A DNA stretch of 64,000 bases from NCBI GenBank assembly GCA_963678705.1, contig OY783216.1, forward strand, positions 8,680,001-8,744,000, given 5' to 3'. Position numbers and translations under genes: made by a program. Every line of letters begins with the position of its first letter. Position 1 is the stretch's first letter. This DNA comes from Panorpa germanica. Its lineage: Eukaryota > Arthropoda > Insecta > Mecoptera > Panorpidae. Of this stretch, positions 1 to 64,000 are shown in pieces. A model generated the notes under the pieces. It did not search any database and had not been told where the DNA came from. It was given only the letters and a program-made list of their open reading frames with translations.

Positions 1-3000
1 TAATAGTTTGAACTTGCTGCAAATATTTTTTTGCCCGTAGTGATTTTTATCGTGAAACAGTTTCTTCTAAAAGTGAGTAGATAGAAGATGAACCACGTAG
101 CGGAAGGCTAGGGATCTTTAAAAACAGAAGAAAATGTCGTGTGAGCCTTAAGACTAAATGGTCAATCAACACTTTTACCGAAAGGTTCTTGAAAAACTTT
201 GAAATAGGTTCATGCGTGTAGGAACAAAAATCAAGAACTTAATCGATTTCAAATTCTTAGGCCGTCTGCATACGGGTCGACTGATTGCAAACTAGTCGCG
301 CAACAAAGCTTCCAACGAAAACGAAAAAGGAACCATGTCGAGCCGTGTTTCGTGACTCTATAGAATTTTTGACAATAGCGTTCTCTTTGGGTTCGGGCAG
401 ATTCGAGGCTTCGGGGCAATCAGCCGACCCATGTGCGGACGCCCTTAGTTTCATAACTAGTTTATTAATTAGTTAAACATCAATTAATGAGACCTATAGT
501 ACAACGTTAGGAGTAGTAGAATTTACACTTGATATAATGCAATCTTTGATTTGAAGTTGCCTGTATACCATTTAATGTCCGACCTCTTTCCAAACTTTGG
601 CGACACCTGGTCTTAATATCAAAACACTTATAACTTATTTTTATTTAAGACGTGGATTATTAAATTGAATGGAACTACTCAAAGATATCCCTCAATGGCC
701 GTTGTAGGAGTATAAATTACTCATTTCTTTATCTGCGGAGAGTCAACAAGGTTGTCAAATATGTCAAATTGATTAATGATGTTAAAGGAAGTTCTGAATC
801 GCGGAGACGGAGGCTATCTTTACTTTATAACCACCCTTCGTACACCCTGTACTTCTATTCGTCTTTCTGCAGTCAACCCCGCACTCCTCTTCACCCAGTC
901 ATGAACTAACATTTTATGATGAATAAAAATCGGATCATTAATTATGCTTACCCCAACTAATTGGATGTTTGCCCTGCTCTAAATTACCACTAAGCCTTGG
1001 TACAGATATTATGTGCTAAACACATTTTTAGGAAATGATTATTGATAAAAATCAATTAGTTATACTTTTTATATTCGTGTAAAGAAATTATATTTTTTCG
1101 CCAGTCGGTAAAACAGTAACCATATACTCATGGACTCCATAATTGGCGTCGTCCATAATAACGGCCAGTCAGTTGATATTTGAAGTCGACAGAACTCACT
1201 GTGCATATTGTTAAGTTAGTATAAATTTAGATAAAAAGTAATTGACAATTTAAATAATAAATTTTACATGTCGTTTCTTTGATTTCGGGTAAGATAGTAT
1301 GATTTAGGTTAAACAGTGTAATTATTATAATGTGTATGTAAATTACTAAAATAAATGTCTTTGTTTTCAGAGCAACACATAAGTTTGATTATAAATTTAC
1401 AATTCCTAATAAAATTGTCTTATATTCGTATTAATTAACACAATGAACAGCAAGTACTTTGAATTAATTTTAAACAATTACGTTATTTTATTTTGACGAA
1501 AATAATATAAATTATTTTTAAGAGAGATATTTAGGTATAAGAAAATTACCAAAACTTACTTTTAACCCATATTCAAATTTCTAATTAAGAACTCCATGTC
1601 GAAATTAACTAAATTCTACATTTATATAGCATTTACGTTAAAAGAAAAGTAAAAATAATATTGAATACAGACTGTTCTTATCTTAAGTAGAAATTTCCTT
1701 ACCGCAGCTACCATTGCCAATGTCACTACTAACATAACCTCAAAATTTTGCATATTGTTATTATTCCGAATTACGTTTTACAATAATTTATATCTGACTG
1801 ACGCGTACAGCAAATTCATTTTTATTTTATAGCGATTCCTTTTTATTTATTTTATGTCATTTTGAATTCATCATCACTTTTTTGATATCCTCTTTCATTC
1901 AACAAATAGTTATTAGTTGATGATAATCTGTATGCACAATTAATTAAATGCATTCACTGGCTAAATTATACTGTGATAGATTGATACGGTATTCTATATA
2001 AACTCAATAATTGAATCACCGACAGGGTCACCGTCTATTCACCATATTCAACCACAAATAAAATATACAATTAGTTATAGTGCAGGAGTGACACATCATC
2101 ATATCTAATAGGAACAGTTTTAATTAACCACTTTATTAAAAATCCTTAGTCACAGTGCCTGATTATGCTTGCCGGATGCTCAGGGGCCCCGCACCTTTAA
2201 CCCTTATTAATAACTTTTACATAAATTGATACCTATTCAAAATGAAAAAACATTTAATTTACTGTGGGCTAACCCCTTAAGAAAATTATTTACAGGTTCC
2301 TTAATTTGATTATTTCAATAAACTCAAAAATAACAAACAATATTATTTTTAGAAATATCGAATTATGTCAATACCCATATTTAGTGTTGTTTACCATGGG
2401 CATTCGAAATGCCACGAGTTCTACTCGATCTGTTTATTTTAAGTTGGACTCGGGGGAGGAGTGATGGAGAGGACAGGGAAGAGGAAGAGAGAGAGAGAGA
2501 GGTTGTTGATCGTGATATATCCAGTTATAAATCAGTTTCTAATAATTGGGTTACACACCCTTGTCATGATGCTCCCTCTCTAAAGTTATTTTTATCAAAA
2601 TAATTACTCCTGTCAGTTATATAGTAATTTAAATATTAAACAGGGAAGTAAAAAGTTTTTACAAAAATGTTTTGCATAATTTAACTTTACTGTTACAATA
2701 AATTATTTAAAATATATTCAAAAAAATTCAATGAAATATTTTTGATCATTTGAATCATTTTCTTTTTTGGTTGCATGTCATGTGATCCTGCTCCATCATT
2801 CTTTTCAAAGCAAACATTGACTTGTCCACCACACTATCTCCATGTCAATTAACAAAGTCTCTTCAGTTTTAATGACAGCCAGATAACGCTACAAGACTAT
2901 CCTGCAATCCTTGTCATACGTGCAGTGTATCCTTTCAAATGCAATTGCATTCTTTGCAGCTCACTGCATCCCATATATGTAGCACTCTACATTCACTCAC

Positions 3001-4900
3001 GTGGGGGAACACACAAGAGTGTCTAGACTTCTCCGATATGCGTGGATTTATACACACGTGCCCAGCATCCCCATGCCCCATGCTCCATATATGCAATCCT
3101 CGTCAGACGTATTCATATGTGAAGAGAAGAGAAAACCGCATATAATTATGGTGAACCAGATGTTAGCTCTTAACTACTGCAGAAACTCGACTCGTAGCCC
3201 CCTGGTGCTAGGGTGGGAAATGCAACTGAACTAATATAGAAGTTGAAGTTCTCGCTGTCAAAACACTGTGCTGCAAATGACAAAACACGTGCTGTAATTG
3301 AATTAATTTAAACTTTATTATCTTGATAATAAGTGTTAAATTAATAATCTTACAATATAGGAACTTTATCTTTTGTTATCGTTTTATTTACACGTTTGGT
3401 TTTCTTTACTAAACCACAACTTTTATGCAGAGATTAAGAGTATGTTACATTTTCTACTAGGATATTGTTTTTAATTCATTTCAATAACCCTATTAATCAC
3501 GGTTATGTAGTAGTTACGTATAATAAACTCGCAAACATATCTACTACATGAATGCTACGTTTTTATTTATCTCCACGTATTCATCTCTGGTTTAAGTAAC
3601 AGCAACAAAAGCATATATCGCGCTTAACAAAAACATAACAATACAAAGCAAAACAAAAATTTGAAACAAAGACTTTGTAAGAACCACAACAATTAAAAAG
3701 TTTTCTTGTTTCTAAAAGAAACCAATGATTTACAAGATTCTCTACGTTTCCGTCACATGACGTTTCCTGTTGGGATTTCTTATGAGATGAATTTATAGCA
3801 ACAATCTCCGCGACAGGGAAACCTTGAAACTCGACAGCGAAATGCTTTTAGCAGCATAACTTTACGGCGGTGTAGAACGACGCTTAGAACGTCGTAGAGC
3901 AAAGCAAGCTTGTCTACTTTGTTGCTGTTGTGTGGTTGGTCACCTTGTGGAATATCCTGAAAAGCTAAGAGTAAAGGATCCTGTGGGAAATTGGCAAGGA
4001 ATCTGTATAAAAAATTTAAGATGGTCGCTTCTTTTATTTGAATTAGTTAACGGTATATTTTACCCTAAAATGAAAATCGAGTTTTAGTAATATTTGCAAG
4101 TAAAATAGATTAAATTAATTTATAGTATTTTTTAACACGTGGCATGGATTAAGTTGTAAACAGAATTCTTAATCTAAATAACACACTCATCTGTTTAATG
4201 CAGGATGTAGAGTGCCATACCGTCATTTACGACCATCACGTTCTCGTCTACGTCCACGTAACGCTATAAGTCTGACTGCTACGTCGCTAGCGCTACGTTT
4301 CGTTGTACGATCTATGCTGCACCTAAAGCTCGCTAAAGCTGAGGTTTGTAGAGTCATGAAAGCTCACACAGATAGCCAATAGGGTGAATATGCAGTACAC
4401 TACCATTTGGATTTATATCCGACCATATTTATTTTATTAATGTTATGAAATTGATTTTATTTAAAAAATAAAAACTTGATTAGTAATTATTTATACTATA
4501 AATGGATATTGTGGAGCACGCTGTGGTTTATCTAGTTTTGTTGTGCAATGAACGTGGACATAACAATGCTCATGTGACATTGCAGGTGTCCTACAATCGA
4601 ATACGTGCTAAATGCATTTGTGCAACGACGCATCCCGTTGTAAGCTCGGCACAACGTTATTCAGCGCCTATAATTAAATGCACAGGATGGCGCACTATCT
4701 GATAATTTGGATTACGTAATGTTGGATTCAGATGCATTAAATGCAGCACATAGTTGACACCATTTTCTGTTATCTAGTTTAATTTTGGTGACGTGGATGC
4801 ATCAGAAATAACGCGTTAAGTTAACGCCAATTATAAGTATTTCATAATCCTGTACGCTGAACTTTCTAATTGGGTGTTTAGTTCCTCAGGTTGGTATAAC
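1..4900. other. AT-rich non-coding stretch
   Basis: No reading frame here looks like a gene: the open frames are under 80 codons and resemble no family I know. The stretch contains a purine-rich tract at about 2450-2501 (GA-rich with a short GAGA run) and one repeat fragment at 290-380 listed separately. Slightly GC-richer patches near 3830-3910 and 4200-4340 have no identifiable content. Confidence 0.6.
290..380 (+). repeat. Dispersed repeat fragment H, copy 1
   Basis: This segment contains GCGCAACAAAGC, then TTCCAACGAAAACG, then GGAACCATG, then TCTATAGAATTTTT. The same blocks occur in the opposite orientation at 34645-34712. The shared order of four blocks indicates two diverged copies of one dispersed repeat. 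No terminal repeats are visible, so the class is unknown. Confidence 0.6.
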
Positions 4901-4914
4901 CTCTAAATTGCCCC

Positions 4915-5019
4915 GGATGCATATAGGGAACAAATAGGAACATATGTCTTTCTCTCTCGCACACATTTTGGACACACTTTCAGGTCCAGTTTTCCCTCTC
5001 CATATATATATGCTCTAAG
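4915..5019 (+). repeat. Repeat family B, copy 1 (MITE-like)
   Basis: It carries the family core ACAAATAGGAACATAT, then CTTTCTCTCTCGCACACA and a tail CTCTCCATATATATATGC. Related copies lie at 9940-10076, 38430-38556 and, as a full palindrome, at 62374-62587. It looks like one arm of the foldback structure seen in the last copy. Confidence 0.65.
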
Positions 5020-7430
5020 CCCCTACCACACACTTGATCCACATGTCATGCACTGCTGCACGAATCGTCCAGCAAAGGAAGGTTTTGTACTTGAATGTTT
5101 CTTTATTTACTTGAAAGTTTTTGTTAAACAGTGTCAGTGTCAATAATGTCATCAAATTAATAAACTAAATAAATCATTCGGATCAAACATTCGTTCCACC
5201 GTGTTGCCATGCCAATCCTCCAATATTTGACTCACATGTTGGAGACAAACATTTCATCGATAAGCATCGTGTGGAGCCGGCTTAACAAGCTTGCAATGCA
5301 TACGTACACTGAGTTTCAAACTCAAGAAGTAAGTGAAACAGTATTGCAATAAAAATGTTCGCCGTTTTATACGAGGCATGGCTGCCACCCTCAGCAATTA
5401 CATTTACGATAGTTCCTAACAAGTGGTGTTAATGACTTTGCAGTTGCTAGCTGCTGCCACGTCTGACACGCCATTTGCATTAAAAAATATAACGACACAT
5501 TGAAGTTGTAAAAATTATACACTCAAGTTTTCTGTGTGGACTTTAACATGTTTTAAAGATTATTTATAGCAGAAATGAAACTCGTAAATTCAGACAAAGA
5601 CATGATAATTTATAGGCTTCATAATTTAGAAAACGTACAGCTTGTAAACAAGACTTTAATGCACCAGGAGGTATTAAACGTTGAGTAAGACTTCAATAAA
5701 ATAGCAAGGTATCCAATTAGAAAAATACGGGAAACCTTGAAAATAATTTGATCTAAGTATGCCCTGACCTGCAGTTTAAGAAATTTAGGTAGGCATTTAG
5801 GTAAAGAGGACATCTTCTTCAATCTATTTATACCGCAGCAGAACTTGATGATTAATATAATAATATTGCTTAAGAACTTCTGTAATTAAAACCACTTTAT
5901 TATATTTTATGTTTTATTAAAGCTGATTAAACTTATAAAAATTGAATTTGGTTTCACTGCTGGTTATGCCAAAGCTGACAATTGTTGAACGTCGATCGAT
6001 CGATCTAAGGTGATGTCAGTATTTCTCCTGGCACTGATGTGTGCGTATAGACCTTAATAGTTCAAACATGAACAAGAGAAAGAACGTAATTACGTTGCTT
6101 CTCCTTCTTTACCTACCGTAGTATACCGAAAGACCTTCTAAAAAAGACCACTTGTTATTTTTTTGTTATTTAGTTGTAATACGTGTTTTTGCGATACAAC
6201 ATTTTTCTTGCAAACTATTTTTGATATACGATTACGATTACAACCAAAAAAAAATTAAATGCAGGACATACTCGTATACCTATACGTAGGGAACATCCTG
6301 CACAGGTATTTATGTCTCTCCACTCTCTCCCTAGTGTTCCTCATTCTCTTCTTCTCTGTTTGTATTTTCTAAGCAGTGTTAACAAACCTTTTGTTAAGCA
6401 ACCATTAGAAAATAATGTTAGAGTGTAACCTTTAATGACAAAATCGCATTATAAATGCTCGTTTTTAGTTGGATCTACGTTTTATACGCAACGAACAGCT
6501 AATACACTGCGTCCTTGTCTGATGGACGGTGTCCTGCGCTAGCTCTCTCTCGCTCTTATGTATTTTTAACAGTTTTACAAAAGAATACGAATTTTTGATT
6601 AAAGTAAAGATTAATATATGTATTGACGTATATATTTATAGTTATAGTTATTTCAAATAGTCTTGCAGTGTGCGACATGCCTTAGATAATGGTGTAGGTG
6701 TCACTGTGAGGCGTGTAATGCTGTGAAACAAAATGCGTTTATTACTGAGCTCGATCTTAGGATTCGTGTTTTAAACCACTGTGCATGGGTCATCTATTCG
6801 ATAACCATGTACTCGTATTTTAAATTTGAAATGTAATGAAATTATATTTGTATTGAATTATTATCGTTCCTCACTTCGCGTTGGTAGGATCGAGTTATTC
6901 ATCAAAATTGTTCGTGACCACTGGCCCTATGGGCCTGTGTGTCTATCGGTTTTTGCGTTGCTCGGGTGCCATGGGCTATGGGTGATCACGAACTAATGGG
7001 ACCAGCTTGTGTCGTACATACAAGCACGTGTACCGGTACTCTTACACTGCCTGCCACCTAGCGACGGAATCCTGTAGAATTAAATAGGACAACGGTAGTG
7101 TGAGACATAGATCGAAAAGGAGTGAGAGTGAGGGGGAGGGGGGGAGTCATCTAACAACAATGTCCACTCTACTTGGTTTAACATATAAATAGGATTTAGA
7201 ATTTAACATTTAAAAATTGATGATCCAGTTCAACGAAAATTGAAAAAACATTCATGGTGTTAATGGAATAACCTAGACCAAATTAAATTACATGTTTTGT
7301 TTTTTTGTTACTAGATGGTGTTGGTGTCGGAAGAATGTTTGTGTGTATATACTCAGCAAACTATTTCTATTTCGTGAATTGGATTGACTTGTAATTGTTT
7401 AAGGTAGTTGTCGCTGTACATAGATTGACC
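5020..7430. other. Non-coding stretch, no gene seen
   Basis: No frame here has coding character. A GC-richer patch (about 6860-7080) lies inside, but I find no exon, hairpin or repeat that explains it. The CGATCGATCGATC run near 5993 is a short simple repeat. Confidence 0.5.
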
Positions 7431-7473
7431 GTTTTATAGAAATTAAGACATAGGACACAACACAAGCCAATTT
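7431..7473 (+). repeat. Family A element, terminal fragment
   Basis: The end of family A (TTTTATAGAAATTAAGACAT followed by AGGACACAA...CAAGCCAATT) is present with a small duplication inside the terminus. Everything upstream of it in the element is missing, so this is an isolated end fragment. Confidence 0.6.
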
Positions 7474-8838
7474 CTTGTTAGATTTTCTACAAATCAGATG
7501 AGAAACAAACAAGACTGACTTTACCTTATATGCTTAAGTAATTCTTTATTGCGCTACCCAAATTCCAACAAACATTTTAGGTCGAATGAAGAAACAGCAG
7601 AGACCAATTTCATTATCTAATATTCATTGGCCATGTTCTGGTAAAAGGGCAAATATAGATCGTCTTTAGGTCCAATGTGGCTATTTACAGCAGTCGTCAA
7701 CTGTCGTTCAACATAACTGCCTGATTGAGTCCATCTGCTGTCACGTCGTGGTTATGCCCTGTCTCTTTACGGCGTGGTATCAGCAGCCCGGAGATGGACA
7801 TCGGTTTGGTCACAGTATCCGCTGTCGTCAAAATAACTCGTTGACGTGCTGGCACGTGCAAGACAGTATCTATTTTCCTGTCCGCACACCAAAGACAATT
7901 ATAAGACAACTATACACCAGAGACATTTATATAATTCACATTAGTTTAAAATATTTCACATAAATCTGCTTGTAATTTTTGAATGTAATGTTTTATGTCG
8001 TGGGTTTTTCATCTTCTGGTGCAAATATAGTAAGTCAGCTTTATTTCTAATTCGTTTTTAATTGGTTTTTGAAACAGACAACCCACTGACGCCATTTTAT
8101 CGTTTAAATTAAATTTCGTAGCACGTTTTAGACTACAAGGGGTTACTGTTATAATTTTTGCCTAATAATTCAAAACAAATTCACTCAATTTCAGTTTTTT
8201 ATTAATATGTAAATAGATGGGATCATCAGACTGTATTTCTATCAATCATACTTCGACGTTTTAATTAAAATATGGTATTACATGTATTTGAAACTATAAC
8301 GTTATATATGTAATTCAACGCCTGATTTGTTGGCAACACAAGTAACTTATGTTGCTAAATTATATCAAGTGTATACTTGTACGTATATTTTCCAGATGGG
8401 AATTCTTATAACTCAGTTGAGTGATCCGTCACACACAATTCAATCTGTTGGCCGTTGGGTGTGTGAAATTCAAACGAATGCGACACGTGAAACCGAGCGT
8501 GTGGCTTGGACAGAACCCGGATGTTGACAGCGACACCAACGCCTACACATCAGGGACCCGGAACTGCGATAATTGCCACTCTACACACACTTGTATAGAG
8601 ATCAAACAAATTCTAAAGATTTCTTGGTAATCTATGAATTTTTGCTATGAACGAGTTTACTCACAATTCTGTTTTTCATATAACCCTATTATTTATGACG
8701 AAAATGGGTGAATCTCAAATTGCGAATACGAAACCACTTCACCTGTTAGAATCTAAGCGAGTTAATGATAAAGTTAATGAGAACTACAAGTGCTTTTTTA
8801 TTTTATTATTTGCCGTACAGCAGGTCTTGGCGAGGCAC
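7474..8838. other. Non-coding stretch with two weak open frames
   Basis: Two short frames here are less AT-rich than their surroundings: about 7697-7900 (minus) and 8391-8527 (plus, directly after a TTTTCCAG that could be a splice acceptor). Neither resembles a protein family I know, and neither has a convincing exon partner. Part of 8308-8350 resembles the repeat at 12060-12120. Confidence 0.4.
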
Positions 8839-9060
8839 TTGTTCTTTGTATAATTTATGTAAATTGTAAGTAAGAATTTTTGATGATAATTGACGAGAAA
8901 TAAAATTTTAGATTGGAAGATTTATAAAAGTTTGTTAAAGACGACAAATATTAATGATGATAAACTAAGGTGCATGAATGCCTTAAAAGATATACGCAGT
9001 GATTCTAGTGGGATCTCTAAAGAGCGAGGCGCGAGATTCAAATACATATATATTAATGAA
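8839..9060 (+). repeat. Dispersed repeat K, copy 1
   Basis: About 220 bp are nearly the same as 28213-28441 in the same orientation, including the block GAGCGAGGCGCGAGATTC and its flanks. A 95-codon frame (8890-9177) runs through this copy, but the second copy does not keep it open, so it is probably not a gene. Both copies stop at the same point (about TTAATGAATTT), which marks an element end. Confidence 0.7.
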
Positions 9061-9939
9061 TTTTTCTACTTGGGTTGTTGCGCGAGAATACGACGCCCCT
9101 ACAAGAGCGAAGCACCGAGCGGTTGTTCTGCTTGCCACCCCCTAAGGTATATCCACTGTAAAGTCTTAAGAAGTTAAGAAACGGTTATCGTTAAAAACCT
9201 TTTTCGGTAGAGTGAGGCAACTACCCCTTCCTTCTGAATAATATAAATTAATCACTGGTATTAATCGCAAAAACTCTCGCCAATAAAAATAACATCACGT
9301 AATGAAATAACAAATAACTGTGATATAGACAGCGATATATCAAACAGTCGGTAATATCACAGGACAATTACTTCAGTATTATCAACGGCATAACTCACAC
9401 TGATAACGTCTGTGTGTCCAAACGAAAGTCAAATAAATATAAACAATAATTGTACAAATCGATTATATTGGTATTGGGTATTGGGTAGCACAGCGCGCTG
9501 TTATGGCTTTCCTAAGTGGTACAACATATATTTAGGTTTGATTTGTTATTTCTACAACGTTTTAGTTGTTCTACCCAATAACTGATCAAATTACAAGACG
9601 TCTCGACGCCTAAGGGGGTGAGGGAGAGGAGAGAGGGGTTGATAAACGACGGCAATTATCAAGACGCTACTAATTCAATATATTAATGTCAGATTATTAT
9701 TGTGTGTTTATGGAATATGATATCCAGACTTAGAAGCATGAATTATCTATCGTGCATTTTTGTAGGACAGGGGTGGACTGTTTTGTGTAGAGTAAGGCAT
9801 ATCTCTAATATTTCCAAGTGTTTATTATTCAGTCCAAGCGAATATGTATATGGAATCGCGAAATCCGAATCTACAAGTGTTGTGTCTTCAAAGACATGTG
9901 TGTTCAAGAGTCGTCGAAGAGCGTATTATATCTAGACAA
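9061..9939. other. Non-coding stretch, nothing identified
   Basis: I see no gene, terminal repeat or structured RNA here. A short GC-richer patch (9080-9150) follows directly after repeat K copy 1 and is absent after copy 2. Confidence 0.5.
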
Positions 9940-10076
9940 CTCTGACTTGACAACTGTCACTTTCGACGCATGCGCATAGAGAACAAATAGCAACATATAC
10001 CTTTCTCTCTCGCACACATTTTGGACACATTTTTAATCTATAGGAAACATAGGCTATTCACACTCCATATATATGC
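9940..10076 (+). repeat. Repeat family B, copy 2
   Basis: It begins with CTGACTTGACAACTGTCAC and continues through TTCGACGCATGCGCATAGAG, the family core, and a tail that includes AGGAAACATAGGCTATTCAC. The tail matches the reverse complement of the left arm of the palindromic copy at 62374-62587, which links the copies into one family. Confidence 0.65.
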
Positions 10077-10858
10077 CACAAAATGTCACAAAACAAGACA
10101 CTTCACCGGGTAGTTTGTCTCACTTACATCATTGTTATGATAATCCTATTTAAAATTGAACAAATTGAAAATATTAATTATTGAAAAATATGTCTACTAC
10201 CTTGAAGCCTCCCTTTCTATTACAAAATAATGATTTACGCCCGTTGTCTTGGAACGGAGCGAGAAGCTAATAAATAATATATTGTTAATATATTGTTGTA
10301 AATAAAACTATAGCCCCGGGGAGTAATAACTCCGATTGTTTACGTTGTAATATCGTATAAGTCAAAGTATTTCGTGCACACCACACTCAGACACACACAC
10401 ACCAAGCAAAACGTTTGATAACTCCTGGTACTGTACCAGCTTGCCTATAATACTACATGATAGGATTACAAGATCATATTTAGAGACGTCGATCTATACA
10501 GTTTCAAAACCACATCGTATCACAAGCAGAACACGAAAACCATTCCAAAGGCTATTGTTGTATTCTGCAATTTATTTCACAGTCGAACGAACTCTCAACA
10601 ATATTATTGTCTTTCCAACAAAAGGAAAAAAAAACAAGAACGAAACCTAAACGAAACCTAACCTCAAAAAAAAAATCAAATAATATCATAACAAAACTAT
10701 AAATATAAAAATATCTGATAAATATTGCTTCGAGATACTTTGAAATATTATTTTGTTTAAATTTGAAATGATATTTGTAATCAGAGAAACTAATAGTGTT
10801 TTCTTTCCGTGAATATATTAAACTCAATTAAAATCATTATTTCTTAAGGTAACCAACT
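10077..10858. other. Intergenic, downstream of the ACP1-like gene
   Basis: No gene is seen. This is the 3' flank of the minus-strand phosphatase-like gene. It contains a CA-rich run near 10380-10402 and a poly-A tract near 10665. Confidence 0.5.
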
Positions 10859-11677
10859 TCAAATTATAATTTCCTGGTGCCTCATCCAAGTTAAGAAACA
10901 ATTGCAGCACCGGAAGCAGTGCTTATAACACTTTCCGAAAGCGTCCTGCTCTGTGTCCTAAAAATATATATTTGTTAATAATGTAAAATAATAATTTGAC
11001 TAAGAAGAAGAATAAATACGTACTTCAAGTGGGTTCTGAATAATCCTAATTCTCCTTGGATCAAATTCACCGAGTAACATTATCTTCGCAGTGGAATCGC
11101 TGGGAGACAATCGGTTCAGATCATTGATATTGCTTTCATCCATACCAAATATAATACCAAATCGTGTAAAATCGATATCCTTTATCTAAAAATACAACAC
11201 TTCATATTCTCATTTCAAATCGAATTCTTTACGAATTATATATTATGTAAAATAGAAGTTATTTTCAGTGAAGAACGAAGTGTAGATCGTTTTAACGAGA
11301 AAATTTGTCTGTAGAAACGAAGTGTGGGTAAAGACAATTGTCTGCACCTTTCTCGCAGAATGCGTGTACTCAATTCCATGACGCCGCAAAACTTCCAACG
11401 TTTGGGAATGTGGGGTCATGCCAATAACCCCTGAACGTAGTGCTGCACTGTCAACAATCCAATTTATATGGTCACCCCATTTTTTAATTGCTTCTAGAAA
11501 AACTGCTTCAGCAATATTTGATCTACAAATATTACCTGAAATAGCAAAAAGGAAACGTGTCAACACACGTTCACAAATCAGTCCTTCTCTCAGACCCAGG
11601 CCTGCCTCCGCCATACCTGTGCACAACAGCACAGACTTACCCATAGATGTAAATAAGACACTTTTCCTTTGCAACAT
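10859..11677 (-). CDS. ACP1: ACP1/primo-type low-molecular-weight phosphatase, predicted catalytically dead
   Basis: Four exons join in frame: 11641-11677, 11348-11535, 11024-11185 and 10859-10957. Introns are 105, 162 and 66 nt, all GT-AG. The product is 161 residues, the usual family length (about 155-160). Family marks seen are the P-loop TSMGNICRS (residues 10-18), the conserved IAEAVF, HGIEYTHSARK, MDESNINDLNR (residues 90-100) and a Cys-rich C-terminal helix ending in CFRCCNCFL. In active enzymes the P-loop is C-x5-R with Cys12 as nucleophile and the acid is Asp129 in DPYY. Here the nucleophile position is Ser11 (codon TCT) and the acid motif reads QNPLE, with Asn126. Arg17 and Asp91 of the active site are kept. 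The frame is intact, so it is probably a real protein that binds but does not hydrolyse phosphotyrosine. That role is inference. The family assignment is firm, the exon ends are well supported, and inactivity is a prediction. Confidence 0.88.
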
Positions 11678-13317
11678 TCATATTTTTTTTTGGTCAATAC
11701 GTTTTTACAATAATAAGCTAAACGTACTTATATTGATAAAACTTTTTGTAAATTATCTGTCAAATTTTTATCACTCAAAGCCTTCTTTAACTAATTGAGC
11801 AATAAAATTATGAATTTACATATATTCTGCTTAGTTAGTAAAGATCCTATCATTCATCTAAGATTCAAACCCATTTTAAACTTACAATACTATTTTTAAT
11901 AATTATAAATAAAGTAATATAATATTCTGTTGATTCTATTATTGACACTTCCGCAATTATTAGGTTATTATTACGTGTTGTACAACCTCTACCATCAAAT
12001 GTTGGATGTTGCATGTTGCATTCGTTTGGGGAATGTGCCAAACAAATTATTTTGTAGGTACAACTACGCCTGAATTAATGGCAACACAAATAACTTTCAA
12101 TAAAATATTTTATAAAATTATTATAAAACAAAAACAATATTTACGTTTGCATTAACGTACATGGTATATGAGACTGAAGCTTGAAAAAAAATTAAATAAA
12201 TAATATATTCTGTCTCTTTTGTAAGTTTTACTACTTTATGTCTGAGTCAATACGTAATACCGATACAAGATGCCGATATATTAATTGACATGTTACTTTG
12301 GTTAGGACATGTTGTACAATCTATTCCGTTGGATGCCGCATGTTTCACTCGCACTTATGTTGATAAAACACCAAATAAATTATTTTGTAGACCACAGCTA
12401 CGCCTGAAATGCTGGCAACTCAAATAACTTTCAATAAAATATGTTCTATGAATTTATACATTTTGTTTTTAATATTATTAACTTGAAAGGATATTTTTAT
12501 TTAACATTTGCAACAACATATTTTTCTTTTGTCATTCTTAAACCCCTCCAACGTCTTTACTACCATTTTAAAGCGCTCCTAAAATACTTAAATTTTATTA
12601 TGTTGTCTGGCAAATACAGTTTGGAATGTAAAAGACTTATAAAGAAAAGTTCAAAGATAAACTGAAGATTCTTATAAGAGTCGCACTGTTCTTAAGTGTT
12701 ATAATCCATTGCCAAATTGAATACTCTATTATTCTCCAAAAACTAATAAAATTAATTAAAACTGAATACTTATTCTTAGCAGCGTGGCGTGAGCAGAGGG
12801 GGGATGGCAGGGGTGCTCTGTGCCCCTAGGAATTCGCTTAGCCTTAGAATGTTTAGTACGATGCTATTACTTTTGCATTTATAGTAAAATAAATGGATAA
12901 ATAAATACGTGCAGACCATCAGCCAGGATTGTTATTACTTGTGATTGCTGTGGAAATGGGAGGCCGCTGCAGAGGCTGAGGCCAGGCCAGTCAAGTCCTT
13001 GGGGATATCAGCGGAAAATTGAACAGTAACTAGTTTGTCTACTGAAATTAATTGAGAAATATTGCGAAGTAAAATCACTGAACCAAAAGATACAAAAACA
13101 GAAAACCAATCAAAGAAATACACCGACGCTCGTCGCTTAATTGCAAAAATAAAAGTTAATTAATAATAGACGGTTAATTAATGGAATTTCATTTCATAAA
13201 AGAACATTTCAATTACAAATGAACAAATTATTTAAATTGATTTCGCCTTATAATCTTGGTAGAAAATTACGAAAAGGTTCAATTTTAGACTTTAAAGAAT
13301 AATTAATTTATTATTTT
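11678..13317. other. Intergenic, 5' flank of the ACP1-like gene
   Basis: No gene is seen. The stretch contains a diverged direct duplication (11990-12150 and 12305-12465) and a GC-richer patch near 12780-12835. Promoter elements cannot be assigned. Confidence 0.5.
11990..12465 (+). repeat. Diverged direct duplication (two ~155-bp copies, ~313 bp apart)
   Basis: Blocks such as AAATAAATTATTTTGTAG / AACAAATTATTTTGTAGG, CTACGCCTGAA and AATAACTTTCAATAAAATAT occur in the same order in 11990-12150 and 12305-12465. A shorter related piece is at 8308-8350. This looks like an old dispersed element present twice. Confidence 0.6.
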
Positions 13318-15013
13318 CTTCTTGATGAAAGAAGACTATAATCTTACTCGCTGTTCGGCCCGTCGCAAGACAACGAGTATGAGTTATGTATTTCTTTTTT
13401 ACGATTACTTTTATGCGATTTTTTTTAAATTCATAGACTTTCTTTTTCTAAAAATTTTTTTTTGATTTCTTTAAAAATTTTTGATGCAGTTATATTCGCT
13501 AGGATTTAAATTTAAGAACTGCTTCATTACATTTTAAATATCTACGCAATTCTGGCTTTTATGCGACCTTTTTTAAATTCATGGACTATTTTTTTCTAAA
13601 AATTTTTTTTGATTTCTTGAAATTTTTTGATGCAGTTATGTTCGCTAGGATTTAAATTAAAGAACTGCTTCATTACATTTTAAATATCTACGCGATTCTG
13701 GCTTTTATGCGACCTTTTTTAAATTCATGGACTATTTTTTTCTAAAAAATTTTTTTGATTTCTTGAAATTTTTTGATGCAGTAATGTTCGCTAGGATTTA
13801 AATTAAAGAACTGCTTCATTACATTTTAAATATCTACGCGATTCTGGCTTTTATGCGATCTTTTTTAAATTCATGGACTTTTTTTTTCTAAAAATTTTTT
13901 TTTGATTTCTTGAAATCTTTTGATGCAGTTATGTTCGCTAAGATTTAAATTAAAGAACTGCTTCATTACATTTTAAATATCTACGCGATTCTGGCTTTTA
14001 TGCGACCTTTTTTAAATTCATGGACTTTTTTTTTCTAAACATTTTTTTTTGATTTCTTGAAATTTTTTGATGCAGTTATGTTCGCTAGGATTTAAATTAA
14101 AGAACTGCTTCATTACATTTTAATTATCTCCGCGATTCTGGCTTTTATGCGACCTTTTTTAAATTCATGGACTTTTTTTCTATAATTTTTTTTTTTGATT
14201 TCTTGAAATTTTTTGATGCAGTTATGTTCGCTAAGATTTAAATTAGAGAACTGCTTCATTACATTTTAAATATCTACGCGATTCTGGCTTTTATGCGACC
14301 TTTTTTAAATTCATGGACTTTTTTTTCTAAACATTTTTTTTTTGATTTCTTGAAATTTTTTGATGCAGTTATGTTTGCTAGGATTTAAATTAAAGAACTG
14401 CTTCATTACATTTTAATTATCTCCGCGATTCTGGCTTTTATGCGACCTTTTTTAAATTCATGGACTTTTTTTTCTAAAAATTTTTTTTGGATTTCTTGAA
14501 ATTTTTTGATGCAGTTATGTTCGTTAGGCTTTAAATTAAAGAACTGCTTCATTACATTTTAATTATCTCCGCGATTCTGGCTTTTATGCGACCTTTTTTA
14601 AATTCATGGACTTTTTTTTCTTAAAATTTTTTTTGGATTTCTTGAAATTTTTTGATGCAGTTATGTTTGTTATGCTCTAAAATAAAAAACTGCATCATTA
14701 GATTTTAAATATCTACGTAGATACTCAAAAAATTGCATTGCTCTTAAAATCATAAAAGTGAACCTTTTCATCATTTTTAACAAGATTATAGTCTTCTTTC
14801 TATATGGAGATTTAATATAATTTTTTTTTTGGATTTCTTGAAATTTTTTGATGCAGTTATCTTCGCTAGGCTTTAAAATAAAAAACTGCATCATTAGATT
14901 TTAAATATCTACGCAGAAACTCAAAAAATTGCATTGCTCTTAAAATCATAAAAGTGAACCTTTTCATCATTTTTAACAAGATTATAGTCTTCTTTCTATA
15001 TGGAGATTTAATA
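13318..15013 (+). repeat. Left arm of large palindrome: ~147-bp tandem repeat array
   Basis: Nine units can be phased by TCATGGAC (first copy TCATAGAC) at 13431, 13579, 13725, 13871, 14018, 14165, 14311, 14459 and 14604, a period of 145-148 bp. Each unit has TTTTATGCGA, a T-rich tract, TTTGATGCAGTTATGTTCG and AGAACTGCTTCATTACATTT. After the last unit a different ~195-bp module is duplicated (about 14623-14819 and 14820-15013), ending each time in GATTATAGTCTTCTTTC. The outer end at 13318-13356 carries GAAAGAAGACTATAATCTTA, a version of the same motif inverted. No coding capacity. Confidence 0.9.
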
Positions 15014-15474
15014 TATTGATATATCATAAACTAAAATACTCATTTAAAAATTAATAACATATTTGAAATCAGTGTTCAATTTTATATTAAAAACCGTTAT
15101 AAAAATTAGTTATTTTTTTCTTCAATTTTTATGAAAAGTAAGAAGAGTATAGCCTTCTTACTTTTGTTAAAAAAATCAAAATTTATTTTGACGTATGATA
15201 CATGTTTTCAAACGTAGTTTTGTATGCTGATTCAAAAATTGAAATCCAATTTTAATTACCTCTTGCGGTTAATGAGTAATCGGCGTTTAAAGTTTTATTT
15301 TATTTCGATTTTCATAAGAAGTAACAAGAGTATAACCTTCTTACTTTTCATAAAAATTGAAGAAAATATATTTGTCATTTTATAACGGATTTTAACTTAA
15401 TTTTGAATGCTGATTTCAAACTTATAATTCATTTTTAAATAAGTATTTTAGTTTATGATATATTTATATATTAA
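15014..15474. repeat. Centre of the palindrome with nested hairpins
   Basis: The spacer between the arms is itself an imperfect inverted repeat around position ~15240: TCAATTTTTATGAAAAGTAA on the left pairs with CTTTTCATAAAAATTGAAGA on the right. At 15134-15165 there is a perfect 12-bp stem (AAAAGTAAGAAG / CTTCTTACTTTT) with an 8-nt loop AGTATAGC. A weaker partner hairpin lies near 15319-15350. The loop sequence recalls the ACTATAATC of the arm-end motif. Confidence 0.8.
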
Positions 15475-16545
15475 ATCGCCATATAGAAAGAAGACTATAA
15501 TCTTGTTAAAAATGATGAAAAGGTTCACTTTTATGATTTTAAGAGCAATGCAATTTTTTGAGTATCTATGTAGATATTTAAAATCTAATGATGCAGTTTT
15601 TTATTTTAGAGCATAACGAACATAACTGCATCAAAAAAAATTAAGAAATCCAAAATAATTTTTTTTTTAAAAAATGTCCATGAATTTAAAAAAAGTCGCA
15701 TAAAAGTCAGAATTGCAAAGATAATTAAAATATAATGAAGCAGTTCTTTAATTTAAAGCCTAACGAACATAACTGCATCAAAAAATTTCAAGAAATACAA
15801 AAAAAATTATTAGAAAAAAAAGTCCATGAATTTAAAAAAGGTCGCATAAAAGCCAGAATCGCGGAGATAATTAATATGTAATGAAGCAGTTCTTTAATTT
15901 AAAGCCTAACGAACATAACTGCATCAAAAAATTTCAAGAAATCCAAAAAAAATGTTTAGAAAAAAAAGTCCATGAATTTAAAAAAGGTCGCATAAAAGCC
16001 AGAATCGCGGAGATAATTAAAATGTAATGAAGCAGTTCTTTAATTTATAGCCTAACGAACATAACTGCATCAAAAAAATTCAAGAAATCCAAAAAAAATT
16101 TTTAGAAAAAAAAGTCCATGAATTTAAAAAAGGTCGCACAAAAGCCAGAATCGCGGAGATAATTAAAATGTAATGAAGCGGTTCTTTAATTTAAAGCCTA
16201 ACGAACATAACTGCATCAAAAAATTTCAAGAAATCCAAAAAAAAAATTGGAAAGAAAAGTCCATGAATTTAAGAACTTAATAAAACGTAGACATCATTGC
16301 GCCTGACAGAGCGGCAACATTACTTACAAGCAAAATTTACATCACAAGAAAATCATGTATTTTGCTATTATTTTCTGACAATATTTACAGACTAAATGAA
16401 GGCGTAAGAAATATTACATTCTTATTCACCAATTAGCAAGTAAATTTAAACGTTTGTTCATAAATCATAAATTTGATAATATTTTCTTGATGAAAGAAGA
16501 CTATAATCTTGTTAAAAATGATGAAAAGGTTCACTTTTAGATTTA
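15475..16545 (-). repeat. Right arm of large palindrome: inverted ~146-bp tandem repeats
   Basis: The units of the left arm appear here reverse-complemented, phased by GTCCATGAATTT at 15677, 15822, 15968, 16113 and 16259 (period 145-146). The inner end carries GAAAGAAGACTATAATCTTG followed by TTAAAAATGATGAAAAGGTT at 15486-15525, and the same module is repeated at the outer end, 16494-16533. With five units this arm is shorter than the left arm with nine. A foreign stretch (about 16270-16485) separates the last unit from the outer motif. Confidence 0.9.
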
Positions 16546-16654
16546 AAAAAATCATAAATTTGATAATATTTTTAACTTTTTTTGTATTTTCTATTTGTTT
16601 TAAGATAATGTTAAATTAAAATAAAAGAAGTAAATTTTTATTTAGTATATTTAT

Positions 16655-16692
16655 TATCTTTATATATATATATATATATATATATATTTACA
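16655..16692. repeat. (TA)n microsatellite
   Basis: An uninterrupted run of about fourteen TA dinucleotides lies between 16661 and 16688. It is a simple repeat with no other content. Confidence 0.9.
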
Positions 16693-16839
16693 TATAAATT
16701 ATTGTAAAGAAACATTAAAAGAAACCTATATTTCGGTTTATTTTTTTTATATGAAACAAGGTTGTATCTTATTAAAAATGAGTGTATTTTTTAAATTAGG
16801 CTATTTGTGTTTACCCAAAGCTATCAAACGACATTAAAT

Positions 16840-17630
16840 AAAGTGCTAAATAAGTCGCATACCTTAGAATGTGGATAAGCAGCCTAATTTAGAAAATGAA
16901 ACACTTTCAGAAATTGTCTGATGTTAACAGAAACTCTTAAAAAGCTACAAAATAAAGTTCTTACTGTTTCTTACTGCATATTTTGTTAAATGAATTTTTA
17001 ATTGTTTGATTTTGAGCATTTTATTTAGCACCAAGTGTTATTAAGTGTTTGTAACTTTGCTATGTCACAACACCATCTATAAAACAAATCCTTAACGACC
17101 TTTTAAATCTACTGCTCGATAGACGGCGATAGTTTAATTTATACTTCATACAAATATTGTTATTGTTATTAAATTACCAATGCCTATATATTATTATATC
17201 TAAACATGTCTTTCTAAATTAGGATTTTCAAGATTTCCTTATACTATCATCAGCCAACATTAAATACAGTGCAAAATTAGACCCATAACTCGAAGAAAGC
17301 ATAAGTAGCCTAATTCAGATAGTAAAACACTTTGAGAATTTGGCTTAAGTTAACAGGAGGCCTTACAAAGTTGCAGTTCTTACTGTTTATTATTGTACAT
17401 TGTTTGAAATAAGTTTTTTTTTGTTTAACCTCAATGTTAGTTCAATCATTGTGTGTATTTGTAGATGCCTGCTAATCAGGCGCTTTATTTGAATCTTTGC
17501 TATTTCACATCGCCATCTATGAAATAAATTCATAACTGATATCTATTACTCAATAGATGGCTAACATAATTTAAAATTAATTCAAATACTATTACTGTCA
17601 CTGTTATAAAATTAACAATGGTACATTTTT
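16840..17630 (+). repeat. Diverged tandem duplication (~400-bp unit, two copies)
   Basis: The segments 16840-17185 and 17255-17630 share ordered blocks: GCAGCCTAATTTAGA / GTAGCCTAATTCAGA, GTTCTTACTGTTT, GCTATGTCACAACACCATCT / GCTATTTCACATCGCCATCT, and AAATTACCAATG / AAATTAACAATGG. They form an old direct duplication with many indels, and no reading frame survives in either copy. Confidence 0.65.
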
Positions 17631-18044
17631 TTTTCAAAATTTATTTTTATAATTAATTATTATACAAATGATTTATTTATACAATTGAATCTTAATTGTT
17701 TAATACATTTATTATGTATTTTTATTATTAAACTAAATAATTAAAAAATATATTTAATTTAAATATTTATTTACTAATTTTATACATATGTTAAAAATAT
17801 AATATAGCTAAAGAGTTTTGATTAAAAATAATCTAAATTATCAAGAAAAAGTACCTAATTATAAATTTTTAATAAGTATATATGTACATATATTATATAT
17901 TTAAAGTCAAGAAGCTTTTGTATATATATTTTTCATACAAAAAAGTACTACCGTCTCGAATTGCATCCTAAATTTTAGATTGTTAACACTCTTTAATAGA
18001 AGGAATTAGAATTTATATTATTATTAACTTTATTAAGTTCTTTA
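17631..18044. other. 3' flank of SNRNP70
   Basis: Very AT-rich non-coding sequence. On the minus strand AATAAA hexamers lie immediately after the SNRNP70 stop (18041-18046, overlapping it, and 18029-18034). They are possible polyadenylation signals, though usable ones normally lie a little further downstream. Confidence 0.5.
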
Positions 18045-21000
18045 TTAATAATCTTGACCTTCATATTCACCTTCTTCTTGGCCATACGTGCTGCCATTTT
18101 CTGGGATTTTATATTTTTGTTCATCCTCGTCTTCGTATTTAACTGCATTTTCATCATAATTATTGTATTGCGTGTAGTCAGGATAATCTATACATTACAT
18201 AGAAAATTCAATGAATAAAATGTTACAAGATGAATTAAATAAAAACATCAGACAAGACTGTCTTTAAGATAGTCCCGCCTTATGACAACACATGCAAAAG
18301 ACATTTCGTAGAGAAAACTAATCGCTTTTTAAAATAGCTTTGTCTTGATCTTTTTGCGACAAAGACAGTTTTGCTACTAGCGTGCGTGTGTTCAAATATA
18401 GCTCAATTCTCCACATATGTCCACAATGTAATTGCAAGACAGTTGCTAAATATGTATAATATCTTTGAATCTGTCCTGCGCATACTTGAAAAAGAGCTCC
18501 TAAAATTGAAACAAATCTTAAATACATTTAAAGCTGTACAAGGCGTATACTACCGCATAGTTCATACTTCCAAACTATAGGTCCTGTAGCCTGGATATTA
18601 ATCTAGCAGAACTGCCTGTTACTGAATAAGTAAGATAATGAAAGATGAAATGAGATGTGAGATGAAATGATATGAAATGAATAATGAAGAGATGAATGCT
18701 ATGATAAAATGATGAAATATTCAGATCAAATAAAGTCAGACAGCTGCAGATATAAACAGAATATTTTAAATGAAAAATAATAATAATACCATCCATAGGT
18801 TCTTCTTTAATTCTAATTTCGCCATCTCCATGTTGATCGCGAACTTTACGTTCTTTTCGTTCAGCACGTTCACGTTCTCTCTTCTCTCGCTTTCGTTCTG
18901 AACGATCTCCTCTATCTTTTTCAGCCCTACCTTCACGCTCACGGCTACGGGAGCGTCTGCGTTTACGATCACGATCACGATCGCGTTCCTTGTCTCTGTA
19001 AATATAAAAAAACATTTAAATACTTCTAACACATCGTTACTAAAGAAGCTAAATATTAAATATAGTTCACCTTCGCTCACGTTCCCTAGGTCTGTCCACA
19101 TCTTCAACAATATCGGTTTCAACTTTCTCACGACTCCGGCGTCGTTTGCGATCAACACGCTCCCTAGACCGTGTGCGGGAACGTCTTTTTACTCGCTCTC
19201 TACTACGTGATCGTCTTGCTCGATCTCGCTCACCACTTCCGAGGCCACCACTAGTACTTCCCAAACCTCCACGATCACGCTCTCTTTCGCGTTCTCGATC
19301 TCCTCTATCTCCACGCTCTCCCCTGTCTCTGTCCCGATCCCTGCGACTCTCGCCACGCTCCTCACGTTCCCTCTCTAAACGGTAACGCTCCCTTTCTCGT
19401 TCATTATCCTCTCGTCCTGAATGCTTTATATTAACATCAGGGCCTCCACGACGAGTTCCTCCTAATCCGCCACCTGTAACAACAATTAAAACCAAATTAA
19501 TATTTGTTTTATACTCTTTGTAATTAATAGATAATAATATACATTACCTAATCTTCTAGGAAGCCATCCTTTTACTGTCCTAGCTCTCTCTACATCAACC
19601 AAAACCCTTTTTCCATCAATTTTCTTTCCATCAGCATGTTTATATGCGGCTGTAAAAGTTAATAATATATTATTTAAACATACAAAGTGTAAACAGAATA
19701 TTCTAAATATTTTACAGCTGCTTAATTTGGCCTGAAATATTTATTATTAGCATGTATATCAAGTGTTACCGATACAAATATTTATAAAAAAAATGTATTG
19801 ATTAAGGGACAATTGGTTAACTGCAGTAATGTACGATTATGACAGATTGATACCATTTATACTTGATTCAAATTCTAAATAAATGCGAAATGTGTCTATA
19901 GCTTTAATGTAATGTTGAAGTTTGGTGTATGTTGTTATACATATTCTATTAAAATAAGTGTAAATAATTACCTAATTGAAAAGCAATAGCATAATACATA
20001 TAACTAGATCTTTACTAGCATTTGTGCTTAAAACATACAATAATAAACATTAACAAGGACGCATATACACTGGATTTTAAATTGCTGCAATAAATTTGAC
20101 AATTCCTGAAGGCTCAACGTTGATATGGCGTAGTTTTTAGTAGAGATATCACTTACCGAACTAAGAAATCTTAAAACTGAAAATAATTTCATTGCTACTA
20201 AGAATGCGTTGTCTAAATTAAAATATTCCGATATTCTGAAGTACAATCCCTTTATATAAAAAGTAGTATGTCATAGTTTACATTACTGCTGAATAAAAAG
20301 AAAATTAACTACTTGTAAAAAATATATAAATATCGCGAATTGCCCATTAGACAAACATCTCTTTAAAACAGTTGTATCAATAAAAGTTGAAAAACATTCT
20401 ATATTAAAGTAGACATTCAATTAAAAAAACCGAATAATTTAGAAAAATGATAAATAATTAAACCGCGATTTTAATTATTTGATAAAGAAACCCGCAAAAA
20501 TATCACCGACATTGTAAAAAGAATAATTCTGTAGGTATTAATTAAAAAAATAGTTTAAAAGATATACCTACCAATTAAATATTACTTACTAGTTTGAATT
20601 TAGAGATTGGATGATACAAGAGAAGAACTGATTTCTTGGGAAGGGGTCCAATATTATACAACTTTTTACTTTTTATTACCTGGTGCGCATTTATTGTTAC
20701 TTACGAATACCACGCGCAAAACATATTTTTCATATTCATATTTTTAAACTATTTCAAATAGAGTAACTAACTATAACGATATCCGTTTCTAATAGTAAAT
20801 TAAAATTCGCGAACAATAAAAATTAATAAATAATTATTATTTTGAAGAAATAATAGAAAACATACAATTTTAAAAGGAATAAAATAACGATCTTACTACG
20901 GACAGTTTCGAAATTTAGTAAAATGCAATATATTTTGATTTGATATACATAATTGTAGAATACCCTACACAAAATAATAAAAATTTTTGTATGTAGGGTT

Positions 21001-22297
21001 CTTACCACACATACAAACCTATTTAAGTGTATAGCCAGCAATAAGCAGTGTATATGCGACACCACACCGTTTCTGTATCAAAAAACAGAAAAACTTATTA
21101 ATATTATACGGTTTTATGTTAAAATTAAATATCATATTCAAATAGACATCAAACTGAAGAGTAAGGGAGAATGTCAACATAAAACAGAATTGCTACAAAT
21201 AAAATTATAAAAAAAGGTTACTGAAAATATTTGCTGGCTATTTGTACATATCAATGTCTGGAATTTCATTGAAATATAGTTAAAACTATTAATAAGACAT
21301 CGATTTTGCACAACTACCGAAAGTAATACTGAATGCAAATGAAGCATTTTGGTCTTAAAAAAGTCCACAATAAACAAATGGAATGTGTCTTATAAATAGT
21401 TTTAACAATGCAGCAGTTCTATGGAAGAAATAAGGACAATAGCTCCTCTCTTTAAGTGTAGTCACTACTTACAATGCATGTCCCTTTCATGTTCGTACTC
21501 GATAAATGCGTAGCCTCGGGGTTTACCATTGACAGTGTTGTGATTTACAACAATCTGAAAAGAATAATATGGTGCAACAAATGTTTACCAAATACAAGCT
21601 GTATTTCGTTATCCTGATATAAATAAATACCTTTTTAATAGGACCATAACCTTCAAATTCTCGACGAAGTTTTGATTCTGTTGTGTCATAATTCTGTAAA
21701 TAATTTTAATTTATGTATAAAAAGCAGCAACTTAAATATTATCGTGAATGTTTATTTAAGAGTAAATGTATGCCTTGCTAAGTAATATATTTTGACAGAT
21801 GATAAATTTATAGCTGTACTTACAATTCTGGCTACGAATAACGTTTTGAAAGGATCTCCTGTGGCATTTGGTGTAGATGTCGGATCCCACATAGCAATTT
21901 CTTGTTCTAACTTGTATGCTACTTGTTCTGCGCGTTCTCTTCGCCGACGTTCCATCCTCTCTTCACGAGTTTCAACTCGTGTGGGAGGTGGAGTGTCTTT
22001 TGGATCCTAAAATAACAAATAAACACATTTTTACAAAAATAATTATTATGCAAATTCCGCCATTTTAGAAATCATTCAGATTGAAATATGTATAATAATA
22101 TTGATCATTTGCAAGACAATAGTATTGCAAAAGATATAATAATTAGTAATTACCTCAAATAGTGTGAGAAAGCTTCCAACACCAACATAACCTTTATTTT
22201 TTTTCTCATGAGGAAGTTTGCATGGCGGAGGCAGGTAAGGAATAGGATCCCGTGGAGCAAAAAGTGCTAACAAATTCGGTGGTAAAAACTGAGTCAT
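18045..22297 (-). CDS. SNRNP70: U1 small nuclear ribonucleoprotein 70 kDa (U1-70K)
   Basis: Eight exons join in frame: 22154-22297, 21824-22006, 21631-21693, 21473-21554, 19548-19649, 19071-19473, 18790-18995 and 18045-18187. They encode 441 residues, close to the ~437-448 of animal orthologues. The protein starts [20 protein letters not shown], the near-invariant U1-70K N-terminus that contacts U1C and the Sm core. Then comes an RRM with RNP2-like LFVARI (about 104-109) and RNP1 RGYAFIEY (143-150), which binds stem-loop 1 of U1 snRNA. A Gly-rich linker ([11 protein letters not shown]) leads into a long Arg-Ser/Arg-Glu/Arg-Asp tail, followed by KEEPMDG and an acidic Tyr-rich C-terminus ending EGQDY. 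It acts in the nucleus in 5' splice site recognition. All splice sites are GT-AG. Intron 4 (19650-21472, 1.8 kb) is by far the longest. Identification is certain. Confidence 0.97.
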
Positions 22298-23493
22298 TGT
22301 ATAAAATATTCAAAACTTTATTTAAAATAACAATTCTAGAAACACTATAACGATAAGCGGTATTATATTGACTTCTAATAAAAACAAACTCCACGACTGT
22401 CAGCCATTTTAACAGACTGCTTGGATTTTGTAAAGTGTTGTACACCACGAACAACAAAGATTGACAAAGATGGTAGTTCATGGTAGTTCAATATAGCTGA
22501 AACATATCCGGTTATCAGAGACAGTGGTGTTGCCATTCAGCAGCCAAATTTATATCGAAATGGTGATTAAATTGGAGCGGGTTTTTTAAAAAGAAAAGTT
22601 GTTTAAACACATAGTTGAAATAAATAAGTTCCACATATTTCTATTTAGAAAAGGGCTTCCGGAAATAGCTAATTATATTTAACATGGACTACAGTAAACG
22701 ATACAGATTTGTTGAACTCGTTTTTGTAGATTACCCAAAACTATAGTTTTTATTTTAATGCTGCCTTGACAGTATGTTAATGATAATGAATTAATTAGGG
22801 ATATTGTATATTAAATCTATACATGAAATATATTTTTATTTCTTGCGTTACTTCTATTGCGCTATTTGCATTATGTATGGATTGTAAAAGTAGATTTAAA
22901 TATCAAATTTGGCCATAAGAATGAATTTTGAAATAAATATACCATATTAACATATTCAAATTTATAATTATATATTTACTGTAATAAAGATTATGTTAAT
23001 ATACATATAACACTAAAGATTTTGTAAATAAATTTATAATGCACGAACTGCTATTTCTCCTTAAGTCCTGCACGATTTTCATTATTAGGGAAGGATTAAA
23101 ACATTATAAGCCCCTTTCTAATTTGCTACTTCTTGTTGCAGGTGACCATTTTCTCTTCTCTCACACCAAATTCTACTTTATTTTAGATTTTTGGTTTTTC
23201 TATTCTCGGGGCCCCTGGATTTTAGTTCCTTTAGTTCATGGAGTTAATTCGGCACTGCATTGATCTAAAATGAATATTTCTCTTGAAATAAGGTGACCAC
23301 TTTATTAAATTTTAGTTTTTTCTGTTTTCTTTTAGATATTAACTCAAGGCCACAACGTAAGGATAAAATCTTTTACTCCAACAACAATTTGATCCTAGGG
23401 ACGCTTTTGCTTTCTATTTTAAGCTACCTTCTTAAGCCCAAATAGGTAAAATGGTCACCTTACCTTAAATATTCAATACTTATGGCATTAATA
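22298..23493. other. Intergenic between SNRNP70 and the MGNNLC gene
   Basis: This stretch holds the 5' flank of SNRNP70 and the 3' flank of the next minus-strand gene. I see no further coding region. A direct duplication of GATGGTAGTTCAT type (22468-22490) sits about 180 bp upstream of the SNRNP70 start codon. The promoter cannot be placed more exactly. Confidence 0.5.
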
Positions 23494-25981
23494 CTACTTA
23501 TTCTTAAGATTTTCTGGTTTCTTCTCATTAATTTTTTCATCTTCTTCAGGTTCTATTGAATCTACTGATAACTGCTCTTCCAGAAGTTTGCTATCCTTGA
23601 CATATTTTAACAAGCTGGAATGATCATCTTTAGCATTTACTTCTATTGTAGTTGTGTTCTTAATTATATTACTAGTATCCTTTTCATTCAATTTATCCAC
23701 ATCATTTTCTATTTTCTTTTCTGGTAACAAATTATCCATTTCCTCATCTAGTGAAGTAAACATGGATTTTTTAGCTTCGTCTACTTCTTTCTGCGAATCC
23801 TTGGACTCAGTTTTACTATTTGCAACGTTTTCGACAGGTTTGATTTCAAGTTTTCTATTCTCATGACGTGTTTCCGGGAATATGTCATTCAGATCTCCAC
23901 CGATTGAAGAGTAAACCTTGGTCTGCTCCTCATTAGGTTTAGTGTTTGTTATTTTATTTTCACTAGATTTTATATTAGAGTCAAATACATTTGTGATATT
24001 ATAGTTTATGCTTTCATCTGGGAGCATGCTATTAAAATAATCTGTGTATAAAGACATTTTAGCTTCATCTTCGCCCATTTCAACATCTTTAAAATTCCCA
24101 TTCTCCTTTATATCTTTTTTGTTATCTAAATTTGATAATTTATCATTGTCAAGCTGATCTTTAAAGAAGTTATCCGACTTGAAAGGGGAATCTTCCTTTA
24201 ATGGTGGCTTAAATGGGTAGCAGGTTGTGTCGTACCCCATTATTCCATCTGATCCTCGTCTACCCATTCGATTTTCAGTTATTAACTCCTCAACTTGAGA
24301 ATTCTTAAGATGTCCTTCGTTATTATGGACAAACCAATCTTCCATGTCTTCAATACTTTCTCTACGCGCTGTTCGCTTGTGTTTTTTGGGCAATTCGGGA
24401 AAATCAGGTACAGTGTCATTAGTAGGTGTTAAATCTTCATCAGTATTTACGTCGTTATTGACTATTACGGATAGATCATTTGTCTTCACTTCGGGTAAGT
24501 TTTTGATCTTTATTTCCTCCTCAGGTTTTGTGGTTACCACATTAAGATTGTCAAGAGTTTTCGTATTAGATGGTATCGTCAATGTCACGGGTTTATCGTT
24601 ATTTCCAATTGCGAATAGGACATTTTCCTTTCGTTTCTTAGATGGAAGTCGGGAGTTTGGTGTTACGGGGGATATTCCATCATGAGGAGAATTATCATGT
24701 TCTATAACACCCAAGTCCCAATCATCGAGGCCACCCCACGAGTCTTCACTTTCAACATCGGAATCGCAACGTGCCGATTTTAAACGATCTAGTATCTGCT
24801 GCGGCAATAACGACCCAAAGCTTCTGCATCTGGTCATGTAGTTTTCCAATCTTTGCGCTGTAGCTTGTGACAAGGATAATCCATTCTCACCGGGAAGTGA
24901 AATATTGCGAGATATCGATGGACGTTTAGCTTCGTGCTTGGTTGCGTTATCCTTCTTGTCGTTAATTTCTAACTCTTTGTAGTTAGGCAACGACACTGTG
25001 GATACAGCACGTTGGGCGGTGTGTACGTTCAATTTGTTTGGTTCACAAACGTGTGAATGGTGTTTCTGGACAGGGACAATTGGCGGTTCATCTATACAAG
25101 GCTTATGAATTCTGGTGCTTAGTTTCCGGCCAGATTCCAGGAGATCACGAAGGCGTTGGCGGTTTTTTCTTGGTGGAGGTACAGGGGTTGGAGCTGAAAC
25201 AGTTACTGTTTGTTTTCCCAAACTGAAAATTCTTGATCTCTTTGGGGGTGACTCTGGAACTTCTAGGGGAACTTCAGTCCACTCTGATGCAAATGCTGGT
25301 GTCTGGTGGATTATTCTTGGGGATGTTGTTCGCGGTGGTGGTTGTGGAGGCTCCGGCGTGTGCCACGCAGGAATTTGGTATCTATAATTTATTAAAGTAT
25401 TTGCTTAACAATTCATATGTTCTATTTAAACAATGGCGTGGTTTATAGGTATTTAAACCATTAATTGAATATCGGTAACATGGAATATGATATCGATGGT
25501 ATGAAATAAAAATAGCATTTTATGACCTATTGTTTTAAATGTAGCTGGAACTCAGCAGAATTTATTTGAAACTGATGATATTTAATTGTTGCATTTCAAA
25601 GAAGAATTTATGTGGTATTTGGTAACACAAAACTTTTAAATATCTGGTAACTTAGAAAAGCCTAGTTTATAATCTTATGATTCTAATAGCAATGAAATAG
25701 GTCATAGAACGTTATATGTTTCTTATCTTTTGTATGTATCTAAGTTATTACTTACACATTTGCTTTATCTGGATGCCCAGATTCGCTATTACTTGAATAA
25801 CCAGTGGGGCATAGCTGAAAATAACAAAACAAAGATTAAAAAGTATGTTATTACATTTAGTACTGCTTTGTCATACCTTTGAAATACTTACATGCATAGT
25901 GAGTCTTCCCAGGATTCTATCCATTGGACTTTTTGAATCATTAGCAGCTGCTGCCCTCTCTCGACAAAGATTGTTACCCAT
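23494..25981 (-). CDS. Uncharacterised disordered protein with N-terminal MGNNLC (678 aa)
   Basis: Three coding exons join in frame: 25892-25981, 25756-25814 and 23494-25381 (phases 0 and 2, GT-AG). The first coding exon has an acceptor just 2 nt before the ATG (TTTTTGTAG), so a 5'-UTR exon must lie upstream. The protein begins MGNNLCRERA, which fits an N-myristoylation site with an adjacent cysteine that could be palmitoylated. That gives a possible membrane anchor (inference). Next is a Pro-rich part (PEPPQPPPRTTSPR near residues 60-75), a basic helix-like PPPRKNRQRLRDLLESGRKL, then MTRCRSFGSLLPQQILDRLK, and an acidic WGGLDDWDLGV. The last ~400 residues are low-complexity Asp/Glu/Lys/Asn-rich with repeated EAKMSLYTDYFNSMLP- and EAKKSMFTSLDEEMDNLLP-like segments, so two related short motifs occur. 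No transmembrane segment or enzyme domain is visible. I do not recognise the family; an adaptor or scaffold is only a guess. Confidence 0.85.
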
Positions 25982-25983
25982 TT

Positions 25984-27046
25984 CTACAAAAAGAAACAAT
26001 GTTTTTGTATTAATATTATAGCTTACAGCGATGTATTGTTTCTGCGAATTCTTTCGTTATTTAATGTAGTCATTTAAAAGGAAGCTCTTTTGATTTTTTA
26101 ATTGTTATTTACATAATTAAATATTGTTACATAACCCTACTTATCCTCATATGCAGAAACGTGGACGTTAACCTAACATTTACCATATTATGTTATCTGA
26201 TTTTTTTTTATTAGAAGCGGATACAGGAGAATACTCATTGTTTCAACATATCTTAATTTTTTTTACTATGTTTACTTCTGAATAAGTAATGATATGTAGT
26301 TATTACGAAACATTAATAATTTCTAATTACTTTTAGCTTATTTAACTTTATTTTACAGATAAGATTATCTGTGTTTTTTAGGTTATGTGCAAGCAATTCA
26401 TATATTTGTTTATATTATAAAGATATAATTACGTTTTGGTTAAAGTAAAATAGTTTTTTACTTATAAACTTAGTAAATGTTAATAGTTATTGTAGTTGCC
26501 TACTGTTCAGGGGTAAAGTCATTATATTTGAATAAATTATACTGTGATATATGCTTGTTCAGATTACATCATAAATTTGTTATATATTTAATATGATAAT
26601 CAATGACATTTACTTCTAAAAAATATTTAATTTCAATGGTATTACATATTTTATAACATAAACTAAATGGTTTGAATCTTGGAAAAATTAAAAAAAATTA
26701 ATCAATTAATAATTAAAAATTAATTAATTAAAAAATTATTGCCCTGTAGTCCACCTCTGAACCCAAACATACTACTAGACGATAATGCCAGTGACTTCTT
26801 GAAGAGAAAGGATTATAACATTTGTGTTTATCTACAGAAATCGTGACTGAAAGTAGGACAATTGTTTAAAAATAATCAAATAATAATGACTAGTCGGCTA
26901 GGTGTACTTCCTCTATGCAAATGAAATGAAATGGCAAACTGATTTCAATTTCTTTTATAAAATATTTATTCATTTCGCTTCTATAGTTATAAAAATTAAA
27001 TTTATTAATTTTGAATCATTTAAATTGATAAATCTATAATTTTTGC
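25984..27046. other. 5' flank of the MGNNLC gene
   Basis: AT-rich sequence that should contain the non-coding first exon and promoter of the minus-strand gene, but I cannot place them. No other gene is seen. Confidence 0.5.
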
Positions 27047-27579
27047 AATGGGCTTATGTCCACATTTTTTAGTGGTCGATTTTTCAATTGTTGATTGAAC
27101 TTGATGTTAATAAATGTGTATTGGCGTGTCTATTTTATTAAATATCTAAATATTTACGGAGATCTAGCAATTAAAAATTTGAATTGTAGTTTTAGCGCTA
27201 GAAATGGTCGGCCATATTTGTACGACGTGAAATGCATTTTAACGTCAGTTATTTGTTGATTAGGTCAGTGCTGTGGTAATGTTTTGTAGCTGTTGGTAGT
27301 CAAAATAATCAAGTCAAGTCAAAGAATAATAAGTTTTTATTTTATTGAACTTTTATCGTTCCTTGAAATAGCTGTAAATAATATTTGATATTTTGAAATG
27401 TTGTACAACGGTAAATCCCTTTAATAATTAAAGAGACAAAATGACTTTTTTAATTGTTAATATCTCTCAACATATAAGAAGTTATTAAAAAATAATTTAA
27501 CATTTGAGGTTCTAGAAACCCACTATATCAATATATAGTACACTTTTATAGAAATTAAGACACAGAACACAAGCACATT
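27047..27579 (+). mobile_element. Family A TIR element, copy 1 (non-autonomous DNA transposon)
   Basis: It starts AATGGGCTTATGTCCACATT and ends TAAGACACAGAACACAAGCACATT. It shares the family interior (TAGCGCTAGAAATGGTCGGC, TCCTTGAAATAG, GAGACAAAATGACTTTTTTA, TTTGAGGTTCTAG). It is shorter than copies 3 and 4 because a middle block (the part around the CTGTAAGGTTGGTA sequence) is deleted, and its termini have decayed. No transposase is encoded. Confidence 0.85.
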
Positions 27580-28212
27580 GTGTTTTTTCGTCGATGTTAA
27601 CCAAAAATTCATGTTTTGACCTGTCCATACAGTGGTTTAATTTACTTTTACTCTAATGCGTCTCAATGAAAACCATTATTGACTTTCGTTTGTGGTTATA
27701 TGTGTTCGCAACGTGATTGAACACGTTTTTAGAAAACAGAATGACGTCTTTCTATTTTGCAGCAGACAAGGCGCAGGGTCTGCAGTTGACAAGGCTAGTC
27801 TCATACCATTTATTCTATTTAAGGACCTTCGAAATTGTCTGGCAATTTTCCTGGAAATCAAGTGGATGTTTCGTAAAATATAGTATGCTCATGAGCGGCT
27901 CTCGCTACTACCCGTAGACACACAAATGTTCACCAAAAAGAACTCGCAAATTATATAAATTTACACTTTGACATTGCCGGCAAAAAATTCCATGAACGCC
28001 TATGGTTTTATTTAAAGTTACGGCGTATATATTTAATAGTAACGGTCGTTACATTTTTTCTCATAGCTAAATTAAGTTTAGTTGAATAAAATAAAATGTA
28101 TGTTCTTTAAAAAATAAATGCATCATCAACTTGTACAAATAAATGTCTACTGATTGCAAACCTTAGCCCTTGCAAATATACCTTTGCGAGGCCCCGGGCG
28201 ACAGATCTTTTC
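27580..28212. other. Non-coding stretch, nothing identified
   Basis: Short overlapping frames on both strands (27676-27917) have no recognisable homology and no consistent splice partners. The end (28147-28197) contains CTGATTGCAAACCTTAGCCC, found reversed near 53090-53110, so part of it is another dispersed repeat. Confidence 0.45.
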
Positions 28213-28441
28213 TTGTTCTTTGTATAATTTATGTAAATTGTAAGTAAGTATTTTTGATGATAATTGACGAGAAATAAAATTTTATTTTGGAAGTTTTATA
28301 AAAGTCAGCAAGCACAAAGACGACAAATATTATTGATGATAAAGTAAGGTACATGAATGCCTTAAAAGATATACGCAGTGATTCTAGTGAGATTTCTAAA
28401 GAGCGAGGCGCGAGATTCAAATACATATATATTAATGAATT
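28213..28441 (+). repeat. Dispersed repeat K, copy 2
   Basis: Nearly the same as 8839-9060 from TTGTTCTTTGTATAATTTAT to TATATTAATGAATTT, with a small insertion (GTCAGCAAGCAC) near 28300. Same orientation as copy 1, about 19.4 kb away. The conserved block GAGCGAGGCGCGAGATTC is unusually GC-rich for this DNA. Confidence 0.7.
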
Positions 28442-30640
28442 TGTATAATTATATTATGTTTTTATGAAGTCATACGGCTCATTTTGAATCACAAGACAGA
28501 TTGTCTCAATGTCGCAAATGTCACGCTTCAAGCTCCTGCATTATGCGGGGAGCGATGTGTGGTGTGAGGTATCAAACAGCTTCATTACGCTGCAGCGTTT
28601 ACAGATGACCTTGACAATCATAAGCCGTATGTTCAATGATCAACAACGCTGAACAAATATTTAATGAGCCTATTTTGAATTTCCGAACTCAATTGATACT
28701 CTTGCACCCACAGCTACAGAGACACTGTGTGTACACTGGGTCTTTGAGGGAACAGTTGAGTTTTTCGAGTTTTCTAATGTTTGTTAGGTATGTTAAAAAA
28801 ATCTGAAAAAAGTGTCTACTACATGGTTCAGAAGTTGCCAAATTCCAAAGTTTAAAACCGTTGTTAATAAAAATTCACAAATAGTGAAAAACGCGTAAAA
28901 AACGGAATATTGTTAAAAAATTCATAACTTTAGAACAAACAAATATTAAGAAAAACGGTTTTAGACTTTTTTATCTTAGACTATAAGCTTTCGAAAGAAT
29001 GTAGTATCTTTGGCGTGTGCTCCAAAAAGTTGAATTATTTGTACACCTGAAAGTAGGGAATATTTTACGGATTCAGGCATGTAATAATAAACAAAACGGT
29101 GATTACTCGGCACAAAATAAGCTTTTATTGTTGAAAAAATAAAAGTTATGAAATAATAGTTAATATTAGTTAATTATAATTAGTTTCAAAAAGAGAATTT
29201 ACGGTGTGCAACCGTTGAATTGTCATCCATCTTCAAAAACTTATTGTAGTAAAAAGATGAAGTAATAGAAAAAATCTATATATATAATCTAAGAAATAAT
29301 ATATTAAATTACATAAAACATTTATTTTAACCATTGGAAAATTGTAAAACAACGAGAAAAGCAAAAAGAAATGCATTTACTAACATTGGAAAATACTAAC
29401 GCCGTGTGTACATTAGCATTTGAAGTTGTCTGAGAGATGTCCCGCTAATGAACTGAACAATCGACATGCTGACGCATTGAACACCTCATGGGCGTGTCTT
29501 TTCCGTTTTTCCATGAATTTCCCTTTTTAGGCGTGTCTATAAATTATTCCCACTACTTTATAAATATGAATTTTTCTATTGGATGAACGGAGTATTGCAA
29601 ATTTTTCTCGTTTTCTATAAACAACAAGTAAAAACATGAAAATATATAATTACGCAATTTATATGATGACTAAGCGTCTGTTATGGCAATGAATGACGTC
29701 GGGACGGAGTTAAGAACTGTCATTCACAGTCAGAAATCAATTTCCAGATCTGCTTTAAATGAGATGACATATTACGACGCGGACTTTTTTCAAAGTCAGT
29801 CTCGCTATATATATATCTATTACTATATAAATTCAAGGAAATAAAGTTCTTATTGATTTTACAGTAAAATATTAAATAATGTACCAAGAGAGAAGCTGTT
29901 TAATCCCACAAGAAGTGATGTTAGCGATATTGCGCTCTAAGACTCCCAATACAACCCTGTTGCTACTCTGGCTTCAGTCTTATCTTAACATAAACAACTC
30001 TCAAATGCGCATGGAGCTCTGCATTGGAGACCACTCGAAGAGAGTAATGTAATCTGACTCGTGGATAACCTTAGATACTTGCAATGGAGATTTGCAATTA
30101 GAAAATAATATTATTCCTGACAGTAACGTGTGGTGTTGCTTTTTACTCGACGCCCATGACTATACGCAACTACTTTCGACGTAATTACTAAGGTGCCCCT
30201 GACTTTGTCTTGTTTATTATAAATTTAATAGTTACAAGTTAAGAATTGCGTAATTGTATAAAGAGAGAGTTATCGTAGTGCACCTAGATTTAATTTAAAT
30301 AAATAATTTTATTCTCTTGGAAGTTTACTGCTTCTTGCGTTGTTTAAATACTTAATTGCAAAATTATAGTCGTTAGTTGAAATTGCGTATATATCCGAAA
30401 GACATTACAAAATGTTGTATACAAATTCATGATTGCCTGCTGATTCTTTATACGTTGGACCAAATTGGGTAATAATTTGGCAAACTCAGTAAGGCTATCC
30501 CAATGGGATAGTTAGAATACCTATTGATCGGCAACTGGCTGTGGCCGCAAACGGAGAATATTTTTCCAAAGATTCAAGTCAATCGAAGTTGAACTCTAGG
30601 AGATCACGCTTTTGGCAATTAGGCAATTCCTCCTAAAAAC
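28442..30640. other. Non-coding stretch, no gene seen
   Basis: AT-rich DNA without coding character. Segments such as 28840-28990 (AAAAACGCGTAAAAAACGG, TTTTAGACTTTTTTATC) have the style of transposon tails, but no termini can be defined. Confidence 0.45.
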
Positions 30641-31070
30641 ATTTTTTAAATTGATAACACGATTTCTCAAAAACTAATGCACCGATTTTATTGAAATTTA
30701 GCACACTTCTCCGTGGTAGGATTGTCTAGTGATTAACCGAAGGTTTTTCTTTTTCTTTGATCACAACTAATTTTACAACGCAACAACTGGTACATATTTT
30801 ACCGAAAATTGCACTCTTTTACATATCTACAGCTCTACCAAAAATTAAAATTAATTTTTTTTAAATCTTTCGTTCATTCACGAGCCATATTAATTTATTG
30901 ATTTCGGATAAAGTTAGCCCGATCACTAAGTGGAAAAAACGCGCGTATTCGAAAGAACGTTGAGTCAAAATTTCAAGTAAATCGACCGACTACTTTTCGA
31001 GTTTTGCGAACACAAACATACGCAAGCAAAATTTTTATATTTATGTATAAAGATTATTTTAATTTCTATT
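30640..31070 (+). mobile_element. Probable 3'-terminal transposon fragment (RTE-type LINE or Helitron)
   Basis: The wording of this segment (AAAACTAATGCACCGATTT, TCAAGTAAATCGACCGACTA, TTTGCGAACACAAACATACG, then TTATATTTATGTATAAAGAT) is the kind of untranslated tail that RTE-like and Helitron-like insect elements carry. There is no reading frame and no defined boundary, so the class is uncertain. A shorter tail of similar style lies at 46300-46440. Confidence 0.4.
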
Positions 31071-32645
31071 GACATAAAGTAGAATGTCTCTTTCAACTTT
31101 GGCTAAAACGTATCGTAAATTCTGATTATGTATTTCAAAATTTTGCCTAAAGATATAAAGTGCATTTTTTGTGTTCTATGTGTGCCAACTGTTGTAAACG
31201 TTTGCTGATTTTAAACTGATAGTATAGAATTACAAGTAAGTCATAAAAAGAAGATTTTTATTAAAAAAAAATCAAAAATTTGTAAATATCTTTTAACCAA
31301 ATTTCTATATCACATAAAAAATTAGAACATACAGGTCAGTAGTGAAATATATACAGGTTCCATGTTCTAACTGACTGCCCATCGTTAAGTTAACAGTAAG
31401 TGTTACTATGATAAAATTCAAATTATTTATTTGGTATCATTTTTTTACCGTTTTACTCTAGTTTTAGTTTTAGTGTTAGCCAACCTCGCCTGTAGCAGTG
31501 AACCAAGTATACGGTGAATATTAGATTAACATATGTGTACACTACGCATTTATTACTGTAGCTTTACCGTAATTTAAAAAAATCACATCACATAACTAAA
31601 TTGTTAAAAGTGATTTCAACGTTTATTCACAAAAATAATACTCGTACACAATGGTTCACTCATAATTAAGATATTTTAATTGGGAAATTGTGTAACTAAT
31701 TATAATAATTTTTAATACAATTGTGTTTATTTAATTTCTATTTGTTCCAACGGTCTAAGAATGACAATGTTGATTTTAAATTTGTAAATTACCGAAAACC
31801 CTGGATAATGAGAACCTATCTACCCAGATGATAATCAAGCGTGAGAGTAGCGAATCAGAACTCGCTTTGTTACTCTACTATTTAATGTATAATATACGGT
31901 ATTATTTGGTAACTTTTTTTCTGACGTCATACGTCATGAATTGTACTAGTGAGATATTCACTTGATTGTTAATATTGGCAAATAAAATTGTAGTAAAAAT
32001 GCAACTTAAAGTTAAGTTTTTACTCGACACTATTAACATACAAATGAATATGACAGAGAAAAAGTTTGCAAATTATATCCTTAGGTCTACTGTCCACTTT
32101 ATACGCAAGCTTGTTGTACGCTTTCTTGCAGCTGGCACATTTAAACAAAGGAGACTCTGTCCAAGCTGCAACGTCGCATTTGCTTAGTGGCAAGCAGCCG
32201 TCATGCAGCCTGTGCTACGACAAAGTCAATTTTGTTCATATTATTGAACAGTCATTCGATATACTGATTTAAATACTGAATCCTCCTCTGATAACTCTCT
32301 TGCAGACAAACAAACAATCTGCGGTTAATGTTCTTTTCGATGTATGGATGAAGCCAATACATTCTACGTCTGATTCGTCGTCTTCTAATAAAAGCGTATG
32401 CTATAATCACATCTTCTTCACCACTTGACATTTTCCAAATAAAAAAACGTGCTTTCTCAATGGTAAACCTTAGAGAAATAACCCTATTTGCAGCTTGCAT
32501 GAAGCTTGTATGACGTTACATGGACAGAACTGAAATGCAGATGCCAGGTCATATTTGCCGGATACTGTTTTTCAATTCAAGTGTTTTGCTTACATATTTA
32601 CCCCACATATTTAAGATTATTTCATTTAGAACACTAAGATTACCA
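31071..32645. other. Non-coding stretch, nothing identified
   Basis: No gene or defined repeat. Several short frames (31966-32272 plus, 32252-32500 minus) have no recognisable features. Confidence 0.45.
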
Positions 32646-33439
32646 TCCTATATTATAATGTCCGAGGTGTATGTTTGTTTTCTTATATGTTTATATGTTT
32701 ACGCGATTCGTATGGTAGCTCGAAAACGGCTCCATGGAAGTTTTTAAAAATTTCCTATTTCGTAGAGAAAAAAATTCTAAGACTTTTGGCGTCCCCGAAT
32801 TTTCCCCTGAATTTCCTGGAAACCCGTAATTTTGGAAAAACTGGAAAAAAAGTGATCCCTTTTCTGCTGTATTACTTTCAAGTCGTAAAAGATAGAAAGT
32901 TGAAATTTTGCATGTGTATTAAGCTATTTATTGCTGACATTTCTCAAAAATTAGAATTTCAAAAATAGAAAAAGGGGGGGTTGAAGAAATTCGGGGGCCC
33001 GGTAGGGAACTTTGGAGAAAGTTCATATTCTGGATTGTAGAATAATTAAGTATATTATTAATAAAAAAAAATTCAAAATTTCAAAATTTTATTTGGGGGC
33101 ACGGGGGCAGTATTTTCCGAGAGTAAAAATTGTGCTAGAAAGTTGAAATTTTGTATATAGGCTAACCTTGGTAACTTATTTACGAATCGAAAAAAAAAAT
33201 CCCAAATTTTGAAAAAAAGTTGGTCAAATAACGCATAAATTGAAAATATTTTTTATTTTGACAAAAAAAATTATTTTTTTAGTCAATTTATATGTGTTAA
33301 TGTATATGTGCGCGAGTTTATTTATTATTTCAATTTAAAAATAGAACAGTGAAATATGAAATTTAATTACGAATTATTTTATTGGATTCAAATGATACAC
33401 GCCAAAAAGACGTCGCCTTGCGACGGGGGTAAACTCAAG
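32646..33439 (+). mobile_element. Helitron-like non-autonomous element, copy 1
   Basis: It begins A|TCCTATATTATAATGTCCGA and ends with the hairpin ACGTCGCCTTGCGACG, then GGGGTAAACTCAAG. The body is nearly the same as the next copy (33485-34292), including CTCGAAAACGGCTCCATGGA and GGCTAACCTTGGTAACTTA. The 3' end reads CTCAAG rather than the expected CTRR, so this end is imperfect. A 126-codon frame in the second copy and a 97-codon frame here lie over the same repeat and are not credible genes. Confidence 0.7.
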
Positions 33440-33484
33440 TATATTATAATGTACCAAGTGTATATTTATATTCTTATATGTTTA

Positions 33485-34292
33485 TCTTATATTATAATGT
33501 CCGAGGTGTATGTTTGTTTTCTTATATTCTTATATGTTTATATTCTTATATGTTTACGCGATTCGTATGGTAGCTCGAAAACGGCTCCATGGAAGTTTAT
33601 AAAAATTTCCTATTTCGTAGAGAAAAAAATTCTAAGACTTTTGGCGTCCCCGGATTTTCCCCTGAATTTCCTGGAAACCCGTAATTTTGGAAAAACTGGA
33701 AAAAAAGTGAACCCTTTTTTGCTGTATTACTTTTAATTCGTAAAAGATAGAAAGTTGAAATTTTGCATGTGTATTAAGGCATTCAATGCTGACATTTCTC
33801 AAAAATTAGAAATTCAAAAATTGAAAAAGGGGGGGTTGAGGAAATTCTGGTGCCGAGTAGGGAACTTTGGAGAAAGTTCGTATTCTGGATTCTAGAATAA
33901 ATAAGTATATTAATAATAAAAAAAAATTCAAAATTTCAAAAATTTTATTGGGGGGCACGGGGCAGTATTTGCCGAGAGTAAAAATTGTGCTAGAAAGTTG
34001 AAATTTTGTATATAGGCTAACCTTGGTAACTTATTTACGAATCGAAAAAAAAAATCCCAATTTTTGAAAAAAAGTTGGTCAAATAACGCATAAATTGAAA
34101 ATATTTTTTATTTTGATAAAAAAAATATATTTTCTTAGTCAGTTTGTATGAAAAATTAATTGTTATTATACGTAAAAATAGTATGAGACGAGTTTATTTT
34201 TTATTTCAATTTAAAAATGGAATTAAATTTTGACATGAAATTCAAGCCACACACAAAAAACAGACGTCGCTTGCGACGGGGGTAAAAGCTAG
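33485..34292 (+). mobile_element. Helitron-like non-autonomous element, copy 2 (808 bp)
   Basis: The 5' end is A|TCTTATATTATAATG and the 3' end has a 6-bp stem hairpin (CGTCGC-TT-GCGACG at 34265-34278), then GGGGTAAAAG and CTAG followed by T. This matches the Helitron rule: insertion between A and T, a 5' TC, and a hairpin about 10-12 nt before CTRR. No Rep/helicase is encoded, so it is non-autonomous. It sits head-to-tail directly after copy 1 with a ~45-bp linker. Confidence 0.75.
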
Positions 34293-34644
34293 TAGTTTAT
34301 AAAATAACATGGAAGTGTATATTTCTAGCAATAATAAGTAGCTACAAAATATTTGTTTGTTGAATTTAATTCCATTAAGAATGTAAATATTTAAGATATG
34401 AAATAAACATATGATTGTATTCCATTATGAGTTGCAGGATCATAGAACAACAAGCTGCTGTAACATTGTAAATGATTAGGTACGGAAAACTGCGGTTTTA
34501 TGAATCATTTAGTCATTTAGTTTGTGTTTGATAGCCATTGAAAGCAGCTATCTGTGAGATGGATGCCGCGATTGCGATTGAGTGTGTAGTCACCATGGCA
34601 AAAATTACTACTACCCAATACTACCCTAACAATATTATGCTATT

Positions 34645-34712
34645 GTTAAAAATTCTATAGAATCACGAACATGGTTCGTTTTCCGTTTTCGTTGGAAACT
34701 TCGTTGCGCCCG
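34645..34712 (-). repeat. Dispersed repeat fragment H, copy 2
   Basis: Reverse-complement partner of 290-380: AAAAATTCTATAGAATCACG, then CATGGTTCG, then CGTTTTCGTTGGAAACTTCG. It is somewhat diverged from copy 1. The neighbourhood 34590-34640 contains ACTACCCAATACTACCCTAA, possibly part of the same element. Confidence 0.6.
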
Positions 34713-36480
34713 TGTGCCTGCCTTAAGGTCCCAAGAAAATCACATTACGATCATCTTGAAAATATATAAATATATTTCGTTTTTCTATTAATTTAAAATA
34801 ACCGCTCTTATTGAACGACCCTATATTTACTTTTAACTATCAGATGCAACTGTACGCTGTAACTGACCAAATCTAACTCTTTAATCATTTTGGAGGTTAT
34901 GTGAAATGTTTGAAGGTTAAATATGTTACTTTTTTATGAAAAAAAAAAACGCAGAGCTGTTATTAAAACAATTGTTAAAGTAAATTTCAAGTACGTATAT
35001 TGTATTTGCTGCTTACTGTTAATTTAATAAAAAAATGTTGTTATTTAATAAAGTTGTAAAAATAAATATAAACAAATTTTAAATACAAAATATTCTCCGA
35101 AGTATTTTTATTGTTTATCGCAATATTAACACAAGCAAATGTTAGTGAACAATAGAAAAATTAACGACATTATCACTCTCTGTATATGCAAATAAAATGC
35201 ACTTGATTGTATAGAGCAGTAGCTCTCAATCGGGGAGAGCAGGTATTTCATTTTAAATAATGTTTAGCAACGCTCAAGAATGAACAAAAGAAAGATTTAA
35301 TTATCTTAATTTGTATATTATTTTTCTTAATAAACAACCATTTTAAATTCTTTTGATTTCTAATGTTGTCACGCCACAGTGTCGCCAACGTGATGTGCGT
35401 TAATCAGCTGACTTCACAACGTTTATTCAACTTGTTTGTTCATATAACCTCAAAATTATTTGTAAATAAAATTACCCATCTTTATGATTATAATATAAGA
35501 CCGTCAAGTACACTACAACTATTTAATTATTTAAACAAATGTGTACAAAAATGTTACGTAACACCTGACCATTTATACTAATTAGGATCAATTAGCGGCT
35601 TCTTGACCAACACAGTGTTAATTTCAAGTTGCGGCGTTGTTAGATTCCGTTCTGTGTACTGTATAGGTATTTGGGATAACGATTTATATTTATCGGTGAT
35701 CATTACAAGATGATACCTGATGGTACATTTCAATTACTAAGATAAGTTTAACTATGTATTTTGGGGAGATAGCCATTTTCTTTTTTCATCATATAAACGA
35801 GCCATCTTGAAATTGAGGTTATAACAGTTTTTTAAATTTATCTTTAAAACTATAGCTCCTACAAAAAATATGAAAAATGCTTTTTTGTAGATAATAATAT
35901 TGTCTACAACTTCTATTAATAACTTTTTGTATCAACTTTTATAAGAAAAAAGTTATTAGCAAAAATAAATCTTAAATTCGTTATACGTTACCTGTAGCAT
36001 TCTTGCACTCTAATTGGAATATTTACCTAAGGGATAACAGGATTAACAACACGATAAGAGATCCATGAAGACGTCGACTGCCTCACATAGAGTTTCGAGA
36101 GAAAGCGGGACAAATAGTAATACGGGACTGAGTAGTGAAATACGGTGACAGTCCCGTCCCAGTAAACATTTGGTGAAGTGCCCTATTTTGTGACGTTCAA
36201 TTCACTTCACTTGTGTGCACTTCAATTATAGTTCGCAACAACTTTATCTTCATTTGTATTCCGACAGGTGGAGTGGTTCTGTCATCTGTAGCCGATAAAA
36301 CAGACATTTCATATGAAGAATTGTGAGAAACTGAACTATAAATGAACTCTTTCATGACAAAAAAATCATACGCATCTCCAATATGACGTCAAAGTGACTC
36401 CAAAATGCTCCAAAATGTTTACTGGGGTATATACGGCACGAATGGCAACCCTAACTATGGTCTGACACTATACTGTCTCA
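34713..36480. other. Non-coding stretch, no gene seen
   Basis: No coding region is convincing; a 72-codon frame at 35363-35581 lacks any family feature. The patch 36040-36320 is less AT-rich than its surroundings and holds a short inverted repeat (GGGACTG...CAGTCCC, about 36123-36155). Confidence 0.45.
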
Positions 36481-36720
36481 CTAGAGCTTACCCCCGTCGC
36501 AAGCGACGACTGTCTTTTGTGTGTGCATTGAATATCATTTCAAAATTTAATTCCATTTTTAAATTGAACTTTTTTTACAAAACTTGAGATTTTTTTTTTG
36601 ATTTGTACATTAGTTACCTAAGTTAGCCTATATAAAAAATGTCAACTTTCTAGCACAATTTTTACCCTCTGTAAAAACCACCACCGTGCCCCCAATTTTA
36701 AAATGATTCGACAAATCTGA
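36481..36720 (-). mobile_element. Helitron-like element, 3' end fragment (minus)
   Basis: Reading the minus strand, GCGACGGGGGTAAG ends in CTAG followed by T. The hairpin CGTCGCTTGCGACG precedes it exactly as in 33485-34292. Upstream on that strand are the family blocks CTAGAAAGTTGACATTTTTT and TATAGGCTAACTTAGGTAAC. The 5' half is missing. Confidence 0.72.
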
Positions 36721-37624
36721 AATTCAGAAAATGTTTGACAATACATTGCTAATAAATACCGACACGTTATAATTTTTATTGTATTATTATGTATATATAA
36801 AACAAACTTAATATGTAAACATATTTATGAATGCAGAAAAAGATTGAAACATAACCTAAAAAAACAGGTTGTAACATAATCTCGTTCTAATAATGTGTGT
36901 ACTATGCAAATGCACTACGTATTGCAATTAGCGTTGATTCCCGGCATTGTACTACTGAATGAATAACTGCATTGCACTGCAAAAAGGGTCACAAGTTGAA
37001 CCTGAGAGACGCACGTATGGAAATGCCAGGCTATTACGAGAATTTGCAATCTCTGCTATGCACCAACTTGCAATGCATTGTCTCGAGTTGTTTTCCTTGA
37101 ATTTTATTGTTCACTACTCAGCGCTGAACAAATTCTATTTTATGATTGTAATTACGTTATTTCCAATGGTTTAGGTTGCGTAATCATTCATTCCTTATAT
37201 AATCCGTGATTCGTTTGATTTACTGATTGCTATAAATGTTTTTTTTAATTCTGTAGGCGTCAAATATGGCGCGGTTGAATTGTATGAATCAATAGAAATA
37301 AATATTCATAGTTTCGTTTAGTTTGTTTTTAAATATCATGAGAGCATCTTGGCTACTTCCCACTCAAAACTAAACGTAAATATTATATAAAAGAAACTGT
37401 ACTTTTAGGTAAAATGTTTAACGTTAATAACACAACAATTTTACCTACGGTATTTTATGTATTTTTTGTTTATATAAAAATGAAACTGAAATTTTTCGTT
37501 AAATAGATTTTATTTCGGTGCAACTTAGTCAAGTACCTAAGGACAAACGCGCTAATGATTGTAACACTGGATATAAATGAATTTGGCAAGAAAAATAAAT
37601 GAAAACGAATTTGGAATAAGAGCT
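36721..37624. other. Non-coding stretch, nothing identified
   Basis: AT-rich with a few short frames (for example 36959-37174) that carry no recognisable signature. Confidence 0.45.
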
Positions 37625-38116
37625 AAAGTATCATTTCCATACACTGTTTTAATTTAATTTAAATTGTTTAGCATATGGCAATCCGCGTAGTCATTCACAG
37701 TACCATTTTTAATTTAATTTATTTTTTAAGTTTTCCAATATTTAAAATTAAAAATATTAAATTAAGAAAAACTATATTATATTATGACCTCCAAAATGTG
37801 ACAATCTGCCAAAATGCAGAATTTATGTTTAAGTTTAATGTCAGTTTGTCAAAAATAAAGAAATAAAAACAATTTCTATTACTAATTGTTATTAAAAACA
37901 GCATTTTTAATTATTCCACATTCAATTTTGTCCAACTGTTGAGCTGTCAAAATTTATATTACTAAAAACGCATGCGCACCAACTAAATTAACTAAACTCA
38001 AATTAAAATACGAATGTGACTAGGAATGCCTATTCTGAAAACCTGAAATCTAAATTAAAATATTAGATAAAAACAGTAAATTAAATATCAAAACAGTGAG
38101 TGGGAATGAGGCTTAA
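37625..38116 (+). mobile_element. MITE family C, copy 1
   Basis: The ends are inverted: CATTTCCATACACTGTTTTA at the left and CAAAACAGTGAGTGGGAATG at the right (a ~20-bp TIR allowing for decay). The interior, including TAGCATATGGCAATCCGCG, CATGCGCACCAACTAAAT and GTGACTAGGAATGCC, is shared with 42581-43088. No coding capacity. Confidence 0.8.
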
Positions 38117-38429
38117 CTCGCTAAACACAAAACGTAAATTTATGTATTAGTTATTGTAATATTTTATAACAGACGTTACGTTTTATTATATACTGAAATT
38201 AAATATAATTCTATTACATTGTCACGCCATTAAATAAATGCTAAAGACATTAATTTTTTTATTAATAAATTAGTAAAACATGTAATATTATACACTCTTA
38301 CATAATACATATTATTAACGTCAGAATACGTAAATCTATGTCCATTACATTACATTATATTAATGTAAAAATATTATATATAAAAGGTAAGTTTTGTTAT
38401 TAAACCATGAATATATGTAACTGCCTTTA

Positions 38430-38556
38430 TAACTGTCACTTTCGACGCATGCGCATAGAGAACAAATAGGAACATATACCTTTCTCTCTCGCACACATTT
38501 TGAACACACTTTAGGAAACATAGGCTATTCACTCTTCTTATATTTATGCTCTAAGG
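38430..38556 (+). repeat. Repeat family B, copy 3
   Basis: It contains AACTGTCACTTTCGACGCAT, the core ACAAATAGGAACATATACC, TCTCTCGCACACATTTTG and the tail AGGAAACATAGGCTATTCAC. It lacks the second arm seen at 62374-62587. Confidence 0.65.
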
Positions 38557-38645
38557 TTTAGAACAAAACAAAAGATAACATTTAGTCCATTTAAATTAAC
38601 AAATGCGGTAAATGAAATGGTTTCACAATTAATATTAGAGTCTTG

Positions 38646-38801
38646 TATACACTGAAGGAAGAAATTGATCTAAAAATAGTGTTAGGCGCCTCTTTTCTAT
38701 AAATAATAATGTATTACAGAATTACGGATTTATTTCCGCGGCATTAATCTAAGGAAGAGGCGTCTAAAACACTTTTTCGAACAGTTTTTTTACAGTGTAT
38801 A
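38646..38801. mobile_element. Palindromic MITE family D, copy 1
   Basis: The whole ~155 bp is an imperfect inverted repeat. Left ATACACTGAAGG...GTGTTAGGCGCCTC pairs with right GAGGCGTCTAAAACAC...TTACAGTGTAT. The centre carries TTACGGATTTATTTCCGCGG. Related copies lie at 60072-60228 and 63733-63960. TA dinucleotides flank it, which may be the target duplication. Confidence 0.75.
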
Positions 38802-39655
38802 TTTACTAGTACATTACTTATTTAATTGTCTTATTTTTAGCTGCAGCGCGTGATATGGCGAAAAGATAATAACGCGGGTTTGAAAATAATTTTGTATTGT
38901 CACATTTTAATCTATTAAAATTTAATTAAATCACAACACTTACTGTGGATAATTTTGATATGTATCACATACAAAATAACACTTATTTAAAACTGTTAAA
39001 TTATAACCAAGTTAAAACAGCACTTCTTATCGCTGTTGGTGTCACAATAAGACTGCAAAACCTGTAGCCGTTGTAAAAAAAATGCTGTTTCATTTCTCAC
39101 CGTAAATATTGTTTCTTGTATGTAGGCATAAAATTACAACGGTAGAGTAGCGTACATACAACTGAATTCGTTTACAAATGAAAAAACATTGTTAATAAAG
39201 AAACAGGTGTTATATGTTAAATGTAGTTCTTATTTATTGAAGAATTGTTTGTTAGTGAACAAACTATAATGATATGGAATAGTATGATTATAAATAAATA
39301 ATAATTTATTTAATTTAGAGCTTGTTGGTTTATTGCACGAATATTATTTATGGCTTGAATTTGATCGTGATATTTTGATTATATTGAATTGTTAAACAAG
39401 GAATGAAAATCGAAATTATTTCGATATTTTTATTGAAAATTATATTTAGCAGTTAACCGAGTTAACTTGGGTTCGTAAAATCGATTTATATTAGCACACC
39501 CGAATATATTTAGGTTTTATTAGTTGTTCTATGATATAACGAAAAAGCACATTCTCAATATTTTTTTTATAATGTATATAGGAACGAATAAGATAAAATT
39601 CAATCCTTATATTACATATAAATTTCTTTGTTTTATTTACATTCTTTTTATAAGC
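38802..39655. other. Non-coding stretch, nothing identified
   Basis: Very AT-rich, with no coding frame and no defined repeat. Confidence 0.45.
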
Positions 39656-39790
39656 AATGGGCTTGTGTCCTATGTCTTAATTTCTATAAAAGTGTACTAT
39701 ATATTGATAAAGTGGGTTATTAGAACCTCAAATGTTCAATTATTTTTTAATAACTCCTTATATGTTAGGAGATATTACCAATTAAAAAAA
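39656..39790 (-). mobile_element. Family A element, terminal fragment (inverted)
   Basis: It begins AATGGGCTTGTGTCCTATGT and continues with TTAATTTCTATAAAAGTG, AGAACCTCAAATGTTCAAT and TAATAACTCCTTATATGT. This is the reverse complement of the right-hand ~130 bp of copies 3 and 4. The rest of the element is absent. Confidence 0.8.
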
Positions 39791-41154
39791 AAATGTTGTC
39801 CCCTTTATTATTTAAGTCAAATTTTGTATATTTGAAACAGAAGCAGTGGCGTAGCTACCGCCGTATCTGCCGTATCAATGAGCCCCCGAGCTACAAGGGC
39901 CCCAAACTTGTATAAGCAAAAATTCGAAAACTGTTATCCATAATCTCACTTAAACTCTTAGGCCGTACTTAGCTTAGTTCCTAGGAGTATTAATTGTAAG
40001 GAATAACGTATAATCAATATATAATTATTTTAATTCAATGCGAGCGTCTTTGTTCCTTTTGTGAAAAATCTTTAACCATTATTTGGGCCTCCTAACAAAT
40101 TTTAATACGGGGCCTGTCTAAAGCACGGTACTTTACTGAACAGAAGATGATAATGCCGAGAGATAAATCAAGAAATAAATTCAATACTATAACCTATTTG
40201 AAATGAAATAACATTGATATTATGTTAATTTAAAAAATGAAATAATTAAAATACGTAATACGTGTGTAATAGAATAATTAGAATATTAGTTTATTTGGCA
40301 ATGAATTTGAACAAGCGTACGCATCTGAGAACATACAGTTGAGTCAATAAAATATATCTTCATCTTATATGAACTTGTAATTCATATAAACTGAATATTA
40401 AATTATTTACAGAATTCTTTATCTGTTATTAGATTCCAATACATACCTGTGTAACACTGCTGTGAATATATTTTTGTACACCCTGTTTTTCATACACCAC
40501 TCTGCGCTTATGCATTGTATTTTGTTTCTCTTGTTAGACGGCAATGCAACAATGATATATAAATTGAACAATTGCGAGGTTTCTTTACTGTCATAACCTC
40601 TTAATAACTTTGAACTTCCTTTGGAGAACAGATGTCCTAAAATAGATTTTTCTTAGTGCAGAAATTATTATAAAAGTAATCGTACTATTATTCAAAGATT
40701 AAGGAATTTATGTGATGTTTTTGAATGAATTTGACGGCTATAAACAAATAATGAACTAGAAAATATGATAAACAAATTTAGGTAAACGAAAATCAGATGT
40801 CTTATGGTGGGGGTACCAGGAAGGATAATAAAATAATAGGCACATCTATCATTTTAAATTAAAATTATTAAGACAATTGTGCAGATACTTTTAGATCATA
40901 GATGGTGCTAATGTTGGTGGAGTTTTAAGTTTGTATTAAAAAAATAATGTTTACTGATTAACACTATAAAGTAACAAAAATGAAAAAAGTATTTTGTATT
41001 TTTCAAATAGGAAATAGGTTGGTAAAAGTTTAATATAAAATTATATACTCTTAAAAGATATTTAAATACAAAATAGAAAATAGGTATTTACTATTTTGTA
41101 TATTTGCATTTTGAGTATATGTATTTGAAAAACGCACACCTCTGTATATATATA
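39791..41154. other. Non-coding stretch with transposon-like debris
   Basis: CAGTGGCGTAGCTACCGCCG at 39844 and GGGGCCTGTCTAAAG near 40110 have the style of hAT or LINE-tail debris common in insect genomes, but no pair of ends can be defined. No gene seen. Confidence 0.4.
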
Positions 41155-42015
41155 CAGTAAAAGTTCCTTATTCACGGTTTCTTTATTCGCGTTTTCATTA
41201 TTCGCGGGTAAAAAAATTGCAACCCAGTTTCTGTATTCGCGGCTAAAAATTTCACTATTCGCGGATGCAATCGGTACCTAAACAGAAACGGATTCGGTTT
41301 CGTTTCGGATGTATTGTTAACATAAAAGAATCGTTGGATGAACTGAAGCCAAGCACATTGAAATCATGCTGGAAAAAACTGTGGTCTACTTTAATTGCCG
41401 GAAATGATGATGAATCTGAGCAAATTCAATCTTTAACTGAAAATGTTGTTCACGTTGCAAATGGAATAGTACGAGATGGCTTCGAACAGATAGAACCAAG
41501 TGACATCCAAGAGTTGTTTGATTCGCAAGATGAGTTGACCGAAACCGACTTAGAGGAAATGTTAACTCCACATTCCACTGAAGAAGAGCCTTCAGCAACC
41601 ACTGAAAAGGTGACTTTTAACTTAAAAAATCTGAGTGAAGGTTTACGTAGGGCAAATGATCTTTGTGATTTCTTCGTGAATATTGATCCATCTATGGAAA
41701 GGAGCCTTATTTTTAAACGGCAAATTATTGATGCTACAGCTCAATATCAATCAGAATTTAATGACCTCTTAAAAGCAGCAAAGCAAGAAAAAATTACTAA
41801 ATTCTTTAAACCCTTGCCTAAATCTGACGAAAATGATTTATTTTAATTTAGAATTTAGCAATAAATTTATATTATTTTCATACATATTGGTTTCATTTTG
41901 GTACCTTGGAACGTATCCCCTATAATTCCATACTAATTACCATTCCATATTCGCGGTTTCTGTATTCGCGGCATATTTACGGACCGTATACCCCGCGAAT
42001 AAGGAGCTTTTACTG
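41155..42015 (+). mobile_element. Tigger-like (pogo/Tc1-mariner superfamily) deletion derivative, 861 bp
   Basis: Terminal inverted repeats CAGTAAAAGTTCCTTATTC (left) and GAATAAGGAGCTTTTACTG (right) differ at few positions and are flanked by TA on both sides (41153-41154 and 42016-42017), the Tc1/mariner/pogo target duplication. Subterminal copies of TATTCGCGG repeat several times at each end. Between them lies only the C-terminal part of a transposase (next entry), so the element lacks most of the DDE domain and the DNA-binding domain and cannot move by itself. Confidence 0.92.
41265..41846 (+). CDS. Tigger-type transposase, C-terminal remnant (intact 193-codon ORF)
   Basis: The frame opens inside the element and runs unbroken for 193 residues. 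Family signals are typical of the C-terminal tail of Tigger/jerky-type transposases: TLKSCWKKLWSTLI near residue 35, the acidic region with DIQELFDSQDELTETDLEEM, then LRRANDLCDFFVNIDPSMER, and the end KQEKITKFFKP. The catalytic DDE core and the CENP-B-type helix-turn-helix DNA-binding domain are absent. The start codon is chosen as the first in-frame Met and may be arbitrary. It is most simply a remnant preserved by youth of the element. A host function is possible but unsupported. Confidence 0.8.
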   Translation: MQSVPKQKRIRFRFGCIVNIKESLDELKPSTLKSCWKKLWSTLIAGNDDESEQIQSLTENVVHVANGIVRDGFEQIEPSDIQELFDSQDELTETDLEEMLTPHSTEEEPSATTEKVTFNLKNLSEGLRRANDLCDFFVNIDPSMERSLIFKRQIIDATAQYQSEFNDLLKAAKQEKITKFFKPLPKSDENDLF

Positions 42016-42580
42016 TATGTAAAGGAAGCCATCATTTTATTTCTCATTTTAAATACATTTGACTAAAGATGAGAAAAGTTTTACTTATATAAATTAAATA
42101 AAACTAAACATATTGTATACATATATATTTGCAATATCAACTTTATGAATGAACATTAATTTATAAATATTAATGATAATACAGAAATACTATATTTATT
42201 TCTACAAATTTACATCTGCCAGTGGCGTACATAGGGGTGTGTAAGTTGATACGCCCAGGAGGTGCTTTAGCTTTTAACGAACTTAAATTACATATTTAAT
42301 AATTAAGTTAACTTAACATAGAAATTGAATAAATTAACAGGAAGAGTGTTATTGCATCAGTTATTGCATAGTTCATAAAAATTTGTTGCATTAGTCAGTG
42401 GCGGATCCGAAAGTTTATTTAATTTTGTATGGTAGAATAGTCGGGAACATTTATGTTTAGAACCAGACAGTTTTGACATCCAGACCAGCGATATATCATC
42501 ACTGTTTGATTGTTATCAGAATTAATTTGGTTATGTCCGCACTTTTGTGTGTTTCAAATTTATTAAACGTAGAAAAGTTT
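42016..42580. other. Non-coding stretch between two elements
   Basis: It contains CAGTGGCGTACATAGGGGTG (42220) and CAGTGGCGGATCC (42396), two short starts of the kind seen in hAT-like or LINE debris. No gene. Confidence 0.4.
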
Positions 42581-43088
42581 AAAGTATCATTCCCACTCAC
42601 TGCTTTAATTTAATTTTGTATTTTGCATTTAATTTAAATTGTTTAGCATATGGCAATACGCGGAGTCATTCACAATACCATTTTTAATTTAATTTATTTT
42701 TTTAACAATGTTTTAAATTAAAAATATTAAATTAAGGAAAACTATTTTATATTATAACCTCCAAAACGTGACAATCTGTCAAAATGCAGTAGAATTTATA
42801 TTTAAAAGAAGTTTAATGTTAGTTTGTCAAAAATAAAGAAATAAAAACAATTTCTATTACTAATTGTTATTAAAAAACAGCAATTTTAATTATTTCACAT
42901 ACAATTTTGTCCAAGTGTCGAACTGTCAAAATTTATATTACTAAAGAGGCATGCGCACCAACTAAATGAACTAAACTCAAATTAAAACACGAATGTGACT
43001 AGGAATGCCTATTCTGAAAACTTAGATCAAAATATTAGATAAAAACAGTAAATTAAATAGCAAAACAGTGAGTGGGAATAAGGCTTAA
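42581..43088 (+). mobile_element. MITE family C, copy 2
   Basis: The ends CATTCCCACTCACTGCTTTA and AAACAGTGAGTGGGAATA are better preserved than in copy 1 (37625-38116). The interior aligns throughout. The two copies are in the same orientation 4.9 kb apart, one on each side of the Tigger derivative. A one-ended piece of the family is at 62140-62180 (CATTCCCACATACTGTTTTA). Confidence 0.85.
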
Positions 43089-44357
43089 CCACTAGATAAA
43101 AAATTTACGTGAATGTTAAGATAAAATTACATTAATTAAAACATTAAGTAGGAGTATCGGAAATAGGCAAACATTAAATACAAAAAAATTAAAAAAAGGT
43201 CCTTGACTCGCTTAAGGTCTTCGGGGTCCGTCACTGAATAAGCTCTTTGAAGAAATACTCGTATATTTATATTTTGCTAATCTTTTTATGCGAAATTTTT
43301 CTTACCTGTACCTTAGGACCTAGATTTTGCAGCAGATTAAGTAAATCTAAAAAATTAATATATTTAAAATTTGTTTTTTAAGTTTTAGTTTATTATTATT
43401 AGGGCATATCTTTACCTATTCGATAAAAATATTTGCGCATCTGTAGCGCTGTTATGTACACTTCAATATTCAGATTTGTATTATCACAACAAAATATGTT
43501 AAAATAGTTGCCAATCGAAGGAGTACGGAATGGAAACTCTATAAGGGTAGTTTTTAACGGTGTATTTGTCGTAGTTTAAGACCTTAATATAGTATTACTA
43601 AATTATAACGATCTGCAACTACTTGTTTATTATATATATATATACAAATAGACATAATTACTTTCACTTAATACAATTGTGTTATATATTTGTTTAATTA
43701 TATTTTTTTTATATATTTTATTTAATATTTGATGGGCTTCTTAGGGCTAGCACTTTTTATGTAATATGCGGCCCTGTAAATTACAATAACATTAATTTAT
43801 ATTACGTATCGTACTTGCAACATCTTCTGAAACCTTCCCTCACTTTATTCTTTTTGTTAACCTCGTTCCCAACTCTTCTTTCCCTTTTTCTAATTTCGAC
43901 CTCCTCTGTTTAATTAGATCTAAAGATATATGTAATTGAGTTGTGAACCATAACCTAATTTATATAATGCGTATATTAATAAAGTTAGATATCAATCATC
44001 ATGATTTATTTCGCAATATTATATAAGTTATTAACGATTGAAACAGTTATACTTATCCTTTAATAATTAAAAGTTAAAAATTTATAAAAAATGATTAAGA
44101 AGTTGACGTCATTTCCTTCCTTACCTTCCCCCTCACTGCTATTTGCCTACCTTTCACACGCTGTTAAACAAAAGAAGTGTAAAAGAGATGCAGAATTAAA
44201 CATCACAAAGTTTATCCTATTGAGTAGATGACTTCAATCAATATTACGCAGTAAAACGAAATTCAAAATATAAATGAATATATCTCCGCCAAATTTCAGA
44301 TATTTAATTAATTAAATCAGTTCACAATCCAACCAATTATGTGTTTATCTTTCTCCT
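43089..44357. other. Non-coding stretch, 3' flank of the UBE2H-like gene
   Basis: No gene is seen. It holds a TA-rich run near 43629-43645 and pyrimidine-rich patches (43830-43910, 44110-44160). I see no clear poly-A tract right after the UBE2H-like stop codon. Confidence 0.5.
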
Positions 44358-44972
44358 TTAAATGAGACTTTCATTTCCTGCCGCCATACCTTCCTCATTC
44401 CCTTCCTCTTCCTGCAAAGGTTCAATCGCCTCCTCAGAAATTTCAGAAAGGTCTGAGTCCTCCTTTGGCTGTTGTGATTCATTCTCTTCCTCTGTTGCTT
44501 TCTTCTTGCTTGCAAAAAGAGTGATGTATTCACCAACAGCACTGTTGTACTCATCAATATCTCTCAGATACAATGCTGCAGCATCTGCGTTCAACGCATC
44601 GTAAGCATTTGGGTAGGACAGCAGATGCGGCAAGAATATATCAAAGATCACAGTTAGATCATATATTGGAGTCCAAGTATTTTGGATAACATCCAAGCAA
44701 ACAGCTCCAGAATCTTCATGGATATTAGGATGATAAATGGTATCAGTGAAGATAATGGAAGGAGGTTTGTAAGGATAATCCGACGGAATTAAAACCAATA
44801 CTTTCCAAATACCGGACTCGTAAACAGTTCCCTTGGGACCGTGAAATGTGACAATTATTTCTTCTTTAGAATCGGTAATTTCGACTTCGTGGTTGTTCGC
44901 AATTAACTTCAGGAGGTCTTTGTCGATACGGGAGATGCCTGAGCTGGTGGAAGAACCGTTCTTGGAACTCAT
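44358..44972 (-). CDS. UBE2H: UBE2H-type E2 ubiquitin-conjugating enzyme, intronless and diverged
   Basis: An uninterrupted 204-codon frame starts MSSKNGSS and ends AAGNESLI. E2 fold marks are present: YPYKPPSI (residues 66-73), the HPN tripeptide (81-83), the active-site SGAVCLDVI with Cys92, TWTPIYDL and the LLSYPNAYDALNADAAALY stretch that is typical of UBE2H (LLAYPNPIDPLNGDAAAMY in the animal enzyme). The acidic, Ser/Glu-rich C-terminal tail also fits UBE2H. All catalytic residues are intact, so it should load ubiquitin. UBE2H is normally multi-exon and very conserved in animals. Here there are no introns and roughly half the core residues differ, which points to a retrogene kept under weaker or different selection (inference). 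Its GC content is above that of the flanks. A bona fide multi-exon UBE2H should exist elsewhere in the genome. Confidence 0.93.
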   Translation of the reverse strand: MSSKNGSSTSSGISRIDKDLLKLIANNHEVEITDSKEEIIVTFHGPKGTVYESGIWKVLVLIPSDYPYKPPSIIFTDTIYHPNIHEDSGAVCLDVIQNTWTPIYDLTVIFDIFLPHLLSYPNAYDALNADAAALYLRDIDEYNSAVGEYITLFASKKKATEEENESQQPKEDSDLSEISEEAIEPLQEEEGNEEGMAAGNESLI

Positions 44973-46670
44973 GATTGATGAGGAACTGTCAGTAAGATGT
45001 TAACGCTATAATCAAAAAATCTCAGTAAATCAGGAGATGAAATGTACAGTGACGGAAGCGTAATAATTTTACTGTGGACTTAAGTTCGTTCTCTACTTTT
45101 CGCCATGACCGAATAAATGTGTTTCCAGAAAATTATTACAGAGCGCTAGATATAATATGACTATATTTACCCGATTACCTATATTTCTCTTTTTGTGACT
45201 AATTTGTTTCGTTAAAAGAATGTCTCGTTAAAACGACCGAGCGATTAATTTGGAATTCAAACGAAGGCATGACATCAAATGATTTCCTGGCTCACTCAAA
45301 ACTAAATTCCAAAAACCATTACCAGATAAATACTGCTATATATGATCCTTCAATAAGACCTATTACTTTAACGAACTTTTAACAAGAGGTGTTATTTTAA
45401 ATAACCAGAAGGAGGCAATATTTCCGTCGAAAGTGGTGATATTTTTATTTTAATCCAAAGTACAAGCTTTAAGGTTAGTAATGAAACTTAAAATATGCCA
45501 AATGGCCTAATACTATTCAAACGGGCGAATTAAAACAGATGCGGTTTTGGAGACAATGTTAGGCAATGTACAAAGCAAAACTGTGATGTAAAATTTAAGT
45601 AAACAATATAACTTAACGGAAATTTGATCACGCATTGAAATCACTTCAATCCCAAAAGAAAGTAAAATCGAAAAAAATAATTGTAAATTTGTAATTTACT
45701 TTCATTTAACGTCAACTTATTTGTGACGTTGATATAACGGTTTTTGTTGCTACCAAAGATTAGATTAAATTGTCTTGGTTCCATATGGTAGAGATTAATG
45801 GGGACCAAGGTGACTCCCACTGCGTAAATCAACTATTTTAAATAATGAATTATACTTAAATTATTTAATTAATAAATATAATACTTACTTTAACAATTTT
45901 TAATTTAATCAACGCGCAGATGCTGAGTTTCAAATCAAACTTTCTTGTAAAGCTTACACTAATTGTAAAATACAAGTAACATTTTCGAAATATTATCATA
46001 GTTGATGTTCACTTTACGGTGGATGAAACATGACTGATTAGGTGTAATCATTTTATCATCCCTTTTATATGATCTGTATGTATTTTAGATTATTCTGGAA
46101 AAATAGAGAGGGCGGGGATTTCCAAGGAAAATTCGTGCCTTGTAACGTGCATATGTTAAGACAGGGATGCAAATAGCAGCAGGTGTTTTATACGACGTAC
46201 CGTTACGAAACTGCAAGTATATTTTATATATAACATATAGAATATAACGACCGTTACATTCATACTCGTACGCCATGAAAAATTAAAAAATAGTTTTATC
46301 TGTATAAATAAAAATGCTGTTCGTCGGTAAACGCATCGCTTGAGAACGGCTGGACCGATTTCGCTACTTTTAAAAAGAAAATATTCATGATAATCTGAAT
46401 ATGGTTTTTAGGGAAAGAAAAATTGGAAAATTTGAAGGGAAAATTAAAGATTTCTAAAAGTTAAAGATTTTTAATCTAATCTCTACAAACACTTTTGACA
46501 AGCATCGAATAAAATTTGTACTAATAAAATCAAATAAGAATCGTGTAAGATTCATATGATTCTTAGAAAAATTGTTTGTAGAGATGTCGTTTGATTCCTG
46601 ATTGCCAAATTGTGAATCAAGGTAATAGTGACTGAAATTATTATGATAATACATTATTTTGTTGAAATAT
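44973..46670. other. Non-coding stretch, 5' flank of the UBE2H-like gene
   Basis: No gene is seen. At 46300-46440 a tail beginning CTGTATAAATAAAAATGCTG with GAACGGCTGGACCGATTTCG is the standard wording of RTE- or Helitron-type 3' sequences in insects; its ends are not defined. Confidence 0.45.
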
Positions 46671-46995
46671 TTTTGCCATTTGGCACTACATTCTTCCACC
46701 TTAAATCATTAAATTACATATCATTGTGCTATATTAAAAGACAACATATCAATTTCTTAATCTCCCTTAATTACATACTATCTACCCATTCTTACTCCTT
46801 CCAAATGATACAATAAAAATACAAACAAAACAGATAAATTTAAACCCCTCCTGATACTCTCCCTACTGTTTCTACTTTGCCCTTCTTCTCTTCCCTCGCT
46901 CCTCTTCTCTATCACCACTATCCACCGATTCCTTTCACTGCCTCCCTTTAACAACTGCACAATCTTCTCTTTTGATGTTACATTAATATTACAAT
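46671..46995 (-). pseudogene. LINE fragment (RT C-terminal end and 3' UTR), copy 1
   Basis: On the minus strand a broken frame reads IVQLLKGGSERNRWIVVIEK then a Glu/Arg-rich run, as in the region just after the reverse transcriptase of many insect LINEs. The downstream part (GGCACTACATTCTTCCACC, ACATATCATTGTGC on the plus strand) is shared with 53233-53470. The reading frame is short and degraded. Confidence 0.6.
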
Positions 46996-48962
46996 ATTTA
47001 TTTTCAAATTTGGTAAATGACGTAGGTCCGGGGTCTCTGGGATCTTCCTCTATGTGCAAATGTAAGGAAATGTTACTCCATTACAGCTAATGAATGTTAC
47101 ACAAAAATACAATAATTACTGTTATTGCTTGATCCAATTTGTCCAAATTTGGTCACCGCCAAGCGAGTTTCTGAGATATATTCCGGTCAATGTAAACCAG
47201 ATTTTGTTTAAGTGAACTAAAAATAATTTACGTGACTTGCAATTACAATACAAGAAGATACTGTGCTCTTCCCACTAGCTAACTAAATTAAGGGGTTCAA
47301 AAATGTAAAGTAGAAATCAAAATTTTGAGAGACATATTTTAAATTAGCACTGTTTCACATCTTTTATATTTGCACTGAATCTTGTTATGAGAAATGAAGT
47401 TTGAGTAACCTCATAGTCTTATTAAAAAATAAAGAAAACCAAAACATTGTCATTTATTATTATTATTTATTTAAAGTCGACCTATTTCCGATGCTGATAA
47501 TGTTTGTGATCTTGTGGCTTCATATATGTCTACGACGCCGCTACCTAATAAGTTTTTTAATTATGTAGATAATCAATTTAGCTTTATAACAACGAAACCC
47601 AGAAAATATAGCTCTGGTTCAAGGATCGAACTCGAAAACACAGCAGTCAGCATCAACTATCAATGCTCTCAGCCTATGTATCATATTATATTTTGTAAAT
47701 GTCGTTACTTTCGTAGAAAAATGCTAATGTTTTTTTTTTAATATAGTTTCTCGGGCTTCCTAGGCACGTAGCCTTTTATCGCTTCTAAAAATGCTAATGT
47801 TAGTAGTGTAACATTTGGTATCTAGATACGTTTCCATATATAGGTAAAGTATCTACATGTTTAACGTATTTAGTATACAGATCATATTACAAGTACATTA
47901 TTTTGTATTAATTGTTCTACAACATACTATTCAATGCATAAATTATTGATGAGTAATCATTAAGTATCTAAAATCAACAAAAAATAGTTGTTATTACTTA
48001 ATTTGATAGTATTGATCATTTTTGAAACTTATGATTCAAATAGCGCGGGCGTTTCTTGATACATAACTATTTTTAAAGTTTAAGCATTCTATATAAGGGC
48101 ATACTCGTACATAACTTGTATATTAAATGTTTTTAACACTTTAAAAAGAGTTGAATAATCTTCGTTTATTTTATGAATATGTTGTTTATTTAAAATTATG
48201 AATCACTTACTAAAATGAATTATGTTTTTTTAAATATATTTAACGCTGACTTCCTGCTATATTTATGGTTCCCAATCAATCCCAGAAAATATAACATGAT
48301 CTGGGAATCGAACCTGAAAACATAACAATCTAGCAACTAGTATTATAATTCCCTTTCCTAATTATATTTAAAAGTTTCATTTCTTGATAAAAATTATCGC
48401 GAATCAGAACCGTGTAATTCTGCTATTGTGTAATAGATGGCGCATTATATATCACAATATGAATTCTATTACAATCTTATAAAATACATATTTTAGTATG
48501 TATAACTATACCTTTACATCTAAATGTAATTAGTTAATAGTTAAAATAATTGACGACGTAATGATTAAATTTTCGGGATAAATTCACGGTGTAAAGGTAT
48601 ATTTCGGGGTTGGGTTGTGTAGATTGATTATTTTATTAATTAGAAATTATTATTAAATCTTTTTCAAGCAGCGGTGTAGTTCGCGTATTAGTAAGAGGTT
48701 ATCTATACTATGCATTGTATAAAAAGATTCCGTCTTGAAATAAATGAACAGGAACATCTGTTATTTATGTTGCTCTCAATTCAGGCGTACTATTTACTAA
48801 TCTATAAAGGATATATATTGGAAAACATGTAGTTATAAATGTTTCTTACTTTAGTGCAGGGTGTACACTGAAGCAGTGAATGACATAAAACAATAATAAC
48901 TTTTACAAACACATACTTTTTTAATTATTTATGCTTTTCAAGTTATCATTTATTCAAACCTC
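46996..48962. other. Non-coding stretch, with a pair of tRNA-box-like repeats
   Basis: Two related segments, 47580-47680 and 48275-48345, share CCCAGAAAATATA and a reverse-strand GGTTCGATTCCCAG-like block (a B-box resemblance, AGTTCGATCC in the first). They may be pieces of a SINE or LINE tail; an A-box and poly-A are not evident. No gene seen. Confidence 0.4.
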
Positions 48963-49559
48963 ATTCAATTGTTGATTGAAATTGATGTTACTAAATGTGT
49001 ATTGGCGTGTCTATTTTATTAAATATATAAATGTTGACGAACATATAGGAATTAAAAGTTTGAATTGTAGTTTTAGCGCTAGAAATGGTCGGCCATATTT
49101 GTATGACGTGAAAGGCATTTTAACGTCAGTTATTTGTTGAGTAGGTCAGTGCTGTGGTAATTTTCTGTAGCTGCTGGTAGTGAAATAATCAAGTCAAGTC
49201 AAAGAATAGTAAGTTTTTATTTTATTTAACCCTGTTACGGCAGACATAATATTGAAATTTTATTGTTCCTTGAAATAGGTGTAAATAATATTTGATATTT
49301 TGATATAATAATAAATACATATAGCAGAGATTTATGAGCTGTAAGGTTGGTAGCGGTTATGATGTCACATGCATTTGGAATGTGTACAACATTGAATCCC
49401 TTCAATAATTAACGAGACAAAATGACTTTTTTAATTGTTAATATCTCTTAACATATAAGGAGTTATTAAAAAATAATTGAACATTTGAGGTTCTAGTAAC
49501 CCACTTTACCAATATATAGTACACTTTTATAGAAATTAAGTCATAGGACACAAGCCATT
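48963..49559 (+). mobile_element. Family A element, copy 2 (left end truncated)
   Basis: Aligns with copies 3 and 4 from TCAATTGTTGATTGAAATTG to the right terminus TAGGACACAAGCCATT. The first ~30 bp, including the left TIR, are missing or replaced. It contains the middle block with GCAGAGATTTATGAGCTGTA that copy 1 lost. Confidence 0.85.
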
Positions 49560-51877
49560 ATTATATAAAATTAGTCATTGTAAATAACAATTTAGAAATC
49601 TCTACCCTTCAGCCGTCAGTGATATAAAATATTCTATACTTCTAACTTGTCACTATTGTACAACAACAGATTCAGGTTGTATATTATATCATTAGATTAA
49701 ATTTGATAGTCATTTGTAAGTTTGCCTTTATTTCATTTCTTTATGTATAATTTTTTATAGTATACACGACTTTTTTTAGTATGCGCAATCAATTACTCAT
49801 TATTTCGCGTTCTCACTTCCTGAGATTAAGATTCCAAAAATAACAAATTGCTACGATTGAAGCATTTGCTTTACTTTTAGTTTTTATATTTCTATTTAAC
49901 AACGCCTTATTCACGCAACACTCATAACACGACTGTAAATTAGTGCTTCGTGAGCAAATAGGTCAAGATTACCGTAGATTGGTCAAGGCCTCCTCGAGAC
50001 CTGGGGATCAACAGTGTCTGACATTTCAACTTGGCGCTAAGCAAACTAATGTACACCAACATGCGTAGGTTTAAATTAATATATCTTTACACCATACACC
50101 TCCGGAATTAATTTAACAAAATTATACTGTTCTAGGTGTAGCATTATAGATAAGACAAATAGGTTTGGAACTTTGCTTTCATATGATTCACATATTTCTT
50201 ACTTTCACCGCATAATCAAAAGCTTGTAAAAAATAACCTTTGATTGGAAACGGAAATTAAATTTGTTCATTAGGAGTAAATGATATACGACTGCCTACGA
50301 AATTTGATGAAGGTCACCAGCCTTGACTTTTGAAATAATTGAAATTTGTTTGGTTTCTTAAATTAGATTTATGTTTATTATTCGTATAATTATTTATTTT
50401 TGAAATCAATAAACGACAGATTTTTAAGTGCGTTAAGACAGTTAAAACTTATTGGATACCAACGAGTAAGATAAGGAAGCGAGCCGTCAATAACACATTT
50501 ATATGACTAAGGCTTAACATAGGAATTTAACTAGAAAATATAGCAATATTAATTTTCAAAAGTTATTTTTGCGGTTTCAACTCATTAAAAGTCAGTGGAA
50601 GAAAGCTTAAAATGTAGATACGTTATTCATCTAACTAATTGCAGCTTCAGATTTTGATTCGCGTTTATAGTTACTTACATAAAACGACTTAAACATAAAA
50701 AAACATGTTTTTTTTGATAATATTTAACCTGCTGTATAGTATCGCCATCTATATTTCGCTAGAAAAAATAACCAAGTATCGTTTCACCTTAATAAATAAA
50801 CCATGTTCATTATCATTTATTATATATATTTTTTTAATGAAAAATTTATTTTGTTTGTAAATATAGCTTTTGTTACAGAGCTATTTAAACAAGTATCGCA
50901 ATCCTTATTTTTTCAAAGCTCAAAACCATCCCAAACGCTCCATAATCCATTCCACTTGAGTGTATGTTTGCTACACTCGCAAGGAAGTGGAGTGTGATTG
51001 TTGTGAACGCTTAGTGGAACGCACCCAATATCTTCCAAACATCACCAAATGACAGTTGTATGTGACAGTTAAAAAAATGGCGCGAAATTTAAAATGATAC
51101 CTCTTGTTAAATGACCCTGTTTATAGAACAAGTCGATGTAGTAGTGATTTTATTAACTAACATTGAAGAAGAGCTCATAAAGTTCAGTCTGAAAGATAAT
51201 AATGTTGCATAAACTAATAAAGTTTAATAACTTTTGATAAAATATTAATATTTATAGGTATTTATATATAAATAATTAATTAAGCTGCAGTTAGTCCGTC
51301 AACAAAGCAATTAACATGTTGATAACGACCACACACACACGGGTGTATCTATTACACACCCCATACACACACACACTTACAAAAAAAGATAAACAAATAA
51401 TAAAAGCACATAAAGCTTCTCACACGGATATCCCTACCCCTTCAACTAATACATAGGCAACTACAAACGCTCCCTGATACCATACATCACCACGAGGTGG
51501 CAACAGTCGAGTATACTTATTGTATTAAAAAAATATATTTAATTACACAGAGTCATTAGCAAAACCACTAATTAATTGGAATCATTTTTATATGCTAATT
51601 TTTTAATGAACACTCGATGACGTAGATACAGGAGAGGTTTTCAAATATTTTTAGATTTGTACATTTAGTTTCTAATATTATGAATCGATATAAAAATCTA
51701 CTATATTTATATATACAAATTCAGCCTTTGTATGTTTGTACTCACAGATTCAGTGAATCACTTTTAACAGTGTTATTAAAAAAATAAAACATAACCTAAT
51801 TAAGGAATTTTCATGCTAAAGTAAGAGTCCACAGGTCCGCATTTTAATAAAAAAAATGTGTCGCTAATAACGCTGCG
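49560..51877. other. Non-coding stretch, nothing identified
   Basis: AT-rich. It holds an ACAC-rich patch (51330-51376). No gene or defined element. Confidence 0.45.
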
Positions 51878-52516
51878 AATGGGCTTGTGTCCTCATTTTT
51901 TAGTGGTCGATTTTTCAATTGTTGATTGAAATTGATGTCAATAAATGTATATTGGCGTGTCTATTTTATTAAATATCTAAATATTAACGGAGATATAGCA
52001 ATTAAAAGTTTGAATTGTAGTTTTAGCGCTAGAAATGGTCGGCCATATTTGTATGACGTGAAATGCATTTTAACGTCAGTTATTTGTTGAGTAGGTCAGT
52101 GTTGTGGTAATGTTCTGTAGCTGTTGGTACTCAAACAATCCAGTCCAGTCAAAGAATAATAAGTTTTTACTTTATTTAACCCTGTTAAGGCAGACATAAT
52201 ATTGAAATTTGATTGTTCCTTGAAATAGTTGTAAATAATATTTGATATTTTGATATATAAATACATATAGCAGAGATTTATGATCTGTAAGGTTGGTAAC
52301 CTTACACAAGGATTGTGATGTCACATGCATTTGGAATTTGTACAACGTTGAATCCCTTTAATAATTAAAGAGACAAAATGACTTTTTTAATTGTTAATAT
52401 CTCCTAACTTATAAGGAGTTATTAAAAAATAATTGAACATTTGAGGTTCTAGTAACCCACTTTATCAATATATAGTACACTTTTATAGAAATTAAGACAT
52501 AGGACACAAGCCCATT
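51878..52516 (+). mobile_element. Family A element, copy 3 (complete, 639 bp)
   Basis: It begins AATGGGCTTGTGTCCTCATT and ends AATTAAGACATAGGACACAAGCCCATT, giving a perfect 16-bp terminal inverted repeat (AATGGGCTTGTGTCCT). No transposase is encoded. No obvious target-site duplication longer than 2 bp flanks it, which leaves the superfamily open. Confidence 0.9.
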
Positions 52517-53232
52517 TTGGTCCCCATCGGTCAACGAGTTTAAGAACGTATTTAAAATAAATATACAGGCATTTATTGTAATTTTATATAAAATACCGAC
52601 CTGTACATAAATTATGTCTTATCGTGGTAACAAGATATAACCTGTACAGCACGTATATAACACTTATAGTACGACTATCTTTTCCTAAACATTAGCGCCC
52701 GAGGTTTTTAAATATATTTATATAGCAGACATAATAGATTTTTTATAAATCACAAAATTTGCATAAAGCTAAGAAAAGAAATCACATAAAACGACATTTA
52801 AAGTATGTAATAGCTTAATAAGAACGTTTTATAAGGTTAAAGTGTTTGGGTATTCGTAGAAAACACGCTATGACCTCCTTCAAATACTAACAAGCATTTG
52901 AGACAATTTATTTTTATGTAAAATGAACTTATTTTACAAGAAATACATAATTTAGAACACTTTTTTAAGTTAAATTACATTTTTCGAATTGTATTTGTTC
53001 TCCTTGTTTCGGTGATAGAGTACAATACTATGTAGATTCGTTCGTTCTTTTACTAACAACACAGTTGTGATCACATTCCATTCGGGGCTAAGGTTTGCAA
53101 TCAGCCGCGTCGTGTGCTGAGGGCCTTACTTCATTTAATCGATTAAAGGAAAACTAAACCTAATTTATATAATATGCTTACACAATAATTAATACTTCTA
53201 ATTCCTTCCTCTTTCTATATTTTATTTTAATG
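52517..53232. other. Non-coding spacer, nothing identified
   Basis: AT-rich. It includes at 53083-53125 a reversed match to the 28147-28197 repeat wording (GGGCTAAGGTTTGCAATCAG). Confidence 0.45.
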
Positions 53233-53470
53233 TTTTTGCCATTTGGCACTACATTCTTATGTCTTAACTCATTTATTTACATATCATTGTGCTTAATTTA
53301 TTTTTGGTCCATATTATATCTAAACATTCTTACTCCTTCCTAATAAAAACTGCTACTGCTTCGCTCTCTCCTGTTTCTACTCTGTCATTCCTTCTCTTTC
53401 CACGTTCCTTTCCTCTATCTCCGCTATCCACCTCTTCCGTTCACTCTTTCTCTTCCTCTATATATTTTCT
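53233..53470 (-). pseudogene. LINE fragment, copy 2
   Basis: Shares ATTTGGCACTACATTCTT and ACATATCATTGTGCTTAA with copy 1 (46671-46995), and the pyrimidine-rich CTGCTACTGCTTCGCTC and TTTCTACTCTGTCATTCCTT with copy 3 (55275-55620). On the minus strand this is Arg/Glu-rich coding debris. No intact domain. Confidence 0.55.
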
Positions 53471-54047
53471 GTTATAGTTCTAATTCTTCTGTGTTTTGTA
53501 AAGATAACCAAAACGGCGCTAACCTCTATTTTGTTAGTTTTTAACGACGCTCTTTAACATTTTAGAAGATCGTTGTATTCGATGATCCATGTCTTTATTT
53601 TTCAACTACTAGATCATATTCGATGACCGTTGTTCTTTTATATCTTGTTTTGTTGCTAAACTTTCTGATAAATTCAAAAATAATATTTTTCTGATATTAA
53701 AGTATTATTTAATCTCCAGTCCGTTGACAATTGGCACCTCGGCGTTCCCCAGGAGGCGCAGGACGTGTGTGTGATGCCGTCAACCCTCTCTATGTTGGCG
53801 TCCTGATCTACTAGTCACTAGTCCTCAATTACGTTCGCACGCAACCCTCAAAATACACTTCTGCCACGCTATTACCATACCAATTCAAGGTGAAAATTAT
53901 CGGCTATAAAAACACTGACGATACACGATATATGACTCTGACAGGGTGCGTGGAAATATTGAAATCATTTAGAATTTACGAGGGTCACTAAAATGTAAAC
54001 CGGTTTAGTTTATAAAAATTTATAAAAATACAAATGCAGTAGTAGCC
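53471..54047. other. Non-coding spacer, nothing identified
   Basis: No gene. A GC-richer patch (53720-53880) has no long open frame on either strand. Confidence 0.45.
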
Positions 54048-54676
54048 AATGGGCTTGTGTCCTCATTTTTTAGTGGTCGATTTTCCAATTGTTGATTGAA
54101 ATTGATGTTAATAAATGTATATTAGCGTGTCTATTTTATTAAATATCTAAATATTGACGCAATTTAAAGTTTGAATTGTAGTTTTAGCGCTAGAAATAAT
54201 CGGCCATATTTGTATGCCGTCAAATGCATTTTAACGTCAGTTATTTGTTGAGTAGGTCAGTGCTGTGGTAATGTTCTGTAGCTGTTGGTAGTCAAATAAT
54301 CAATTCAAGTCAAAGAATAATAAATTTTTATTTTATTTAATCCTGCTAAGGCAGACATAATATTGAAATTTGGTTGTTCCTTGAAATAGCTGTAAATAAT
54401 ATTTGATATTTTGATATATAAATACATATAGCAGATATTTATGATCTGTAAGGTTGGTAACCTTACACAAGGATTGTGATGTCACATGCATTTGGAATGT
54501 GTACAACGTTGAATCCCTTTAATAATTAAAGAGACAAAATGACTTTTTTAATTGTTAATATCTCTTAACATACAAGAAGTTATTAAAAAATATTTGGACA
54601 TTTGAGGTTCTAGTAACCCAGTTTTCAATATATAGTATACTTTTATAGAAATTAAGACATAGGACACAAGCCCATT
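54048..54676 (+). mobile_element. Family A element, copy 4 (complete, 629 bp)
   Basis: The termini AATGGGCTTGTGTCCTCATT and TAGGACACAAGCCCATT are as in copy 3. It differs from copy 3 by a ~13-bp deletion near 54160 (the ATATAGCA block) and scattered substitutions. Same orientation as copies 2 and 3. Confidence 0.9.
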
Positions 54677-55274
54677 GCATAGCAATAAACGATGTAGTGT
54701 AATATGCAGTTATGTTTTTATTACATTAATAATACACCGGCGAGTGTTTACATAGCTTTCAATTTAATATATAATTTATTATATACTTATTACGTATTTC
54801 AATAATATATAGTTAATGTTAAACAATTAACAAAAATAAGCAAAAGCATCAGGCTGTAATAAAGTATGTTTATATTCCGATTCGGATGTACGAGTCTTGA
54901 AGGTGGAACTGAACAACTTTAGCAAAGTCTTTCTGTCTCTTTACTTTATTTCTTAAACGACACAAGAACTCGTACATGCGCATTCACATAAAACAAACAT
55001 TTGCATTTACTCGAGCGATATGTAAACTAAGAGGAGTATATATATACCTCACTATCTTTCTCTCTCTCCGGATGAAAGGATGAAACTGAAGTAAAAGAAG
55101 AAACAAATTTAGACATTCAACAGATCCAGTGATCTGTTTCTAGATGTGTAGATCAGGTGAAGAGCAATTCTGTATTGAGCAGAGGCGGAATTACGCACAT
55201 GTTGAGGTAGTTACTACGCGCAGTGGCGGTCTTAGCCATTCTTAATTCAAAATATATAAATTTATCCTTATAAA
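54677..55274. other. Non-coding spacer, nothing identified
   Basis: AT-rich. CAGTGGCGGTCTTAGCCATT at 55221 is another short debris start of the kind seen at 39844 and 42220. No gene. Confidence 0.45.
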
Positions 55275-55620
55275 AATAGAAACAAAACTGCTACTGCTTC
55301 GCTCCTCCTGTTTCTACTCTGCCATTCCTTCTCCTTCCTCGTTCCTTTTCTCTATCTCCGCCATCTGCCTCTACCCTTTACTGCCTCCCTTTAATAACTG
55401 CCCAATATTCTTTTCGCTTATTACCTTTTTCTCACATGAAAACTTAATGTGCTCCAATGTTTCTGTTTCCGTTCCGCTCACCCTTTTTTTGCTATTTTCC
55501 CAGTATCTGTTTCCTTTCTCCCCGTTTCCCAATCTAAATCTGGAAATCCTTCTCATGTGTTTTGTGTCTTATTCTCCTAAGTATTGTGGTATCGCTCTCT
55601 CCCAAATCTTTTTATATCAC
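55275..55620 (-). pseudogene. LINE reverse transcriptase C-terminal fragment, copy 3
   Basis: Minus strand reads RRISRFRLGNGEKGNRYWEN, then ETETLEHIKFSC and EKNIGQLLKGGSKG. The pattern RFRxGNxxxxxRYW followed by ETxEHxxxxC is the short Cys/His end that follows the reverse transcriptase in many insect non-LTR elements. A stop codon interrupts the frame after LLKGGSKG. The best preserved of three related fragments. Confidence 0.72.
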
Positions 55621-56699
55621 GTTGGAATTTTTATTTTATTAAATATAAAGAAATTGACGAATATTCTAAATTCAGAATTCTAAGTTCATATTTGTATTTC
55701 TGAAAGCTACTCAAGTTTCGTTTGTTTTGTAACAAAATCCGTAACAGTATATTAGAGTTTTTCATAAATGTTACAACCATCGCCCATATTGGGCTTATTC
55801 CGATACTGGTACTTGGTGTATTTATAGGAATTGAAAGGGTAGGGTGAATTCACCGCTGGAGAGACAAATGAAGCGTGAAATAGTCTAATGGGGTTATTGA
55901 GCTGCTTCAGAGAAATCCTCTATGAATTTAGATATGTACTACAATCACCAATATTAATACCACACAAAACTCTCATCTCTATCATCTCATCTCATTCAAT
56001 AAATTAAATTAAATAAAATCCAATTGCAAATCTCATTGCACCCTCAAAGAAAGCTTTCGTTAATATAACAATATTGGGTACGTTGTCGCTAGTGTTACAC
56101 GTTTATAGTAGAATATATTTCAGCTGTAGTTGTACCATATTCACGTGCCTGTCAGTAACCCATAAACATATGTAGAGCTACACTTAATACAAGTGTTTGC
56201 TTGCTTAGTACGATAATATGTCCCAAAATAGCCACTACGTATCCAAATAACACTCGCACCCACACAGACACATGGAAAGGTCATCATTGCAGTACTGTTC
56301 AACCTTCAACTACATGTAGAGTTCAATTATCTCTATGACCCAATTACTCATATAAAATAAATATAGTTTCAGTTTTCATACTAAAAGTGAAAGACTAAAA
56401 AACTTATTTTTCCTTATAGGATATAGCATTAGCGAGAACTCAAACCTTTTTGTTAGTCGTCATGTAACGTTCTGCGGATGCATCGAGACTTTAAAGGCGT
56501 TTTTATCGAAACTACGTTTTTCAAATATCTCATTTCGTTATTGTGAATAGATTTAATTCATTTCCGCGTGAGACCTAAAAACATATATATATATAGTAGA
56601 ATTCTTTGATATAGCTTCACTGTAACAGGAGTCATTTTGTATTTCTATGAAGATGACCTCGCATGGGGGATCGAAAGCTGCTAATATCTTTTTATAATT
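55621..56699. other. Non-coding spacer, nothing identified
   Basis: No gene or clear element. Confidence 0.45.
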
Positions 56700-56996
56700 A
56701 AGTTCCTTAAAGGAATAAATAAGGATAAAGGTATCCAACTATGGAGTACTGCATCTACCTCTAATATTGAAATAATCCAAAGATTCCAATCTAAAATGCT
56801 AAGGATTGTCACGAATGCACCATGGTTTGTACCTAATAACATAATGCATCGGGATCTGGATATACCTACAGTAAATGAAGAAATAGTGCTTAGAATCAAA
56901 GCATACAAAGAGAGAATACTAGAACATCCAAACAATTTGGCCAACTGTCTAATGTCCAATATTTCGGTAGTACGTACTGAACTGAACAGAATCTAG
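56700..56996 (+). pseudogene. Jockey-like non-LTR retrotransposon, 3' end of ORF2
   Basis: The open plus-strand frame reads GIQLWSTASTSNIEIIQRFQ, then SKMLRIVTNAPWFVPNNIMH, RDLDIPTVNEEI and HPNNLANCLM before a stop at 56994. This is the conserved end of jockey-clade reverse transcriptase ORFs (LR-I-TNAPWYVPN-x-x-HRDL-x-IP-TV-x-EEI is the usual pattern). The fragment is 5'-truncated, as is normal for LINE insertions, and is about 99 codons long. Confidence 0.9.
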
Positions 56997-57184
56997 GATC
57001 TATTAAAATTGAGGGATGAGTCGTTGGGCACATCACGCACAAGACACTTTATATATTATATGGCGAGTAAAGCGTGCTAAGTTTTTTCTGGGTTTATTTA
57101 TGTTGAAATTTGTGTCTATTTAAAATTTACGAATGTGCTCTGCTAGTGGCACACTGGAGAAAAACTATCTTTAAATAGACTTAC
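56997..57184. other. Spacer after the jockey fragment
   Basis: Nothing is identified apart from the intron side of the candidate exon that follows. Confidence 0.45.
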
Positions 57185-57261
57185 CTTCATGCGTTCGAAA
57201 GAGTGAGACAGTCTTCATATGTCCATTTTCGCTTCTAGTTAGTCCCCAGTCTCTTTTCATC
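57185..57261 (-). CDS. Candidate internal or first coding exon of an unknown gene
   Basis: On the minus strand a T-rich tract ending TTTTTTTCAG precedes the exon, and AAG|GTAAGTCT follows it, giving strong acceptor and donor sites 77 nt apart. One frame is open through it: a split first base, then MKRDWGLTRSENGHMKTVSL and FRTHE, ending with a split base. The other frames have stops or less sensible content. If ATG is the start, the coding exon would be the first and the preceding G would be 5' UTR. Neighbouring exons were not found within 2 kb and the peptide is not one I know. Confidence is limited because a single short exon can arise by chance. Confidence 0.5.
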
Positions 57262-57779
57262 CTGAAAAAAACATTCTATTTTAAAATATAAAAACACTAA
57301 AGTATATATGACGATAAGTTTTACACAAGAAAATAATTTCAATATTTATAAAGATTTATCAATAAAAAATCTTGAATAAAACGCATTTATTAACATACAA
57401 ATGTTTCTACATAATGTGAATAGTTTGTTAGTGTAACACGCTTTGAGTTTAAACGTTCAGTAGTTTGTAACGATGCTTTAATTCATCTGTATATTTTAGT
57501 TACATTTTATTAGGCAATAAAAATTCTTATTTTTATGAGCTATCTGGATCCTTAGTTTATAAAAACAGTTCATGTTCCTTGTAATCATCAAACAGTATGC
57601 AAATTGCAAATTACTGGATCGCGCTGGTTTCTTGTCATTAACGTACAAAGAATTTGTAGGTACAAGAACAACACAGTAATCTACTAATGCCAAGTTTAAT
57701 GCGAACAATACAAAAAAACATACAAGAAAGGGTTGTAATGAGAGCCGGTGTGTTGATGTTCTATAATGAGCTCAGTTAA
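57262..57779. other. Non-coding spacer, nothing identified
   Basis: AT-rich sequence upstream of the candidate exon. No gene or repeat defined. Confidence 0.45.
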
Positions 57780-58700
57780 ACTGAGGAACAGTTGTACTTG
57801 TAAGCAATTGTTAGTTTTAGCAGTAGTCTATGCATGTATTTATCCGTGTGCGCACTTGGCCAAGTACGTATTCGTCTGTGGGTGCAGTTAGCTGCTTGTA
57901 CAGCTATTTATAAACTCAGTTAAGCACGAGAGCGGTTGTACTTGTAGGCAATTATTCATTTTTGCAATTGTCCGTGTGTGTACTTGTCCAAGTACGCATT
58001 CTTTATGAACTATACCTATCTACGAACTCAGTTAGCCACAAAAACAGTTGTATATGTACGCAATTATTCAATTTTGCAGTTGCTATGATTACACTTGTCC
58101 GTGTGTGCACTCTGCCAAGTACGTATTCGTCTGTGGGTGCAGGTAGCTCCTCTACATCTATCTATGAGCTCAGTTGTACTTGTAGGCAGTTATTCGTTTT
58201 TGCATAGTTGCCTACGTTTTAACTTGTCCGTGTGTGCACTTGATCAAGTACGAATTCGTCTGTGGGTGCAGTTAGCTTTTTGTACAGCTGTCTATTAGAT
58301 CAGTTATGCACGAGAACAGTTGTATTTGTAGGCAATTATTCGTTTTTGCAGTTGTCTATTGTTACAATTGTCCGTGTGCGCACTTGGCCAAGTACATATT
58401 CGTCTGTGGGTGCTGTTAGCTCCTCTACAGATATCTATGAGCCCAGTTAACTTAGGGAACAGTTGTACTTGTAGGCAATTATTTGTTTTTGCTATTGTCT
58501 ATGGTTACAATTGACCGTGTATGCACTTGACCAAGTACGCATTCTTTATGTATCTACACCTATCTACAAACTCAGTAAGCCACAAGAACAATTGTACATG
58601 TACACAAGCAATTATTCGTCTTTGCAGTTTCCTATGGTTACACTAGTCCGTGTGTGCACTTGGCAAAATACGTAGTCATCTCATGTCTCTGCAGCAGTTA
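57780..58700 (+). repeat. ~140-bp minisatellite, about seven diverged copies
   Basis: Units are phased by CTTGTAGGCAATTATTC-like blocks at about 57796, 57940, 58052, 58188, 58326, 58468 and 58600. Each contains TCCGTGTGTGCACTTGGCCA, AGTACGTATTCGTCTGTGGG and a TATCTATGAGCTCAGTTA-type block. Spacing is 126-145 bp, except one of about 112 bp where part of a unit is deleted. Short frames over the array are by-products of the period. Confidence 0.88.
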
Positions 58701-59865
58701 TGAGCTAAGTTAATCATAGGAGCAGGAGCGTATATTTTACACACGTGTCCTACAACAAGCACCTTAACCTAAATTTTCCAGGATTGTATTAAATGTAAAT
58801 TACCCTGTGATAAGCAAAAGCATTGTTATCAGAAATTTTAATTAAAATTGACTCATCTATTCATTATATAATTTATATTACTCTATTTTACATAATAATT
58901 AACAATCCATTAATATCTTTAATTATATTAAATAGAATACACCCATTTCAAAGGGCATGGTATGGTCAGACACACTTGGCAGAGAATAGAGGATCATGCG
59001 TGTTTTAAATGAAATCCTTCCCATGAAGTAACGAATCCCCGAGCCTCCTCTGTGCCTACCGTGTGCTTGTGTGGTGTAGTGTTTGCTGCTTACGATTAGC
59101 CGCTTTAGCTGTAGAGCTCTAGGCCATGGCCAGGTGCTACCAAATGCGCCAGATACCGTGTTGATAATTCAACGCCGACATCGCCAAAGCATCAAGTCGT
59201 GGTCGTAACAAGCAGACCAGCATGAGCTGGTGAAAACAAACTTTGAAAGTCTGAAGTGTTGCATACATGCTTTGAGTGTCGGAATGTTTTCTTGTGAAAA
59301 TAATATTCAATTTATTATAATGTGATTTAATAATGATTTACTTTTACATATTATTCAATATTCAGTGAGTTAGACAATAATTGTGCAACTTTAAACGTGT
59401 TTAAATACTAATTATAAAGTAACGCCTTATAAATATGTGACACAAATAACAGCTACTGTTTTTAAATTAAAAAGTTTTGTTTTGTAGATAGTTTTTTTTA
59501 AAAATTCTTTTGTGTTTTTCGAGAAGCCAATCCGTAAAGAAAAGTCCAAAGGTAACAGAGTTAGATATTTTATTTTAAGGCATAATGTATTATTCATTAA
59601 TATTTTCACTTGCATTAGTCGATATCTGAACCAGTGTAATATTTTTTTAGAAAATAATTGGATTATATGTTTTTGTAATGCTATGACACCATAAATACTG
59701 CCAACGTTGAAGGATGCTACACAGCATTAGAAATAAACTGACGTTAAATAAAAGAAAAATGAATGCTCGAGATGTTTATTACCAATTTTTGTACATTTAT
59801 GTAATGTAACATTCATGTTTTATGTTTAGCATTTATTTAATAGTAAATTAAACGTCTAAAGTAAA
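58701..59865. other. Non-coding stretch with a GC-rich patch
   Basis: At 59030-59240 the base composition jumps well above the surroundings (CCCCGAGCCTCCTCTGTGCC, CATGGCCAGGTGCTACC, GCCGACATCGCC). No long frame is open in it. It could be a promoter or first exon (see findings). The rest is AT-rich with nothing identified. Confidence 0.45.
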
Positions 59866-60053
59866 GGGCCTATTTTGTAACTGCTTACCTGACATCTGAT
59901 AACTTCTGACGATTTTTTAAAGGCCTGTATCTTCTAAACTAAGCTATGTATGTTTACACAAAATTATGAGAAGGCCTAATTTGTAAATTATAGGGCTTTG
60001 AAAAATCATCAGAAGTTAACAGACGTCCGGTAAGCAATTACAAAATAGGCCCA
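59866..60053. mobile_element. Foldback MITE family J (188 bp)
   Basis: The arms are inverted over about 65 bp each. Left GGGCCTATTTTGTAACTGCT, TACCTGACATCTGATAACTT and CTGACGATTTTT pair with right AAAAATCATCAG, AAGTTAACAGACGTCCGGTA and AGCAATTACAAAATAGGCCC. There is no coding capacity and a single copy in this window. Confidence 0.88.
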
Positions 60054-60071
60054 TTAAAAGGCTATACCAAA

Positions 60072-60228
60072 TACTGTAAAAGAAATTGGTTGAAAAATGC
60101 TTTAGACAATGCGAGAGAAAATCGCGTAAAAAATTTTTCCGTGCGACTTTAAAATCAACAAAGTGCGTGTACATTTATATGATTCAATATATTACAGAAT
60201 TACGGTTTATTTATTTTTTACAGTGTAT
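60072..60228. mobile_element. MITE family D, copy 2
   Basis: It begins TACTGTAAAAGAAATTGG, ends TTTTACAGTGTAT, and contains TCCGTGCGACTTTAAAAT and ATATGATTCAATATATTACA, which recur reversed at 63733-63880. The ACAGTGTAT terminus equals the end of 38646-38801. Confidence 0.65.
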
Positions 60229-61100
60229 AATTCTAAGAACTTCTTTTTTCCTATGGCAATTTCGCTGTTTATATTTAAATAAAACACATGCATAATCAGA
60301 AGAGCAAGTCTTATTCATCAATAAATGTATCACTGGTTGTCGATAAATGAACACAGCAATAAAATATTACATGTGCAAGTTGTGTAGCATCAATTCAGGC
60401 GCGCTTGATATACTCTTTCAAAAAGATGAAATACTTTAATTTAAAATCATTTTCTTTATGAAGTATGTATTATTTTCCATAGAATATAATAAAGCATGCT
60501 TTTTAATTAAATGTAAACAATAATATTGTTTGTCAAAAATAAAAATATTTTGACAAAATTAATAGTCATTCAGTTGAATATAATTATTTTGCAAAGTAAT
60601 TATAATTTATCGTGAAGGGTAGTTATTCATCCCTGCCGCACCCTATGTAATATAATAAACACACAGTCATTGCTCATTGTCACATTTTGACTGTATGAGG
60701 TTAACAACCCTACTGGGAGGAATTCTTGATTAAATTTAGGATTGGTACATATTATAATTAAAATTATAATAATTTTAGGAGGACCAACAATGAATTAAAT
60801 AATTATTGTTTAGTTGTATGTCATATAGAAGAGAAAACAATATATTGGGATATAATTCTAGTGAGAGAGAGAAAGAGAAAACACATGACCAAACTTTTAA
60901 AGTCTGAAGAACTGAAGAATGAAGAACAACACCATATAATGTAAAGGAACAGTATATCTCACAAGAAGCAGCGAGATTTAAAGTGAGCAATGACAAGAAG
61001 GAGATGGATACTGGAAAAAGAGGAGGTAGTGAAAGATTAAAAGCGCTACAAATGTGCGCCAGATCTGCCCATGAAATGGACCTACCTCGAAAGTTATTGT
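60229..61100. other. Non-coding spacer, nothing identified
   Basis: No gene. A GA-rich tract occurs near 60862-60882. Confidence 0.45.
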
Positions 61101-61271
61101 AATGCCGGCAGTTCTGCCTCGTCGAGACATGCGAGATCGAGAGTGTAATCTAGCTCTCGCCTTGTGTTGGCCTTTCTTGCGTGGTCTCGAGTGCCTCACC
61201 TCGGCTTGCCGAGATCGCGTGTGTACAAATGTTTTGACAAATGTCTCGGCGAGAGTGAACTGCCGGCATAA
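61101..61271. mobile_element. GC-rich small inverted-repeat element
   Basis: The ends are ATGCCGGCAGTT (left) and AACTGCCGGCAT (right), a perfect 12-bp inverted repeat, around a CG-rich interior with several partial palindromes (CTCGTCGAGACATGCGAG, TCGGCTTGCCGAGA). The composition is far from the AT-rich flanks. It could be a MITE or a structured insertion. Short frames on both strands are side effects of the GC content. Confidence 0.7.
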
Positions 61272-61588
61272 TAAATGGATACGGCTATACTGTTATATAT
61301 AGATAAATGATCCTTTTCAAGAGAGAGCGCTCAGACGCTAACAAAAAAAATATGGAAAGAATACAATTGATTTTTTGAGAAGGCAATTGTGAGTGGTCAC
61401 AATGATTTCTTTTGAGTGACAGCTTCTTGTTTATGCGTCGGAACTACAAAAGATTAATCAGGCACTGAGTGGGTGAAAAAGTCGGCAGAATCTGTAATGG
61501 AGCAGAAGAGATAGTGAAACATAAGGGAAGGGAAAGCGAATTTTCGAAAAAAACGAAATATATAATGCAATTAAGGTAGAGGAATTAT
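61272..61588. other. Non-coding spacer, nothing identified
   Basis: No gene or repeat. Confidence 0.45.
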
Positions 61589-61781
61589 CAAGGCCCGATT
61601 TAGAGGTGTGGAGGCCCTGGGGCAATGATGGAGCGGAGGCCTCTAATTATTTTCCGACTAAACAATTTTTTTCCGTCAAGTCTTTCAAAAATGTATTGCT
61701 TTTATCTGTATTGTGGAGGCCCCTCTCTTGTGGAGGCCCCTAGGCAGTAGCCCCGCCTGCTCTCCCTCAAATCCGGGCCTG
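61589..61781 (+). mobile_element. hAT-like MITE with 8-bp target duplication
   Basis: The left end CAAGGCCCGATTTAGAGG and the right end CCCTCAAATCCGGGCCTG form an imperfect ~17-bp TIR. The flanks GGAATTAT (61581-61588) and CGAATTAT (61782-61789) match at 7 of 8 positions, the duplication length of hAT elements. The interior has two GTGGAGGCCCCT blocks. No coding capacity. Confidence 0.85.
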
Positions 61782-62373
61782 CGAATTATAGGAAGAAGAC
61801 AAATTAAATAGAAAAAGTGTATTCTAAGCTTTAACCAATTAATTTAATAATAATAAAGTACCTAAATATTTACATAATAAATAAGGTAATTAAAGAATCA
61901 CAACAAAGCATTATTGTTTAAATTTATGAACAATATCATAATTTATCGCTGCTATACCAATAACTGCCTTACAATTTCCATTAAATATAACAATTTGTAG
62001 TTCATAGAACGTTGATTATGTTTACAAACTATAACTTCTCTAGAAATAACCATCAGCAAAACAGATTTTAAGGAATTAATAGCCAATTCTAGTTCAAAGT
62101 ACTACAACGAAATTGTATGCTATAACACCGATCAAGTTAAGCCCCATTCCCACATACTGTTTTAGATTTAATTTAATGACTAATCCTTATACTGCTTTTT
62201 TTTAAATTTTAGTTTAAGGATATTTTAATTACATAGATTATTTATATGTATATCTACATGTATTTTATTTATTAATTTTGTGTATCGTAAAAATTCTACT
62301 AGCTTGTCAGTAACGTTGTCGTTTAGATGCAATAAGCATTGTAGGTGTTCAATTGTTAATTCTTTGTTAAAAG
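61782..62373. other. Non-coding spacer with a family C remnant
   Basis: AT-rich. 62140-62180 (AAGCCCCATTCCCACATACT followed by GTTTTAGATTTAATTTAA) is one decayed end of MITE family C. No gene. Confidence 0.5.
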
Positions 62374-62587
62374 CTTAGAGAATATATATTTGGAGAGTGA
62401 ATAACCTATGTTTCCTATAGATTAAAAATATGTCCAAGATGTGTACGAGAGAGAAAAGTATATATAGTTCTGACTTGACAACTGTCATTTTCGACGCATG
62501 AGCATAGAGGACAAATAGGAACATATACCTTTCTCTCTCGCACACTTTCAGGTCTGTCATTCTCTCTCCATATATATATGCTCTAAG
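62374..62587. mobile_element. Repeat family B, copy 4: palindromic foldback form
   Basis: The left arm (CTTAGAGAATATATATTTGG, TTTCCTATAGATTAAAAATA, GTACGAGAGAGAAAAGTATA) is the imperfect reverse complement of the right arm (ATATACCTTTCTCTCTCGCA, CTCTCTCCATATATATATGC, TCTAAG). The loop side holds TTGACAACTGTCATTTTCGA. This copy explains the other three as one arm plus loop. Confidence 0.8.
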
Positions 62588-63732
62588 GTTACAAGTGTCA
62601 TAAATGGGTTGTCTTTATTTCCTGAGGATGTATTCAGAGGTGTAATTTTTGTGCATCTTAGTCTCGTCAATGCTTTGTCTTATTTTCATTTTTTTTTGGT
62701 AACTAGTGTTGAAAATTTTGTATTGCTTTTTGATTCGATATAGTTGCAGATTTTCTGTATCTCTTAACAGAAATGATATATAAGATCATAGTGATTTAGT
62801 ATGTTATACTGCATTTATATTACTAGTTTTCTACATCGGAAAACCGGCACCGGTCGTAAATCAATCAATCATGAAATTGAAATAGTAGCGGCCACATTGC
62901 TCTGTCATTTACACGTGTTTTTTTGTACTAATATTTAAAGCAATGAGAATGCACGATACGATGTATGAAAATATCGCTGAAAATTATAAATCAAAATTAA
63001 TCAAAATATAAACTGAATCAATAGGTGAGCATGTGACTTTATGGTTATTAAAGCCGTAAGTACCGGTCATTATAGATTACAACATTTTGTTTAACGTGGA
63101 GAGAAAAATCTACAAGCTTAGTTGTAAATAGAAACATTGTACCAGCACGGCCGCCTGTGATATCATTTGCGTGTGAATAAAATTATAAAATTATTTATCC
63201 AAGTTTCAAACCAAAATCTTTCGTATTACAAAATTCAACAGAACGTAAATTTTCAGGAGCAATTGTCGTGTTAGAAGTCTATTCTCTTGATTGATAATTA
63301 CTCTTTCAGTCTACTTCACCTGTCTACTAACAAAATAACGATTAGTTTTAATTAGATTGGTCGGCAAGCGATGCGGAGAAATACAACGTAAATCTATTTC
63401 ACGATATCGAACTGAGATTTCAATTTACAGAAACTCTGCTATTTTGTTTATTTAGCAAATGCGTGATTTAAAGCAATTCACTTTTAAAATGTTTAACGAA
63501 TCTATCTATCCATTGGCAATGTGTTAAATTGTTACCAGAGCAATACACTCTGCATAAAATTAGTTCTGGATTTTATACTAAAACTGTGACATAAACTTAG
63601 TGCTCATCCATAAATTACGTCACACATTACATCCTTATCACACATTGTAGACCCCCTGTTGTGACGTCACACATGTCACATCACAAAACTCCTTAGTTAC
63701 TTTAAAAAAATTGGTCTTTCTTAGGCTTAAGT
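62588..63732. other. Non-coding spacer, nothing identified
   Basis: No gene. At 63600-63690 the sequence repeats CATC/GTCACACAT-type blocks (ACGTCACACATTACATCC, GTGACGTCACACATGTCACA), a short low-complexity patch. Confidence 0.45.
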
Positions 63733-63960
63733 TGCACTGCGAAAAATAATAAAGTGGAAATAAATCCGTAATTTTATAATAAATTGAATCATATGTACAT
63801 GCACTCTACTATTTAAAAGTCGCACGGAAATTATTATTTATAGTCTTATTATTATTATTTTCGGTCTATCCTTTTTCACAGTACAGCCTTAGGATAAGAA
63901 AAAGGCGTCTAAATCATTTTTCCGGCCAATTCCTTTTAGAGCAGTTTAAAAAATAGACTG
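63733..63960. mobile_element. MITE family D, copy 3
   Basis: Related in reverse orientation to 60072-60228 (AAAAGTCGCACGGAAATTAT; TTGAATCATATGTACATGCA) and, in its last 80 bp, to 38646-38801 (AAAAGGCGTCTAAATCATTT). It is either a longer relative or two nested pieces. It ends close to the window edge. Confidence 0.6.
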
Positions 63961-64000
63961 TTTAAAAAAACCTGCTTCAAACCTTTAAATCATTTTGCTA

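Follow-up and report, generated by a model that had tools for sequence, protein, structure and literature searches.

The window analysed here, a 64-kb stretch of DNA (contig C13:8680001-8744000 of a 464 Mb genome assembly), carries on its minus strand a four-exon gene of the LMW-PTP family (11677-10859) with a product of 161 amino acids (Table 1). All three introns have GT-AG borders and an in-frame TGA lies immediately 5' of the ATG. The product matches PF01451 over the whole profile (1-144 of 144; 112 bits, E 3.6e-32, cut-off 23.2), and its best PDB match is human ACP1 (1xww, E 3.3e-35). Two tandem repeat arrays lie upstream of the gene, one with a ~146-bp unit at 13408-14717 (8.9 copies) and the other at 15572-16272 (4.8 copies), whose unit looks like the reverse complement of the first. 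An uninterrupted 213-aa frame at 44358-44999, also on the minus strand, matches the ubiquitin-conjugating enzyme domain PF00179 at 114 bits; it resembles UBE2H-type genes and may be a retrocopy of one.

A search of the genome with PF01451 returned six matches belonging to three genes, the window gene and two others on contig C11, and all seven matches obtained with the window protein, among the best candidates scored, fell within the same three. The two paralogues on C11, P1 and P2, are normal-looking and provide the active-type ACP1 relatives that the preliminary description of the locus had suggested looking for, since both keep CX5R and the catalytic Asp: P1 (155 aa) reads FICLGNICRSP and RDPYY, and P2 (153 aa) FVCLGNSCRSI and RDPYF. 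P1, which is similar to fly Primo-1, is the closer of the two to the window protein (77/155 identical residues, compared with 64/151 for P2, 67/148 for the human protein and 54/148 for fly Primo-1). Its exons measure 37/188/162/81 nt, those of the window gene 37/188/162/99 nt and those of P2 43/176/162 nt. The identical lengths of exons 1 to 3 in P1 independently support the exon model of the window gene, as first proposed with its intact frame and splice sites, and indicate that the four-exon structure is most likely ancestral; together with the full-length PF01451 match, this common structure places the gene in the family by descent. In the same assembly, 19 weaker COX1 matches (17 of them over the cut-off) were found on contigs C1, C3, C5, C16, C21 and others, beside the mitochondrial contig C249; most contain TGA codons, as expected for nuclear copies of mitochondrial DNA. 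The mitochondrial contig itself has the tRNA order Ile-Gln-Met and a COX1 that reads with the invertebrate code. This gene order and code, with the similarity of P1 to Primo-1, indicate an insect, and the tRNA order argues against ditrysian Lepidoptera; the lepidopteran markers PF03260 and PF01723 gave no match, a result that does not by itself demonstrate their absence.

Table 1. Features of the window LMW-PTP gene (positions in the window; a slash marks the exon boundary)
Feature	Positions	Strand	Description
Exon 1, default form (form A)	11641..11677	-	37 nt; MLQRKSVLFTSM/G; Ser11 (TCT) at the nucleophile position; same length and phase as P1 exon 1
Candidate exon-1 extension (form B)	11617..11640	-	24 nt in frame; GKSVLLCT/G, giving C-T-G-N-I-C-R; donor CAG/GTATGG from 11616
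Intron 1 of form A	11536..11640	-	105 nt; 50% GC; without in-frame stop
Exon 2	11348..11535	-	188 nt; remaining P-loop GNICRS kept; Gly48 and Gln57 at the Trp49 and Arg58 positions
Exon 3	11024..11185	-	162 nt; GMDESN kept; QNPLE compared with RDPYY in P1 (Asn126, Leu128, Glu129)
Exon 4	10859..10957	-	99 nt including TGA; C-terminal CYKHCFRCCNCFL; ends HQEIII, six residues beyond P1

The spliced product contains the P-loop TSMGNICRS and the acid motif QNPLE, as had been read from the locus before, with Ser11 at the position of the nucleophilic Cys12 and Asn126 (AAC) at that of the general acid Asp129 of DPYY; the phosphate-binding Arg18 is present as Arg17 (AGA), and Asp91 (GAT) is likewise kept. 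PMC13407169 presents Cys12, Arg18 and Asp129 as an essential triad. Compared with the family, the window protein also has Gly in place of Trp49, Gln in place of Arg58, Leu in place of Tyr131 and Glu in place of Tyr132 (where P2 has Phe), four losses that are new with respect to the preliminary description. It shares with ACP1 and fly Primo-1 (PF01451; PDB 1xww, 7cuy) the whole-profile match, the Gly-Asn-Ile-Cys-Arg-Ser loop and the Asp92, Ser43 and His72 positions, and keeps Asn14, Cys16, Ser18 and Ser42. Residues 11 to 13, encoded by exon 1, are all changed, and the half of the P-loop encoded by exon 2 is untouched. The loss of both catalytic residues that had been claimed for this protein therefore holds for the Asp in every form, but for the Cys it depends on splicing, because an in-phase donor at 11616 would restore CX5R (see below).

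The window protein retains 36 of the 48 positions that are invariant in P1, P2, fly Primo-1 and the human protein, and loses C12, L13, W49, R58, A59, Q76, D86, Y87, D129, Y131, E139 and V146, a pattern that, at the level of sequence, fits a pseudophosphatase whose catalytic residues have gone and whose fold would be retained. As a control, each of the four comparison members was scored against the invariants of the other three, yielding 14/62 losses for fly, 13/61 for human, 12/60 for P2 and 3/51 for P1. On the same four sets the window protein loses 14/62, 18/61, 19/60 and 15/51, so that its total loss equals that of the fly protein, is somewhat greater than those of the human protein and P2 and is well above that of P1. 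What stands out is the location of the losses: six of the 12 fall in the active site, compared with 3 of the 42 in the comparison members, all three in P2 (Fisher p=0.002). A Fisher test on the 48 positions alone gives p=0.07, which weakens the case for a maintained pseudophosphatase; the list of active-site positions behind both tests is largely assumed.

Neutral decay was simulated at assumed rates, with one indel for every ten substitutions and with twelve splice bases that had to stay intact. The frame, splice sites and ATG survived in 1.6% of cases at 0.05 substitutions per nt and in 0.2% at 0.08, and the loss of six of 14 active-site residues had a probability of 0.3% and 2.8%, respectively. 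Multiplied by hand, the joint probability of an intact gene with such active-site losses is ~5e-5, or ~2e-4 with half the indel rate. At 0.274 substitutions per nt, close to the length that the branch takes when omega is fixed at 1, none of 4000 simulated runs remained intact. Since simulated decay that is long enough to produce these losses nearly always breaks the gene at these assumed rates, simple neutral decay is unlikely.

Codon models gave a less stable picture, because synonymous sites are saturated, and the branch omega of the window gene ranged from 0.14 to 0.80 according to the setting. In a first fit on 125 codons, with branch lengths of at most 20, omega was 0.35 and omega = 1 was not rejected; the same held for three uncapped settings (omega 0.32, 0.80 and 0.40; p 0.35, 0.90 and 0.50). 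Omega = 1 was rejected in a 151-codon fit with branch lengths capped at 7.4 (omega 0.16, p=0.006), in three capped settings (omega 0.20, 0.14 and 0.16; p 0.017, 0.003 and 0.006) and in 21 of 24 bootstraps, all under the capped setting only. A higher omega on the window gene than on the other branches was indicated by the uncapped fits (2dlnL 4.2 for the first fit; 3.2, 7.2 and 4.6 for the others) and not favoured by the capped ones (0.2 to 1.2). In relative-rate comparisons the window gene had more unique changes than P1 with fly (37:5), human (23:9) or P2 (26:6) as the outgroup, and more than P2 with fly (26:10), the difference from P2 with the human outgroup (25:18) not being significant. 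It also has the longest branch in a five-taxon tree (0.97, compared with 0.17 for P1), in which the supports are weak (51 and 61). The earlier view that the gene is maintained rather than decaying is thus supported in part, by the intact frame, the focus of the losses on the active site and the simulation; for dN/dS, the rejection of omega = 1 depends on the capping of branch lengths.

Reading past the default donor, the frame continues as G-K-S-V-L-L-C-T-G up to a second donor in the same phase, 24 nt inside intron 1. If this donor were used, the junction with exon 2 would read KSVLLCTG/NICRS, and the joined product, form B, would read KSVLLCTGNICRS, with CX5R intact. The preliminary description had named an alternative first exon supplying a Cys as one finding that would overturn its reading; a candidate of this kind does exist in the DNA at 11616. 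A phase-1 site of this type (two hydrophobic residues, Cys and any residue before the split Gly, followed by GT[AG][AT]) occurs only once on both strands of the window, and no other Cys-supplying first exon was found on the minus strand between 22000 and 11536. Similar sites arose in 13 of 20000 dinucleotide shuffles of intron 1 and, with any GT donor allowed in mononucleotide shuffles, in 490 (bare Cys), 31 (two preceding hydrophobic residues) or 5 (three) of 20000; these counts are not clean probabilities, as the motif had already been seen when the test was devised. The open frame through intron 1 itself carries little weight, since 21% of shuffles are also free of stops. Retention of the intron, which would give a 196-aa product, was discarded because its score (106.7 bits) falls below those of the spliced forms. 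With 50% GC the intron is richer than the window as a whole (31%); among 4260 tiles of the same length, 2.5% reach its level. A transposable-element origin for it was not supported, as a genome search that skipped very common words matched only its own copy.

It is conceivable, but on balance rather unlikely, that the two donors switch the nucleophile, the ancestral one giving the Ser of form A (161 aa) and the downstream one the CTGNICRS of form B, which would be 169 aa long or, starting at the second ATG, 158 aa. Besides the uniqueness of the site and its rarity in shuffled introns, this alternative can draw on the intact exon-2 half of the P-loop beside the three changed exon-1 positions, and on the Pfam scores of form B (113.4 and 113.7 bits, compared with 112.0 for form A), although these hardly tell the two forms apart. 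The predicted U1 duplex of the donor at 11616 (-8.2 kcal/mol) is better than that of the donor inferred for P2 (-7.0 kcal/mol), but weaker than those of the default donor (-10.3 kcal/mol) and of P1 (-10.6 kcal/mol). Further against a switch, intron 1 contains no Cys-supplying site in either P1 or P2, and the extension does not look like a copy of exon 1, given that 3973 of 5000 shuffles score equally well; its Gly-Lys is forced by the GTAAGT donor. Form B would moreover still lack Asp129, Tyr131, Tyr132 and Trp49, which are absent from either form. With a Cys, an Arg and a Cys12/Cys17-type pair but no general acid, it would be expected to catalyse very slowly, to serve as a covalent trap or to bind in a redox-sensitive manner. 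It seems doubtful to us that a single gene produces both a Ser pseudophosphatase and a Cys-containing, acid-less form, with splicing deciding between an inert phosphate loop and one capable of a long-lived covalent or redox-sensitive adduct; where form A is concerned, such a switch is compatible with the loss of catalysis that we favour. To our knowledge, splicing does not switch the catalytic Cys in the human ACP1 isoforms.

Expression of the window gene is not assured, given that the start context has T at -3, that an out-of-frame ATG 4 nt upstream opens a 14-codon frame overlapping the start (11681-11637, minus strand; its stop in unspliced sequence lies just past the default donor) and that the first AATAAA after the stop is 283 nt away, compared with 14 nt in P1 and 59 nt in P2. 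These features weigh against a maintained protein and, with the fast branch and the settings compatible with omega = 1, would suit a pseudogene that is not expressed, or was relaxed only recently, and has yet to lose its frame. Such a pseudogene is nonetheless improbable in our estimation, for the 161 codons, the start codon and the six splice sites are all intact, the losses are focused on the active site rather than spread, and the joint probability simulated with assumed rates is very low. An active phosphatase using Cys16 or some other residue could rely on the Arg17, Asn14, Ser18, Ser42, Asp91 and Cys16 still present, but the acid and both tyrosines are missing and we know of no role for the equivalent of Cys17 as a nucleophile in the LMW-PTP fold, which makes this explanation very hard to credit. 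Least credible of all is that the catalytic codons were misread or misassembled: the error at the TCT codon that the preliminary description had allowed for does not account for the sequence, as the three adjacent codons for TSM differ from those for ICL in P1 at several bases, and a change is also seen at the second site, which lies 345 nt further along the coding sequence.

The active-site focus of the losses, together with the near-certain breakage of the gene in simulated decay, makes a maintained pseudophosphatase the best reading: we consider it somewhat probable that the window gene is a third LMW-PTP paralogue of the ACP1/Primo class, evolving fast, which has lost catalysis while its scaffold stayed under selection. 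The unstable omega, the excess of changes over P1 and the weak expression signals temper this view. A duplication that kept the introns would have given rise to the third paralogue, and catalysis would then have been lost from a protein still under selection for its scaffold. With the ancestral donor, the product would be a pseudophosphatase in which GNICRS, Arg17 and Asp91 remain. Given how catalysis works in this family, we infer that form A is inactive, since Ser would be unable to form the phosphocysteine and Asn unable to protonate the leaving group, and we expect it to fold. Use of the donor 24 nt downstream could add a minor form in which the Cys is restored and the acid still absent. 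The kept GNICRS loop might bind an anion; the loss of Trp49, Arg58 and Tyr131/132 and the gain of Glu129 make simple phosphotyrosine trapping doubtful, so that partner binding or competition appears just as likely. The likeliest role would be a non-catalytic one, in which the protein binds an anion, a phosphoprotein or a partner and might, for instance, compete with the two active-type paralogues.

The laboratory C12S mutant of LMW-PTP is used as an inactive or dominant-negative form; the window gene carries the same nucleophile change naturally, with the acid and pocket residues altered too. A precedent for the change from Cys to Ser is MK-STYX, in which Ser replaces the essential Cys of HCX5R and the DUSP fold is said to be preserved, along with the ability to bind phosphorylated residues, STYX having Gly in place of the essential Cys (PMC8907265). 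These proteins belong to another PTP class and fold and are reported from hundreds of species, whereas the present analysis covered one genome. The pseudophosphatase classes covered by the excerpts consulted (DUSP/STYX, myotubularins and multidomain PTPs) are other than LMW-PTP, and in open-access literature represented mostly by titles and abstract openings we found no insect LMW-PTP pseudophosphatase, which is weak evidence of absence, the fly list of 8 pseudophosphatases (PMC12869072) having entered as a total rather than gene by gene. A mosquito sperm proteome lists two LMW-PTPs (PMC9934393), with no bearing on the window gene. Diversification of an LMW-PTP through alternative splicing is described for human ACP1, whose fast and slow isoforms arise from mutually exclusive exons (PMC3785452); in the window gene, the candidate is instead a second 5' splice site for exon 1. 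With two active-type paralogues in the same genome, a natural LMW-PTP carrying Ser and Asn would allow one to ask what the fold does without catalysis and, if the second donor is used, the gene would clearly exemplify the toggling of a catalytic nucleophile by splicing.
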